Source: Alphaproteobacteria bacterium (lineage in GTDB: Bacteria; Pseudomonadota; Alphaproteobacteria; Rs-D84). Taken from it: a stretch of DNA of 64,000 bases. Every line of letters begins with the position of its first letter. The stretch's first letter is position 1. The notes beneath the pieces are model-generated. The model ran no database searches. It saw nothing but the letters and a program-made list of their open reading frames with translations, and had not been told where the DNA came from. Position numbers and translations under genes: made by a program. Below are positions 1 through 64,000 of this stretch, in pieces. The stretch spans positions 1 through 64,000 of the forward strand of contig SUUL01000004.1 in the NCBI GenBank assembly GCA_015062545.1, read 5' to 3'.

Positions 1-905
1 GTATAAACCTTGGCTTGCAGGTTTTGTTTGTTGGCAGGATAAACCTTGATGGATTTGAGAAAGTTCGGTTTTCTTAATACAAACGCGTCTTGGATGTGTT
101 CCTTGATTTTTTGCTGTGCCTGTTGCGATTGTTGCATCTTTGCCGCTTATCATCAAATCCACTTCTTCTTTAAGCCGTTTGCCATGTATATCAAGGTGGA
201 TTACTTCGCCATTGACGGCGACTGCATAGTAATGTGTCCCTGAACGTGATAGCTGGTATTCTGCTGACAGTACGCATTTTTTCATACAACCACGACAGAT
301 TGTTGGCTTGGTTTCTTTTTTAACAATTGCTGTGATTTTTTCTTTGGGGTATTTTTGTTCCAGAACCTCCCTTGCCGCATTCAAAATCATTGATACGTCA
401 CCATGATTATGATTGCCATTATAAGCATCCTCAAACTGTGTTTGCTTGGCATAATTCATTGCCCAGCCGACAATCATTTCTATTTGTTTCAAATTCAGTA
501 CAGACAACAGGTGCAATAAATCTTGTTTTGTTGGAAAAGATTCTGTAAGCGATGCACTGCGCAATTTTCCATTTAATGAAAAGTTCATATAATCACCTAC
601 TGGTTTGTTCCAAGGTTCCCGAGTCTGGGTGTATGTGCACAAATCTGGATAATCTGGATTCGATATCATATTAACCCCGAACAGAGAATTATCATAAACC
701 ACACCAGTTAGAACTTTGTGTTTCCATATTGGGCCAGCATAATCGGGGCAGATGATTGTTGTTTCTGGGTCTGGTATATATAGATTGTTATTTGGAACTC
801 GTTTGATTGCGTTTTGTATTGCGCCTGCAATCAAATCATCTGGTGTTTCTGTCCAGTATGGTTTAAAGAAATTTATAACTTCTTGTATTTTATTGCTTTG
901 TGTCA
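1..905 (-). CDS. Hypothetical protein, 3' end outside window; possible frame disruption near 137
   Basis: Reverse strand is open from ATG at 905 (MTQSNKIQEVINFFKPYWTETPDDLIAGAIQ...) to the window edge. It is absent from the ORF track, presumably because it has no stop in the window. Confidence 0.65.
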
Positions 906-1117
906 TTTTTTTTGCACCGTTTTTTCTGAATTTTAGATTTTTTTATTTTTTGAACATGCGTAATGCTCTTCTTTTAGTAAAAAAATATCACAAATGTTAT
1001 ATTTGTCAATGCTTTTTCGCAAAATATGGTGTTTGTGTATTTAATATGACCTGGGTCCCGCGGTCGGGTCGCTGGATGACAAAGGAAATAAAAACACCGC
1101 CAGATTTGGCGGTGGGA

Positions 1118-1999
1118 TTATCGTGTGTTTTGCTTTTCTTTGTTAAATGCAGACAGGATTTCTGTGGCATTGCGATGCAGATGTTGATAGATGGCGCGAG
1201 ACAATGAGTTTTCTCCTATTTGAATCCAGCCACGGGGGTATTTTTCAAACTGTTTGGTTTTTGGATTGTATGAAATAAACGTGCTGTAATATATTGCTAT
1301 TAAATCATACGGATCGTCATCTTCATCAATCTGGGACGAATGAATAGGTTGGTGGGTGTATGTTCCCCCAGTGTATACTGTGGACATGCCGGCGATAAAT
1401 GCCAATTTACGACCATTGAAATCTGGGTGTGATTCTAATAAGTGTTTTATGTTGGATAGTGCTTCTACTCCGCTATCTTCTTGGTAGTCTGGATTGTGGT
1501 AAAAATGGCATAAGTACAAATGTCCCCAACGCACATTTAACATTTGTTGAACCATTTGTGGTGTTAGATCTGTGATTTCATAAGATTTAGTTGTTGTTTC
1601 AACTGGTATTGCAGTTTTATTTACAGTAGGCGTTGTTGTCTGTGGATTGTTTTGAACATTTTTCAACTGCCAATTTTTTACAGATTCCAATATGTTCAAA
1701 ATCTGTTCTGCCCTTTGTGGGGATGGTTTGTTGTCGGGGGGTAGATAGTTCCAATGAATTTTTTGCCGCCAAAGTTCTATTTGTTTTATAACATCATACA
1801 TCTGGGGTGTGTTTTTAATGTGTGTTGATATCATCAATGGATGCCGATAACGAAATCTGTCATGGCATGCTTTGTGGCTGTATTTTATGTTTGATATGGT
1901 CAGTTGTCTAAATAAATCATCAGGGCATTTTGAACGAAATTCTTGGTAGGTATCTCGGCCCATATAAATATGTACATAACGCTTGTTCTGTTTTGACAT
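1118..1999 (-). CDS. Hypothetical protein (293 aa)
   Basis: Long ORF with coherent protein composition; no family recognised. Confidence 0.75.
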   Translation of the reverse strand: MSKQNKRYVHIYMGRDTYQEFRSKCPDDLFRQLTISNIKYSHKACHDRFRYRHPLMISTHIKNTPQMYDVIKQIELWRQKIHWNYLPPDNKPSPQRAEQILNILESVKNWQLKNVQNNPQTTTPTVNKTAIPVETTTKSYEITDLTPQMVQQMLNVRWGHLYLCHFYHNPDYQEDSGVEALSNIKHLLESHPDFNGRKLAFIAGMSTVYTGGTYTHQPIHSSQIDEDDDPYDLIAIYYSTFISYNPKTKQFEKYPRGWIQIGENSLSRAIYQHLHRNATEILSAFNKEKQNTR

Positions 2000-2171
2000 G
2001 TTTGACTCTTTTAATATTTTACATAAGTTTTATAGCATAAAATTGCAGATTTGCAAGCGGCGAGGCGGTGCAGTTTGGGAATTTATAAATATATTGTATT
2101 TTTTAGCCTGTTGACTTTTTTTGTTATATTCAGAATAATATACGCAGATTATGTAAATAAAGGAAAGGATT

Positions 2172-2669
2172 ATGCGTAAGTTTGTTGCTGCGTTGTTGAT
2201 GTTGTTGCCGATGAAAGTTATGGCAAATCCGGCATGTCCTGTGTGTACCATCGCAATCGGGGCGGGGTTGGATATAGCGCGCCGCTTGGGTGTTCCAGAC
2301 AGTGTTGTTGGTCTGTGGGCCGGGGCGTTACTGACGTTGATTGGGTATTGGACATTGAAATTTATGGACAAGAAAAACTGGCATTTCCGTGGGCGCGATA
2401 CAATGGTAATTGTGTTGTCTGTGGCGATGATTGGATTTATATATATGGGTATGGTGGATTATAACCCTGTTGAAATTTGTGGTGCGCTGGTTATGGATCC
2501 GGTCTTGTTCGGTGCGATGTGTGGTGCGTTGATTTTTATCCTGACATCCAAGTTATATCAATGGATGAAGGCAAAAAATGGCGGTCATGCACATTTCCCA
2601 TTTGAAAAAGTTGTGTTGCCGGTTGTTGCGTTGGCATTGGCCAGTTGGGCGATGATGTTATGTTTCTAA
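2172..2669 (+). CDS. Signal-bearing multi-TM membrane protein with N-terminal PACPVCT motif
   Basis: ORF MRKFVAALLMLLPMKVMANPACPVCTIAIGAG... with several hydrophobic helices; 'aaaggaaagg' RBS upstream. Confidence 0.8.
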   Translation: MRKFVAALLMLLPMKVMANPACPVCTIAIGAGLDIARRLGVPDSVVGLWAGALLTLIGYWTLKFMDKKNWHFRGRDTMVIVLSVAMIGFIYMGMVDYNPVEICGALVMDPVLFGAMCGALIFILTSKLYQWMKAKNGGHAHFPFEKVVLPVVALALASWAMMLCF

Positions 2670-2688
2670 ATAAAAATAGGGTGATAAA

Positions 2689-3243
2689 ATGAAAAAAATA
2701 GAATCTGTTCAAGAATTTGTTGAAAAATTGGATGCAGCAAAAAAGGTTAATCCAAAAGATTTGTCTTCTGACCAAGATTTGACAATTGGTATTATGAATT
2801 TGATTTCTATTGAAGAACACTTGATGTTTTCTGGTGCGAAAACAGGCAAAACGCAATTCTATGATTTGATTAACGAAGTGCGTGAAATGCGCAAGCAGGC
2901 GATGTTGAAAATTATTCCTGCGTATGAAGGCGAAGTATGGTGTATTTCTAAACACTTGTTGGCGGCATCTATGCGCGTGTTTGAAGTTGGTACCAAGGCA
3001 TTGGCGGCAGGTGACAGCAAAACTGCATACGAATTGTTTGATCAATCTTATGGTTTGTATTCCATGTTTTGGGGGTTGAATATGGGTTTGCTGACGGGTG
3101 ACAAGAAGGATGCCAAGCCAGCCAAGAAAACAACAAAACAGGTTAAAGCGGTTGTCGCAGAAGCGCCAGAAATAAAGGGTGGTAGTAAGGTATCCAAACT
3201 GAAGAGTTGGGTTAAGAATGCTGTAAATTGTTGTATTGAATAA
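2689..3243 (+). CDS. Hypothetical protein (184 aa), helical, basic C-terminus
   Basis: ORF directly downstream of 2172-2669 and followed by a hairpin terminator. Confidence 0.8.
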   Translation: MKKIESVQEFVEKLDAAKKVNPKDLSSDQDLTIGIMNLISIEEHLMFSGAKTGKTQFYDLINEVREMRKQAMLKIIPAYEGEVWCISKHLLAASMRVFEVGTKALAAGDSKTAYELFDQSYGLYSMFWGLNMGLLTGDKKDAKPAKKTTKQVKAVVAEAPEIKGGSKVSKLKSWVKNAVNCCIE

Positions 3244-3268
3244 AAATACCGGCATTGCCGGTATTTTT
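3244..3268 (+). terminator. Rho-independent terminator
   Basis: aaataccggcattgccggtattttt hairpin plus T-tract. Confidence 0.8.
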
Positions 3269-3333
3269 ATTCTGTACCGGACACTTTGTTCTTGATTTTT
3301 AGTGTATGGTATTTATAATTGAGCGTAATCGTT

Positions 3334-3407
3334 GCCCTAATAGTCTAGTGGTAAAACACGTCCTTGGTAAGGACGAGTCGCAAGTCCGATTCTTGCTTAG
3401 GGCACCA
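3334..3407 (+). tRNA. tRNA-Thr(GGT)
   Basis: Acceptor GCCCTAA/TTAGGGC, anticodon arm CGTCC-TTGGTAA-GGACG, T arm GCAAG-TCCGATT-CTTGC, encoded CCA. Confidence 0.9.
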
Positions 3408-3524
3408 TCCGCTTTCGCTTGCGCTACAGCGAGATTGATTTTGAATAAAATCAAGCGAAGGTGTGGGGTTAGAGAAACGGATGTCGCGCTGTAATGAACA
3501 TGGTGAATGAAAGCGGACTGTTTG

Positions 3525-3764
3525 ATGTTTTATGTTTATCTTTTACGAAGTATAAATTTCCCAGAACGTTTTTATGTTGGTTGTACAAGTGATTTAAAAA
3601 GACGCTTAAAAGAACATAATGATGGAAAATCGATATATACTAATAGATTTAAACCATGGATTCTGCATGGATATGTGGCGTTTGATAGTGAAGAGAAAGC
3701 ACAAAAATTTGAAAATTTTCTTAAAACAGGTAATGGCAGAATATTTCAAAAGAAATTCTTTTGA
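3525..3764 (+). CDS. GIY-YIG nuclease domain small protein
   Basis: MFYVYLLRSINFPERFYVGCTSDLKRRLKEHNDGKS... matches the GIY-YIG small-protein pattern. Start chosen at the internal Met of the 3507 ORF. Confidence 0.85.
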   Translation: MFYVYLLRSINFPERFYVGCTSDLKRRLKEHNDGKSIYTNRFKPWILHGYVAFDSEEKAQKFENFLKTGNGRIFQKKFF

Positions 3765-3787
3765 TTGTATTTTTTTTCATAAATTGC

Positions 3788-3816
3788 TTGCTATTGAGTA
3801 AAAAGGTAGATATACT
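3788..3816 (+). promoter_or_regulatory. Sigma70-type promoter for the aspS leader
   Basis: TTGCTA (3788-3793), 17 nt spacer, TATACT (3811-3816). Confidence 0.6.
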
Positions 3817-3824
3817 CTGGTCTG

Positions 3825-3985
3825 TGTGATTCATCTGCTTTGCGTTGTGATGATATGACTGACAACCATGGAATAACGCAGCAGATATAAAGTTATAAAT
3901 CAGGGTGGCACCGCGCAGCCAAGATGACTTGCGCCCCTGAAAATTAACAGTTGAATGGGTGCCGAAAATCTAATCTTTTTTCTGT
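3825..3985 (+). promoter_or_regulatory. T-box-like leader upstream of aspS
   Basis: Stem ATCTGCT...AGCAGAT (3833-3886). T-box core CAGGGTGGCACCGCG (3901-3915) pairs with GCGCCCCTG (3931-3939) to give the canonical A1/A2 helices and TGGCACC bulge. Confidence 0.75.
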
Positions 3986-4011
3986 GCCCGAAAATAAAAA
4001 AAGGGACCAAA

Positions 4012-5781
4012 ATGTTATCTTTGAAATCAAAGTATAGAACCCATACATGTGGTGAATTGAATACATCAAATGTTGGCGAAACAGTTACACTGTCAGGGTG
4101 GGTACACCGTAAGCGCGATCATGGGGCGTTGTTGTTTGTGGATTTGCGCGATAATTATGGCATCACACAGGTTGTGTTTGATGGTGGTAATGAAGTCTTG
4201 GAAAAAGTAAGACCAGAATCTGTTATCAAGGTTGTGGGAACGGTTGTTGCGCGTGACGCGTCCGCGGTTAATGATAAAATCCCAACAGGTGGTATTGAAA
4301 TTCAAGCAACTTCTTTCGAGGTGCTGACGAATTCAGATGTGTTGCCATTCCAGGTGTTTGGTGATGATGATTCTGTGGCAGAAGATTTACGTTTGAAATA
4401 TCGCTATATTGACTTGCGCCGTGAAAGTTTACACAAGAACATTTTGTTCCGTAATCGTGTAATGAAATTTATTCGTGACAGAATGTGGGAAATGGGATTC
4501 TCGGAATTCCAGACACCAATTCTGACCGCGTCCAGTCCAGAAGGTGCGCGTGACTTTATCGTCCCCAGTCGTTATCATCATGGAATGTTCTATGCATTGC
4601 CACAAGCACCACAGCAGTTCAAGCAATTTATTCAGATTTCTGGGTTTGACCGCTATTTCCAAATTGCGCCATGTTTTCGCGATGAAGACCTGCGCGCAGA
4701 CAGATTGTTGGAATTCTATCAGTTGGACTTGGAAATGTCGTTCGTTGATTTACCAGATATTCAGGCGGTGGGTAATACTTTGATGCCTGCGATGATTCGC
4801 GAATTTGTTCCAGATGCAAAAATCTGTGAAGATATTCCACATATTCCATTTGATGAAGCAATGTTGAAATATGGTTCGGATAAACCTGATTTACGTAACC
4901 CTATTATCATACATGATGTGACGGAAATATTCCGTGGGTCTGATTTTGGTATCTTTGCAAGTGCCGTTGAAAATGGCAGCGTTGTACGTGCAATTCCTGC
5001 GCCAAATTCTGCAGACAAGCCACGTTCTTGGTTTGACAAGTTGGGTGATTATGCAGTCAAAGAATTGGGCCTGGGTGGATTGGGATACATTGTATTTGCC
5101 GATGAAGCCAAAGGACCTGTTGCAAAGAAGTTAGATGAAGCGCGTATTGCAAAACTGCGTGAAATTGCAGGGGATAATTCTTCGCTGTTCTTTGTGTGCG
5201 ACAAGGTTGATGTTGCCGCCAAGGCTGCAGGTAAACTGCGTAATAAACTGGGGGATGATTTGGGCTTGATTGATCCAAAAGAATTCCGTCTGTGTTGGAT
5301 AGAAGAATTCCCATTCTTTGAGGCAGATGAAGAATCACCAACAGGTATCGCGTTTACGCATAATCCTTTCTCGTTCCCGATGGCAACATTGGAAGAGTTG
5401 AATACAAAGAATCCATTGGAAATCAAGGCGGCACAATTTGATATGGTGTTGAATGGCGCAGAAATTTGCAGTGGCGGTTTGCGTAACTATAACCCAGAGG
5501 TTATGTTGAAGTGTTTTGATATCACAGGTTATTCCGAAGAAATTGTTAAGGAAAAATTTGGTGGTATGTATAACGCATTCCAATATGGCGCGCCACCACA
5601 CGGCGGATGTGCGTTCGGTCTGGACAGATTGGTTCAGATTATGTTGGACGAACCAAACTTGCGTCAGGTTGTAATATTCCCAACAAATCAACGTGGGCAA
5701 GACTTGATGATGGGCGCACCAACAACTGTTACAGAAAAGCAGTTGCGTGAAGTGCATATTCAAGTGCGCAAGAAAAACTAA
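4012..5781 (+). CDS. aspS: Aspartyl-tRNA synthetase
   Basis: MLSLKSKYRTHTCGELN...GWVHRKRDHGALLFVDLRD...FRDEDLRADRL-EFYQLDLEMSF...GFAFGLDR-like motif (GGCAFGLDRLVQIM). Confidence 0.97.
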   Translation: MLSLKSKYRTHTCGELNTSNVGETVTLSGWVHRKRDHGALLFVDLRDNYGITQVVFDGGNEVLEKVRPESVIKVVGTVVARDASAVNDKIPTGGIEIQATSFEVLTNSDVLPFQVFGDDDSVAEDLRLKYRYIDLRRESLHKNILFRNRVMKFIRDRMWEMGFSEFQTPILTASSPEGARDFIVPSRYHHGMFYALPQAPQQFKQFIQISGFDRYFQIAPCFRDEDLRADRLLEFYQLDLEMSFVDLPDIQAVGNTLMPAMIREFVPDAKICEDIPHIPFDEAMLKYGSDKPDLRNPIIIHDVTEIFRGSDFGIFASAVENGSVVRAIPAPNSADKPRSWFDKLGDYAVKELGLGGLGYIVFADEAKGPVAKKLDEARIAKLREIAGDNSSLFFVCDKVDVAAKAAGKLRNKLGDDLGLIDPKEFRLCWIEEFPFFEADEESPTGIAFTHNPFSFPMATLEELNTKNPLEIKAAQFDMVLNGAEICSGGLRNYNPEVMLKCFDITGYSEEIVKEKFGGMYNAFQYGAPPHGGCAFGLDRLVQIMLDEPNLRQVVIFPTNQRGQDLMMGAPTTVTEKQLREVHIQVRKKN

Positions 5782-5787
5782 AATAAT

Positions 5788-5813
5788 AAAAATGCCCGTT
5801 CTGGGCATTTTTA
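5788..5813 (+). terminator. Rho-independent terminator
   Basis: aaaatgcccgttctgggcattttta. Confidence 0.75.
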
Positions 5814-5891
5814 TTTTGTTGTGATTTCATACCTGTGGTTAAAGATTTTTTTCCATATATAATTTATCGCAATTATATGGGAGAGAATTTT

Positions 5892-6242
5892 ATGACAGAT
5901 TATGTTAATAACTTGATAGATGTCTTGCAACTGAGCCAATATCAAGCCAGTAAATTGCGTGCGCATTATGATAGGTATAATATTGCGCGCCTGGAAAAGC
6001 GGGGCGGGGTATTGTATGCCCCGTATGCCAACCATAATGTTTGGGAATATTTTTCGCGTATGATTTTTGGTTCGCCTGCAGATTTAATAGGACAAAACAA
6101 GACTTTGTTGCGTGCGCAAAGAAATATCAAGTTCTGCGAAAATGGTTATCATTGTGTCAAAGTTGGAAGATATACTTACTATGCCGATGCAACAGGAAAT
6201 ATAATTTCAAAAAGCGAATTCTTGAGAAATACAAACCGTTAA
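5892..6242 (+). CDS. Hypothetical protein
   Basis: ORF; internal start MTDYVNNLIDVLQLSQYQ preceded by 'gggagag' RBS. Confidence 0.7.
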   Translation: MTDYVNNLIDVLQLSQYQASKLRAHYDRYNIARLEKRGGVLYAPYANHNVWEYFSRMIFGSPADLIGQNKTLLRAQRNIKFCENGYHCVKVGRYTYYADATGNIISKSEFLRNTNR

Positions 6243-8713
6243 AACATTGTATGATTTTTTACAAATGCACGCATAAAGCCAATATCAAAATCTTGCATGA
6301 TTTCAGATAAAGAATATTTGCGTCCACCATCCGGCATAACACTTAGTTGTATTGTTGCAGGTGTTGGTGCGGTTCCGCGCATGGTTATGTCAAATTCAGC
6401 CGTCATCATGCCGTTTGTAATGGCCAGCCCGCCAACTGCATCTGTGTGACGCATGGATAATTTTATTGGTGATGTTGTTATAAAGTTGTCTTGGTTATAT
6501 TCGCCAACAATATGCATGTGTTTTAATTTTGTTTCGCCACCGCCCAATGCATTCGCCAGTGCGTATTCTGCATTTAAGATACTGATGTTTTCTGCAGATG
6601 CATAGAATTTATCAAATGACATGCCGATAATATAGCCACCGTCAAAAGATAAATCCATTGTTCCGTTCAGGTTGTAATATATGTCGTGCGCAATTTGACC
6701 GTGTGTGTTCAAGGATATTTCAGCCGTTATCATTGTATCACGAACGTTTAATGGCATTTGTGATGATAATAACTTGTTGTTGATTACAAATCTGTTTAAT
6801 TGAATTGATATATCATAATTTGTTTTGTCGCGCTCGATCGTTGCTAATAAATTGCCACGCGCAGAATCTGATATTGAAAAAGTCTGTGAATTTTCTTTTA
6901 GTGCATAAACAAAATTGCTGAATTCGTTATTTTTATAAATCAACTTGTTCGCAGACAGTGAGATTTGTACAGGCAAATCAAATGGTATCAGAATAGGTGC
7001 ATTGGTTAAAAATTCTTGTTCAGAATAATTTTTAACAAAGTTGGGATTTAATATTTCGTCAATATTTAATGTGTCTGTGTGTAATGTGATGTTTTTACCA
7101 GATGCGTTTCCATAAAATTCATGATTCTTGATTTTTATGTTCAAGTTAGAAATCTTGTTGCCTGAATAAAAACCAGATATTGTATAAGTGCCATCTTGGA
7201 TTGAACGCAAGTCCAGTTTTGGCAACCAGGATTTGAAACTGTGGCCGGATAAATTAAAGTAATTGTCGTATGTTGATAATTGCCATTTCTGGTTGTGTGG
7301 GGTAAATGTCATTATGTCGTTTTGCCATATAAAATTACCGATGTCTTGCATCATATAGGGCGGCAAGAACGGAATGTTTGTTTTTATCCATCCTAATGTT
7401 TTGTTTGTTGCGTAATCGTATGATGCGGTTGTTTTGCCGTTAGAGATATGATATGTGCCACCAATGTCTGCAAATTTGAATTTGACAGTGCCGCTTGAGC
7501 CGATTTTGTCCAGCATTTGGTTTAGTGTTTTTGTATCTGGTAGCGGTGTGTTAGATTCTGCGAAGATGTTATATTTGCCATCGGATACAGATATTCTGCC
7601 AGATATGTCGCCATAAGAAAATTTACTGCATTGCCAATTTTGGGGCGTGCCAGAAAACAAGCACATGGTGTTTTTGCCATCAATAATTGTTGTTATCATT
7701 ATGTCGTGTGCGCCGTCTTTGGTGATGGTGCCACCAGTAATGGCAATTTCATCGGCAACGATATGAGTGATTTGGAATTTGTTTTTATTACTGATGGCGT
7801 TGATTTTTAGATGCTTGAAATTACGGTCGCCTAATTTCAAGTCGCCATATAAATCAAGATTATAATTTGTTTGATGTTGAATGTGTGAAGGTTTTAATAA
7901 AAACGAAAAGTCAAATATTGCATCGTTGGAAACCAACTGAATCGTGCGGTCACCGTTTGGTGAAACTTCTACGTTGCCAGAAAAATTGTCAGCAATAATG
8001 TTAGTGAATTTGTACCCTGTGCCACCGTCCCATTCAAAGTCGGCAGTTAAACCGATGTGTTGTTTTATTTTTGGTTCTGAAAACCCCAGCCATTCATTTA
8101 CGTTGTCTGTTTCCAAAGACATTTGGCCGCGGGTAGAGCCGTCCGAATATATTTGACCCGTTATATTTAGGTTATTGTTCTTGTTTTTGATATGAAATGT
8201 GTCGCCGATAAATTCTACGTCATATTTGTGATCATCTGTGCGAATTGTGCCGTGGAATTCGCCATTGGTAAAATCTGCACGAACAATGTAATATTCGCGT
8301 CCCAGAAAGTTTATTGTGCTGTTATATATTTCAATGTCATGGTTGAACATTGCAGGGGCAAGTTTATCAATAGTAATGTTGGCATCATACACAACAACCG
8401 CATCGTTTAATTTGGCATTTTTTATGTCAAAGAAACTGCCAAATGGAATAGAAAACATTACTGCACCAATTTTGGCAGTCGGAACAGCAACATCGTGGGC
8501 AACAATTGTTGCACCACCAATTAAACTGAAGTGAATGTTGCCATTTAATTTAGCAGGGACGTTTGTTTGTTCATAAACAGACTTTTCCACAATGGGTTTA
8601 AGCCCATTTAATGTAATCATCGGAGGAATAACAATCAGCGCAAAAACAAGCGCGCCAATCAAACTTAGCGTAGCCCAAAAAATTCTGCGTTTATATCTAG
8701 GTTTTAATGCCAT
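6239..8713 (-). CDS. AsmA-family/AsmA-like C-terminal domain protein
   Basis: 824 aa ORF with N-terminal TM anchor and large beta-rich region typical of AsmA-like proteins. Confidence 0.75.
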   Translation of the reverse strand: MALKPRYKRRIFWATLSLIGALVFALIVIPPMITLNGLKPIVEKSVYEQTNVPAKLNGNIHFSLIGGATIVAHDVAVPTAKIGAVMFSIPFGSFFDIKNAKLNDAVVVYDANITIDKLAPAMFNHDIEIYNSTINFLGREYYIVRADFTNGEFHGTIRTDDHKYDVEFIGDTFHIKNKNNNLNITGQIYSDGSTRGQMSLETDNVNEWLGFSEPKIKQHIGLTADFEWDGGTGYKFTNIIADNFSGNVEVSPNGDRTIQLVSNDAIFDFSFLLKPSHIQHQTNYNLDLYGDLKLGDRNFKHLKINAISNKNKFQITHIVADEIAITGGTITKDGAHDIMITTIIDGKNTMCLFSGTPQNWQCSKFSYGDISGRISVSDGKYNIFAESNTPLPDTKTLNQMLDKIGSSGTVKFKFADIGGTYHISNGKTTASYDYATNKTLGWIKTNIPFLPPYMMQDIGNFIWQNDIMTFTPHNQKWQLSTYDNYFNLSGHSFKSWLPKLDLRSIQDGTYTISGFYSGNKISNLNIKIKNHEFYGNASGKNITLHTDTLNIDEILNPNFVKNYSEQEFLTNAPILIPFDLPVQISLSANKLIYKNNEFSNFVYALKENSQTFSISDSARGNLLATIERDKTNYDISIQLNRFVINNKLLSSQMPLNVRDTMITAEISLNTHGQIAHDIYYNLNGTMDLSFDGGYIIGMSFDKFYASAENISILNAEYALANALGGGETKLKHMHIVGEYNQDNFITTSPIKLSMRHTDAVGGLAITNGMMTAEFDITMRGTAPTPATIQLSVMPDGGRKYSLSEIMQDFDIGFMRAFVKNHTMF

Positions 8714-8753
8714 TCTCTCTGTCCTTGTAATTTGATTATAATGGATTACAATA

Positions 8754-10763
8754 ATGGTTGTGAATAAAAAAATGAAAAAAGCAGAATTTTATCTTGAAAG
8801 CGATTATCAGCCGATGGGGGACCAGCCAACGGCAATTTCTGAATTGGTTGCAGGGGTAAACGAAGGACGGCAAAGTCAGGTGTTGTTGGGGGTTACAGGG
8901 TCTGGAAAAACATTTACAATGGCAAATGTTATTGCGAATCTGGGACGACCAGCATTGATTATGGCACCTAATAAAATCTTGGCGGCGCAATTATATACAG
9001 AAATGAAATCGTTCTTTCCGCGTAATCATGTGGAATATTTTGTGTCATACTATGATTATTATCAACCCGAAGCATATATGCCAACCACGGACACTTATAT
9101 TGATAAAGATGCATCTATAAATGAACAGTTGGATCGTATGCGACACAGTGCAACACGTGCGATGTTGGAAGAAAGGGATGTTGTTGTGGTGTCAAGTGTG
9201 TCTTCTATTTATGGTATGGGGTCGCCAGAACAATATGCGGGTATGAAAGTGGTCTTGAATGTGGGCGATTTGTTATCTATGCGTGATGTTATGCGCGCCT
9301 TGGTTGATATTCAATACAAGCGTAATGATACCGCGTTTGAACGTGGTGATTTTCGTGTGCGCGGCGATACGCTGGATATATTTCCATCACATTCACAGGA
9401 TAGGGGGTGGAAACTGTCTTTCTGGGGGGATGAAATAGAAGAAATTTGGGAATTTGATACGTTAACAGGGGCAAAGTTGCAAAAATTAGATAGGATTGCA
9501 GTTTATCCAAATACTCACTATGCGACCCCAATGCCCAGTGTGTTACAGGCCTTGACACAAATTCGTGCAGATTTGAAAGAACGATTGGAATACTTTCATG
9601 AAAATATGAAGTATATAGAAGAACAACGTTTGCGCGAAAGGGTGAATTTTGATATTGAAATGATGGAAAGTACGGGAACTTGTCGCGGGGTGGAAAATTA
9701 TTCGCGTTATTTGTCAGGGCGTTTGCCTGGACAACCACCACCAACATTGTTTGAATATCTGCCAAAAGACGCAATTTTATTTATTGATGAAAGTCATGTG
9801 ACTGTGCCGCAAATTAGTGCAATGAGTCGTGGTGACAGGGCGCGAAAAGAAACCTTGTCGCAATATGGATTCAGATTGCCGGCATGTATAGATAACAGAC
9901 CGTTGACGTTTGATGAATGGGATAATTTGCGCCCACAGACAATATTTGTTTCTGCAACACCCGCAGATTGGGAATTGGCACAGGCAAACGGTATTGTGTC
10001 AGAACAGGTTATTCGCCCAACTGGATTACTGGACCCGGTTTGTGAAGTGCGCCCAACACATAATCAAGTTGATGATTTGTTAGGTGCTGTAAAAAATGTT
10101 TCTGGGCGCGTGTTGGTGACAACCTTGACCAAGAAAATGGCAGAACAATTAACTGATTATTTGAATGAAAATGGTGTGCGCGCCAAGTATTTGCACAGCG
10201 ATATTGAAACCTTGGAACGTATTGAGTTGTTACGTGAATTAAGATTGGGAAAGTTTGATGTTCTGGTAGGTATCAACTTGTTGCGCGAAGGTTTGGATGT
10301 GCCAGAATGTGAATTGGTTGCGATTATGGATGCGGATAAAGAGGGGTTCTTGCGTTCAACACGCAGCTTGATTCAGACAATCGGTCGCGCCGCGCGTAAT
10401 GCAAATGGACGTGTGATTTTATATGCAGATAAAATTACAGATTCTATGCAGTATGCGCTGGGTGAAACCGCGCGCAGACGTGAAAAGCAAATGGCGTATA
10501 ATACAGAACACGGTATTGTACCAAGGACTGTGACCAAGGCGGTCTTTGCCGAAGTGGGTGATGCGCAAGAAAAAACTGACAAGGCGCGCAGATTTGTGTA
10601 TGATAAATCTGGTGGGGTAATGGATGCGGAATCAATCCGCCGCGAAATAAAGAAATTAACCGCACAAATGAAACGTGCCGCAGAAGATTTGGAATTTGAA
10701 AAGGCTGCGGAAATTCGTGACACGTTGCATAAACTGGAAGACGATTTGTTATTGGTGGAGTAG
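8754..10763 (+). CDS. uvrB: Excinuclease ABC subunit B
   Basis: [58 protein letters not shown]-terminal UVR motif. Confidence 0.98.
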
Positions 10764-10766
10764 GTT

Positions 10767-11165
10767 ATGAAAGAATATGTGTTGGCAAATATAGATGAAA
10801 CGCGTAATTGGGCGCGAAATTTTGCACAAAACTTAAGTGCGCCTTGTGTTGTTGCGTTGCACGGTGACTTGGGGATGGGAAAATCAGAAATCGCAAGAAC
10901 TGTTATTCAGACCTTGCGTGGGGCAGATACTGTTGTGCCAAGCCCGACATTTACAATCGTACAGAATTATGATGGAATTTCTCATTTTGATTTATATCGT
11001 ATTGATGATGCATCTGAACTAACCGAAGTGGGGTTAGAACATGCAATCGCAAATGATATTACATTAATTGAATGGCCAGAAATTGCCGCAGATGTTCTGC
11101 CGTCAGATACAATACATGTGTATATTACAGCGTATGAAGATGGACGAAAAATCATGATAAAATAA
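10767..11165 (+). CDS. tsaE: tRNA threonylcarbamoyladenosine biosynthesis ATPase TsaE
   Basis: GDLGMGKSEIAR, SPTFTIVQNYDG, HFDLYRI, LIEWPE motifs. Confidence 0.95.
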   Translation: MKEYVLANIDETRNWARNFAQNLSAPCVVALHGDLGMGKSEIARTVIQTLRGADTVVPSPTFTIVQNYDGISHFDLYRIDDASELTEVGLEHAIANDITLIEWPEIAADVLPSDTIHVYITAYEDGRKIMIK

Positions 11166-11214
11166 CAGCTGGGAAAAGGTACCAATGGATTTATTAGTGG
11201 ATTATATGTAATAT

Positions 11215-11337
11215 TTATATCGTGCGAAAGCATAAAGCAGGCATTGCACGAAACATGGACTTGCGACAAGCCCTGAACCCACATCCCTATATGCATTGCG
11301 TGCAAAATAAATACCGGCATTTGCCGGTGTTTTTTTA
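11215..11337 (+). ncRNA. Putative small structured RNA between tsaE and ftsA-rpe (unassigned)
   Basis: TTGCACG (near 11245) is complementary to CGTGCAA (near 11300). A competing CGTGC/GCACG pairing exists, and a ccggcatttgccgg-T terminator follows. Confidence 0.3.
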
Positions 11338-13113
11338 TTCGTGTGATTTCTTTAATAAACTTTGTACCGCCAGTGGAAAATCATGGGCGCGTGCCAGGTA
11401 TGAACCAGATACCAACATGTTTGCGCCCGCATCCCAACATGGTTGGGCGGTTTTGTCATTGATGCCACCATCAACAGAAATGGTATATTTAAGGCCGTAC
11501 TTTTTACGCGTTGCCGCCAGTATAGATATTTTGTGTAATGCCCCAGGGTCAAAACTTTGACCCGCCGCCCCAGGCATAACAGACATTATCATAACTTCAT
11601 CAATTTCACGTAAGATGGGTTTAAGCAAAGATACAGATGAATCCGGGTGCAGGGCAATCCCCACACGGCGACCAGATGCACGAACCGTGCGAACCGCCGC
11701 ACGCAAGCCAGATGTGTTTGTGGATAATATAATCGTGTCCGCCCCCGCCGCAATGGCATCTGCCGCCCAGACCGTTGGGCTTTCTGTCATCAGATGTACG
11801 TGCAAGTGGGCGTTTGTGTGTGCGCGTATGGTGCGTAATTCTTCAATGCCGCCGGCAATTCTGTCAACGTAAAAGCCGTCCATTATATCAACGTGTATCA
11901 TGGATATTCCGCCAGATGCAAACAGGTTGTATGTATCGGTTTTGCGCATGTCAAAACACAGGGTGCTGGGCAAAATGGGAATAAATTGATTTTTCTTTTT
12001 TTGTTTGCGATGGAACAGGCGTGTAAACAAATTGGCGCGTTTTTGCCAACGGTTATGGCGTGCAATATAATTGTTGCGATGTGGTTCTTCGATGCGCCAA
12101 ATGTATTCGGATAATGCGCGTACAGTTGCGTCAATAGGCATCGTTTCGGTTGGGGTGGCAAAGGCATTTTCAATGAAATCACGCAAGCCTTCGATTTCTG
12201 AACCGCCGCCAGTCAGAACAATTCTGGTTGGTTTGTATTTGGTAAATGCGGGCAGACATTTGTCTTTGATTTGTCTGATAATATCAACCAAAATTGGTAA
12301 AATTACTTCGTTAACATCGCTGCGCGAAAAGTCATAAGATGTATCCGCAGGGGTAAATCTGTCCATTTCTTTGGATATCAAAGATGCAACACTGTGTTTG
12401 ATAATGTCAGATGATTCTGGGGACAGGTTAAATTTTTCAGCAATCGCATTGGATATGTTTGTGCCGCCCAATGGGATTTTTGTGTGTAATACAGGACCAC
12501 GGTCTGTCCAGATAGATGCACTGGTAAATTCGGCACCAAAATCAATAAACATGGTCGTTTGTTTTGACTGGCGATATATGGAGTTTTGAACAAATTGTGG
12601 GTCAAAAAATGCGTTTGGTTGAATGTGGGCACCACGCATGTGTTCATATATCTTGTCCAAGGATGCGTTGGAATAAAATATGGCACCAAATGCAGATATT
12701 AACTGACGATCAATGTGACCGATGGGGGACAGCATGTTTCGTGCAGTTGGCGTGTCATAGCGCATCGGTATGATATGTATTGGTATAAAACCGTCAGGTG
12801 GGGTAATCTGGGAAATTTGATTGCGGATATCTGTGGATGTGATTTTGTGTTCGCCACCCCATACTGTGTTCTTGGCCAATATGTCAAAATAATTTGGACC
12901 AAAATTACCCGTAATATACGCAGAATCAAACAGTACACCCAGTTGTTTTTCTAATTCGCCAATAACAGATTTTATTGCAGATACTGTATCACAACTGTCA
13001 ACGGTGAAAAATGCAGAACGTTCAATGTGGGCGTTGTGTACACGATGTGCAATACCGCGTACACCGTGGGTGCCAATATCCAGACACAAAAAAGATGAAT
13101 CAAACAAGTTCAT
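11335..13113 (-). CDS. ftsA-rpe: FtsA (cell division, actin fold) - ribulose-phosphate 3-epimerase fusion
   Basis: N-terminus LCLDIGTHGVRGIA...MFIDFGAEFTSASI...RIVLTGGGSEIEGL (FtsA). C-terminus from about aa 377: ILPSTLCFDM...IHVDIMDGFYV...HVHLM...MSVMPGAAGQSF...ISVDGGI (Rpe). Uninterrupted 592 aa ORF. Confidence 0.9.
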   Translation of the reverse strand: MNLFDSSFLCLDIGTHGVRGIAHRVHNAHIERSAFFTVDSCDTVSAIKSVIGELEKQLGVLFDSAYITGNFGPNYFDILAKNTVWGGEHKITSTDIRNQISQITPPDGFIPIHIIPMRYDTPTARNMLSPIGHIDRQLISAFGAIFYSNASLDKIYEHMRGAHIQPNAFFDPQFVQNSIYRQSKQTTMFIDFGAEFTSASIWTDRGPVLHTKIPLGGTNISNAIAEKFNLSPESSDIIKHSVASLISKEMDRFTPADTSYDFSRSDVNEVILPILVDIIRQIKDKCLPAFTKYKPTRIVLTGGGSEIEGLRDFIENAFATPTETMPIDATVRALSEYIWRIEEPHRNNYIARHNRWQKRANLFTRLFHRKQKKKNQFIPILPSTLCFDMRKTDTYNLFASGGISMIHVDIMDGFYVDRIAGGIEELRTIRAHTNAHLHVHLMTESPTVWAADAIAAGADTIILSTNTSGLRAAVRTVRASGRRVGIALHPDSSVSLLKPILREIDEVMIMSVMPGAAGQSFDPGALHKISILAATRKKYGLKYTISVDGGINDKTAQPCWDAGANMLVSGSYLARAHDFPLAVQSLLKKSHE

Positions 13114-13115
13114 AT

Positions 13116-13796
13116 TTATTTAACCAATATACGTGCATTGTCACGCATGTCTATAACATGAATGTCTTTGTGCAATATCTTGTTGTTTTTATTCAATGTT
13201 ATAAGTGTGCCAATCGCAGATATGGGGTCGTTTTCAGGTAACATGACCATTATGCCACCATTTGTGTATAAATTCCAACGGCGGTTTTCAATCCATTCCA
13301 GATAATCCAATTCCCCAATCAAATTGTGGGCGGCGTTTGTGATTTTTGTTATGTCTGATGGCAGGGGGCCACGAAAAACAACATTGCCTGTGTCGCGTGT
13401 GTCGCGGGGGGTGTTGACGATTGTGCCGTCTGCTGATAATGGGAAAAAGCTTTCGCCATCTGTCCATAATGCAACCGCACGATATAAAGATGCGCGAACC
13501 GATATGTTGCCGTTTGGCATACGGCGTACCGCAGATTTGTGAACGCCGGGAACAGAACCAATGCGCGCATTTAGATTGCGCAAGTTTATAGAATAAGAAT
13601 TTGTGCCAGGCGCAACAGATGCCGCCGCCGCCAATGCCGTCAAGTCGGTATCTTTGGTGTCTGCAGATATGGAAATGTTGCGGACGTGTGATATGGATGT
13701 GCGACCAGTTGTTGTCATAATTGTGCGTACAGAAAAATATATTGCCAGAATTACAGCAATAACAAAAGACAGCCAAAACCAAATTGAACGTTTCAT
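13116..13796 (-). CDS. ftsQ: Cell division protein FtsQ
   Basis: Single N-terminal TM, POTRA/FtsQ-like region, located immediately upstream of ftsA. Start at internal Met (MKRSIWFWLSF). Confidence 0.8.
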   Translation of the reverse strand: MKRSIWFWLSFVIAVILAIYFSVRTIMTTTGRTSISHVRNISISADTKDTDLTALAAAASVAPGTNSYSINLRNLNARIGSVPGVHKSAVRRMPNGNISVRASLYRAVALWTDGESFFPLSADGTIVNTPRDTRDTGNVVFRGPLPSDITKITNAAHNLIGELDYLEWIENRRWNLYTNGGIMVMLPENDPISAIGTLITLNKNNKILHKDIHVIDMRDNARILVK

Positions 13797-13835
13797 GACA
13801 GTGATTATATCATAAAAAAAGGGAATGAGCAATTT

Positions 13836-14216
13836 TTACATCGCGCGCAGTAAATATCCGCGCCGGAACATGCATCTGCGGTATGCGCCAACAGATTTTG
13901 ATGTGGTGTTGCGTGGAACAGACATCAAACTGCGTTGGGCAACGTCTTTGTATTCGTTAGATTGAAATGTGACCCACAGACCATCCCAATCGGGCATGAT
14001 GGCCGATTGATTCGGTGCAATCAAGTTTGCAATTCTGGAACGTGGCTGATGTGCAGGGCGGTTTATGCCCAGACATGCCTTGTGATCACGAACAAACTGT
14101 TCTGTGGTGACGGCTTCGTTTTCCCAATTTAGTACGGTGGCATTGTCAATACTGCCGCTGTTGACGGAGGCACATGCGGTTAAAGCTAAAAATAATGCAA
14201 GGATTTTTATTCTCAT
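13836..14216 (-). CDS. Putative lipoprotein (lipobox LTAC)
   Basis: MRIKILALFLALTACASVNSGS... signal plus lipobox. Confidence 0.75.
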   Translation of the reverse strand: MRIKILALFLALTACASVNSGSIDNATVLNWENEAVTTEQFVRDHKACLGINRPAHQPRSRIANLIAPNQSAIMPDWDGLWVTFQSNEYKDVAQRSLMSVPRNTTSKSVGAYRRCMFRRGYLLRAM

Positions 14217-14292
14217 GTTTATTATTATAATTTAATTGCCTTTTTGTGGCAATAGTTTTTATAATGTAAAAAAAGAGAGAAGGGACAAGGAT

Positions 14293-14616
14293 ATGGCAAT
14301 TAATGTTCAACAGTTTATAAAATTGGCAAATTATTATAATCAGACAGCAATGCTGATGTCTGCAATTTGTGTGCAAAAGGGCGGAATTGCAATGGAAAAT
14401 TATGTGGGAAGATTTTTTGCTGCAGATGTTCTGGAATATATTGTAGAATACGGCAGGCGGTTGATGGTGCAAGATAAAAATTTGTCGGCAGAAATAGTTG
14501 CTGTGATTAATCGGTTCGCCGCACAGTTTGAAAGGGTTAAAGATTTAATAACACCAACGCAAAAGCCTATTCATGAAATGACGTTGGCAGAATTTGAAAA
14601 GCTGATGAATATATAA
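14293..14616 (+). CDS. Hypothetical protein
   Basis: ORF with internal start MAINVQQFIKLANYYNQ, RBS 'agagaagggaca'. Confidence 0.65.
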   Translation: MAINVQQFIKLANYYNQTAMLMSAICVQKGGIAMENYVGRFFAADVLEYIVEYGRRLMVQDKNLSAEIVAVINRFAAQFERVKDLITPTQKPIHEMTLAEFEKLMNI

Positions 14617-14637
14617 AAAAAAGAAAAGGGGAAAGGG

Positions 14638-15960
14638 ATGATGGCGTTTAGATTATGTTTGATTGTGGGGATGGGCTTGTTGGGGGCATGTGTTCGGCAA
14701 CAACAGCAACCACAATATGATACTGTGACTGTGGTTGATCAGTTGGTCATAGATGATAATTCTGTGCCAATCTTTCCAAAGAAAGCAGCCTTGACCACTG
14801 ATACGGCGCGGCGGTTTTCAATAGAGCTGCCAAAGCGGTGTGAAGTGGATTGGGATAATCAAAATGTTGTTTCTGTGGTGCCGTATGAAAAAGTTGAGAT
14901 TGTGCGTCTGGGGGTGGGGGATGCGTTACCAGATGATTTGAATGTGTCTGATTACGAATTCAAGGAGTTAACTGTTAAACAGGCTTTGGACAAGTTGTTG
15001 GATGGTACAGATATTTCTGTCGTGGAAGACGAAGCGTTATATGACAAAGTATCTGGGACAATCAGTGCAGGCAGTTTGATTGACGCGGTTGAACTGATTA
15101 CCAAGATGGGGCGTGTGTATTATTCGTATGATGCACAAATGGGGGAATTGCATTTGACGCATCGTGGTAAATGGCTGATTAAAATGCCACAAAATGAAAC
15201 AATAATCATGGCACTGCTGGATGCGATGCATGGTGCAGATATGCGAAATTTGTTGGTGGATTGGAAAGATAAAACGGTTGTGTTCGAAGGAAATTATCAG
15301 ACAGAACGTGAAGTGTCAAAAATAATCGCAGATATCGCAGGTAAAAAATATATGTTGGCATGGGATATTGATGTGTATCGTGTGTATCCGCGAACGGATA
15401 ATCCGATTGTATGGATGAATATGTTGCCGGCGTTTGGTGAAAAAAATATTCGTATGTCTATTCCTGGGGTGGTCGGGCGCGCCTTGGTTGTGGGGCCAGA
15501 AATTAACACAAAAACATTACAGGAATTCTTGGGAATGCAGGCAAATGTTGTTTTGATTTCCCAGGGAACATTTGCGATTCCAAATGGGTGGCAGTCGCGT
15601 TTTGATATTGGGCAATGCAGCAAAGAAGAAAGACTGGAAACAGATTTGATTGTTGGGGCCACGGGTACATACGGGGATTTCGCAGGACGTGAAAAAATAG
15701 ATGCAAAAATTGTTTTGCGAACCAGTAATGGTGAATTGTCTTCGTTTAATATCCCATCAACGATTGGGGATAACTATGTAATTGTGGGTATTCCAACACA
15801 TTCATTTGTAACAACACCAGAAACATTGGTGTCGCCGTTTGCGGAACTGGTGGTGTTTATGTCGCCGCGGGTTATTTCTGTGGTGGATGTTAAATCAGGG
15901 GATTTTGGTGGGGCGAATGAACTGATTGGTGATGCGTTGCGTGATTTCTTGAACGATTAA
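14638..15960 (+). CDS. Lipoprotein, secretin-like (PilN/type II secretin family-like) protein
   Basis: Lipobox GLLGACVRQ; N-domain-like repeats; C-terminal ELVVFMSPRVI resembles the secretin end motif. The barrel region is short. Confidence 0.5.
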   Translation: MMAFRLCLIVGMGLLGACVRQQQQPQYDTVTVVDQLVIDDNSVPIFPKKAALTTDTARRFSIELPKRCEVDWDNQNVVSVVPYEKVEIVRLGVGDALPDDLNVSDYEFKELTVKQALDKLLDGTDISVVEDEALYDKVSGTISAGSLIDAVELITKMGRVYYSYDAQMGELHLTHRGKWLIKMPQNETIIMALLDAMHGADMRNLLVDWKDKTVVFEGNYQTEREVSKIIADIAGKKYMLAWDIDVYRVYPRTDNPIVWMNMLPAFGEKNIRMSIPGVVGRALVVGPEINTKTLQEFLGMQANVVLISQGTFAIPNGWQSRFDIGQCSKEERLETDLIVGATGTYGDFAGREKIDAKIVLRTSNGELSSFNIPSTIGDNYVIVGIPTHSFVTTPETLVSPFAELVVFMSPRVISVVDVKSGDFGGANELIGDALRDFLND

Positions 15961-15970
15961 GGATAAATGG

Positions 15971-17224
15971 ATGTTTTCAAAACTGGAACGAAAAGTTGCT
16001 TTTAGATATTTGGGGGCCAAAAAGCGTGGTTTTGGTTCGGTGATTTCTTGGGTGTCACTGATTGGTATTATGTTGGGGGTGGCAACACTGATTGTGGTTA
16101 TGTCCGTGATGGGCGGCTTTCACGATACGTTGTTGGGACGTATTGTGGGAATGAATGGACATGTTGTTGTTTATCATCAAGATGGTGCAATTTCTGACTT
16201 TGATTTCTTGATTGATAAGATGAAGCAGAACAAGGTGGTTGCAGCACACGCAAATGCAATCGTGCCAATCGCCGAAGGGCAGGTTATGGCAACTGCCAAG
16301 GGGAATAATACAGGTGCGATGATACGCGGAATTCGTATGTCTGATTTGGTGGAAAAAACACAAACGGGTACGCGAATTTATGGCAAGGCATTATCTGAAA
16401 TCAAGGATGGCGAATTGATTGGCGGTGCGTCATTGACGCGTGCGCTGAAGGTTACAATGGGTGATATGGTGTCATTGGTGTCGGCAAATAATGCAACACC
16501 AACACCGTTTGGTTCAATGCCACGTATTATGTCTTATCCGGTGATGAGTTCGTTCTTTATGGGAATGTATGAATATGATTCTGGGTATATCTTTATGCCA
16601 TTGGAAACGGCGCAGAAGTATCTGAATATCGGTAATGGTGTTACACATATTGATTTGTTCTTGGATGACCCAGAAGATACAACAGATGTGGTGGAAAGTT
16701 TGGTGGAATTGTTGCCAGATGGATTTGTGGTGCGCGATTGGCGGGATTTGAATCGTGGATTTGTTGGTGCATTACAAGTTGAATCAAACGTTATGTTTTT
16801 GATATTAATGCTGATTGTGATTGTGGCGGCGTTTAATATCGTGTCGTCTTTGGTTATGTTGGTCAAAGATAAAAACAAGGATATTGCGGTATTGCGTACA
16901 TTTGGTGTGTCGCGTAAATCAATGATGAAAATTTTCGTGTTGTCTGGAACGTCTATTGGAATAATTGGCGCGTTCTTTGGAACAATATTGGGTGTGTTGG
17001 TTGCGGTTTATATTGAACCAATTAGACAATTCTTTCAATGGTTAACAGGGCGCGATTTGTTCCCTGCGGAATTATATTATCTGTCTGAATTGCCGTCCAA
17101 GTTGGTCGTGACAGATGTTGTTGGAATCGCGTTAATTGCGATTTTGTTGGCGTTCTTGGCAACGTTGTACCCCGCATGGAAGGCGGCAAACACAGATCCT
17201 GTAGAGGTGTTGCGAAATGAATAA
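15971..17224 (+). CDS. lolC: Lipoprotein-releasing ABC transporter permease LolC/LolE
   Basis: MFSKLERKVAFRYLGAKKRGFGSVISWVSLIGIMLGVATLIVVMSVMGGF; FtsX-type C-terminus; downstream lolD. Confidence 0.93.
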   Translation: MFSKLERKVAFRYLGAKKRGFGSVISWVSLIGIMLGVATLIVVMSVMGGFHDTLLGRIVGMNGHVVVYHQDGAISDFDFLIDKMKQNKVVAAHANAIVPIAEGQVMATAKGNNTGAMIRGIRMSDLVEKTQTGTRIYGKALSEIKDGELIGGASLTRALKVTMGDMVSLVSANNATPTPFGSMPRIMSYPVMSSFFMGMYEYDSGYIFMPLETAQKYLNIGNGVTHIDLFLDDPEDTTDVVESLVELLPDGFVVRDWRDLNRGFVGALQVESNVMFLILMLIVIVAAFNIVSSLVMLVKDKNKDIAVLRTFGVSRKSMMKIFVLSGTSIGIIGAFFGTILGVLVAVYIEPIRQFFQWLTGRDLFPAELYYLSELPSKLVVTDVVGIALIAILLAFLATLYPAWKAANTDPVEVLRNE

Positions 17225-17915
17225 GCGCGAGCAGTTTAATAAATCAAATGTGCAAATGCTGGTTAAAAGTTTTTTGCATGATTGGTCTGCAATAGAGTAT
17301 GAAGATAACCCTCCTTCTGCGTTGCAAAATGAACAACGTTATGCGCAGTACGGTATAAAATTACCGTTCAAGTTGCATTATAATTACAAAATTCCATTCG
17401 GACTGGAATCATCGTATGATTTGTTATTTTGGTATTACATGGCAAGAGTACCTGATGTTGCATCGTTTGATGACTTGCCGGATGTTTGGCGTATGAATAT
17501 GGATAATTTGTCACCAATGGAAAAAAAACGTTTAGATTTTTATAAATCGTTTTCAGACGAACAAATCAAAGCAATTTATGAGTATCTTGCACAGTGGACC
17601 GTGGACGATATGATTGAAGAAATAAAACGATTAAATCCAGAATTGGCGAATATAAAAATGGATGGCAAGGAAAGTGGTGTCTCCAGACCTGTGCAAGATT
17701 TTATTTGTGGGGTTGCGTATGGATTTCCACCAGAAGATATTAAATTGTGTTTGGAATCAAAACATGGGGAACTGCAAAAGGTTGCAGACAGTCCGCGGTA
17801 TCAAAAGTTGAAATATGGACACTTTACAACGCCCGAACATTATGAGATATTGTTACAGGCAGAACAGCAAATTCAACAAATACAGCAAGCTAAACAAAAC
17901 AACGGAAAAGAATAA
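17217..17915 (+). CDS. Hypothetical protein between lolC and lolD
   Basis: ORF overlaps lolC by 8 nt and abuts lolD; Q-rich C-terminus. Confidence 0.8.
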   Translation: MNKREQFNKSNVQMLVKSFLHDWSAIEYEDNPPSALQNEQRYAQYGIKLPFKLHYNYKIPFGLESSYDLLFWYYMARVPDVASFDDLPDVWRMNMDNLSPMEKKRLDFYKSFSDEQIKAIYEYLAQWTVDDMIEEIKRLNPELANIKMDGKESGVSRPVQDFICGVAYGFPPEDIKLCLESKHGELQKVADSPRYQKLKYGHFTTPEHYEILLQAEQQIQQIQQAKQNNGKE

Positions 17916-18626
17916 ATGGCGAATATTTTGAATTCTTTGTCAAAGGTAAATGCAGGCGATGTAGTTATGTCTGTGCGGGATATTAAGCGTACCTTTATAG
18001 AAGGGGGGCAACCATTACATATCTTGCGTGGGGGTGGGTTTGATTTACATCGTGGGGAAATTATCGCGCTGGTTGGACAATCGGGGTCCGGAAAATCTAC
18101 TTTGTTACAATGCGTGGGCTTGTTGGACAGACCAAGTGGTGGCAGTATTATGATAAATGGTACGCCTGTGCATAAAATGGATGAAGATACGCGTACCCAA
18201 ATTCGCCGAAAAAAAATAGGTTTTGTTTATCAAAAGCATAATCTGTTATCAGACTTTACCGCAGTGGAAAATGTTGTGTTGCCAATGTTGGCAAATGGTG
18301 TGGATGAAGATGTGGCGTATGCGCGTGCAATCAAACTGTTAAAGGCGGCAAATGTTGCGCATCGTGCATCGCATCTGCCCGGTGAAATGAGTGGTGGCGA
18401 ACAACAACGTACCGCTGTTGCACGCGCGTTGGCAAATAATCCAGATATTCTGTTGGCAGACGAACCAACCGGCAGTCTGGATCCGCAACATGCAGGTGCG
18501 GTGTTTGATTTATTGATGGATTTGGTGCGTAAAAATAAAATGGCGATGTTGTTTGTTACGCATGATATGAATTTGGCGGCACGTGCAGACAGGACAATCA
18601 CCATTGATAATGGGATAGTAAAATAA
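17916..18626 (+). CDS. lolD: Lipoprotein-releasing ABC transporter ATP-binding protein LolD
   Basis: Walker A GQSGSGKSTLL, signature MSGGEQQR, Walker B ILLADEPTGSLD. Confidence 0.95.
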   Translation: MANILNSLSKVNAGDVVMSVRDIKRTFIEGGQPLHILRGGGFDLHRGEIIALVGQSGSGKSTLLQCVGLLDRPSGGSIMINGTPVHKMDEDTRTQIRRKKIGFVYQKHNLLSDFTAVENVVLPMLANGVDEDVAYARAIKLLKAANVAHRASHLPGEMSGGEQQRTAVARALANNPDILLADEPTGSLDPQHAGAVFDLLMDLVRKNKMAMLFVTHDMNLAARADRTITIDNGIVK

Positions 18627-18648
18627 ATAAAACCAAAGGGAGAGAAAA

Positions 18649-19164
18649 ATGAAAAATCAAAAAACAGTAAAAATTGTACACAGTCCAAAACAACGTTTTT
18701 GGGGAATTATGGCTTTGGTGGCTTTGTTCGGTTGTGGTGTGATGGTTGGGGTCGGAATGAATTCTGACAAGGTGGAATCTGTAAATAATGTTGAGACGCA
18801 AGAAGTTGCCCAACCACAAAAAACATGTGTGCAAATTGAAGAATTGTTAGCAGAACGTTTGCCGGAACCAGATGGTCAGGGTGAATTGCGCATTATACGT
18901 GCAAAAATATTTGCACAGATGTCTGAACGTGGGTGTCCGGAAAATTCTGAAAAATATGTTGCGTTGGCAAAACAGGAATTAGAGATTGCACGTGCGTTGG
19001 AAGATGATGAATTCGACCAATATGAAACAATAGAAGTCGTTGAAACGTACAAGCGTCTTGATATGCAGGCGGCTGCAGAAGAAATTTTGGAAACAGCAAA
19101 AAAATTAACAAATCCCGCGATAGATTTTATTTTGGAAGTTGAAAAAATAATCAATGAACAATAG
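18649..19164 (+). CDS. Membrane-anchored hypothetical protein
   Basis: N-terminal TM; overlaps the next ORF. Confidence 0.7.
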   Translation: MKNQKTVKIVHSPKQRFWGIMALVALFGCGVMVGVGMNSDKVESVNNVETQEVAQPQKTCVQIEELLAERLPEPDGQGELRIIRAKIFAQMSERGCPENSEKYVALAKQELEIARALEDDEFDQYETIEVVETYKRLDMQAAAEEILETAKKLTNPAIDFILEVEKIINEQ

Positions 19165-19738
19165 GTTTGAAACAATGAAAAAAATTATGTTCTTATTTGG
19201 TTTGTGTGTCTGCATGCCTGCTGTGGCCGAAGAAGGGGCGGCAGAAAATACAAAAACTGAAACAGTGGTTGTAGAGCGTATGTCCTGTTCAGATATGCAG
19301 GCACGTATCAAGGAATTAAGTGATGTAGAAGATGAAACCGGTGATGTTGCAGCAGAAATTGCCAGTTTAACCCAGGATTATCGCCGCAGTTGTATGCGAT
19401 CTGCAGCAGGGAGGCGGGCATCTACCACCACACGTGCGCCTGTGATTGTGGCAGAACCAGAACAGGTGGAAGAGGTTGAACCAGAACAGGCAACAGAAGA
19501 GGTCCCTGTTGAAACAGAAACTGTTGTGGAAGAGGTGTCTGTCGCAGAAGAAGTTGTGTCAGAAATTACACCAGAGCAAGAATTGGCAAATTTGGATGCG
19601 GGTTTATGTGCAGACGGCAGCAAGCCAAATCAATTTGGTTGTTGTGGGGATGAAATATTCAAGGATTTGGGTGATGCAATATTTGCGTGTTGCCCAAGGG
19701 GTGACGACACAACTGAATGTTTTCCGCCAATAAATTAA
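19154..19738 (+). CDS. Secreted hypothetical protein, E/V-rich, Cys-containing C-terminus
   Basis: Signal peptide (MKKIMFLFGLCVCMPAVAEE) and acidic low-complexity linker. Start may be the internal Met of MKKIMFLFGL. Confidence 0.7.
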   Translation: MNNRFETMKKIMFLFGLCVCMPAVAEEGAAENTKTETVVVERMSCSDMQARIKELSDVEDETGDVAAEIASLTQDYRRSCMRSAAGRRASTTTRAPVIVAEPEQVEEVEPEQATEEVPVETETVVEEVSVAEEVVSEITPEQELANLDAGLCADGSKPNQFGCCGDEIFKDLGDAIFACCPRGDDTTECFPPIN

Positions 19739-19835
19739 ATCTAATGACTTATCTAAAAGGAAAAACGATGGCTCATGTAACTTTTGTACACTACGCCATC
19801 GTTTTCCCTTTTATCTAAATCATTATCTTTAATTT
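19732..19835 (+). repeat. Copy A of the 104-nt palindromic hairpin element (41-22-41)
   Basis: Starts AAATTAAA, loop TCATGTAACTTTTGTACACTAC at offset 41, ends ATCATTATCTTTAATTT. Nearly identical to 63685-63788. Confidence 0.9.
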
Positions 19836-19890
19836 CTACCACCGCAAGGGGGGTGGCGTTTTTATCATTTTTATGATATAATTAACTGCT

Positions 19891-21075
19891 ATGGCGAGAG
19901 ATACTTATATTTCAGTTGGTAAAAAAATAAATGGATTTTCGTTTGCGAACTTGGGGTTGTTCACAGGATTTGCAGACGGTATTTATAATGCTGTATATTC
20001 GTTGGTGATTTTGGAAATTTTTCGCAGCAGTGCCATTGTCGGTGTTTATGTTACCTTGTATTCTGTGTTTTGTTTTGTGGTTGGGTTGTTTGTAAATGAA
20101 ATTTTGCGCCAGTTTTCCAAGGTACGTGTGTTTTATTTTGCATTATTGATGCTGGCGGTTTGCTATGCGATGATGAGTTTTTCAATCTTGCCACGTACGT
20201 TTATTATACTTGATTGGACGACCGGTATTGCGATTACGCTGTCTTCGGCATTGATACCATTGTTTATGTCGGATTTTTCAAAAAATATTGGGATGGCGCG
20301 GTTAAATTCGCGTTATCATTTGTGGTTAAATGTGGGTGCGCTGTTTGCACCAACGGTTGCAGTGTTTATAGCAAACAGGTTTGATAATCGTGCCGCGTTC
20401 TTTGGGTCGGCGATGATATATCTGATTGCGTGGGGTGTGTTTAAATACTTTAAAATTGTTCAGCAAGACAAAAAAATCAAAGCGGTTAATCCACGCCGTA
20501 CGTTTCGCGCGTTGTGGAAAAATACAGTTGCCTTTTTCCGGTTGCCAAATATGGCGCGTGCGTATGCGATAAATTTTGCGTATTATTCTTTGCGTGCGTT
20601 ACGTGTGTTGTATGTGCCAATTATTGTTATTGAAAATGGATTCTCTAAAGATACGTTGGGTTGGGTATTGACGTTGGGAATTATACCGTATTTGTTGTTA
20701 AGTGATTTGATGGGGCGGCTGGTAAAAAGATATGGTAAAACCATTTGGCTGATGTTGGGCTTTGGTTCTTTTGCGGTATTGTCAATGTTGGCAACGTTTG
20801 TGACGGGTATCCCATTGTTGGCGATATTTGTTGCATGGCAGATTTCAGGTGCATTGATGGAATCTGTGCATGATTTGTTATTCTTTGATAATGTGACGCG
20901 GGCACAACAAACAAAGTATTATGGTGTTTTCCGCACCAGTGTTAATTTGCCCAGTGTTATTGTGCCAACGTTGGGTGCTGCGATGATTGCGGTATATGGC
21001 GTAACCGCTGCGGTCTGGGCGATTACTGCAACGATTGGTGCGTTGGCGGTTGGGGTGCTGATAAAAAGAAAGTGA
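19891..21075 (+). CDS. MFS transporter
   Basis: About 11-12 TM segments in a 394 aa ORF. Confidence 0.8.
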   Translation: MARDTYISVGKKINGFSFANLGLFTGFADGIYNAVYSLVILEIFRSSAIVGVYVTLYSVFCFVVGLFVNEILRQFSKVRVFYFALLMLAVCYAMMSFSILPRTFIILDWTTGIAITLSSALIPLFMSDFSKNIGMARLNSRYHLWLNVGALFAPTVAVFIANRFDNRAAFFGSAMIYLIAWGVFKYFKIVQQDKKIKAVNPRRTFRALWKNTVAFFRLPNMARAYAINFAYYSLRALRVLYVPIIVIENGFSKDTLGWVLTLGIIPYLLLSDLMGRLVKRYGKTIWLMLGFGSFAVLSMLATFVTGIPLLAIFVAWQISGALMESVHDLLFFDNVTRAQQTKYYGVFRTSVNLPSVIVPTLGAAMIAVYGVTAAVWAITATIGALAVGVLIKRK

Positions 21076-21133
21076 TACTTGCAATTCCAAGAATTTCTTT
21101 GTATGATTTTCTTAAGAAAAAAGGGGAAAGTTT

Positions 21134-22219
21134 ATGGCAAAGAAAGAAGTTGTAAAAGAGGCAGGTGCGCCTGCAAAAAATCCAGCATTGGAATCTGCGT
21201 TGGCACAAATTCAAAAACAATTCGGTAAAGAAGCCATCATGAAAATGGGCGATGGTTCACAACAGAATATAGAAGCGATATCGTCTGGGTCGCTGGGGTT
21301 AGATATTGCATTGGGTGTTGGTGGTTATCCAAAGGGACGTATTGTTGAAATTTATGGCCCAGAATCTTCGGGTAAAACAACATTGGCGTTGCATGCGGTG
21401 GCTGAATCGCAGAAGAAGGGTGGAACATGTGCGTATATTGATGCAGAAAATGCCTTGGACCCATCTTATGCAAAAAAGTTGGGCGTTGATGTTTCTAATT
21501 TAATTATTTCACAGCCTGATTCTGGGGAACAAGCATTGGAAATTGCAGATACTTTGATTAAATCTGGGGCGGTTGATGTTGTTGTGATTGACTCGGTCGC
21601 GGCATTGGTGCCAAAGGCAGAACTGGAAGGAAATATTGGTGATTCTTTTGTTGGTACAACTGCGCGTTTGATGTCACAATCGTTAAAGAAATTGGCAGGC
21701 TCTGTATCGCGCAGCAATACATTGCTTATCTTTATCAATCAAATTCGTATGAAGATTGGTGTTATGTTTGGTAATCCAGAAACAACATCTGGTGGTAATG
21801 CATTAAAATTCTATGCATCTGTGCGCCTTGATATTCGCCGTACAGGACAAATTAAGGACAAGGAAGCCATTATTGGAAATGAAACGCGTGTCAAGGTTGT
21901 AAAGAACAAGGTTGCACCACCTTTCCGTACGGTTGACTTTAAGATTATGTATGGCGAAGGTATTAGTCGCATCAGTGAAATTTTGGATATGGGTGTGAAA
22001 TATGACCTGATTGAAAAGGCGGGCAGTTTCTATTCGTACAACAGTGAACGCATGGGCCAGGGCGAGGCCAATGCGCGTCAGTGGTTGAAAGATCATCCGG
22101 ATGTTCAAGAAGAATTGCTGAAAAAGATTATGGCGCGTTCTTCGGGTATTGCAGAAGAAATGACAACAGGGCCGGTTGATGATGATGAGGGAACAATGGT
22201 TGGTGAAGTTGAAGAATAA
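21134..22219 (+). CDS. recA: Recombinase RecA
   Basis: [41 protein letters not shown]...[30 protein letters not shown]. Confidence 0.99.
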
Positions 22220-22371
22220 AGCAAAGGGCATAATATGACCGATTTATCAGAAGGATAAACAAAGGAGTTGATGATGAAACCGGAAATAGATGAATGGTAA
22301 AGATTTAACCCCGACCGGGAAAACCTGGTTGGGGTAATTTGTCATAATAAAACAAACCAAAGGGATGAAAT

Positions 22372-23268
22372 ATGAATATAGATAGGGCGTGGGCATTAAC
22401 AAAAATCTTTTTTCAATCACATGTTTTTAATTGGCCTTGGCGGTCGCGTGAACATAGACGCGATGTCAGAACAAATGTTTTATCCCGCGTTGCACCTGCG
22501 TACTTCAAACGTTATCTGCCAGCAGCGATGGCGGTAAAAGAAACCGAAGTTATCAAAGATGATAAAAACGAAAAGATTTTTACAATCTGGCAACAGGGCG
22601 AAGAAAACGCGCCTGAATTGGTAAAGTCTTGTTTTCGCAGTATCAGAAAACACTGTAAACAAGAATTGGTTGTTTTGGATGACAGTAATATTTTTGATTA
22701 TATAACCTTGCCAGATGTTATTGTGCAAAAGTACAAGGCTGGAAAAATTCGCCGTGCACATTTTGCGGATATTTGTCGTGTGGAACTGCTGTACCAATAT
22801 GGTGGTATTTGGTTGGATTCAACAGACTTTGTAGTAAGCCCAATTCCAAAATGGATTATCGATCAAGATTTCTTTATGTACCTGGTTGGTGATAAAGTAG
22901 GGCAGAAATATATGTTCTGTCAGAACTGTTTTATTCGTGGACGCAAAGGCTCTTTCTTGTTGGGGGCATGGCGGGCAATGATTTTAGATTATTGGATGCA
23001 TGAAGAAAAATCATTTGATTATTTTATGCATCAGATGTTATTCCAGACACTGGTGCAAAATGAGCCGCGCGCAATGAAATATTTTGCCGAAATGCCACAT
23101 GTTGATCAATATCCAACACATACACTGTGGCATGAATATAAGTTCCAACCTTATGATGAAAAGTTGTTCAAAGAACTGACCAAAGATGCGTTCTTCCAAA
23201 AGACGGCGTATGCAGATGCACCGCGGCCGGGGACTTTCTCGCAGGCGATTTGTGATATGAATAAATAA
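22372..23268 (+). CDS. Capsular polysaccharide/glycosyltransferase (DXD sugar-binding type)
   Basis: KIFTIWQQGEENAPELVKSCFRSI...ADICRVELLYQYGGIWLDST. Confidence 0.85.
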   Translation: MNIDRAWALTKIFFQSHVFNWPWRSREHRRDVRTNVLSRVAPAYFKRYLPAAMAVKETEVIKDDKNEKIFTIWQQGEENAPELVKSCFRSIRKHCKQELVVLDDSNIFDYITLPDVIVQKYKAGKIRRAHFADICRVELLYQYGGIWLDSTDFVVSPIPKWIIDQDFFMYLVGDKVGQKYMFCQNCFIRGRKGSFLLGAWRAMILDYWMHEEKSFDYFMHQMLFQTLVQNEPRAMKYFAEMPHVDQYPTHTLWHEYKFQPYDEKLFKELTKDAFFQKTAYADAPRPGTFSQAICDMNK

Positions 23269-23272
23269 GGGG

Positions 23273-24292
23273 ATGTGTATGCCAAAGATTTCTGTAATTA
23301 TTCCAATTTACAATGTAGAAAAATATTTGCGCAGATGTTTGGATAGTGTGTTAAATCAGACTTTTGCTGACTGGGAAGCAATTTGTGTAAACGATGGCAG
23401 CCCTGATAATAGTGATATTATCTTGGCGGAATATGCCGCAAAAGATGCGCGTTTCAAAATCGTAAATAAAAAAAATGGCGGTTTGTCTGATGCGCGTAAT
23501 GCCGGGATGCAGGTTGCAACTGGGGATTATATTTTGTATCTGGACAGTGATGACTTTATTCATCCGCAAACCATGGAAATTGCATATTCATTGGCTGTGC
23601 GTGATGGGGCTGACATCGTATCGTTTACGTATGACAGAATTTATCGACCACAATTAATGGTGCGACATGTTTTGAAAATGGATACTGATAATGTAATTCC
23701 AAAACGTATGAATAAAAAGTATGATGTTGCAAAAATAAAAACACTTGTAACAGATGATGTGTATGAATACGCAACGGAACGTACGCATAATAAACCTGGT
23801 AAGAAAAAGAAATGGCTGATTAAGCATTGCCAGGTGTGGAAGAATTTGTATCGGCGTGAACTGATTGCAGATATTCCTTTTATCAAGGGCTTGCTGTTTG
23901 AAGATTTCCCGTGGTGGAGTGAAGTTATGTTGCGTAATCCGCGTGTGACGATTGCACCATTACCATTGTATTTCTATATTCCAAATTTTGGTGGAATTGT
24001 TTTAAGTGCAAAACAATTACGTATTATGCAGAGTTTGTGTACCGGAATAAAAACCGCCTTTTTGAAATATCAACAGGAGGCAACACCATATCAAATGGAA
24101 CAATGGTCAAAAAATTTTCAGTGGTATTTTATTAACTGGGCATTTCGTAAAATAAAATATATGGCTGGCGCAGAAGATATGTCTGCAGCACGTGCGTGCT
24201 TCCAAGAACTGCAACAGGTTGGGGCGTTGGATAATCCGCCGTATAGATGGGCGCGAAAATTACGCCAAGATATATTGAATTTTATAAAATAA
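23273..24292 (+). CDS. Glycosyltransferase family 2
   Basis: KISVIIPIYNVEKYLRRCLDSVLNQTF...NDGSPDNS...GGLSDARNAGM...YLDSDD. Start may be the second Met at 23279. Confidence 0.95.
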   Translation: MCMPKISVIIPIYNVEKYLRRCLDSVLNQTFADWEAICVNDGSPDNSDIILAEYAAKDARFKIVNKKNGGLSDARNAGMQVATGDYILYLDSDDFIHPQTMEIAYSLAVRDGADIVSFTYDRIYRPQLMVRHVLKMDTDNVIPKRMNKKYDVAKIKTLVTDDVYEYATERTHNKPGKKKKWLIKHCQVWKNLYRRELIADIPFIKGLLFEDFPWWSEVMLRNPRVTIAPLPLYFYIPNFGGIVLSAKQLRIMQSLCTGIKTAFLKYQQEATPYQMEQWSKNFQWYFINWAFRKIKYMAGAEDMSAARACFQELQQVGALDNPPYRWARKLRQDILNFIK

Positions 24293-24295
24293 TGA

Positions 24296-24322
24296 ATGAC
24301 CCGTGTTATGCGGGTCATTTAT
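24296..24322 (+). terminator. Rho-independent terminator
   Basis: aatgacccgtgttatgcgggtcattt. Confidence 0.7.
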
Positions 24323-24373
24323 TGCTTGATTTTGTTTTCATTTAGTATATAATCACAAGGCTTTGAATTTGTT

Positions 24374-24448
24374 GCGGGCATAGTACAAAGGCTAGTATGC
24401 AAGCCTTCCAAGCTTGAAATGCGGGTTCGATTCCCGCTGCCCGCACCA
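24374..24448 (+). tRNA. tRNA-Gly(TCC)
   Basis: Acceptor GCGGGCA/TGCCCGC, anticodon loop CTTCCAA, T loop TTCGATT, encoded CCA. Confidence 0.93.
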
Positions 24449-24504
24449 CACTTCGCCCAGGCTTCGTGTGGCAAGCCACAAGAAAAGATGTGGCGAATAA
24501 GTTC

Positions 24505-24591
24505 GGGCGTGCGCCGGAGTTGGAGAGCCGGGGCAGACTGTAAATCTGTTGGCTTAAGCCTGAGCTGGTTCGAATCCAGCCACTCCCACCA
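24505..24591 (+). tRNA. tRNA-Tyr(GTA)
   Basis: GCAGACTGTAAATCTGT anticodon arm, long variable arm, GCTGGTTCGAATCCAGC T arm, CCA. Acceptor GGGCGTG/CACTCCC has one mismatch. Confidence 0.88.
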
Positions 24592-24597
24592 TTAAAA

Positions 24598-24622
24598 CGA
24601 CCCACCTTGTGTGGGTCTTTTT
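24598..24622 (+). terminator. Rho-independent terminator
   Basis: acgacccaccttgtgtgggtcttttt. Confidence 0.75.
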
Positions 24623-24734
24623 AATGGTCTGGGCAGTCTGAGATGAGAACCAGCGGTTCGACAATGAGTAATTTTTGCAAACATAGTGCAGCTAAATTGT
24701 TAGGAATGTTTTGCGGCGCACGTTTTTTATAAAT

Positions 24735-24762
24735 TTGCATTTTATGATAAAAGGAGTATAAT
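24735..24762 (+). promoter_or_regulatory. Sigma70-type promoter
   Basis: TTGCAT (24735-24740), 16 nt spacer, TATAAT (24757-24762). Confidence 0.6.
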
Positions 24763-24768
24763 GCTCGT

Positions 24769-24998
24769 TGAATCTGAGAGATTGGATTCGGGGCTGTAGC
24801 AAGCCTTATCAGTTCGGTGCGAAAGCATCGTTAGTTTTGTTGATGTTTCGGTGCTTTTTGCACCGCAATAACCCTGACGCTCGTTTCTTGTGGTCGGGGA
24901 GTCGTGTGTTATACAACAGGGAATAACCTAAAGACCACGAAGTCATTTAACTGATATGATTGCTAACTCCCCGACCGCCAATTTCGGCGGTTTTCTTT
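24769..24998 (+). ncRNA. Structured leader RNA / candidate attenuator upstream of RgpF-like gene
   Basis: GGTCGGGGAGT (24892-24902) is complementary to ACTCCCCGACC (24966-24976). An alternative GTGGTC/GACCAC pairing exists. Terminator ACCGCC-aatttc-GGCGGT-tttctttt follows. Confidence 0.5.
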
Positions 24999-25020
24999 TA
25001 GCAAAAAAGGGGGAAGAAAT

Positions 25021-26599
25021 GAATTTTTTTTCGCATAATAAGTTGGATTATGATGTTATCAAAAGATCAAAGTATTTTAATAAAAAGTGGTATTTAGAGA
25101 CGTATCCTGATGTTTTGAAATCTGGAATGAATCCGATAGATCATTATTTGAAGAAAGGCTGGAAAGAAAAACATAATCCATCAGAAAGTTTTGATGGAAA
25201 TGCGTATTTGAAAGAAAATATGGATGTAAAAAATGCGAAGATGAATCCGTTGTTGCACTATGAAAGATATGGTCGCTATGAAGGACGCAGAGGTGGTATA
25301 AAAATAAAACAAAAAGTGACTTATAATGTGAATGTAATAAAAAAAATTGCGCATTATTTTAATAAAAATTTTGCTAAGTTGCTTTATCGTAATGTTATTA
25401 AACAGAACAAAAATAAACGTGTTTTAGTGGTTTTGCATTTGTTTTATATGGAATCTTGGAACGCAATAAAATTGTATTTGGATAATCTAAAAGCTTATGA
25501 TTATGATTTGGTTGTGACCTATGTTAGGGGATGTTATGATAAGAGGGTTTTGTCAAAAATAAAAGAATTTAATAAAAATGTGAAGATGTATATGTATCCG
25601 AACAGAGGGTTCGATATAGGGCCTTTTTTAGATGTGTTACAGAAAATCAATCTTGCTGATTATGATATAGTCTTTAAACTGCATAGTAAGGGGATTTATA
25701 GAAAACAAATATATATTTATAACCAAATTTTTAAAAATAAAGATTGGTTCTATAACTTATACAATGGTATTTTGGGTGAATTTTCTGTCCATAAAGTGAT
25801 GAAAGCTTTTTCAAACAATAAAAATATTGGCGTGGTGGCAAGTAAAAATTTAATTGTTTGTGATCCAAAGCATAAACAGAATCTGACACAAGAAATTGCA
25901 GAGAAATATAAAATCAAGCTACATAAGAATTATAGATATGTCGCAGGTAGTTGTTTTGCGATAAGGGCAGAGGGGTTGGAAAAAATAAAAAAACAAAATT
26001 TAACAATAAAGAATTTTTCATGTACGAAGCGTGGTATTTTTTCATTGGCGCATGCTATGGAAAGAATAATTTGTGCTATGATAGAAAAACAAGGAAATAT
26101 AATTTACGGCCTTAAAGTACCTCATCCAATATATAAAAGCGAGCTTGAAATAGCACAAAAAACATCATCGTTGCGATTGTTGGATGATAGAAGATTTGTA
26201 TTGGATGATGAATTTTTTTATCGAGGTTTGGAGGGGAAAAAAATTCGAAATTATTATGTGAAGAGAATAGCGCTTGGGGATATAAATCGTAGCTGGAAAG
26301 GAAAGATATTTAAATTGCATGAATGTGCACCATATATTTATTTGAAGGGTAATTCGCAGGCTTACAATAGATATTGTAAAGAAAATAAAAGAATGTTTAA
26401 TATTGAAATGTCACAGCATCGTTTTGATTGTTTGGTGTCTTGTATAGAATCCAAAGGATTTAATGCCAAAAGCATGCCGGTTATCAACGCAGCAGATAAT
26501 GTTATTATGGATGGACAACACCGAAGCTGTTATTTGTTAAGTAAGTTTGGCACAGAGCATAAAGTACGGGCTTTGTTTATTGAGTTTGTAAAAGGTTAA
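25021..26599 (+). CDS. RgpF-type (rhamnan synthesis) glycosylation protein with C-terminal ParB-like region
   Basis: WYLETYPDV...NPIDHYLKKGWKEKHNPSESFD repeats; KNKRVLVVLHLFYMESW...YPNRGFDIGPFL...VFKLHSKG (RgpF); C-terminal VINAADNVIMDGQHRSCYLLSKFG. Confidence 0.8.
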
Positions 26600-26624
26600 A
26601 ACACCCCGCAAGGGGTGTTTTTTT
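26598..26624 (+). terminator. Rho-independent terminator (bidirectional between convergent genes)
   Basis: aaacaccccgcaaggggtgttttttt. Confidence 0.8.
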
Positions 26625-26628
26625 ATGA

Positions 26629-28260
26629 TTACTCTTCAACTTCGTATTCTTCAATTAAAGAACGTTTGACTGTTTCCAGTTTTGTTGGTTGATATTCTGT
26701 ACTGGTTATCGTGGTGGTGTCGTCTGTTGATATAATCGCAACAACTTGGGATGGGGTGGCATTAGATTTCTTGGTTATGTGTGCCCCAATGGTTTTACTG
26801 CGATATTTATCAGATAAATGTTCCGGAATACGTATGTAATCATCTGGGTCTATGCCGGGTGTTTCCAGACCAAACGCATCCGCGCTTTCAATATTGTCTG
26901 GGGTCAGGCCGTATATTGGTTTGATAAAGTTTGTTTGGGCAGATTTTATTTCGCGCGGTGTGCCAGACCCGTCCAGTTGTACAATGCGTAATGAACGTTC
27001 GGATGTGCCGTTGGGCTTTAATCTGAACAGACCGTCTGTGCCCATATAACCACTGGGGTCCAGTAAATAAGCAGCGTTAGACTTGTTGGAATATATCATC
27101 CCAATCGCCATGTTTGCCGCATCGTATCCAAATGTGGCCAGCCTGTTTGGTTGGGTGCCAGATACTTGTTCGTACAGTGATGCAAAATTTTGATTTATAT
27201 TTGGCAGGGTTGCAAATTTTGCACCAGACATTGTAAAGTCACCAGTAATATCAGAACCATCCCACATTGTTGTACCATAAAAACGTGCATCGCGTGCGCT
27301 GACATCATAATAACGCAAAAATGATGCCAACGATTTTGTGTCATCGCCATTACCCAAGAATAATACTGCGTCGTACGGTACGTGACCCAATGTTTCGGTT
27401 TTTTCCAGTTTTTCCAGTTGCAGATTCAGACTGGTTTCTTCGGCAGGGGTTAATGTTTCGTTCGTTAATATATCGGACAGTACTTGGCGTGCGCGCGTGT
27501 GTGCCGCCGTGCGCGCAGTATTCATGGCCGCCGTGCGTGCAGCGTCCTTGATAGATTCAGAATCATGTTCTGTATAATAGAATATACCAACCAATGGTAA
27601 TTCATAATTTTCGGCAACTTGTTTGGCGGCACCGCTCATCATACGGCCAGAAGGTGTGTTTGGAGCCAATATAATAAATTGTTTTACTTCATCAGATGTC
27701 ATTTCACGAATAATTGCTTCGATACTGTTTGTGGGCATCAGGGCCATTGTCATTATGCCGTTACCAACAGCAGATGCATCAGATGTAAATGATATAACAG
27801 GTAATTCTGTTGGCTTGGATTCGCGAAGGGTGCGAACGTTGTCCGAAAATACAGGGCCAATAATAATGTCGCTGTCTGTGGCTAGAATTGATTTTATTGT
27901 GTCAGGTAAATTCACACTGGAATCATAAAAAGATACGGATAGATTTTGTGGTGCGCTTTGTAAGACCGCTGTCTCAATAGATGTGCGGATTGTTTGCCCA
28001 ATCGTGGCATTGTCGCCAGACAGGGGTAACAGTACCGCCATATTATGCGCGTCACCAGATGCATCAGACGTGCCATATCCATCAGATGGGCGGCCGTATT
28101 GCATGTGGCGTGGGGTTCCTGTAATCATTGTGTCGTAATCTGCAAACCAATCGGTGCCTGTGTCTGTAATGCCAGAACATCCCGCCAAGGTAAGTATTGC
28201 TGTGATATATCCAAAAATTCTGTTTATATACATTGAAAAATCCATTTTATTTTGTATCAT
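26629..28260 (-). CDS. Penicillin-binding protein activator LpoA/LppC-like lipoprotein
   Basis: Lipobox LTLAGCSG; NMAVLLPLSGDNATIGQTIRTSIETAVLQ periplasmic-binding fold; divergent from rsmI, as lpoA is adjacent to rsmI in E. coli. Confidence 0.8.
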   Translation of the reverse strand: MIQNKMDFSMYINRIFGYITAILTLAGCSGITDTGTDWFADYDTMITGTPRHMQYGRPSDGYGTSDASGDAHNMAVLLPLSGDNATIGQTIRTSIETAVLQSAPQNLSVSFYDSSVNLPDTIKSILATDSDIIIGPVFSDNVRTLRESKPTELPVISFTSDASAVGNGIMTMALMPTNSIEAIIREMTSDEVKQFIILAPNTPSGRMMSGAAKQVAENYELPLVGIFYYTEHDSESIKDAARTAAMNTARTAAHTRARQVLSDILTNETLTPAEETSLNLQLEKLEKTETLGHVPYDAVLFLGNGDDTKSLASFLRYYDVSARDARFYGTTMWDGSDITGDFTMSGAKFATLPNINQNFASLYEQVSGTQPNRLATFGYDAANMAIGMIYSNKSNAAYLLDPSGYMGTDGLFRLKPNGTSERSLRIVQLDGSGTPREIKSAQTNFIKPIYGLTPDNIESADAFGLETPGIDPDDYIRIPEHLSDKYRSKTIGAHITKKSNATPSQVVAIISTDDTTTITSTEYQPTKLETVKRSLIEEYEVEE

Positions 28261-28281
28261 TTTACTATAAAAGGATTCTAA

Positions 28282-29082
28282 ATGCAAACAGGCTTGTATA
28301 TTGTTGGAACACCAATCGGAAATTTGGCTGATATGTCGCCACGCGCGATAGAGGTTTTGCAAAATGTTGACTTGATTGCGGCGGAAGATACGCGTGTGTT
28401 TGGCAAGTTGGCATCGCATTTTAATATTAAAACAAAGCGTATTTCATGTCATGAGCATAATGAACGTGAGGTTGTCCCAAGTATAATTGAAAAAATTCAA
28501 TCCGGTATGGCGATTGCGTGTGTCAGTGATGCAGGTATGCCGGGGGTGTCTGACCCGGGGTTTCGTTTGGTACGCGCTGCGCGCAGTGCAGGGGTGCCGG
28601 TATTTGTTGTGCCAGGGCCAGTGGCGGCAATAAGTGCGCTGGTGTTATCTGGCTTTCCAACAGACAGGTTTACATTCTGTGGGTTCTTTGATGAAAAGAA
28701 ATTGCGTGATGACAATAAAATTCCACATACGATTATTTATTATGAAAGTCCAAATCGTATTATGGCGACAGTCGCAGCAATGGCGCGTGTCATGCCAGAA
28801 AGAAAAATTGCCATTGTGCGTGAAATTACAAAAATTCATGAAGAAGCAATTATTGGTTATCCTGCAGAATTATTATCTATGACACCACCACGTGGGGAAA
28901 TCGTTATTGTCGTTGCACCACGACCAGAGATAAAAATGTCCGATGCAGAAATTAGTTCTATTGTAAATGAAATTGCGGCAACTTCGATGAAGGGGGCTGC
29001 GGCAGAATTGGCGGCACGCAGTGGTATTTCCAAGAAAGAAGCATATAAACGCTTGTTGGAACAAGGGGGCGGAAATGATTAA
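28282..29082 (+). CDS. rsmI: 16S rRNA (cytidine1402-2'-O)-methyltransferase
   Basis: LYIVGTPIGNLADMSPRAIEVLQNVDLIAAEDTR...SDAGMPGVSDPGFRLV. Confidence 0.96.
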   Translation: MQTGLYIVGTPIGNLADMSPRAIEVLQNVDLIAAEDTRVFGKLASHFNIKTKRISCHEHNEREVVPSIIEKIQSGMAIACVSDAGMPGVSDPGFRLVRAARSAGVPVFVVPGPVAAISALVLSGFPTDRFTFCGFFDEKKLRDDNKIPHTIIYYESPNRIMATVAAMARVMPERKIAIVREITKIHEEAIIGYPAELLSMTPPRGEIVIVVAPRPEIKMSDAEISSIVNEIAATSMKGAAAELAARSGISKKEAYKRLLEQGGGND

Positions 29083-29629
29083 ATTTGTGGGCAGTTTTGA
29101 GACGGTAAAATCTTTGCCAAATTCTCATTTCGCAGAGTATGCCTTTATTGGGCGCAGTAATGTAGGAAAATCATCGTTGATAAATGCGATTGTCGGGCAA
29201 CCGATTGCGCGTACTTCTAATACTCCAGGACGTACGCAAAGTCTGAATCTGTTTAATTTAGATGACAGGGTGATGATTGTTGATTTGCCAGGTTATGGTT
29301 ATGCAAAAGTTTCCAAGGTGGATGCAATGCGGTGGCTGAAACGATTAGAGGAATACTTGTTGTCGAGGCAGCAATTAAAAAGGTTATTTATTTTGATTGA
29401 TTCGCGCATAGGTGCCAAGGATGCGGACTTGGATTTGATGGATTTTTGCGATGCAAATGCAATCCCTTATCAGATTGTTTATACCAAAAAAGATAAAAAA
29501 GTGCGCGAAGCAAAACAGTTGGAAATACTGCATACAGACCATGGCGCAATGGTGCCAGAAATACTGCAGACATCCGCAGAAAAGAAAACTGGATTGGAAT
29601 CAATAAGGACAACCCTTGGTATCAAATAA
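29075..29629 (+). CDS. engB: Ribosome biogenesis GTPase YihA/YsxC (EngB)
   Basis: EYAFIGRSNVGKSSLINAIV, NTPGRTQSLN, DLPGYGYAKV, YTKKDK. Start set at ATG 29075. Confidence 0.95.
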   Translation: MIKFVGSFETVKSLPNSHFAEYAFIGRSNVGKSSLINAIVGQPIARTSNTPGRTQSLNLFNLDDRVMIVDLPGYGYAKVSKVDAMRWLKRLEEYLLSRQQLKRLFILIDSRIGAKDADLDLMDFCDANAIPYQIVYTKKDKKVREAKQLEILHTDHGAMVPEILQTSAEKKTGLESIRTTLGIK

Positions 29630-32111
29630 AAATATTTTTTGTGCAACAAATCCTGCCAAGATGGGAGAGGCTTTGTGGCAATTATTGTCAAAAAGCGGTG
29701 TTGACTTGCGCGATATGTTGATTTTCTTGCCCAGCAGACGTGCCGTCAGAACAGTTGAAAAAATGATTGCAGACAAGTCTGGTGGTGTGGTGATTTTGCC
29801 AACATTGGTTGCATTGGGCGAAGGGGTAGAAGATATAGAAGAAATTGCAGATGAGCCGGATATAATTTCCAATGTAGAACGTGTGGTTGTCTTGGCCAAG
29901 TTGTTGGCAGCAGACAGTAGTATTGGGAATTTAACAACCGCATTGTCTGTGGCGCATGATTTAGTGCGTATGCAGGACTATTTGGAAAACGAAGGAATAG
30001 ATGCGGCGGATATAGATTGGGAATCTGTTGTTGATGAAAAATATGCCGCGCATTTTCAATCCAAGGCAAAAATATTAAATATATTGTCTTCTTTTATGCC
30101 GATGTATGCAAATGGGCGCATTACACAGACTGCGGCACGCAATCGCGATATTCGTGCGTGGATTAATAAATTACATGAATATAAATTAGTTGTGGTTTGT
30201 GGTTCAACAGCCAGTGTGCCTGCAACATCAGATTTAATGGTGGCGGTGGCGGGTATTGCGCATGGACGAATAATATTGTCTGGTAAAATTGCAGGACGGC
30301 AAGATGATTTTGGATTAAATACAAATCCGTATAATGCGGAATATAAATTCTTGGGACGTTTGAATTTGTCCGCGGACGATGTGCAACAAATTGATGTTGG
30401 TGGGTCGGTAATTGATTTTATGAATGTTGCGTTTGGAAATGGTATAACACCAGATGATTTTGATAATGATTTATCAAATTGCCATTTAGTTGTTGCACCA
30501 AATGAAGCGGTCGAGGCGGCTGCGGTTGCAGAAATTGCAGCGCAATCGGTTGCACAAAATAAGTCAGTATTGGTAATAACACCAGATGCGGCGGGTAACC
30601 AACGTATTGCATCTGCGTTTGCGGCGCGTGGATTGATGGCGGACTTTTCGGGCGGAATGTCTGGCGGTATGACAAGTGCAGGGCGCGCAATATTGAATTT
30701 ATTTGATGCGTGGATAGAAAAGGGGGCAGGAGAATTTGATAAATTATATACAGAATCTGAATTTGATTTGTTTGATACTGTGGCACAAATGGTTGAAAAA
30801 TATTTGCCACAATTTACACCACAATTTATACCTGACGAATATACACAAATTTGGATAGCAATAAAGGAAATGTCTGATGCGTGTCGTGTGGCAGATGTCA
30901 GATTAAATTTGGCAGATGCGCGCGCATTTATTGCAGATGCTTTTGCCGGTGTCAGTGTGCGTGGTGTAATGCCAGAAGGGGCAAAGATAGTTGTGCTGGG
31001 AACAATAGAATCACGTATGCAGACTGCAGATGTTGTAATATTGACCGGTTTGAACGAAGGGATGTTTCCGGCGCGTGGGTATGAAAACGCATGGTTGCCA
31101 AGAAAAGTTGCAGAAAAAATCGGTTTGCCGTCAGGGGATAGGAAGGTGTCTTTGCAGGCATTGGACTTTATGAATTTGTCGTGTGGCACAGATGTTTATT
31201 GGGTACGGTCCGCTGTGTCCGGTGGGGTGCAGACAACTGAATCCAGATTCTTGTCGCGTGTGATTGTGCGTGGTGCAAGGTTTGATGAAAATACAGATGT
31301 GGTAAAGTTGGTTGCACAGCAAGATGATGTGCCTTTTGCACCACTTGATTATTCCGCGCCAATGCCGCCCGCAGATTGGAGTGATGTGTATGTTACAGAA
31401 TTGGAACATTTGATTCATAATCCGTATTCTTTTTATGTAAAACATATTTTGCGATTGAAGGTTTTGGATGATTATTGGGCGATGCCAGATGCGCGTACGT
31501 TTGGAAATTTGGTACATGATGTAATTGAACATGCAACAGACTTGCGCGAAGATGTGCTGGTGGCGCAGATGGATGCCAAGGCGTTAGAGGTTTTAGGACG
31601 TGGTAATATCATATTCCATTTTTGGCATAAAAGATTTTGTGAAATCGCACCTGTAATTGTGAAAGAGTTATCAGGGGCAGGGCAGGCATATTTAGAAATT
31701 GCAGGCAAGGTAAAAATCGCAGGGCGTAATGTGCGTGCGCGCGCAGACAGAATTTGGGACGGGGGGGTGATGGATTTTAAGACAGGGGCTGCGCCGACCA
31801 GGTCACAGTTGGAACAGGGAAATATGCCACAATTACCGTTAGAGGCGTTCATTTTGCAACAGGGTGGTTTCCCAATTCGTATCAGTTCATTATCAAAAAC
31901 ACCGATTATGAAGTTTTTGCAACTGAAGAATAATGATGTTCGTGTGATTGAATATGATGCAAATACGACCCAAGATTTAATACGTGTTGCCGTGGACAAA
32001 GTGACAGAGTTATTTAATATTTATTCCGCGGGTGGGGCGGCATACGAATATCATGAAACAGGTGATCAGAAATATAAGCAGTATGATGATTTAGCCAGAA
32101 TTAAAGATTGA
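29616..32111 (+). CDS. addB: Double-strand break repair protein AddB (alphaproteobacterial type)
   Basis: LIFLPSRRAVRTVEKMI...PTLVALGEG...LNEGMFP...PD-(D/E)XK-like VMDFKTGAAPTRSQLEQGNMPQLPLEAFI. Confidence 0.88.
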   Translation: MVSNKNIFCATNPAKMGEALWQLLSKSGVDLRDMLIFLPSRRAVRTVEKMIADKSGGVVILPTLVALGEGVEDIEEIADEPDIISNVERVVVLAKLLAADSSIGNLTTALSVAHDLVRMQDYLENEGIDAADIDWESVVDEKYAAHFQSKAKILNILSSFMPMYANGRITQTAARNRDIRAWINKLHEYKLVVVCGSTASVPATSDLMVAVAGIAHGRIILSGKIAGRQDDFGLNTNPYNAEYKFLGRLNLSADDVQQIDVGGSVIDFMNVAFGNGITPDDFDNDLSNCHLVVAPNEAVEAAAVAEIAAQSVAQNKSVLVITPDAAGNQRIASAFAARGLMADFSGGMSGGMTSAGRAILNLFDAWIEKGAGEFDKLYTESEFDLFDTVAQMVEKYLPQFTPQFIPDEYTQIWIAIKEMSDACRVADVRLNLADARAFIADAFAGVSVRGVMPEGAKIVVLGTIESRMQTADVVILTGLNEGMFPARGYENAWLPRKVAEKIGLPSGDRKVSLQALDFMNLSCGTDVYWVRSAVSGGVQTTESRFLSRVIVRGARFDENTDVVKLVAQQDDVPFAPLDYSAPMPPADWSDVYVTELEHLIHNPYSFYVKHILRLKVLDDYWAMPDARTFGNLVHDVIEHATDLREDVLVAQMDAKALEVLGRGNIIFHFWHKRFCEIAPVIVKELSGAGQAYLEIAGKVKIAGRNVRARADRIWDGGVMDFKTGAAPTRSQLEQGNMPQLPLEAFILQQGGFPIRISSLSKTPIMKFLQLKNNDVRVIEYDANTTQDLIRVAVDKVTELFNIYSAGGAAYEYHETGDQKYKQYDDLARIKD

Positions 32112-32112
32112 T

Positions 32113-32142
32113 AAAAATCCCACCGTTTGGTGGGATTTTTTT
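32113..32142 (+). terminator. Rho-independent terminator
   Basis: aaaatcccaccgtttggtgggattttttt. Confidence 0.8.
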
Positions 32143-33721
32143 ATTCGTGACGATCTGGGTATTTGCCATCAATCAAGTTTTTACGCACAACGTGATGTTT
32201 AACCTTTTGTGTGCTGGTTAATGGCAAGTCTTCTGTTGTCATTGCATAGTGGGTTACCCATTTATAACTGGCAACCTTTTTGTTGGCCGCGGCAATGTGT
32301 TCGCCCAGTTTTTCAAGGGTCATGCCGTCTTCTACGCTGAATACACCGTATGTAACAGTTTTGCCTTTGACCGTGTGTTCAAATACTGCAACGTTTTTAA
32401 CACCGGGGATTGTGATAAACATGCCTTCCAATTCGTCTGGATAAACGTTTTTACCACTGTCTAAAACGATAACTTGTTTTTTACGGCCTGCAAAATGCAA
32501 TTCACCGTTTTTATCCATGGATACCATGTCACCAGTATTAAAGAAACCGCGTTCGTCAAAGATTTCTTTGTTGGCTTCTTCGTTGTTCAAGTAACCACCA
32601 AATACCTGATGACCGCGCAACCATAATACGCCAACACCGTCTTCGTTTTTATCACGAATTTCACATTCGTTATTCAATGTTGGACCGCCAAATGCAAATG
32701 GAAAACGTTTCTTGGTTGGTTTGGAAATACAGATTGGGCCAACCGTTTCTGTTAAACCGTATCCTTGGATAAATGTCAGCCCCAGACGTTCATAGAATGT
32801 TTCAACTTCTGGTTTGGTTGCTGCGCCACCTGCGATTAACAAGCGGGCGCGACCGCCAAATACATCCAAGATTGGTTTTTGTACCTTGCGTACCAATGCG
32901 CCAAGGCCGATTTTTTGTAACAATTTACCGCGTCTTAATATGAAAGATACCAACCACCATTTCTTTTGTGCCTTGACGTTATCAATGATTTTGTTGCGGA
33001 ATACTTCCCATAAACGTGGCACAGCAGGTATAACCTGTGGACGGTATTTCTTGAAGTCTGCCATGATTTCTTTTGGGTTGACTGTTGGTTGTAACAACAC
33101 GCCCGCACCAAAGTGGGTGGTTGCCAAAATTTCAACCGCAAATCCAAATACGTGGTACATTGGCAAGAAACCGTATAAGATGTCGCCGGCACGAATCCAT
33201 TCTGCCATTGAATCTAATGAGTTTGTACATTCAACAATGTTAAAGTGGGTCAATGGCACAACCTTTGGTATACCTGTTGAACCAGATGTAAATGACATTG
33301 TCGCAACATCCAAAGAACCAACAGGTGCAGGTTTCAAGTCTGGGTTAACCTTGCCGTCTTTTTTTGTAATGTCATAGAATTTGAATTTATCTGTCTTATA
33401 TACAAATGACTTTTCTGCACAGACCAATTTACAGTTTGTGGTGGTTGTCATATTGTCGTATTCAAATGGTGTCAGATTTGTGTCCAGTAATAATACTGTA
33501 CCGCCCAAGTACCAAATCGCAAATAATGTAATTGGGAATTCTGGAATGTTATGGGATAAAATACCAACAACATCGCCCTTGGTAACGCCAGCCTTGTCTA
33601 ATGACGTGGCACGCGCCTTGACCAAGTTTATAAAATCTTTGTATGTAACGCCTTCGCGCACCAAATATAAATTATCTGGCCATGTTTGCGCAGAGCGTTC
33701 AAGTAACTGATACATATTCAT
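32141..33721 (-). CDS. AMP-dependent acyl-CoA/acyl-ACP synthetase
   Basis: MSFTSGSTGIPKVVPLTH, QGYGLTETVGPI, GRKKQVIVLDSGKNVYPDELE. Start set at MNMYQLLERSAQ. Confidence 0.92.
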   Translation of the reverse strand: MNMYQLLERSAQTWPDNLYLVREGVTYKDFINLVKARATSLDKAGVTKGDVVGILSHNIPEFPITLFAIWYLGGTVLLLDTNLTPFEYDNMTTTTNCKLVCAEKSFVYKTDKFKFYDITKKDGKVNPDLKPAPVGSLDVATMSFTSGSTGIPKVVPLTHFNIVECTNSLDSMAEWIRAGDILYGFLPMYHVFGFAVEILATTHFGAGVLLQPTVNPKEIMADFKKYRPQVIPAVPRLWEVFRNKIIDNVKAQKKWWLVSFILRRGKLLQKIGLGALVRKVQKPILDVFGGRARLLIAGGAATKPEVETFYERLGLTFIQGYGLTETVGPICISKPTKKRFPFAFGGPTLNNECEIRDKNEDGVGVLWLRGHQVFGGYLNNEEANKEIFDERGFFNTGDMVSMDKNGELHFAGRKKQVIVLDSGKNVYPDELEGMFITIPGVKNVAVFEHTVKGKTVTYGVFSVEDGMTLEKLGEHIAAANKKVASYKWVTHYAMTTEDLPLTSTQKVKHHVVRKNLIDGKYPDRHE

Positions 33722-33791
33722 GTTATAAAATTCCTTGTTGTTTTTATATTGGACAATGGATATTATACTCATGAATTAAAGGAAAGCAAAC

Positions 33792-34562
33792 ATGAAAATT
33801 TTGACGTTAAATATCAATTCAATTCGTGCACATATTGAAAGTTTCTTGGAAATACTGCGTAAGGGGGAATATGACACTATAATGGTTCAGGAACTGAAAG
33901 TGGAAAATGCAAATTTTCCACACATGTTGTTTGATGAGTTTGGATATAACGTCAAAGTGTTCGGACAAAAGTCGTGGAATGGTGTTGCGACTTTTTCCAA
34001 ATATTCAATAGAAGATACAACATTGGGAATACCAAATTATGCCGATGCAAATGCGCGTTTCTTGGAGTGTGTGGTAGATGGGCGCGTGCGATTGATTAAT
34101 GTGTATATGCCAAATGGCGATACAGTTACATCACCAAAATTCCCATATAAATTGGAATGGATGCAGGCCTTTACACAACATATTGCACAATATCTTAATT
34201 CGCCAGAACCTGTGGTTATTGCAGGGGACTTTAATGTCGCGATTGAAGATAGGGATATTTGGAAACCTAAAAATTATGAAGGTATTGCAATTTCTGCGCC
34301 GGCGGCACGTGATATTATGAACGAATGGTTAAATGCTGGGTGGGTTGATGCGTGGCGCATGTTACATCCAGATGATGTGGACTATACGTGGTACGGATAT
34401 CGCGGACGTGATACGGTGGGTAATAAACAAGGATTGCGCTTGGATTATTTTTTGTGCAATAAGGTTGCCGCCCAAATGATAAAAAACTGCGAGATTGATT
34501 TAGGACCGCGTTTGGCAGATAAACCAACAGACCATTGTGGTTTGATGCTAGAGTTGAAATAA
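33792..34562 (+). CDS. xthA: Exodeoxyribonuclease III family
   Basis: MKILTLNINSIRAHIESFLE, VQELKVE, NVYMPNG, GDFNVA, RLDYFL, TDHCGLMLE. Confidence 0.93.
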   Translation: MKILTLNINSIRAHIESFLEILRKGEYDTIMVQELKVENANFPHMLFDEFGYNVKVFGQKSWNGVATFSKYSIEDTTLGIPNYADANARFLECVVDGRVRLINVYMPNGDTVTSPKFPYKLEWMQAFTQHIAQYLNSPEPVVIAGDFNVAIEDRDIWKPKNYEGIAISAPAARDIMNEWLNAGWVDAWRMLHPDDVDYTWYGYRGRDTVGNKQGLRLDYFLCNKVAAQMIKNCEIDLGPRLADKPTDHCGLMLELK

Positions 34563-34571
34563 TTCGCATTT

Positions 34572-35585
34572 TTATTTTTCAAATGATGATTTGTCCGGAA
34601 AACGTTCCGCCAAAAATTTTGCATTGTTGCGCAGGATGTTTTCGTCCGTATCGCGTGAGTCGTTTATGCAAAATGTGGGCGCGTTAATAAGTGCGTTATA
34701 TGACGTTGATACATCTGTACAACATACAGGCGAATTACGAATCCATGGCGCAAATATACAGTTGTAAATAAAATCTGTTAGTTTATGACGAGATGATTTC
34801 CGTGCGCGTGAATGAATATATTTTGCGCGATTGTTTATCAAATCGTACAGGTTAAACATTTGGCGTTGTACTTCGTTGTTTGTGCGGAACTTGTTGCGAA
34901 TTTGTTTGTCAATCATACCGGTTATCATTGGGTGATTGCGACATTCAATCCAAGATGACTTTATGTACGGATCAATGCCATGTGATGGACGGTATTTATA
35001 TACGTTTTTGTTGAAGATTTTTTGTATCATGCCTGCGGATAAAATAAGTGTTTGGGTGTATTCATCAACGCGTGCCATCCATTGTCCGATGTTTTTTGAA
35101 CGCTTGGAATGAGTGCTGTACCTGACCAGGGCGCGACCGTGTTTATCATAAAAATAATCTGGGTTCAGGGGACGATTGAAAAACATGTCGTCATTCATTA
35201 ACAGAAAGTGTTCGGATAATTCGGCGATGTTTGGTATGCACATTTCAATAGCCGTTGCGTTAAAAGTAGGCAACGCATCAGATGGTATAATTTGTTCGTG
35301 TGGAATAATTGTAATTTTTGGATGTGCGGTATTCAGCCAACGTGGTACCTGGTTAAATCCGGTGATTATATAAATATGATTAACCCAAGGGGCAAATTTT
35401 TCCACACTGCGCAAGGAATATAAAAATTCGCCATTGTCACGCCAGCGTGCATCAATCGCCGCATCGGCGTACACAGGCTTTTCACCGCGAATGATTTTTA
35501 ACCATTTGTCTTTTTGTGCGCGCCATTTCTGGTCGGTGTCGTCAACCCATAAATATACAATGTCTATTTTATCAATCGGTTTCAT
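34572..35585 (-). CDS. Stealth family capsule polysaccharide phosphotransferase
   Basis: IDIVYLWVDDTDQKW...RWRDNGEFLYSLRSVEKFAPWVNHIYIIT...FLLMNDDMFF. Confidence 0.92.
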   Translation of the reverse strand: MKPIDKIDIVYLWVDDTDQKWRAQKDKWLKIIRGEKPVYADAAIDARWRDNGEFLYSLRSVEKFAPWVNHIYIITGFNQVPRWLNTAHPKITIIPHEQIIPSDALPTFNATAIEMCIPNIAELSEHFLLMNDDMFFNRPLNPDYFYDKHGRALVRYSTHSKRSKNIGQWMARVDEYTQTLILSAGMIQKIFNKNVYKYRPSHGIDPYIKSSWIECRNHPMITGMIDKQIRNKFRTNNEVQRQMFNLYDLINNRAKYIHSRARKSSRHKLTDFIYNCIFAPWIRNSPVCCTDVSTSYNALINAPTFCINDSRDTDENILRNNAKFLAERFPDKSSFEK

Positions 35586-35591
35586 GTGATA

Positions 35592-36428
35592 TTATACCCC
35601 TGATTTTTCAAAACGTTGTGGTATTTTTACAACTCGTTTAAGACCAAGCATGCCGGGTTTGTCCCATGCATAAATTGGTCTGAATATGCGTTGCATAATG
35701 CGCGCAATTCGTAACCAGTCTTCGCCATGTGCTGTGCGATTTGATACATCGTTAATTGTGCCGTTGCCACGTCTTTTAAGATGGTTGACCCAATCTGGAC
35801 CACGGGCGGCCGCCTTGGTAATTAACATATTCATATCAACCGCGCCAAAGTGCAACAAGTACAGATTTGGGTCAATGTGAAAGTTGTGTCCGTGGACACT
35901 GTGAAAGCCGCTGCCCCAACGGACAGGACGGTTTAATACAACAGGTTTGGTGTATCGTGTTGATAGCAGGGCATATCTGCGTTGGGATAAAAATGATTGC
36001 GTTTTATCCAGTTCTGATTCATGTATCAGATTTTGACCAACGTCCAGTCCCAGTCCAGATAATGTGGTGTTGATTTTCTTTGATGACAGGTATTCAGACA
36101 GTGATACCCCCAGGGCAGGGTCAACAATTAAAAATTCGTCACAATCACAACCAATAATAATATCGTATTCTTGTAACAATTTATTTGCAAGATTTGATAT
36201 TAAATTAATGCGATATTTGTCGCCCGCGCTGCGCGACATGTCGGTGTGTGGCAATTTAGTTATATGTGCATTACCCGCATTTTCGGGGATTTCTTGGTCG
36301 GTGCCATCCAGATATATGTACAGATTTTCTGTTCCAATTTCGCCGCCGTAATATTTTATCCAACGAGACAAAAAGAACGTGTCATTACGTGCCATAGTTA
36401 TTGCTGCAATGCGTTTTTGTGTTGTCAT
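35592..36428 (-). CDS. Glycosyltransferase family 2-like (DUF23-type)
   Basis: AAITMARNDTFFLSRWIKYYGGEIGTENLYIYLDGTD...GCDCDEFLIV. Confidence 0.85.
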   Translation of the reverse strand: MTTQKRIAAITMARNDTFFLSRWIKYYGGEIGTENLYIYLDGTDQEIPENAGNAHITKLPHTDMSRSAGDKYRINLISNLANKLLQEYDIIIGCDCDEFLIVDPALGVSLSEYLSSKKINTTLSGLGLDVGQNLIHESELDKTQSFLSQRRYALLSTRYTKPVVLNRPVRWGSGFHSVHGHNFHIDPNLYLLHFGAVDMNMLITKAAARGPDWVNHLKRRGNGTINDVSNRTAHGEDWLRIARIMQRIFRPIYAWDKPGMLGLKRVVKIPQRFEKSGV

Positions 36429-36429
36429 G

Positions 36430-37278
36430 TTATATCCCTTCGATGAATAATTTATAGATTACGTGGTGTATGTTTCTGAATAGAATTTTTATCGGGTTAT
36501 TTGTTAATAACCAATCGATATGTTGTGTGCCGTATGTCGCCCGGGCCGCCGATAAAATGCAGTTGCGGATGTCGGGTGATGTGCGATTTAATATATATTT
36601 TATCTGTTTGCCCAATGCGCCGTGATTGCGCGTAAAGGCGACTTTTTTAATAAATGGCATGCCTGCACAATAGAACTTTTTTATTTTATTATAAATACTG
36701 CGTCCAGGGGCAATATATAAACAGCCCCATGAAAGTTTGTTTGCTGTGACCAATGCGGATAAACCTTGTTCGTATAGTTGTGTAATTTCGCCCTTGGATT
36801 CCAGTTTCGTTATATCGCGCATAAATTTATCAAACCATGTGGATGTAAATACGTTTGGCTTTAAGCCAACAAACCATGATTGAATGTGTGGGTGTGAATG
36901 ATGGGGGTTGGCAACCATACCAAAAGCATCGTGTCCCAAATTTTCCATTTTTGTCAGATAAGGTTCCAGGTCTTGGAATGGGCCATACACAGAATCGTTG
37001 ACCAGATAGAGGTATTCATAATCTGCCAGATTCAGATTTTCGGTTGCCCAGATGTATGCGCGCTTGTAAGAACCAAAATCATATTCGCCATGACGTGTGG
37101 CAGATGTGTGCACGCACTGTTTCTGAATTTTCGCAAGTTCTGAATCCGGACAATCAGAATCCATTACCAAAACAATATCGCCCAAATCGGTCAATGCGTT
37201 TACATAGTGTTCCAAGGCCGCATCAATGCATCCGTTCTTGTTATAACCTGCAAACAAAAATAATCGCTTGGTCTTCAT
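36430..37278 (-). CDS. RgpF-like (rhamnan synthesis F) protein
   Basis: KRLFLFAGYNKNGCIDAALEHYVNALTDLGDIVLVMDSD...EYDFGSYKRAY...LYLVNDSVYGPF. Confidence 0.8.
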   Translation of the reverse strand: MKTKRLFLFAGYNKNGCIDAALEHYVNALTDLGDIVLVMDSDCPDSELAKIQKQCVHTSATRHGEYDFGSYKRAYIWATENLNLADYEYLYLVNDSVYGPFQDLEPYLTKMENLGHDAFGMVANPHHSHPHIQSWFVGLKPNVFTSTWFDKFMRDITKLESKGEITQLYEQGLSALVTANKLSWGCLYIAPGRSIYNKIKKFYCAGMPFIKKVAFTRNHGALGKQIKYILNRTSPDIRNCILSAARATYGTQHIDWLLTNNPIKILFRNIHHVIYKLFIEGI

Positions 37279-37336
37279 ATAATATAATGTACATGTTTTT
37301 TTTGACTATTGCAACAAAGGCTTTATAACTAAAAAT

Positions 37337-37362
37337 AACACCCCGTGGTGGGGTGTTGTTTT
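37337..37362 (-). terminator. Rho-independent terminator
   Basis: aacaccccgtggtggggtgttgtttt hairpin between genes. Confidence 0.55.
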
Positions 37363-39193
37363 ATTCTTCGATATGCTTCTTTAATTTTTTACGTGTGTTA
37401 CTGTCCAGTTCTTTCTTGCGCAGGCGAATTGTGTCTGGTGTGATTTCAACCAACTCGTCATCCAAAATATATGACAGGGCTTCTTCCAAAGAAATACGGC
37501 GTGGGGGCGCAAGGAATAACTTTTCGTCTGCTGTAACAGAACGCATGTTTGTTAATTCTTTGCCTTTGATTGGGTTGACTTCCAAATCGTTTTCTTTGCT
37601 GTGTTCGCCGATAATCATACCGGAATATACTTCTGTTTGTGGATCAATAAACAATGTGCCACGTGGTTGCAGGTTGAATAATGCGTATGTTGCGGCTGCG
37701 CCTTTTTCCATGGATACCAATACGCCTGGGCGGTATTGTTGGATTGCACCGCGGTATGTGTCATATTTATCAAATACGCGGTTCATGATACCTGTGCCAC
37801 GTGTGTCTGTGCGGAATTCAGATAGGTAACCAATCAAACCACGGGATGGGGCAGAAAATACAATACGTGTTTTGCCACCACCGGACGCTTTCATTTCTGT
37901 AATTGTTGCCTTGCGTTTAGTCATTTTTTCAATAACAACACCAGAAAATTCATCATCAACGTCAATTACAACGTCTTCGATTGGTTCAAGTTTTTCACCG
38001 TTTTCGCCATCTTGCATAACAACGCGTGGACGTGATACAGATAACTCAAACCCTTCGCGGCGCATCGTTTCAATTAATATCCCCAGTTGTAATTCGCCAC
38101 GACCAGATACCTCGAACGCTTCGTTGTTTTCGCTTTGTTCAACCTTTAGCGCAATGTTTGTTTCGGCTTCCTTGAATAATCTTTCGCCAATCATGCGGGA
38201 TGTTAATTTCTTGCCCGATTTGCCCGCCAATGGTGATGTGTTTACAAAGAATGTCATTGTCAGGGTTGGTGGGTCAATGGGCATTGCGGGAATTGGTTCT
38301 GTAACCTCGGGCGCACACAAGGTGTCTGCCACGGTTGCCTTGGAAAAGCCCGCAACAACAACAATGTCGCCGGCAGATGCGGTGTCGCGGGAAATCTTTT
38401 CAATGCCGCGATGTTCAATGATTTTTGTTATCTTGGCATTTTCAATAAATTCACCATTACGGTTAATTGCCTTGACCGATTGGCCAACACGAACTGTGCC
38501 AGATTCAATTTTACCTGTTAAAATACGACCAACGTATGGGTCTGCCTCTAGTGTTGTGGCCAACATTGTGAATGGGGCATCCAGTTGGCAGCGACTGCCG
38601 TTGCAATCTGGGGCAGGTACATGGTCAACTATTAACTGGAATAATGGGGTCAGGTCTTTGCGTTCATCATTCAAATCGCGCACCGCCCAACCATCACGAC
38701 CAACAGAATATAAATATGGGAAGTCCAACTGGGAATCTGTTGCACCCAGTTTATCAAACAGGTCAAACGTTTCTGTTAAAACTTCGTCAGGGCGTGCATC
38801 TGCGCGGTCAACTTTGTTGATGCAAACGATTGGGCGCAATCCCAATTTTAATGCCTTGGATAATACAAACTTGGTTTGGGGCAGTGGACCTTCGGCACTG
38901 TCAACCAACAATACAACACCATCAACCATGGATAATATACGTTCAACTTCGCCACCAAAGTCTGCGTGGCCAGGTGTGTCAACGATGTTAATCTTGTATT
39001 CGCCCCACTGAATAGATGTGGGTTTTGCGGAAATTGTAATGCCACGCTCGCGTTCAATGTCGCCGCTGTCCATAACGCGGTCGTCAATGCGTTCGTTGTC
39101 GCGGAATGTTCCTGCCTGTTTTAACATATTGTCAACCAATGTGGTTTTGCCGTGGTCAACGTGTGCAATAATTGCGATATTGCGAATTTTCAT
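37361..39193 (-). CDS. typA: Translational GTPase TypA/BipA
   Basis: IAIIAHVDHGKTTLVDNMLKQAGTFRDNERIDDRVMDSGDIERERGITISAK; INKVDR. Confidence 0.98.
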   Translation of the reverse strand: MKIRNIAIIAHVDHGKTTLVDNMLKQAGTFRDNERIDDRVMDSGDIERERGITISAKPTSIQWGEYKINIVDTPGHADFGGEVERILSMVDGVVLLVDSAEGPLPQTKFVLSKALKLGLRPIVCINKVDRADARPDEVLTETFDLFDKLGATDSQLDFPYLYSVGRDGWAVRDLNDERKDLTPLFQLIVDHVPAPDCNGSRCQLDAPFTMLATTLEADPYVGRILTGKIESGTVRVGQSVKAINRNGEFIENAKITKIIEHRGIEKISRDTASAGDIVVVAGFSKATVADTLCAPEVTEPIPAMPIDPPTLTMTFFVNTSPLAGKSGKKLTSRMIGERLFKEAETNIALKVEQSENNEAFEVSGRGELQLGILIETMRREGFELSVSRPRVVMQDGENGEKLEPIEDVVIDVDDEFSGVVIEKMTKRKATITEMKASGGGKTRIVFSAPSRGLIGYLSEFRTDTRGTGIMNRVFDKYDTYRGAIQQYRPGVLVSMEKGAAATYALFNLQPRGTLFIDPQTEVYSGMIIGEHSKENDLEVNPIKGKELTNMRSVTADEKLFLAPPRRISLEEALSYILDDELVEITPDTIRLRKKELDSNTRKKLKKHIEE

Positions 39194-39307
39194 GTTTTTG
39201 CCCCATATTTGTGTTTAATCGGGTACAGGGTATACCTAAAAATTCTTATTTTCAATATTTTTTATGTTCTGGGATTGACATTTGGCCGAATTTGTCTATA
39301 TTTAGAT

Positions 39308-39907
39308 ATGTGTGTTGAGTGTAATGATGAACCAAAGGAGGTTATAGTGACACCAGTGATATTGGATAGAGATGCTATTTATGGCGCGATTAAAAGCGCG
39401 TTTAGTGAATTTTATAATTTGGCGCGTATCGGATTGAGAAAGCGTTGGAAATCTTTGACACCGGTTGAACGTGCGCAGGCGGCGCGCAGTTTGGTCTTTA
39501 TGAAAGAATTGGCGACAAATCCTGCAAAATATTTTTCGCGCGCGAATACTGGGGCGGCATGGGTAAAACGTGCAAATGATTTTGCAGAGCAGCATAATAT
39601 TGTGCCTGCGAATATGCATCATGCATATTACATCGTTCATGGTCCAAAAGAAATTGTTGCAGAAAAAGCACGTGCAGCCTGGATTTATAATGCAGATATT
39701 GCCAATATGTTTTACAGATTTTGTAAGATGGTTCAGGATTGGGAATATAAGCGCACATCCCCAGAAGATAAAGAGTTTTTTGAGGCAAAGCGGGTTGCAG
39801 AAGATATTGTTAATGCATCAAAAAGATATACGGCATTCCGCAAAACAGAAGAACCAAGTAAAGTGCAGACATGGTTGCAAAAAAATATGAAATGCTTGGT
39901 AAAATAA
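39308..39907 (+). CDS. Hypothetical protein
   Basis: ORF from MCVECNDEPKEVIVTPV with 'ttaga..' leader; followed by a terminator. Confidence 0.7.
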   Translation: MCVECNDEPKEVIVTPVILDRDAIYGAIKSAFSEFYNLARIGLRKRWKSLTPVERAQAARSLVFMKELATNPAKYFSRANTGAAWVKRANDFAEQHNIVPANMHHAYYIVHGPKEIVAEKARAAWIYNADIANMFYRFCKMVQDWEYKRTSPEDKEFFEAKRVAEDIVNASKRYTAFRKTEEPSKVQTWLQKNMKCLVK

Positions 39908-39910
39908 AGA

Positions 39911-39938
39911 AAGACCGCCATTTGGCGGTTCTTTTTTT
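39911..39938 (+). terminator. Rho-independent terminator
   Basis: aagaccgccatttggcggttctttttt. Confidence 0.8.
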
Positions 39939-40839
39939 AAGCCCTGGAATTTAAGAATGCAATCGCATCCATTCCCGCAGTGCATCCTGTGCCGACCGCG
40001 GTTGCAATTTGCATCTTTAGTTCGCTGTGAACGTCACCTGCAACAAACATTCCGGCGGGCAGGGCAGTTGGTGCCAGACGACCCATGCCGTCACGTTTTA
40101 TGTTTTCGGTTAAGTAATCTGTGTTGGCTTCGTGGCCGATTGCAACAAATACGCCATCTGCAACTATTTCGTTTCCGTCAGTTGTTGTGACAATTAATTC
40201 GCCGTCTGCGGAATCTGGTTTTGGTGCGATTTTTGCCAGGTCTGTGTTGAATAAACATTCAATGTTTTTACGCGCTGCAACGCGTTCGCGCAGGATCGCT
40301 TCGGCGCGGAAAAATTCGGATTTACGATATATGATTTTTACAGTTTTTGCCAAGTCTGCCAAATATAATGCATCGTTTAATGCGCTGTTGCCACCGCCCA
40401 TAACGATAACTGTTTTGCCGCTGTAGAAAAAGCCATCGCAGGTTGCGCAATATGAAACGCCACGCCCCATTAATTCACGCGCCCCTTCGATGTCCAGTTT
40501 GCGTGGGGATGCACCCGTTGCAATAATAAGTGTTTTTCCGGTATATTCTTGGCCATTGTCGCAATTTACGGTAAAACCATTATCTGCATCGCCAGATATG
40601 TTTTTTGCAGATGTAAATTTTACGATTGCACCAAATGTTTCACATTGTTTCTTCATAAATTCGGCCAGTTCCATGCCGCTGCCCGCCCAACCAGGATAGT
40701 TTTCAAGGACGGCAATACCCGCCATTTGACCGCCCAAACGGTCGCCACCCAAGACCAATGTTTTCTTGTTCGCGCGTGCCGCATACAATGCCGCCGTTAG
40801 ACCTGCGGGGCCAGAACCTAAAATAATAACGTCATACAT
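39937..40839 (-). CDS. trxB: Thioredoxin-disulfide reductase
   Basis: VIILGSGPAGLTAALYAARA, SYCATCDGFFYSGKTVIVMGGGNSALNDALYL, FVAGDVH. Confidence 0.97.
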   Translation of the reverse strand: MYDVIILGSGPAGLTAALYAARANKKTLVLGGDRLGGQMAGIAVLENYPGWAGSGMELAEFMKKQCETFGAIVKFTSAKNISGDADNGFTVNCDNGQEYTGKTLIIATGASPRKLDIEGARELMGRGVSYCATCDGFFYSGKTVIVMGGGNSALNDALYLADLAKTVKIIYRKSEFFRAEAILRERVAARKNIECLFNTDLAKIAPKPDSADGELIVTTTDGNEIVADGVFVAIGHEANTDYLTENIKRDGMGRLAPTALPAGMFVAGDVHSELKMQIATAVGTGCTAGMDAIAFLNSRA

Positions 40840-41094
40840 AATAGTAATACCTTCCTTGATAGACTTTGTTCTGGCATACCATACACAAAACGATATGATT
40901 ATGCAAATGAAATCGGAATTTATTGCATTGTCATAAAAATTGTTTTATAATCAAGTTGATATGTGTAATCAAATTGTATTTTTTAGTCGCAGTTCATCCC
41001 CGTTTGGGGTGTAGTTTTTCGTATATTCATTTTCTTTACAAGAAATCTAAACTGTTATAAGATATAATCCAAATAAATCAAAAAGGTATATATT

Positions 41095-42372
41095 ATGTTG
41101 GATATGAAATTTATTCGTGAAAATCCAGATGTTGTTAAAAAGGCTTGTGAATTAAAAGGCTATGAAAACAGGGTGGATGAAATATTGGCGTTGGATATGC
41201 GTGTTCGTGAATTGAAGACAATCACACAATCTAAGACTGCTGAAAAAAATAAAATTACACGTGAAATACCAACTGCAACAGACAAAGCACCCTTGATTGC
41301 ACGCAGCAAGGAAATTAATGCAGAGATTGCGGCGGATATGGCAGAACTGGCGGAAAAAGAAGACATGTTGCATGACTTGCTGTTGCGTACACCCCAGATT
41401 CCATCCGCGGATGCGCCAGTTGGCAAAGATGATACGGAAAATGTAGAGGTTAGACGTGTCGGTGTCCCGCGTGAATTTGACTTTACACCACGGCCACAAT
41501 GGGAATTGTTGGAAATGAATGGTTGGTGGAAAAATGATAAAATTGCATCAATTTGTGGCGCACGTACGTATGCCTTGTTTGGCGAAGCCGCAGAATTAGA
41601 ATTGGCAATTCAGACATACGTGTTACAGAAATTAATGGCCAAAGGATTTACATTTGTAAACTGTCCGTCTATTACAAAACCACAGACTATATTTAATGCG
41701 GGACATTTTATGGGGGCAGATTTGTCGGTTATGAATAATGATGTGTTTATGCTGACAGATACAGACAGATGTTTGGCAGGTACGGCGGAAATTGTATTGA
41801 ATTCATTACACGCAGACGAAGTTTTGAATGAAAAAGATTTGCCAATTAAGTATGCGGGTTATTCGCCATGTTTCCGTAAAGAAGCAGGGGCGGCAGGGCG
41901 CGACACCCGCGGAATCGTGCGCATACATCAATTTAACAAGGTGGAACAATATATCTTTTGTACGCCAGAACAGTCTGATGAAATGCATGAACATTTGTTG
42001 AATAATCTGTGTGAAGTGATGGAAGATTTGGAACTGCCGTATCGTGTTATTGCGGCATGCACAGGCGATATGGGATTTAACAAAGTGAAGATGCATGACG
42101 TGGAAGCGTGGTTCCCCAGTGAAAATACATATCGTGAATTGGGGTCTTGTTCGTCAATTGGACAATTCCAAGCGCGCCGTACAAACACGCGTTTCCGCGA
42201 CAAAGATGGAAATATGCAATTTTGTGCAACATTGAATAACACAGGGATTGCGTTGCCACGCGCCATCGTTCCTGTAATTGAAAATCATCAAAACCCAGAT
42301 GGTTCTGTGAATATTCCTAAGAAATTACAGGCGTTAATGGGTGGGCGTACAAAAATTGGTGGCAAGCACTAA
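41095..42372 (+). CDS. serS: Seryl-tRNA synthetase
   Basis: MLDMKFIRENPDVVKKAC...TAEIVLNSLHADEVLNEKDLPIKYAGYSPCFRKEAGAAGRDTRGIVRIHQFNKVE...ELGSCSSIGQFQARRTNTRFR. Confidence 0.98.
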   Translation: MLDMKFIRENPDVVKKACELKGYENRVDEILALDMRVRELKTITQSKTAEKNKITREIPTATDKAPLIARSKEINAEIAADMAELAEKEDMLHDLLLRTPQIPSADAPVGKDDTENVEVRRVGVPREFDFTPRPQWELLEMNGWWKNDKIASICGARTYALFGEAAELELAIQTYVLQKLMAKGFTFVNCPSITKPQTIFNAGHFMGADLSVMNNDVFMLTDTDRCLAGTAEIVLNSLHADEVLNEKDLPIKYAGYSPCFRKEAGAAGRDTRGIVRIHQFNKVEQYIFCTPEQSDEMHEHLLNNLCEVMEDLELPYRVIAACTGDMGFNKVKMHDVEAWFPSENTYRELGSCSSIGQFQARRTNTRFRDKDGNMQFCATLNNTGIALPRAIVPVIENHQNPDGSVNIPKKLQALMGGRTKIGGKH

Positions 42373-42377
42373 AATAT

Positions 42378-42407
42378 AAACCGGCATTTGCCGGTTTCTA
42401 TTTTTTT
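42378..42407 (+). terminator. Rho-independent terminator
   Basis: aaaccggcatttgccggtttctattttttt. Confidence 0.7.
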
Positions 42408-42901
42408 CCAAAATGTTTTTTTAATATTTCGTATGCAGCAGAAATTCTTGCAAATTGGGTTGCTGCATTTTTCTTGTCGGTTGCGGTGTCGGGGTGGTAT
42501 TGTTTTGCCAATGCGCGGTATTTTGCGCCAACTTCGCGCCATGTGGCAGATATCCCCAGGCCAAATACTTTCAAAGAAGACACAACATTTGTTGGTAATT
42601 TGCTTTTTGCTGGAATTCGGTCAAATTTACTGCGGCCAGTGATAAAATCGTTGATGAATTTTGCGTAATCTGTTGCATCGGCATTGGCATCGTCTTTGTC
42701 TTTTAATGGCGCACCAAATGTTTGGCGTTCCCAATCTGCTTCGATTTCTTCTGGGGTCATGTCAGCATAGAAATTCCAGTTCTTGTTATATTCTGCGGCA
42801 TGTTCCTGACAGAAAAACCAATAATCACGCAAATCACGTGATTTCGGGGCGCGGCATGTGCCGGCCTTGGTGCAACCTGGTTTGTCACATTTTTTTATCA
42901 T
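42398..42901 (-). CDS. J-domain protein
   Basis: C-terminal TWREVGAKYRALAKQYHPDTATDKKNAATQFARISAAYEIL (HPD motif). Confidence 0.88.
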   Translation of the reverse strand: MIKKCDKPGCTKAGTCRAPKSRDLRDYWFFCQEHAAEYNKNWNFYADMTPEEIEADWERQTFGAPLKDKDDANADATDYAKFINDFITGRSKFDRIPAKSKLPTNVVSSLKVFGLGISATWREVGAKYRALAKQYHPDTATDKKNAATQFARISAAYEILKKHFGKK

Positions 42902-42905
42902 TTTT

Positions 42906-43766
42906 TTATATACCTTTCTTGTTCGATAATGGATGATGATTTGTTATCGTTTCTTTTAATTTTTCTGGCATTACATGGGTGTAGATTTGTGTTGTTGATA
43001 TATCTTCGTGTCCCAACATCGTTTGTATTGCACGCAGGTTTGCGCCGCCCGCCAATAAGTGTGATGCAAAGGAATGACGCAAGACGTGGGGCGATACGCG
43101 TTTTGGGTCAATGCCAGATAAAACTGCACATTTTTTTATTAGTTTGAAAAATGCGTCACGTGTTATGTGACCGGTTTTGCCACGGGATGGAAATACGTAC
43201 TTTGAATCAATGTCGCCACGTGCATCCAACCATTTATTTAATGCATGAATTGCAGCATCGTGCATCGGCACCAGGCGTTCTTTTGCGCCCTTGCCATGAA
43301 TTAATAATTTGTTCCCCAGTATGCCTGTCATGGGTAATTCGCACAATTCTGATATGCGCAAGCCCGATGCGTAAAGTAATTCAATCATGGCACGCAGACG
43401 GGTTGCAGTTTTTATGTCGCCAGCACTGGATATTAATAATTCAATTTCGTGTGGTGACAAGAATTTAGGTAAATTGTGTTCGCGTTTGGGTAATTCCAGA
43501 TTAGTTGTTGGATTTTGTGTAATAATTTTCTCTAGCATCAAAAATTTATAAAATCCACGCAGTGCAGATGCTTTGCGCGCAATAGATGATGGTTTGTCCG
43601 GCAGGTTGGACAGATAATTTTGTATGTCTGTGGCGGTTGCGTTCATTAACCCGACAGGTATGGCTTCGTTCGCCAAGCGCAAGTCTGATTCATAGCTGGT
43701 TAATGTTTTGTTGCTGCATCCTTTTTCCGCGACAAGTGCTTCAAGAAATATGTCTATATAGTTCAT
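42906..43766 (-). CDS. xerD: Tyrosine recombinase XerC/XerD
   Basis: LYASGLRISELCEL, HGKGAKERLVPM, SPHVLRHSFASHLLAGGANLRAIQTMLGHEDISTTQIYTHV. Start set at MNYIDIFLEALV. Confidence 0.92.
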   Translation of the reverse strand: MNYIDIFLEALVAEKGCSNKTLTSYESDLRLANEAIPVGLMNATATDIQNYLSNLPDKPSSIARKASALRGFYKFLMLEKIITQNPTTNLELPKREHNLPKFLSPHEIELLISSAGDIKTATRLRAMIELLYASGLRISELCELPMTGILGNKLLIHGKGAKERLVPMHDAAIHALNKWLDARGDIDSKYVFPSRGKTGHITRDAFFKLIKKCAVLSGIDPKRVSPHVLRHSFASHLLAGGANLRAIQTMLGHEDISTTQIYTHVMPEKLKETITNHHPLSNKKGI

Positions 43767-43897
43767 GGGTACACCACAATTTCTGTCATGTGTTGGGCAG
43801 GCGGAAATGATATAATCATTAATATGATGATGGCAATGCATAAGGCCCATAATAAAAATTTGCGGAATGTTGGATTTTTCTTCTTTTTAATAGGCAT
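43763..43897 (-). CDS. Small single-TM membrane protein (44 aa), translationally coupled to xerD
   Basis: Reverse strand reads MPIKKKKNPTFRKFLLWALCIAIIILMIISFPPAQHMTEIVVYP*. The ATGA overlaps the xerD start. Below the ORF-track length cutoff. Confidence 0.65.
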   Translation of the reverse strand: MPIKKKKNPTFRKFLLWALCIAIIILMIISFPPAQHMTEIVVYP

Positions 43898-43923
43898 AAT
43901 GTTCACCTTTGGCTGTTGTGGTG

Positions 43924-44982
43924 TTAAATCGTGTCAAAACTGGTGATAAATGTGCCGGCAGCCGCAATGATAATCAGTGGCGGTGCAATAATGGCCAATA
44001 TTGGTGGCAGTGTACCCGTTGCGCCCAATGCGTTGAACATGTTTACAATAAAGTACAATGCAAAGCATGTTATAATACCCAGACTAAATTTTGTGCCAAA
44101 ATTGTAGTTGCGCCGTTGTTTCGTTTGAGAAAACGCAACACCCAACATGGCCATGGCAATCATGGTTAATGGTAAAAACAGCAGGGTCCAAAACTGTACC
44201 AAATGACCGCGTACAGGGGCACCAATAGATTCCATTTTGCGGATAAATTGTGGTAATTGCCAAAATGATATTTGATCTGGTTGAAGATATCTGTCCAAAA
44301 TCGTTTGTGGGGTCAACAGGGTGTCTGTGGACCAGTCGGATTTTTTCATCGTGCCATCAGCCAACCAGATGTTCGCATCTGTGGCGGTTATTTTTTTGTC
44401 GGACAATATAACGTTTTGTGCGTTGACACGTTCTTTTAATCTGAACTGTGTATCTTGGGTGTATATGGATACATTTTCAAATATCAATGTGTCAGGAGTG
44501 TTATGAACGTCAGATGCCTGCATGGTGATAAACCCGCTGTCCGAAGATTCACGCAACCATATCTTGTTATCAATTAATTGTAAATTGTCCGATGTAATTG
44601 CCTGGGTGCTGATGCTGACCGAATATGGATTAATAACCGTTGTGGCAAATGCGCCAATCAAAAATGCACCAATCAAAAATGGACGTGTGGCTTGAAAGGG
44701 AGATAGGCCCGCACCCGATATAATAATATTCTCGCTGGATTTGGTAAGATTATAAGATGTTAATAATGTTCCCATAAATACCGCCAATGGTAAAAACAAG
44801 GGAACATATTCCAATAATCTGATCCAGGAATCACGCAATGCTGCAACCGCATGTGAATTAGACGGCAGACGTTCTACGAATGTAACCGCCAAAATAATTC
44901 CACATACAATCAACATAACAAGACCAACGCCGGAAAAAAATCGGCGTAATAGGAATTTGTTCAAGATACGTGACCTGGACAT
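43924..44982 (-). CDS. lptG: LPS export ABC transporter permease LptG/LptF family
   Basis: ILNKFLLRRFFSGVGLVMLIVCGIILAVTFVE...YVPLFLPLAVFMGTLLTSYNLTKSSENIIISGAGLS. Confidence 0.88.
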   Translation of the reverse strand: MSRSRILNKFLLRRFFSGVGLVMLIVCGIILAVTFVERLPSNSHAVAALRDSWIRLLEYVPLFLPLAVFMGTLLTSYNLTKSSENIIISGAGLSPFQATRPFLIGAFLIGAFATTVINPYSVSISTQAITSDNLQLIDNKIWLRESSDSGFITMQASDVHNTPDTLIFENVSIYTQDTQFRLKERVNAQNVILSDKKITATDANIWLADGTMKKSDWSTDTLLTPQTILDRYLQPDQISFWQLPQFIRKMESIGAPVRGHLVQFWTLLFLPLTMIAMAMLGVAFSQTKQRRNYNFGTKFSLGIITCFALYFIVNMFNALGATGTLPPILAIIAPPLIIIAAAGTFITSFDTI

Positions 44983-45063
44983 ATTAAATAAGTATAACTT
45001 GTTTATTTGATATTTGCAAAATTAAAATGAATGCGTATAATTTCCACAGATAAATATAACAGG

Positions 45064-45543
45064 ATGACAAAAATGGAAAAGAAACCAATTTCCCGTGATG
45101 GGTTTGATAAGTTGCTGAAAGAACTGAAAGATTTGAAAGAAAATCAGCGACCGGAAATTTTGAAAACTGTCCAGTGGGCGCGTTCTTTGGGGGATTTGTC
45201 CGAAAACGCAGATTACAGTGCTGCACGTGAAAAACAACGTCAGATTGATAATCGTATTCGTTTTATCGAAGGAATTATTGAAAATGCAGCGGTTATTGAT
45301 ATTGATTCCTTGTCTGGGAATAGGGTGGTTTTTGGCGCGCGTGTGGTCGCAGAAGATGAAGATGGTAATAAAATGCAATGCAGAATTTTGTCTGATATAG
45401 AATCGGACGGACGGACGGTTATTTCGTGTACGTCACCTGTTGGGCGCGCAATGATTGGCAGATGTGTCGGGGATACTTGTATCGTCAAATTGCCCGGTGG
45501 TGAAAAAGAATATGAAATATTGGAAGTAAAATTCAAAGAGTAA
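45064..45543 (+). CDS. greA: Transcription elongation factor GreA
   Basis: EKKPISRDGFDKLLKELKDLKENQRPEILKTVQWARSLGDLSENADYSAAREKQ; SPVGRAMIGR. Confidence 0.95.
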   Translation: MTKMEKKPISRDGFDKLLKELKDLKENQRPEILKTVQWARSLGDLSENADYSAAREKQRQIDNRIRFIEGIIENAAVIDIDSLSGNRVVFGARVVAEDEDGNKMQCRILSDIESDGRTVISCTSPVGRAMIGRCVGDTCIVKLPGGEKEYEILEVKFKE

Positions 45544-45546
45544 TTT

Positions 45547-47289
45547 ATGTCGGTCAGGGTCTTGCCAGATTTTTTGATAAATCAAATCGCTGCGGGCGAA
45601 GTGGTGGAACGTCCCGCCAGTGTGGTCAAAGAATTGGTGGAAAATGCGCTGGATGCGGGGGCAGACCAGATAATAATAGATGTGGTTGATGGCGGACGTA
45701 CGGCAATAACAATTATTGATAATGGCGGGGGAATGGTGCGCGATGATTTGGTGCGCGCAATTACCAGGCATGCGACTTCTAAATTACCAACAGATGATTT
45801 GTTAAATATTAATTTTATGGGTTTTCGTGGCGAAGCGTTGCCGTCTATTGCATCTGTGTCAGATATGTATATTGATACTTTTAATGTGGCAGAAGAACAT
45901 GGTTGGCAAATTGATGCAAATTCTGGTGATGTAAAGCCGTCTGACTGGGAAAGCGGTACGCGTATTCGTGTGCAGAACTTGTTCGCCAAAACGCCTGCAC
46001 GATTAAAGTTTTTGCGTGGCGACAAGGCTGAATTAATTTCAGTGTTAGAAGTGGTAAAACGTTTGGCCATGGCGCGACCTGATGTTGGGTTTGTGCTGAA
46101 TAACAAATGGCGGTTTCCAAAAAATCAAGATTTGGCAGAACGTATCGTGGCGGTTATGGGTGATGATGTGCGGGGGCGGATGCTGGAAATCAATGCCGTA
46201 TCGCGTAGTAATACGGAAATGAAGTTAACAGGATTTGTGTCAGAGCCAACATTGCGGCGCGCATCATCTGTGGATCAATATTTGTTTGTAAATAATCGTC
46301 CTGTCAAAGACAAGGTTTTGGTAGGTGCGTTGCGCGGGGCATATATGGATGTTATGCATGCGCGTGAATTTCCATTGTGTGCGCTGTATTTAACACTGCC
46401 ACCACAATTTGTTGATGTTAATGTGTCGCCCGCCAAGACCGAAGTACATTTCTTGGAACCATCGCACGTTCGTTCATTTATCATAAAAACAATTCGTGAC
46501 AGGTTGGCGCAGACCATGATGGAATCTGTGGAGAATGTCGAACAAAGTAGTGTTAGTGCAATTTCAAATAATGTTGTTCGGGCGGAACCTGTTAAATTTG
46601 ATTTTGGTATCAAGGCCGATTCTTTCAAGGTCAGAGATTTTGTCGCACCAATTCAAACCGGATATGTGCCACCTGTGGAAAGTTTGAAAATATTGGCAGA
46701 ACCGATACGGGAAGAAGAAGTTGAATTGCCGTTGGGACGGGTTGTCGGACAGGTGGCCAATAAATACATCGTGGCGCAACGTGGGGATGATATGATAATT
46801 GTTGATCAGCATGCGGCGCATGAACGTATAACCTATGAAAAGTTGCGTACAAATAAAATTAAAACTCAACCATTGTTGACACCGATTGTTGTGAATCTGC
46901 GTACAGAAGATGTTATGGCGGTTGTGTCAATCGCAGATGAATTAAAACAGTCTGGTTTGCATGTTGGTGAATTTGGTGAAGATGCAGTTGCGATATTTGA
47001 AAAACCATCTGATTGGGATATGGATTGGCCGGATGTGTTGCGTCAAATTGCAGACGAAGTGCGCGCCAATGGACATTCGTCTGGACTGAATGAAAAATTG
47101 CATCTGAAATTGGCAAATTACGCATGTCATCATTCTGTGCGGGCGGGGCAAAAGTTAGATATGTTGCAGATGGATACACTGTTGCGTGATATAGAAAAAA
47201 CAGAACGCGCGGGGCAGTGTAATCATGGACGACCCGTGTATAAAATTATACCAATATCTGAAATAGATACATGGTTTGAACGGTTGTAA
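45547..47289 (+). CDS. mutL: DNA mismatch repair endonuclease MutL
   Basis: VLPDFLINQIAAGEVVERPASVVKELVENALDAGA, GFRGEALPSIASV, FVNNRPVKDK. Confidence 0.98.
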   Translation: MSVRVLPDFLINQIAAGEVVERPASVVKELVENALDAGADQIIIDVVDGGRTAITIIDNGGGMVRDDLVRAITRHATSKLPTDDLLNINFMGFRGEALPSIASVSDMYIDTFNVAEEHGWQIDANSGDVKPSDWESGTRIRVQNLFAKTPARLKFLRGDKAELISVLEVVKRLAMARPDVGFVLNNKWRFPKNQDLAERIVAVMGDDVRGRMLEINAVSRSNTEMKLTGFVSEPTLRRASSVDQYLFVNNRPVKDKVLVGALRGAYMDVMHAREFPLCALYLTLPPQFVDVNVSPAKTEVHFLEPSHVRSFIIKTIRDRLAQTMMESVENVEQSSVSAISNNVVRAEPVKFDFGIKADSFKVRDFVAPIQTGYVPPVESLKILAEPIREEEVELPLGRVVGQVANKYIVAQRGDDMIIVDQHAAHERITYEKLRTNKIKTQPLLTPIVVNLRTEDVMAVVSIADELKQSGLHVGEFGEDAVAIFEKPSDWDMDWPDVLRQIADEVRANGHSSGLNEKLHLKLANYACHHSVRAGQKLDMLQMDTLLRDIEKTERAGQCNHGRPVYKIIPISEIDTWFERL

Positions 47290-47395
47290 AAAGCCTTGGG
47301 TGGGGCGTTTTTTATAAATGGTTTTTTTCTTTATTTTCCCTTTACAATACTGGGTTTTTTTACTATTGTTCTTGTATTAAGACAAGGAGAAATAC

Positions 47396-47707
47396 ATGGA
47401 ACAGACAGCACAAGTTGTAGATACGGTTGTACAAACGACCCCAATGCCTGCGCAGAATGGATTTTGGGGAATGGTTTTGTATTGCGTTATTGCATTTGGA
47501 ATAATTTACTTTTTTATGGTGCGCCCAAATAAAAAACGTATGGCGGAATATCAAAAAATGCTGGATTCCCTGCAGGTTGGTAATCGGGTAATGGCCGCAG
47601 GTATTTATGGTGTTGTTAAAAAAGTAAATGAAAAAACGATAGATTTGGAAGTTGCCAAAGGCGTTGTTATAGAAGTTAATAAAAACGCCGTGGCGTTGGT
47701 AGAATAA
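47396..47707 (+). CDS. yajC: Preprotein translocase subunit YajC
   Basis: IIYFFMVRPNKKRMAEYQKMLDSLQVGNRVMAAGIYGVVKKV; upstream of secDF. Confidence 0.95.
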   Translation: MEQTAQVVDTVVQTTPMPAQNGFWGMVLYCVIAFGIIYFFMVRPNKKRMAEYQKMLDSLQVGNRVMAAGIYGVVKKVNEKTIDLEVAKGVVIEVNKNAVALVE

Positions 47708-47717
47708 GTAAGGGGTT

Positions 47718-49277
47718 TTGATTATGTTTAAGAAATTGGCGATAATTTTTGTTGCGGTATTTTGTGTGTTGTTGGCTGTGCCAACGATGTCGCCAAAGTT
47801 GGCACCGTATTTTCCGTCTTGGGTGCATCCTGTGTCTTTGGGATTAGACTTGAAGGGCGGGGCGCAGTTGTTGTTAGAAGTTGATACAACAACTATGTTT
47901 CAAGAAAAAACAGAACAGTTATATGATGAAACGCGTAGCGCATTGATTGATAGAAACAAGGGGGTTATTCGTTTTTCTAATCTGCGTAATCATGATGGTG
48001 TTGTGTCGCTGGTGGTGCGTGATGAAAACGAGGTTGGTGATGCCAAGGGCCGCTTGAAAAGCGTGTTTGGAAATACGGTTGATATTAAATCAGATGGAAA
48101 AACAATAGAATTATCTTATTCTGAAAAACAGCGTGCGGAAATGATTAATGATGCCTTGGCGCGCAGTATTGAAATCGTGCGCCGCCGTATTGATGCGCTG
48201 GGGACAAAAGAACCTGCAATCCAAAGCCAGGGGGGTAAGTATATCATGGTACAGTTGCCTGGTGTTGATAATCCAGAACGTATCAAGGACTTAATCGGTC
48301 AGACTGCAAAAATGACTTTCCATTTGGTGAATGAGAATGTGTCGCCAGAACAGATTGCGTCTGGACGTGCACCAAGTGGTACGGAATTTTTGCCTTATAT
48401 TGATGCGCCAGGGCAGGTGATTCCTGTGTATTCCCATGTGGAAGTTTCAGGGGAATCTTTGAAAGATTCACAGGCGGATTTTGACCAGAATAATATGCCT
48501 GTTGTGTCAACTGTGTTTGATGCATCTGGGGCGCGTAGATTTGCAAAATTGACCACGGAACATGTCAATGAAAGATTTGCGATTGTTTTGGACGGCAAGG
48601 TATTGTCTGCGCCAGTTATTCGCGAGCCAATCCCAGGTGGTCGTGGACAGATTTCTGGGGGCTTTACATTGCAGGGCGCAAAAGATTTGGCTGTGTTGTT
48701 GCGCAGTGGCGCATTGCCGGCACCTTTGCAGGTTATTGAAGAACGCGTTGTTGGCGCGGGTTTGGGTGCTGATACCATCGCACAAGGCAAGGTGGGTGCT
48801 GTGGCTGGGGTAATCTTTATCTTCTTGTTCTTGTTTATGGTTTATCGCCTCTTTGGTGTTCTGGCAGGGGTTGCGTTGGTTGTAAACTTGGGCATGATTG
48901 TTGGGTTGACAGCATTGTTTGGTGCAACACTGACATTGCCAGGTATTGCGGGTATTGTGCTGACCTTGGGGATGGCGGTGGACGCAAATGTGTTGCCGTT
49001 TGAACGTATCCGAGATGAAGTCAAGGCGGGTGTTCCAACGTTACGTGCGGTTAATATCGGGTTTGATCGTGCAATGAAGACAGTTTTGGACGGAAACTTG
49101 ACTACGTTGATTGCGGCATTGGTGTTGTTCCAATTTGGTGCAGGTCCAATTCGTGGTTTTGCGGTTACGTTATCAATCGGTATCTTAACAACGTTGTTTA
49201 CCTGTGTATGGTTTTCTAGGTTGTTGATAGATTGGTATATGGGTGGCAAAAATAAAAAGATTGGTTTTATTAAATAA
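47718..49277 (+). CDS. secD: Protein translocase subunit SecD
   Basis: LGLDLKGGAQLLLEVD...RIDALGTKEPAIQSQG...GMAVDANVLPFERIRDE. Confidence 0.97.
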   Translation: MIMFKKLAIIFVAVFCVLLAVPTMSPKLAPYFPSWVHPVSLGLDLKGGAQLLLEVDTTTMFQEKTEQLYDETRSALIDRNKGVIRFSNLRNHDGVVSLVVRDENEVGDAKGRLKSVFGNTVDIKSDGKTIELSYSEKQRAEMINDALARSIEIVRRRIDALGTKEPAIQSQGGKYIMVQLPGVDNPERIKDLIGQTAKMTFHLVNENVSPEQIASGRAPSGTEFLPYIDAPGQVIPVYSHVEVSGESLKDSQADFDQNNMPVVSTVFDASGARRFAKLTTEHVNERFAIVLDGKVLSAPVIREPIPGGRGQISGGFTLQGAKDLAVLLRSGALPAPLQVIEERVVGAGLGADTIAQGKVGAVAGVIFIFLFLFMVYRLFGVLAGVALVVNLGMIVGLTALFGATLTLPGIAGIVLTLGMAVDANVLPFERIRDEVKAGVPTLRAVNIGFDRAMKTVLDGNLTTLIAALVLFQFGAGPIRGFAVTLSIGILTTLFTCVWFSRLLIDWYMGGKNKKIGFIK

Positions 49278-49301
49278 GAATGCAAAAAAAGGGGTAGTGT
49301 T

Positions 49302-50165
49302 ATGAAACTGCATTTTATGAAATATCGCAAAATTGCATATGTGATTTCTGCAGCGTTGGTATTATTGTCTGTATTGTCGTTGGTTTTCCGTGGGTTGAAT
49401 TATGGTATTGATTTTGCAGGCGGTATTTCAATGGAGGTAAAACCCATTGTTGAAAATTATGGAATTGAACAAATGCGTGATGCGTTAAGTGAATTCAATC
49501 CAGAATTGCAAGAGGTTGATGGTAATGCAATCTTGTTGCGCGTGGGACTGCCCAAGGGATCAACAGATGCACAACAAAATGAACGTGTCGGCGAAATTAA
49601 AAATATTTTGGGTGACAATGTTCAATATTCACAAGTCCAGATTGTTGGACCAAAAATCGGTGGCGAATTAATTCGTGGTGGTATTTTGGCGATATTGTTC
49701 GCGTTTATAATGATGGCGGTCTATGTTTGGATTCGGTACAAGGGCGGATATGCCATTGGTGCGTTTGGTTCGTTGTTCTTGGACTTTGTGTTGATGTTTG
49801 GTTTTTATTCCTGGACAGGTTTGGAATTTAATCAGACATCTATTGCAGTTATCTTGACCGCCATTGGGTATTCTATTAATGACAAGGTTGTAAACTATGA
49901 CCGAATTGAAGAGAATATTAAAAAGTATCATAAAATGCCAATGGCAGATTTGATTGATTTGTCCGTAAATGAAATGTTGCGCAGAACAATGTTAACCAGT
50001 GTTTCAACCCTGTTGGCAATGGTTGGTTTGTTCTTGTTCGGTGGGCAGATGTTGCGTGAATTTGCAATCGCAATGGGCTTCTCTATTATAATGGGAACAT
50101 TCACCAGTATCTATATCTCGAATATGATTCTGTATAACTTTAATTTGCGTGATTCAGATAAATAG
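49302..50165 (+). CDS. secF: Protein translocase subunit SecF
   Basis: LNYGIDFAGGISMEVK...ILTAIGYSINDKVVNYDRIEEN. Confidence 0.97.
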   Translation: MKLHFMKYRKIAYVISAALVLLSVLSLVFRGLNYGIDFAGGISMEVKPIVENYGIEQMRDALSEFNPELQEVDGNAILLRVGLPKGSTDAQQNERVGEIKNILGDNVQYSQVQIVGPKIGGELIRGGILAILFAFIMMAVYVWIRYKGGYAIGAFGSLFLDFVLMFGFYSWTGLEFNQTSIAVILTAIGYSINDKVVNYDRIEENIKKYHKMPMADLIDLSVNEMLRRTMLTSVSTLLAMVGLFLFGGQMLREFAIAMGFSIIMGTFTSIYISNMILYNFNLRDSDK

Positions 50166-50204
50166 TTGAACGACAGGCATCGCAAGAAACGGGGGGAAAG
50201 GCAT

Positions 50205-51710
50205 ATGAAGATAAATAAATTCTTGGTATGGTTAATGTTGGCCGTGGGGGCGATGCCTGCAAGTGCAAACAGTTTGTTCTTTGAAGAAGAACCGGTGCAA
50301 GGTGGGCTGCATGTGTTTGATATGTCAAATACATTTGCAGAGATTTATCAGAAGTTAAATGGAATAAACTGGGCTGGAAAAAATCTTAATATTGCTGTGG
50401 AAAGTTTGGAAAATTTACATAAATCTGCCCATGTGGCGGCCACAGACGAGCGTGTGGTTTTGGTATGGGATGATACGATTGTTGCAAATTTTCCGCGTCC
50501 CAGTGATGGTGACTGGTATGGTTTTGGTGAAATTACCACTGCGTTAGTGTTGAAAATGCGCGAACAAGATGCCGCTTTGCGTTCTTTGTCAGAAAGCGGT
50601 GTGTATCAAGCCGTTGTGGATGGTTTGGTGCGGGGAATTGATGAAAATGGGCGGTATATTTATTCACAGGCTGCAGAAGTTGCGGAAGATGGGCGCTTGC
50701 TGACCAGTGTTGGTTTGGAAGGCGCGCGTGATGAACGCGGAAATTTTCGCGTGTCTGCTATTTATAAAGGCGCGCCAGCAGATATTGCAGGGGTCAGCGC
50801 AGGGGACTTGATTGTGCAAATTAATGGACGTGCCGTTGCGGATATGTCTGATGTGGAATTAGCACAGGTTATGCGTGGGTTTAATTCGGGAACATCAAAA
50901 GTAAAATTGTTGACACCGGCGGGGGGTAAAGATGTGGTGCTGCGGCGTGCGTCAGTTGTGTTGGCAGATGCGGATATTATTCATCGCAGTAACCCAAAGT
51001 CGGGTGGATTGATTGAGATAGTTGTTCATAAAATATCTGATGGTGCGGTTAATATTATTAACGAGGCTTTGGCGCGTTATTCAGATGCAGATGGTGTAAT
51101 ATTGGATTTGCGTGCCGCGGTTGGTGATGATGAAAGGGCGGCTGCAAAGTTGGGTGGTTTGTTTATGGGGCAGGTGCCGTTGATGCGTATTGTTGAAACA
51201 GCGCGTGATGAAGTGGAAATTGTTCCTGGTGGTAATGCGGTGACGGATGTGCCTGTGGTGGTTTTGATGTCTAATATGACACGTGGTACAGCCGAAGCGT
51301 TGGCGGCGGCGTTTTATGAAAATGCGCGTGGTGTGTTGGTTGGAACACCGACCGCGGGCAGTGCGCGCACCGCAACGCGTATTGATTTAGATAATGGTGG
51401 CGCATTGGTGTTGTTGAATAAATCTATTAAAACGGGGTTGGGAAATAAATTAGACGGTCGCGGAATTTTCCCAATCGTCTGTCTGTCTAATATTCGTTCG
51501 CAACAACAGCAAGATGTATTCTTTTTGAATGTTATCAACAGTAATTTTAATGCGCGTGATTTTAATCGTGAACCGGATATTGATGTGGCGGCTGTGCGCC
51601 GTGGGTGTCCAGTAATTACCAGTGGAACAGATGAAGATGCGGTTGCGATGGCTGTGTCTGCCAAGATTTTAACTGATAAAAAAGTCTATAATAATCTGCT
51701 GGCAGAATAA
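50205..51710 (+). CDS. S41 (C-terminal processing) peptidase-like protein with PDZ domain; catalytic residues apparently lost
   Basis: PDZ region SAIYKGAPADIAGVSAGDLIVQINGRAVADM; S41 fold motifs DGVILDLRAAVG and VVVLMSNMTRGTAEALAAAF...GTPTAGSARTAT. Confidence 0.82.
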   Translation: MKINKFLVWLMLAVGAMPASANSLFFEEEPVQGGLHVFDMSNTFAEIYQKLNGINWAGKNLNIAVESLENLHKSAHVAATDERVVLVWDDTIVANFPRPSDGDWYGFGEITTALVLKMREQDAALRSLSESGVYQAVVDGLVRGIDENGRYIYSQAAEVAEDGRLLTSVGLEGARDERGNFRVSAIYKGAPADIAGVSAGDLIVQINGRAVADMSDVELAQVMRGFNSGTSKVKLLTPAGGKDVVLRRASVVLADADIIHRSNPKSGGLIEIVVHKISDGAVNIINEALARYSDADGVILDLRAAVGDDERAAAKLGGLFMGQVPLMRIVETARDEVEIVPGGNAVTDVPVVVLMSNMTRGTAEALAAAFYENARGVLVGTPTAGSARTATRIDLDNGGALVLLNKSIKTGLGNKLDGRGIFPIVCLSNIRSQQQQDVFFLNVINSNFNARDFNREPDIDVAAVRRGCPVITSGTDEDAVAMAVSAKILTDKKVYNNLLAE

Positions 51711-51729
51711 ATAATTTTGGGGGTGTGAC

Positions 51730-52419
51730 ATGTTTTTGACATCGGACAATAAAATTCAATGGCGTAAAATGGGGTGGGGCGCGATTGTTACTTGTGCGCT
51801 GGTGCTGATGGGGATTTTCTGGTTTGATAAACCTGTGTTTATGTTTTTGCGCAATTTTGATTGTGGCGCGTTTCATGTTCTTGCAAAAATCTTTGCACCA
51901 AAATTGTGGATTTTAGCATCTTTTGTGGTGGCAGTGGTTTTTTGTACAAAAAAGTGCGTAAAAACAGATTGTAGTTTCTTGGATTTTAGAAACAAGGGCA
52001 GCTTGAAAACGTATCTGTTGAATTTCTTTGTAAAAACAAAGGGTAGTAATGCATTTTTGATATTTTATAGCGTTTTGTCTGCAGGGGTTTTAGTGAAGTT
52101 GTTAAAAGTGTTTATTGGGCGTGCCCGTCCGATATTTTATGAGGCCTTGGATATGACCGGGTTCTTTCCGCCATCGTTTGATTGGGCATTTAATTCGATG
52201 CCGTCTGGACATACCGCGGTCAGTTTTGCAGGTCTGGTAATGATTGGCATGTTGGCACCAAAATTCAAGCCACTGACATGGACGTTGGCAATCTTGATAG
52301 GGGTGTCGCGTGTGGCAGTTGGCGCGCATTGGCCCAGTGATGTTATTTTTGGTGCATTTTTGGGTATGGTCGTGGCAGATATTATTAAATGGTATATGTT
52401 GCGAAAAAGTGAAAAATAA
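51730..52419 (+). CDS. PAP2-family phosphatase
   Basis: KVFIGRARP, MPSGHTAVSFA, SRVAVGAHWPSDVIFGAFLG. Confidence 0.92.
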   Translation: MFLTSDNKIQWRKMGWGAIVTCALVLMGIFWFDKPVFMFLRNFDCGAFHVLAKIFAPKLWILASFVVAVVFCTKKCVKTDCSFLDFRNKGSLKTYLLNFFVKTKGSNAFLIFYSVLSAGVLVKLLKVFIGRARPIFYEALDMTGFFPPSFDWAFNSMPSGHTAVSFAGLVMIGMLAPKFKPLTWTLAILIGVSRVAVGAHWPSDVIFGAFLGMVVADIIKWYMLRKSEK

Positions 52420-52480
52420 ACCATGGGCGATGAAATATCGCCTGTTTTTTTTGCTAAAATTGTGATAAAATACATCTGTT

Positions 52481-54763
52481 ATGGCAAAGAAATCAACTTT
52501 TTTACCGGGCAGTATATCAGATGCTTTGCGGTCAATGTCCAGCCGATTGGTGGGGGTGTTGATTTTTCTGATTGGTGGATGGGCGACATGTGCGTTGTTG
52601 TTTTATAATCCGTATTTAGATGGATTTGGTGTGGCCAGTACGTTGGGTGGTCAGTCTGTGATGGGATGGATTGTTGGATGTATCCGTTATGGTGTTGGTG
52701 CGGTGCCGGCATTGTTTCTGTTTTTGTGTGTGATGCGATTCGGTTTTGTGAAGTTGGTTGGATTGCATGGTGATTATGCGCCAGAATATGATTTCTTGCG
52801 TGGGTTTATTGCATTGTGTTTGGGGGCGGTTGGATTGGGCTTGATGTCGCCAAATGCATCTTATGGCGGGCTGTTTGGTGCGATTGCGGCGGCGGATTTG
52901 ATGGCGCTGATGGGTAATGTTGCAATTATTGTTGGAATTTTTTCTTTTGTTGGTTTTTTGTGGATGGCGGGCAGCTTGTTGCATGTGCGTTTGTCGCATT
53001 TGCGGTGGGCAATGCGCTTGATGTACAAGTGGTTGCGCGTTATTGCCGCGGCGTTCAGATTGACAGATATGACCCCTGCCCAAGTGTTGGCAGAATCTGA
53101 TGATGAAGAAGATATAGAAGAAGACGAAGAGATTGGGGAAGATGAAGAAGAGGCTTCAGAAGAAAAGCCAAAGCGCAGTTTGCTGGGACGTAAAAACCAA
53201 AAGAAAGTGGCGGGTGCTGTGGCCGCGGTTGCCACGCCAAAGCGTGCGCGCGCGGGAACGCAATTCAAATTGCCAGATCCGAAAATGTTGGAAAAGTCAA
53301 ATTTCAGTAAATATTCTGTAACACCAGAATTAAAGCAAAATGCCCGCAGTATGGAAGTGAAATTTGCGCAATATGGTGTGCGTGGCAAGGTGGTTGGAAT
53401 CAAGCCTGGGCCAATCGTTACTTTGTATGAATTTATGCCAGATGATGGTACGCGTATGGCGGATGTTAATAAAACTGTAACAGATATGACGCGCGCGATG
53501 GCAACAGAAAGTATTCGTATCGCACATATTCCACGTACACAATTAATTGGTGTAGAAATGGTGAACTTAACCCGTCAAACTGTGCGTTATCGTGGTCTGA
53601 TGGAAAATCCGCTGTTTGTGGAATCTAAATATAAAATACCATTGGCGTTGGGGGTTGATATTGGTGGCAATCCAATGTTCTTTGATTTGGCGAAAATGCC
53701 GCACATGCTGGTTGCAGGGCGTACAGGGTCTGGTAAGTCTGTGTTTGTACAATCAATTATTACGTCTATTGTGTATCACTTTACACCAGACAAGTGTAAA
53801 CTGATTATTATTGACCCAAAGGGTGTTGACTTTGGTTTTTGGGATGATATTCCACATTTAATCACACCGATTGTTAAGTTAGAACCAGAGCCGGCTGTAA
53901 ATGCTTTGAAATGGGCGGTGCGTGAAATGGAAGAACGTTATAAACAATTACAGGTTCTGAATGCGCGCAATATTGAAAGTTATAATGAAATTGCAGCGCA
54001 GAAACGCGAGGCTGGTGAAAAAATTACTAAACAAGTCGCAGTTGGTACAGACGAAGAAACCGGGGAATTATTATTTGAAACCCAAGAAGTAGATTTGTCA
54101 GATATGCCATATATGGTCATTATTATTGACGAGGTTGCGGATTTGATGAGTTTGGCGCGTAAAGACGTAGAAGCCTGTGTGCAACGTATTGCACAAAAGG
54201 CACGTGCGGCGGGTATTCACTTGGTTATGGCGACCCAGCGTCCAGACGCAACAACAATTACAGGTGTTATCAAGGCAAATTTCCCAACGCGTATTTCTTT
54301 CCAGGCGCGCAGCCGTATTGATAGTGTGACATGTCTGGGTGAAGGCGGGGCAGAGCAGTTATTGGCAATGGGTGACATGTTATTCAGCGAGGCCGGCCGC
54401 GTTCCTGTGCGTATCCATGGTGCGTTTATCGATGACAATGAATTGAAACGTATTGGTGATTTCTTGCGCAGTCAAGGCGCGCCAGAATATGCCGAAGGCG
54501 TTACGGATTCTGCCGATGGTGGCATGGGGGGTGGCGATATTGCCGGCATCCCAGGGGCGATTGGTGGTGCGTCTGGGGATAAAGATGCGGATTTATATGC
54601 GCGCGCCAAAGAATGTGTTTTGCGTGATAAAAAACCGACAATTTCTTATATTCAGCGCCGTTTACAAATTGGCTATAACAAGGCTGCAGGCTTTATGGAA
54701 CGCATGGAAGAAGATGGTATTGTGTCTGCGCCTGATGCAAATAACAAACGTCACATCCTGTAA
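52481..54763 (+). CDS. ftsK: DNA translocase FtsK
   Basis: N-terminal TMs, acidic linker, MLVAGRTGSGKSVFVQSI, MVIIIDEVADLM, HLVMATQRPDATTITGVIKANFPTRISF, C-terminal winged-helix. Confidence 0.97.
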   Translation: MAKKSTFLPGSISDALRSMSSRLVGVLIFLIGGWATCALLFYNPYLDGFGVASTLGGQSVMGWIVGCIRYGVGAVPALFLFLCVMRFGFVKLVGLHGDYAPEYDFLRGFIALCLGAVGLGLMSPNASYGGLFGAIAAADLMALMGNVAIIVGIFSFVGFLWMAGSLLHVRLSHLRWAMRLMYKWLRVIAAAFRLTDMTPAQVLAESDDEEDIEEDEEIGEDEEEASEEKPKRSLLGRKNQKKVAGAVAAVATPKRARAGTQFKLPDPKMLEKSNFSKYSVTPELKQNARSMEVKFAQYGVRGKVVGIKPGPIVTLYEFMPDDGTRMADVNKTVTDMTRAMATESIRIAHIPRTQLIGVEMVNLTRQTVRYRGLMENPLFVESKYKIPLALGVDIGGNPMFFDLAKMPHMLVAGRTGSGKSVFVQSIITSIVYHFTPDKCKLIIIDPKGVDFGFWDDIPHLITPIVKLEPEPAVNALKWAVREMEERYKQLQVLNARNIESYNEIAAQKREAGEKITKQVAVGTDEETGELLFETQEVDLSDMPYMVIIIDEVADLMSLARKDVEACVQRIAQKARAAGIHLVMATQRPDATTITGVIKANFPTRISFQARSRIDSVTCLGEGGAEQLLAMGDMLFSEAGRVPVRIHGAFIDDNELKRIGDFLRSQGAPEYAEGVTDSADGGMGGGDIAGIPGAIGGASGDKDADLYARAKECVLRDKKPTISYIQRRLQIGYNKAAGFMERMEEDGIVSAPDANNKRHIL

Positions 54764-54865
54764 ATTAAATATAATAATTCATCTACAAGCGGTGCCGGCA
54801 ATTCATGTAGCGTCTGTACACTACATTGCCGGCACTACTTGTATCTAAATCATTATCTTTAATTT
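54762..54865 (+). repeat. Copy C of the 104-nt palindromic hairpin element (41-22-41)
   Basis: AAATTAAA start, stem GTGCCGGCAAT/ATTGCCGGCAC, loop TCATGTAGCGTCTGTACACTAC at offset 41, tail ATCTAAATCATTATCTTTAATTT. Confidence 0.88.
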
Positions 54866-54945
54866 ACTGCATTTCTGGGTGTGGGTATAATTTTTACTTT
54901 TATATAAATCTTTTTTATGTTAGAATAAGTTACATTAGAGAGAGT

Positions 54946-57051
54946 ATGAAGTTTATCAAAAGATTTTTTATAATGATGCTGTGCGTCATGCCGACATTGG
55001 CAGGCGCTCAGATTGCGACCACTGCGGGGGATAATTTAACGGCATGGAATGGAAACAGTGGTGCAACCAATAATAATAATTGGAATACAATGATGAACAG
55101 TCGTACGTTGGCAACGGCAAATATGCCAACGGCTGATTTTGGGAATTGTAATTCTTTGATTTTGCGTTGTGCGCAACCAAAATGCGCGGGGTGCACAACG
55201 GTTGATTTGGCGCGCTCTATTGTTGCGGGGTGTGTGAACAGTAATGCATCTTGCAAACAGTATGGTAATGAATTGATTGAATATATTTCTGCACAGATTG
55301 TTGCAAGCGCAAATTCAAAAATGCAAGAACAGCAAATGATGGCGCAACAGGCGGCCGCACAGCAGGCGGCTGCGCAGAGCAGTGCGCAGATGCAGCAAAT
55401 GCAACAACAAATGATGCAAATGCAACAGCAGATGCAGGAACAAAATGCGGCACAGATGGCACAAATGCAGGCGGCATTAGAAGAACAAAAGGCATTGGCC
55501 GCCCAAGCGCAGAGCGAGGCATTGGCCGCCCAGCAGGCACAATATGATGCTGCCGCTGCGCAATCTGCGGCCAGTGATGCTGCGGCAAATCAAACGGTTT
55601 CGGGACGTGAATTGACAACGGCACAACGTGTGGCAGCAGAATCGGGAATATCCGAAGATTTGTTGGCGCGTCAGACAATTTCTGGGGAAATTTTAACGGC
55701 GGTTGAAAATGCAGAATTGCAATTAAAAAACCTGAATGCCACCATGCAAGAGGCGTTTACTTATGCCGGCTGTGATAAACGTGGTAATAATTGCAAGGGG
55801 CCAAAACGTGTCAAGATGTTCAAGGAAAAAGCGCAGCGGTTCTTTCAGCCTTATGATGATATAGTTGATGAATTGTATGATGCCTTGGAATTGTCTTTGG
55901 CGGTTGGTGTTGATATTACAGATGTTATCATGATGTTAAATGGTGCGTGTAATCGTTGGGGTAAATATATGTGTCGTCCAGACAAAGGTGCGGATAATAG
56001 CAGTAACTTTGCCAAAGAATATCCAACATACAGCACGAAAGATTGTGTAAATGAAAAGTCTGTTGCGGGTGCGGAAGATTCTGTTGTTCGTGGCGGTCAA
56101 TCGTGTCGTATCGGGATGGTGGTTCCGCCCCAAGATGATGTCAGATGTGTTTTGACCAGTGTAATTACTGAAAATAACAGCAAAGATATTGAACGTCAGT
56201 GGGTTATGGAAAATGAAGATGATGATGGCTTGGTTCGGTTAGGGTGTGCAACATCTGCGTTGGATACGTTGGCGATATTTGGTCGCCGCAGTAATAAGAA
56301 GGCATCAACAGTATCGATGGAGATTTTAGAACGTATTTTATTACAAGATGCGCCAGAATATTCGTCAAACAATCGTTTTTCGCGTGGAAATTCGGAATCG
56401 GCACAGGTGGCCAAAACCAAATATTGCGCCGTTACCGAAGATGGGTATAATAATTTGGTTTCTGCATTGAATACGCAGAAATTGCCAAAGACGGTTTGTA
56501 TTAGTGATAAGAAGTTAACTAATATCGCCATGAAGGGTGCAATTATGGCATCTGGATTCAAGGGCAGTGGATTAAGTGACAGTGGTGTTGTTCCGGGGGT
56601 TGATGAAGAAGAATTGTGTGATTGGTGGGGGCTAAGAGCAAAAAGTATTGATGACAGTTGTGGTACAACATGGGATGATGCGTCCAAGCGTTGTGGTTAT
56701 TATGGACTGTGCAAGTTTGAAAATAGTGATTTTGTTAAGAGTGATATTGCAATGATAGATGCTGTTGGGTTGGAAAGAGAGTTAAATTATATGGAGAGTA
56801 AATTAGATAATTATGTTGAAGGTGTACAAAATAAAATGTGGTCAACTGCGGGGGGGGGGGGTAAAGTTGCTGAGCTGAAAGATGATGTGTATTGGCAAAG
56901 TCTTGCCCAGGTGGAGGATGAAGTTATAGAAGATGATCCGGCGTGGAAGTTAATTACACCAAAGGATACCTGTGAAGCAAAAGGAAAAAAGTGGGTGCCA
57001 AACGATTTTTATAAGGATAATGGTAAGTATGGAACATGTGTAGATAAATAA
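54946..57051 (+). CDS. Secreted protein with Q/A/M-rich coiled-coil segment and Cys-rich regions; contains poly-G12
   Basis: Signal peptide MKFIKRFFIMMLCVMPTLAGAQ; QQMMAQQAAAQQAAAQSSAQMQQMQQQMMQMQQQMQEQ; many Cys. Confidence 0.8.
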   Translation: MKFIKRFFIMMLCVMPTLAGAQIATTAGDNLTAWNGNSGATNNNNWNTMMNSRTLATANMPTADFGNCNSLILRCAQPKCAGCTTVDLARSIVAGCVNSNASCKQYGNELIEYISAQIVASANSKMQEQQMMAQQAAAQQAAAQSSAQMQQMQQQMMQMQQQMQEQNAAQMAQMQAALEEQKALAAQAQSEALAAQQAQYDAAAAQSAASDAAANQTVSGRELTTAQRVAAESGISEDLLARQTISGEILTAVENAELQLKNLNATMQEAFTYAGCDKRGNNCKGPKRVKMFKEKAQRFFQPYDDIVDELYDALELSLAVGVDITDVIMMLNGACNRWGKYMCRPDKGADNSSNFAKEYPTYSTKDCVNEKSVAGAEDSVVRGGQSCRIGMVVPPQDDVRCVLTSVITENNSKDIERQWVMENEDDDGLVRLGCATSALDTLAIFGRRSNKKASTVSMEILERILLQDAPEYSSNNRFSRGNSESAQVAKTKYCAVTEDGYNNLVSALNTQKLPKTVCISDKKLTNIAMKGAIMASGFKGSGLSDSGVVPGVDEEELCDWWGLRAKSIDDSCGTTWDDASKRCGYYGLCKFENSDFVKSDIAMIDAVGLERELNYMESKLDNYVEGVQNKMWSTAGGGGKVAELKDDVYWQSLAQVEDEVIEDDPAWKLITPKDTCEAKGKKWVPNDFYKDNGKYGTCVDK

Positions 57052-57057
57052 TATAAA

Positions 57058-57807
57058 ATGAAAAACTGGAAAAATATTTTGTTCAAAGTTTTATCTGTGG
57101 CAATCGTAACGATGGTCGTGGTGCCGGTGTGGGCGGCGGATGACGGTTGTGATAATGATGATAATAATATGATTACACCAGAATTGGCACTGTGTTCAAC
57201 GCATGCATATAATGTAGGGGTGATTGAAAACCCCAGTGATTCTGGCGATCGGGCTTTTATGCAAGAAATTATCGCAATGAAAACAACACTGATAACGCAG
57301 CAAATGTTTCGGCAATATGAACAAATGGAATCTATGTTGAATCGTCTGAAGACCCAGTTGGAAAAAGCAGTTTTGACCAATGACTTGAAGGTCGCCAGTG
57401 GTAATACAGATGATGAGGAGGATATTAAGTCCAGTGGTTACAGGGCGACCGATGGAACTTATGTGGTTTGTGCGCAAAATTGTTTGAATAAGTATCAGAT
57501 GGCAGAAGCGTTGGATTGTTATGAAAAAAATCTGGCATGTGTGCAACAGCAGTCCGCAAATGGTGAAAATATAACATCGGAATTGAAAAAACAATTATGG
57601 GCAGATTGGAAACAATTAAGCAACTTGAAAGTAGCTGATGGGTCTGGGCCTTGTGGTCTTTCTAAGGATGTAGAAGAGGTTAAAGATGCCAAAGAGCTGA
57701 AATCTAAAAAGTTCAAGGCCCTGTTAAATGATATGCGCGGATGTTTGCGGAATAAGTATTCTGATTACCAGAACGGTCAATTGAAGTTAAAGGCTGGAAT
57801 AAAATAA
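57058..57807 (+). CDS. Secreted Cys-containing hypothetical protein
   Basis: Signal peptide MKNWKNILFKVLSVAIVTMVVVPVWAADD; 7 nt downstream of the previous gene. Confidence 0.8.
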   Translation: MKNWKNILFKVLSVAIVTMVVVPVWAADDGCDNDDNNMITPELALCSTHAYNVGVIENPSDSGDRAFMQEIIAMKTTLITQQMFRQYEQMESMLNRLKTQLEKAVLTNDLKVASGNTDDEEDIKSSGYRATDGTYVVCAQNCLNKYQMAEALDCYEKNLACVQQQSANGENITSELKKQLWADWKQLSNLKVADGSGPCGLSKDVEEVKDAKELKSKKFKALLNDMRGCLRNKYSDYQNGQLKLKAGIK

Positions 57808-57808
57808 A

Positions 57809-57832
57809 TATCCCGCGGGTGCGGGATTTTTA
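57809..57832 (+). terminator. Rho-independent terminator
   Basis: aaatatcccgcgggtgcgggattttta. Confidence 0.75.
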
Positions 57833-58017
57833 TTTGTTGAAATTTTGTCGTCCTGATATGGGAATATAAAAAAAGAATTGTGAATTGCATGCTTAATAAG
57901 TGTTTACATAATGGCAAAAAATTGATATAATCAAGTATAGTAAACGTGCATTGTGCGCGGTGAAATCTTATAGAAAGGTTGGATTTCTGGGTAAAACCAG
58001 AATACAAGGAGAGCTGA

Positions 58018-60933
58018 ATGAAAGGGCAGAAATTTTTAAGTTCATTGAAAAATGCAATGGGAACGGTCATGTTGCTGGCGGGCGCGTTTTTCGTGTGTTC
58101 AACTGTGCTGTCTATCCGTACGGTGTTTGCAGACCCAATCGCACCGGTAAATATGGATGTTTATGGTGTGCAGTCTGGACGTGCAAGTGCACGTACATCT
58201 GGTCGTGCCAGTCCACGTGGTGCAAATTCTGCCACGTCACGCGCGACTGTTGCGCGCACGGCGGTTGCAAATGGACGTGTAAATGCAACGCCTGTACGTA
58301 ATGTGAATTCACGCACAGTTGCCAGTCGTACAACATCACCACGTGCAAATGCCACATCATCCAGAAATGTCGTATCGCGCGAGGCGAATGTTATAAATCG
58401 TGCAAATCAGGCGCGTAATGTTCGTGCACGTACGGCGGTCGCAAATGGTGTATCTACGGCCGCGGGGGCGCGTGTGTCCTTGGCAGGCAGTGCGGTTCGC
58501 GGTAACAAAGGTACAACATCCACCAATTATTCTTATCTGACAAATAAATTATATACGGGGAATTATTCCAATATTATTGATTCAACAACCGGATTGATTT
58601 CCGATGATGCGTATCAGGTATGTATGGAATCTTATTATACATGTATGGACGAAATTTGTACTGCGCGTAATGCCGCGCAACGCAGATGTGCGTGTGCGGG
58701 CCGTGTCAAGGCATTTGCAGATGCCGAAGCGCAACTGGAAACAGCAAATGAAGAACTTATCAAAGTGTCAGGTGAATTGGCGTTGTTGATTGCAAACAAG
58801 GGTAAAGATGTTTCGGTTGCTTTCCAATTAACAGATGCAGAAAAGGTTATGAACTGTGTTTCTTGGAAGGATACAACCAATCAATATGGTGTTAATTCGC
58901 AAGAAGCAATAGATTGGTGTTCAAATCATGGTATCTTTAATAATGGCAAAACGGTTACCAGTTGTGCGAAACCAGAATATTGTTCCGAAGCCGGAAATGA
59001 CTTTGGTTTTGATGTTTCCACGTTGGATGGAACGGGGTCTGATATTTTGGCAACACTGAAATCGTGGGCAGATGCCAAAGATAATACAATCACAATCTTG
59101 CAAGACGACAAAGAAGGTTTGTTGGGGGCGTTCGAAGGAATTTCAAATGTTGTTGGCAGTGTGTCCGGTATCAGTGGGGCATTTGCAGATGCCGAAGATT
59201 TAGAAGATACATTGGCGGAAACATGGGGATATGATTTGTTTGCACATGCACATAACGAAGTTTGTAGCCGCGTTTTGGATTCTTGCTTTAATGGTATTTA
59301 CGAAGCATGTGGTTCGCCATCTTCGTTTGGAGGCAAGTGCGCAAATGGTCAATCGTCAAATTGTCCGTTTAACTATAATTCCAAGATAGAAGTTTCCAAA
59401 GCAGGGGATATTACATTGAATGAACGTGGTGCAACAGTTACAACAAATTCCAGTGCAACATGCTTTGGTTATACATCTGCATCGGGCGACCCATATTCCA
59501 GTTTGCGTGGGCCGGTCGCAGATGCACGCCGCAGCATTATGAATAAATATCTGTTGGATGCAAATGCGGACTGTGATGCGTATGGTGAACAGTTGCGCAT
59601 AACCGCACAAAATATCGGTTATCAAAAGGTTGCCGCACAACAAGCGTTGCAACAGAAACGTTTGGAATTTGATAACGAAGAAAAAGAAACTGTCTTGGCC
59701 CAGGCAATAGAGGCAATGGGTAACTTTGATGAATGTATCAGTGAAATTATGGATTGCTATGAAACACAGGCACGTTCAAATGATAACTGGACAGATGCAC
59801 GTATCAAGACATACTGTGCACAGATTGCAAATGTTCCACATTGTTATGAAGAAATGATTTGTAATCCATCAATGGCACAATTCCGTGCGGTTATTGATGT
59901 CGCGGATAGTGGCAGCTGTAAAAACAGCCAAGACTATACCCAGAATACATGCCGCAATGTCGTGACATTGAATGAAATTATCAATGGATTTGGCAACAGT
60001 GTAGAGGCAGATTATATCGCAGCAGAAGGCACGGGTTCTTCAATCGCAATGCGTGAACAGTGCTTGATGGATGCGGGTATAGATGCCGTCAGAAATTGGT
60101 CTGCATTTGAAGAAGCAGCGGACAGGGTTAGATGTTCTGTTGCAGAATTGAATAATGTCAATGCAAAGCAAGGTTGGAAGAGAAGTGCAGATAAAGAATG
60201 TACAGAAATTACAGTATGTAAGGATGGTTATGAACTGAAGGGTGGTAAGTGTGAGGTGTCCGACTCTTCTGCTGATGACGATGATAATACGCCAGGTAAC
60301 GATGATAACCCATCTGGTTCCACCGGGGGGGGGGGGAATAAGGTTACTTGTTCTGCAAATCAGGTAGAATATAATAACCAATGTTATTACAAGACCCGGT
60401 CATGTGCGCCAATGCCCGCGAATGCCAAGTCGGGAACACAGACTTTTGAGAATGGCGCGTATAGTGATTGCGTAATTTCGGAATGTAACAATGGTTATAC
60501 TCTGGATAGTAATTTATGCCATGCGTCTAAAAAGGATTGTGATACGAAGGGAGAAGGCGTAAGCAAAGGGTATCAGGAATATAATAAAAACACTGGTTAT
60601 TATGGTGCCTGTATTATTACAGAATGCGTAGATGGCTATGAATTGCAGAATAATAGTTGCGTAAAGCAACAATCTGAGAGAGAAGCATGTGTCGATGCTG
60701 GCGGAGAATGGGAGGCGGATTCTTCAACATGTATTTGTTATGAGCCGGACGGTGATATATATGGGTTTAAGCCAGCTGAATGGAATCCAAAGACATTGAA
60801 ATGTGAGTGTGATAGCGGATTTGATAAACTCGGTAATGAATGTCACCCAGCTACAGAAGACGCATGCACAGATCTGGGTGGTAGCTGGATAGAAGATGAA
60901 GAAGGTGGAGATAGTCATTATTGTGAGATTTAA
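58018..60933 (+). CDS. Large secreted Cys-rich protein, Arg-rich N-terminus, CxxGY-type C-terminal repeats; contains poly-G12
   Basis: Signal region followed by R/A/S/T-rich stretch, multiple Cys pairs, repeats GYELKGGKC / GYTLDSNLC / GYELQNNSC. Confidence 0.8.
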   Translation: MKGQKFLSSLKNAMGTVMLLAGAFFVCSTVLSIRTVFADPIAPVNMDVYGVQSGRASARTSGRASPRGANSATSRATVARTAVANGRVNATPVRNVNSRTVASRTTSPRANATSSRNVVSREANVINRANQARNVRARTAVANGVSTAAGARVSLAGSAVRGNKGTTSTNYSYLTNKLYTGNYSNIIDSTTGLISDDAYQVCMESYYTCMDEICTARNAAQRRCACAGRVKAFADAEAQLETANEELIKVSGELALLIANKGKDVSVAFQLTDAEKVMNCVSWKDTTNQYGVNSQEAIDWCSNHGIFNNGKTVTSCAKPEYCSEAGNDFGFDVSTLDGTGSDILATLKSWADAKDNTITILQDDKEGLLGAFEGISNVVGSVSGISGAFADAEDLEDTLAETWGYDLFAHAHNEVCSRVLDSCFNGIYEACGSPSSFGGKCANGQSSNCPFNYNSKIEVSKAGDITLNERGATVTTNSSATCFGYTSASGDPYSSLRGPVADARRSIMNKYLLDANADCDAYGEQLRITAQNIGYQKVAAQQALQQKRLEFDNEEKETVLAQAIEAMGNFDECISEIMDCYETQARSNDNWTDARIKTYCAQIANVPHCYEEMICNPSMAQFRAVIDVADSGSCKNSQDYTQNTCRNVVTLNEIINGFGNSVEADYIAAEGTGSSIAMREQCLMDAGIDAVRNWSAFEEAADRVRCSVAELNNVNAKQGWKRSADKECTEITVCKDGYELKGGKCEVSDSSADDDDNTPGNDDNPSGSTGGGGNKVTCSANQVEYNNQCYYKTRSCAPMPANAKSGTQTFENGAYSDCVISECNNGYTLDSNLCHASKKDCDTKGEGVSKGYQEYNKNTGYYGACIITECVDGYELQNNSCVKQQSEREACVDAGGEWEADSSTCICYEPDGDIYGFKPAEWNPKTLKCECDSGFDKLGNECHPATEDACTDLGGSWIEDEEGGDSHYCEI

Positions 60934-60964
60934 TAAAAATCCCGCTGTTTGGCGGGATTTTTTG
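60934..60964 (+). terminator. Rho-independent terminator
   Basis: aaaaatcccgctgtttggcgggattttttg. Confidence 0.8.
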
Positions 60965-60992
60965 TGTCAGATATCTTGAACGTGAATTGATA

Positions 60993-62318
60993 TTATTTTC
61001 CCAGACACAGTTGACCAAATGTTTTATCCAAAACTTCGGACGTGGTGATTGTGCCAAGAATCTTGCCAATCGTGTCCGTGGCGCGGCGGGTGTGTTCCGC
61101 AAATATGTCGTAATTATCACCAGCCTGTAACGCCATGTGCAAATCTGCGCGGGCGGTTTCCAATAATGCTTTTGTGCGGGCGTTGATTACCAAATTGTTT
61201 TCAGATCCATCCATAAGTGTGTGAATCTTGTCGCGCAGGGCGGTCAATAAGTCAGGCATCCCATCGCCAGTATGTGCAGATACGTACAAGTAATTTTCAA
61301 TATCCAAAATGTGATTCCCAGATTTTGGTAACAAATCCGATTTGTTTATAACAATGATTTCATTGTCAGAATCTTTGGGGGTGAATTTTGCTGGCAGTTG
61401 TTCCGGTGTGTACACGTGAACAACAATATCTGCATTTTCTATTTCTGTCTTGGTGCGTTCAATACCAATGCTTTCAATTTTGTCATCTGTTTCACGCAGG
61501 CCCGCGGTGTCAGATAAATTTACCATAAAACCATCAATGTCCAGATTAACCGATACAACATCACGTGTTGTGCCGGCAATATCTGATACAATCGCACGGT
61601 TCGAACCCGCCAAATAATTAAATATGGATGATTTTCCAACATTCGTTTCGCCAACCAATGCAATATTTATACCACCACGAATCGCACGGGATGTGTTGTA
61701 TCCATTTAATGCATTGTTAATTTCTTTATATAACTTTTCTGTGCGCGTGTAAATCGTTTCGCCAATGTTTGCGGGTAAATCATCCGCGTTGTAGTCCAAT
61801 ATTGCCGCCGCATACGCGGATATCTCAACCATCTGGTTGCGCCACGTGTTGTAAATTTCGCTGTCGCGTCCCAGCATGGATTTTAAGGCGTGTTTTCTTT
61901 GTTGGTCGGTTTGTGCATCCAGTAATGCCGCCAGACCATCAACGTCCGCCAAGTCCATCTTGTTGTTGTAAAATGCGCGTCTGGAAAATTCCCCAGGGGT
62001 TGCCATGCGCATGCCCAATGTTTTCAGGTATTCAAATGTCGCGTTAATTGTTGCCGGCGCGCCGTGCGTGTGTAATTCAATAACGTCCGTGCCGGTAAAA
62101 CTGTGTGGGGCGGGAAAATATATCGCCAGACATTGGTCGATTAAATCGTCCGTGGTATCGGTCAAATTACAAAAATATGCGTGGCGGGGGACAAATTCCG
62201 ATTTGTTTATGAATTTGGAAAAAATGTCTGACAGATGGTCGCCAGATATACGAATAACCGCAACGCCGGATTTGCCGTGCCCGCTGGATAATGCAAAAAT
62301 TGTGTCGTTTGTATTCAT
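60993..62318 (-). CDS. mnmE: tRNA uridine-5-carboxymethylaminomethyl(34) synthesis GTPase MnmE
   Basis: DTIFALSSGHGKSGVAVIRISG...GETNVGKSSIFNYLAGSNRAIVSDIAGTTRDVVS...LDKTFGQLCLGK (C-terminal FCIGK-type motif). Confidence 0.97.
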   Translation of the reverse strand: MNTNDTIFALSSGHGKSGVAVIRISGDHLSDIFSKFINKSEFVPRHAYFCNLTDTTDDLIDQCLAIYFPAPHSFTGTDVIELHTHGAPATINATFEYLKTLGMRMATPGEFSRRAFYNNKMDLADVDGLAALLDAQTDQQRKHALKSMLGRDSEIYNTWRNQMVEISAYAAAILDYNADDLPANIGETIYTRTEKLYKEINNALNGYNTSRAIRGGINIALVGETNVGKSSIFNYLAGSNRAIVSDIAGTTRDVVSVNLDIDGFMVNLSDTAGLRETDDKIESIGIERTKTEIENADIVVHVYTPEQLPAKFTPKDSDNEIIVINKSDLLPKSGNHILDIENYLYVSAHTGDGMPDLLTALRDKIHTLMDGSENNLVINARTKALLETARADLHMALQAGDNYDIFAEHTRRATDTIGKILGTITTSEVLDKTFGQLCLGK

Positions 62319-62911
62319 TATTTATTACCACTTATTTCTTTCAATGCCAATGGAACCAGTTTAGATACGTCTGCCGTTGGATTTTGATTTACCAATTTTT
62401 GTGCCATTTCAATTATGTCTAATCTGCGATAGCCCAATGCTTCCAGCGCCATCAATAAATCAGGCAGGGCAGAACCTGCGCTGGATGTGCCGCCGGTGTC
62501 TGGGGCAAATAATGTTGCAGATGCGCCACCGACTTTGTTTTTCAATTCAACAATGATTTTTTCTGCCATCTTTTTGCCAACGCCTGGGGCGGTTGCAATC
62601 GTTTTGGCATCGCCGGTCGCGATTGCAGACATTAAGGTGTCAGAATTTATTGTGCCCAAAATCGCCAAGGCAACCTTTGGACCCACACCAGATACGCCTG
62701 TTAACATATTAAACAGGTTTTGCCCGTTTAGCGTTGTGAAACCAAACAGACGAATTGAATCTTCGCGCACAACCGTTTCAATCCACAGTTCAACAGTACT
62801 TTTATGTGTCAGGTATTCTGCTGTATAGACCTTGTATCCGACACCGCCTGTTAATAAAATAACAAAACCATCGCCGATATAGTCAACTATGCCTTGCAAT
62901 TTTCCAATCAT
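62318..62911 (-). CDS. ruvA: Holliday junction branch migration protein RuvA
   Basis: MIGKLQGIVDYIGDGFVILLTGGVGYKVYT...TGVSGVGPKVALAILG...APGVGKKMAEKIIVELKNK. Confidence 0.96.
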   Translation of the reverse strand: MIGKLQGIVDYIGDGFVILLTGGVGYKVYTAEYLTHKSTVELWIETVVREDSIRLFGFTTLNGQNLFNMLTGVSGVGPKVALAILGTINSDTLMSAIATGDAKTIATAPGVGKKMAEKIIVELKNKVGGASATLFAPDTGGTSSAGSALPDLLMALEALGYRRLDIIEMAQKLVNQNPTADVSKLVPLALKEISGNK

Positions 62912-62961
62912 TTGTTATCCTTTTGGGGTAATTTTAATCTAAATAAATAAAAAGGTCAAAT

Positions 62962-63678
62962 ATGAGTGGACACAGTAAATGGCATAATATTCAACATAAA
63001 AAGGGCGCGGCAGACGCTGCACGCAGTGGCTTGTTTACCAAGTTGGCACGTGAAATTACAATGGCGGCAAAGTTGGGCGATAAAAATCCTGATAATAACC
63101 CACGCCTTCGCTTGGCGATTTTGACAGCCCGCAAAAATTCTATGCCAAATGATAACATCAAGCGCGCGATTGACAAGGCATCTGGCGCGAACACAGAAAG
63201 CTATGAAGCGGTACGTTACGAAGGGTATGGACCGGGGGCTGTACCTGTTATCGTAGAAGCCTTGACCGATAACCCACGCCGTACAGTGCCAGAAATCCGT
63301 AATATCTTTGCCAAAAATGGTGGTAATATGGGCGAAGAAGGTTCTGTTGTATTTATGTTTACACGCGCGGGTCAAATCATGTACCCGGCATCAATCGGTA
63401 AAACCGAAGATGAAATGATGGAAATTATTATGGAAGCAAATGCGGATAATTTGGAAACATCAGAAGAGGGCTTTATCATCACAACAAAACCCGAAGATTT
63501 TATCAACGCACAAAAATACTTGGCGGATATTTTGGGTGAACCAGAACAGGCAGAATTAACCTGGTTACCAAACATGCCAATGGATTTGGATGATGAAGCG
63601 TATGCCAAAATTGAAAAATTGGTAGATGCGCTGGATGCAAATGATGATGTGCAGAAGGTGTTTACAGCGGCTGCCTAA
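62962..63678 (+). CDS. yebC: YebC/PmpR family transcriptional regulator
   Basis: MSGHSKWHNIQHKKGAADAARSGLFTKLAREI...ARKNSMPNDNIKRAIDKA...YEGYGPGAVPVIVEALTDN. Confidence 0.97.
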   Translation: MSGHSKWHNIQHKKGAADAARSGLFTKLAREITMAAKLGDKNPDNNPRLRLAILTARKNSMPNDNIKRAIDKASGANTESYEAVRYEGYGPGAVPVIVEALTDNPRRTVPEIRNIFAKNGGNMGEEGSVVFMFTRAGQIMYPASIGKTEDEMMEIIMEANADNLETSEEGFIITTKPEDFINAQKYLADILGEPEQAELTWLPNMPMDLDDEAYAKIEKLVDALDANDDVQKVFTAAA

Positions 63679-63684
63679 AAAAAT

Positions 63685-63788
63685 AAATTAAATCTAATGA
63701 CTTATCTAAAAGGAAAAACGATGGCTCATGTAACTTTTGTACACTACGCCATCGTTTTTCCTTTTATCTAAATCATTATCTTTAATTT
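63685..63788 (+). repeat. Copy B of the 104-nt palindromic hairpin element
   Basis: Nearly identical to copy A; stem AAAAGGAAAAACGATGGC/GCCATCGTTTTTCCTTTT, loop 63726-63747. Confidence 0.92.
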
Positions 63789-63796
63789 CTTTCGCT

Positions 63797-63881
63797 AATC
63801 TTGGGGTTGGGTGGAATCTCATGTATCGCATGTACACTACGATTCCCGATTTGTTTTTATCTAAATCATTATCTTTAATTT
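63797..63881 (+). repeat. Copy D (left arm divergent) of the hairpin element
   Basis: Stem GGAATC/GATTCC around loop TCATGTATCGCATGTACACTAC (63819-63840). Right arm of exactly 41 nt ends ATCTAAATCATTATCTTTAATTT. Confidence 0.75.
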
Positions 63882-63893
63882 CTTACCATCGCA

Positions 63894-63950
63894 AGGAGTT
63901 GTTGGGCGATGGCTTATGTAACTTGGTGTACACTACGCCATCGTTTTTGG
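63894..63950 (+). repeat. Copy E (degenerate) of the hairpin element
   Basis: Stem CGATGGC/GCCATCG around loop TTATGTAACTTGGTGTACACTAC (63914-63936); conserved tail lost. Confidence 0.6.
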
Positions 63951-64000
63951 TTTTTTTATCCTTTTTTATATACGTATTTTATGCTATAATTTATCAAAAG

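Follow-up and report, generated by a model that had tools for sequence, protein, structure and literature searches.

A dispersed quasi-palindromic DNA element at stop codons keeps to the G-rich strand in genomes related to 'Candidatus Enterousia'

Three palindromic repeats follow one another downstream of yebC, close to the end of a 64,000-nucleotide stretch of alphaproteobacterial DNA (the window, by which we mean the whole stretch analysed), and they raise the question of whether such repeats are terminators, a functional RNA or mobile DNA. The records containing the element lead us to place the 0.94-Mb genome of the window in the 'Candidatus Enterousia' group. This group forms part of the order Rs-D84, Alphaproteobacteria of animal guts (PMC12306168). 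The initial annotation, made from the letters of the window, described five copies with a common apical module, and the motif TGTACACTAC was indeed found five times in the window (19785, 54815, 63738, 63831 and 63927), always on the + strand, where 0.05 occurrences were expected. The loops after yebC start at 63726, 63819 and 63914, as annotated. The description of three tandem 41-22-41 palindromes held for the first of these copies, which is full, but not for the second and third, which are right halves (apex plus right arm) with a G-rich tail standing where the left arm would be. The copies and their host genes are as follows.

19154..19738, + strand: host gene with no named family (no Pfam match); the element is present at its orthologues too.
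19731..19836, + strand: full element overlapping the final codons and stop of gene 19154-19738; 107.2 bits.
52481..54763, + strand: host gene ftsK (Pfam PF01580/PF09397); several other species also have the element at the end of this gene.
54761..54866, + strand: full element overlapping the ftsK stop codon; 120.7 bits.
62962..63678, + strand: host gene yebC/TACO1 (Pfam PF01709/PF20772); element also present at the gene end in several other species.
63684..63789, + strand: full element, 6 nt 3' of the yebC stop codon; apex at 63726-63747; 109.8 bits with covariance model R1.
63790..63818, + strand: G-rich tail from copy 1 to copy 2, TTTCGCTAATCTTGGGGTTGGGTGGAATC, read from the sequence.
63802..63872, + strand: second tandem copy; consists of an apex (63819-63840) and a right arm and lacks its own left arm; 35.4 bits, model positions 24-96.
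63907..63943, + strand: third tandem copy; apex at 63914-63936, short stem and degenerate right arm; 24.6 bits, model positions 36-71.

The element is a quasi-palindrome of approximately 105 nt (approximately 106 nt for the full copies in the window) with a 41-22-41 layout. The + strand of the three full window copies gave fold z values of -9 to -12, with a DNA fold z of -12.2 for the copy after yebC. The apex is nearly fixed and reads YATGTA-N5/6-TGTACACTAC with some variants. Among 42 aligned copies, 25 of the 31 predicted pairs had both partners changed without loss of pairing, and 96.3% of cells were paired compared with 73.7% in shuffles, the observed value being reached in none of 500 shuffles. 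The stems thus covary around fixed unpaired motifs, as had been proposed. Fixed as well is a T.C/C.T mismatch pair (42/42 and 41/42 copies); about one helical turn further out lies another T.C mismatch. The earlier view that the element is not a plain terminator was also right. The complementary (bottom) strand folds better in 41 of the 42 copies; on it the fixed T.C mismatches read G.A and many A.C mismatches read G.T. A general selection for bottom-strand pairing was considered and rejected: the excess of A.C over G.T is limited to the outer arms and is not seen in the inner stem, and such selection is therefore not general. Downstream of 100 of 292 copies lies a tail with a GCAAGGGG-like motif, against a background of 1%.

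A covariance-model search bore out the expectation of further copies. The genome of the window holds about 25 copies at 16 loci, its 'Candidatus Enterousia' relatives hold up to a few dozen per genome, and matches were found in 125 of 183 family genomes, covering 10 of 13 genera, with none in the other 58 genomes. Elsewhere in the order Rs-D84, one of 18 genomes gave a match, and a weak one. The apex and the mismatches are common to several genera. These genomes are mostly metagenome-assembled genomes (MAGs) with genes called by a simple open reading frame (ORF) script, and some loci taken from two collections are identical DNA. Matches outside the family, one each in Chromobacterium (L084) and a pond MAG (L069), showed no positive skew and were judged to be chance. 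No copy was found in the viral collection; its lone match lies inside a phage coding region and has no covariance-model match, and we therefore take it as chance. The Rfam covariance models returned tRNAs only in the window, with no family for the element, and at locus L111 a lone sub-threshold match judged to be chance. A literature search turned up no work on repeats in Enterousia.

Next, the position of the copies relative to genes was examined. Copies begin at, or 0 to 10 nt from, a stop codon on their own strand: 161 first copies lay directly 3' of a same-strand stop and 112 were tandem followers, while about 15 others were mostly ORF-calling artefacts. At L111:4853-4960, and at the same locus in L121, the element sits between opposite-strand genes with no same-strand stop before it, still on the leading strand; no tRNA or RNA genes were found as targets at the few exceptional loci. 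The left arm often includes the stop codon, pairing reaching the stop in 117 of 150 copies and extending into coding sequence in 80. In the TrxB genes of L229, L106, L232 and L246, the final codons (..LNKL*) lie inside the left arm, and the element therefore supplies the C terminus and the stop codon. Element-free orthologues carry an ordinary terminator at the equivalent place, and the element, itself a putative terminator, probably takes over termination from the hairpin that it replaces. Host genes recur across species and include those for EF-P, YebC, FtsK, DnaN, RpoA, S11, S18, TrxB and outer-membrane proteins, the names resting on Pfam for YebC and FtsK, on a DnaA model match beside one copy and otherwise on a reading of the proteins. 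The EF-P, TrxB and RpoA sites are filled across many species, as vertical inheritance or function would predict, a point against reading the element as mobile.

Such a placement could reflect a functional RNA of the 3' untranslated region (3'UTR), either a terminator or a hairpin that protects the mRNA and binds a protein through its apex, selected at certain genes and homogenised by gene conversion. The sense orientation directly 3' of stop codons, the replacement of ordinary terminators, the occupancy of EF-P, YebC, DnaN, RpoA and TrxB in many species and the conserved apex with its strong covariation all favor it. Nevertheless, we consider this explanation unlikely: tandem copies continue past the first hairpin and often cannot form a stem, the strand opposite to the transcript is the one that folds better, the 58 family genomes mentioned above have no match, and the presence of the element tracks the replication strand rather than the gene.

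The last point was evident from third-position GC skew, which was positive on the element strand (the G-rich strand) at 137 of 141 loci; the other four were the two chance matches outside the family and two loci of near-zero skew. All 16 loci of the window's own genome lie on the G-rich strand, which carries only about 60% of other coding sequence. With orientation judged by opposite-strand genes alone, 77 of 84 were on that strand, and none of 110 pattern-fetched loci had mixed orientation. In most bacteria the G-rich strand is established to be the leading strand, and from the GC skew and a ParA-like gene near the skew change we infer the same here. Orthologues on the leading strand had the element in 158 cases and lacked it in 57, whereas on the lagging strand 33 lacked it and the single one scored as positive reflected the element of a neighboring gene (Fisher, approximately 3e-6 even with only 10 lagging cases). 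In genomes where the gene has been flipped to the lagging strand, namely, EF-P in the element-rich G024 and G038 and YebC in G039 and G021, the element was missing and an ordinary terminator was present; in G024, the opposite-strand neighbor of EF-P carries the element instead. A purely RNA role in the 3'UTR, one of the candidate roles first suggested, leaves this strand dependence and the absence after a gene flip unexplained.

The element also clusters in one chromosome arm. Of 144 element-bearing genes from all species, 134 map to 200-600 kb, - strand, of the single-contig genome G003, chiefly to 350-590 kb; transcription-unit ends are evenly spread on the same genome. In G016, no element was found in the 333 kb of the largest contig (C1); elements lie in 240 kb of strong one-sign skew and are missing from 130 kb of no skew, and in G034 they are likewise confined to the strong-skew region. 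The skew of the arms was compared in G003 (L290-L337), G016 (L187-L205, L338-L354) and G034 (L259-L288): third-position GC skew has an absolute value of 0.2 to 0.45 in one arm and 0 to 0.1 in the other, the change being abrupt near 600 kb of G003. No other long hairpin families were found in the remaining arm. In the genome of the window, the gene for DnaA lies in the element-bearing arm and carries an element. Elsewhere, dnaA was located at about 280 kb of G016:C2, 443 kb of G003:C1 and 238 kb of G034:C6; in G016 the gene has left the arm that bears elements, now lies in the skew-free zone and carries none. A dif-like sequence, CGCATAATGTATATTATGTATA, occurs at G003:C1 near 209.8 kb, and another, CGTATAATGTATATTATGTATA, in L281, off the GC-skew sign change. 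Kinship with dif was rejected, as the dif-like site in G003 and G034 does not resemble the element. The confinement to one arm is not accounted for by reading the element as a mobile palindrome and counts against that reading.

Within genomes, the element spreads as a discrete unit with sharp ends. Among 33 within-genome pairs of copies at unrelated genes, identity was 91 to 100%, fell to about 0.25 (chance) at 42 to 44 nt to the left of the apex and dropped after about 44 nt on the right. The window holds one such pair, the copies at 63684..63789 and 19731..19836, which are 98.7% identical over the arms. Near-identical stems made up 13% of comparisons between genes within a genome, 8% for the same gene between genomes and 4% in the background, so the within-genome sharing exceeds the same-gene sharing only moderately. 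Filled and empty orthologues were compared as well and were too diverged for a target-site duplication or a clean empty site to be read. In at least five full copies, the left half is of one type and the right half of another, with the junction in the apex, and right halves pile up in tandem as units of 82 to 116 nt.

Hybrids joined at the apex and tandem right-half units are what sites resembling the attC hairpins of integrons could produce, if an integrase acting on the folded bottom-strand apex swapped right halves and built arrays. We regard such a recombination system as improbable, and to the same degree its corollary that the orientation serves to keep the active strand on the leading-strand template. 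The bottom strand is the more stable one, and the GC skew places it on the leading-strand template, an arrangement also seen in chromosomal integrons (PMC11023631). However, there are no gene cassettes between the sites, which follow core genes (EF-P, YebC, FtsK, DnaN and RpoA) over about 250 kb; the element is conserved at its apex, whereas attC is conserved at its base; and no dedicated integron integrase was found in the element-rich genomes G027, G029, G034 and G044, each search giving just two tyrosine-recombinase matches, presumably XerC and XerD.

No other enzyme family searched for tracks the element either. Serine recombinases gave no match in G034 and G054. Reverse transcriptase (RVT_1) was absent from the window's own genome, G016, G035, G038, G054 and others, so a group II intron or other retroelement lacks its reverse transcriptase in these genomes. 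The Y1 transposase (PF01797) occurs in 5 of 183 family genomes, none of which is an element-rich member of the genus, and is absent from the window's own genome. Most element-rich genomes thus have neither Y1/RAYT transposase nor reverse transcriptase. No transposase or recombinase co-occurring with the element, for which the initial annotation advised looking, was found among the Y1, reverse transcriptase, tyrosine and serine recombinase families, and the suggested Y1/REP substrate finds no support. A REP/BIME or another MITE moved by a resident transposase is accordingly an explanation to which we give scarcely any credence. The copies do resemble these repeats as extragenic, multicopy, clustered palindromes, and their bottom-strand apex contains a GTAG reminiscent of the REP tetranucleotide (PMC6006769). 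Yet this GTAG lies inside the hairpin, not as GTAG/GTGG at the 5' foot of a short one, and a strict orientation to replication is not expected of a DDE-transposon MITE.

We find it somewhat probable that the element is a lineage-specific, nonautonomous, dispersing palindromic DNA element that moves at the replication fork and whose arms are kept paired by template switching. It would be copied or moved by a putative enzyme as folded single-stranded DNA at the fork and would land in the hairpin of a resident terminator. Template switching on the leading strand would then keep the arms complementary: the nascent leading strand may fold back on the left arm and copy it, sometimes into the gene end. 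The opposite orientation may be unstable or harmful, either with the better-folding strand on the lagging-strand template or through fold-back copying into the gene; if the gene lies upstream on the leading strand, copying would run downstream and be harmless, whereas on the other strand the gene would be overwritten. Right arms that are reverse complements of a gene end were observed for YebC in G016 and G035, an AMP-ligase in G010 and TrxB in G136. At L171:2075-2174 (EF-P, G035) and L075:5713-5818 (yebC, termite-gut MAG), the apex alone is inverted and the arms are unflipped relative to the gene. Arm homogenisation and spacer inversion are named as the signature of template switching in PMC8604942; the process is stronger on the leading strand in Escherichia coli (PMC6357072) and can keep RNA hairpins paired (PMC8794818). 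The pairing of the arms is thus probably renewed by template switching.

Replication errors alone, in the form of template switching that enlarges and homogenises terminator hairpins with no mobile element involved, would share this leading-strand bias (PMC6357072), the copying of gene ends into arms and the apex inversions at L171 and L075. We nevertheless hold such an origin to be very unlikely, as near-identical 105-nt units with sharp ends stand at unrelated genes and several genera share the apex and the mismatches. The fixed mismatches, which template switching alone does not explain, weigh against the preferred reading of a mobile palindrome at the fork. Of the three roles first proposed, the mobile palindrome acting as folded single-stranded DNA is the best, the Y1/REP substrate is unsupported, and the purely RNA role in the 3'UTR does not explain the strand dependence; the position at stop codons, the strand lock, the single-arm distribution and the dispersal with sharp ends were not foreseen in the initial annotation. 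We propose only tentatively, as a doubtful possibility, that the element represents a novel class of mobile DNA, in which a palindrome without coding sequence would multiply at the replication fork, restricted to one strand and one arm, insert at terminator hairpins next to stop codons and be independent of the known enzyme families for single-stranded DNA transposition or recombination.

Dispersed palindromes are common in bacteria, for the most part with indirect links to replication. For the present element, almost no copy departs from a single orientation relative to the fork, and genes that have flipped naturally provide a ready test, making it a tractable case for the survival, spread and continued pairing of hairpins as DNA is replicated. 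It also cautions that strong covariation need not imply a functional RNA, and it may lead to a new enzyme that handles single-stranded DNA.

Among known systems, REP/BIME repeats (REPINs) with TnpA-REP (RAYT) are also short extragenic palindromes, clustered and numerous in a genome, and their proposed mechanism is tied to single-stranded DNA at the fork (PMC6006769). The present element differs in being longer, in the conservation of its apex instead of the foot, in having no Y1 transposase, and in starting at a stop codon with a single orientation relative to replication. Rickettsia palindromic elements (RPEs) and ERIC/RUP/NEMIS-like repeats are dispersed palindromes of 100 to 150 nt, and RPEs, like the element, occur in reduced alphaproteobacterial genomes. 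We know of no replication-strand lock or stop-codon position in these repeats. Integron attC sites share the conservation of structure over sequence, the strand asymmetry of folding and the tandem arrays, and in chromosomal integrons the attC strand that folds better is likewise kept on the leading-strand template (PMC11023631); the element is instead dispersed over about 250 kb, has neither cassettes nor a dedicated integrase that we could find, and conserves its apex rather than base triplets. Finally, the quasipalindromes produced by template switching, as described in PMC6357072, PMC8794818 and PMC8604942, show the same arm homogenisation, spacer inversion and leading-strand bias. Those are local events, whereas the element also disperses as a defined unit.
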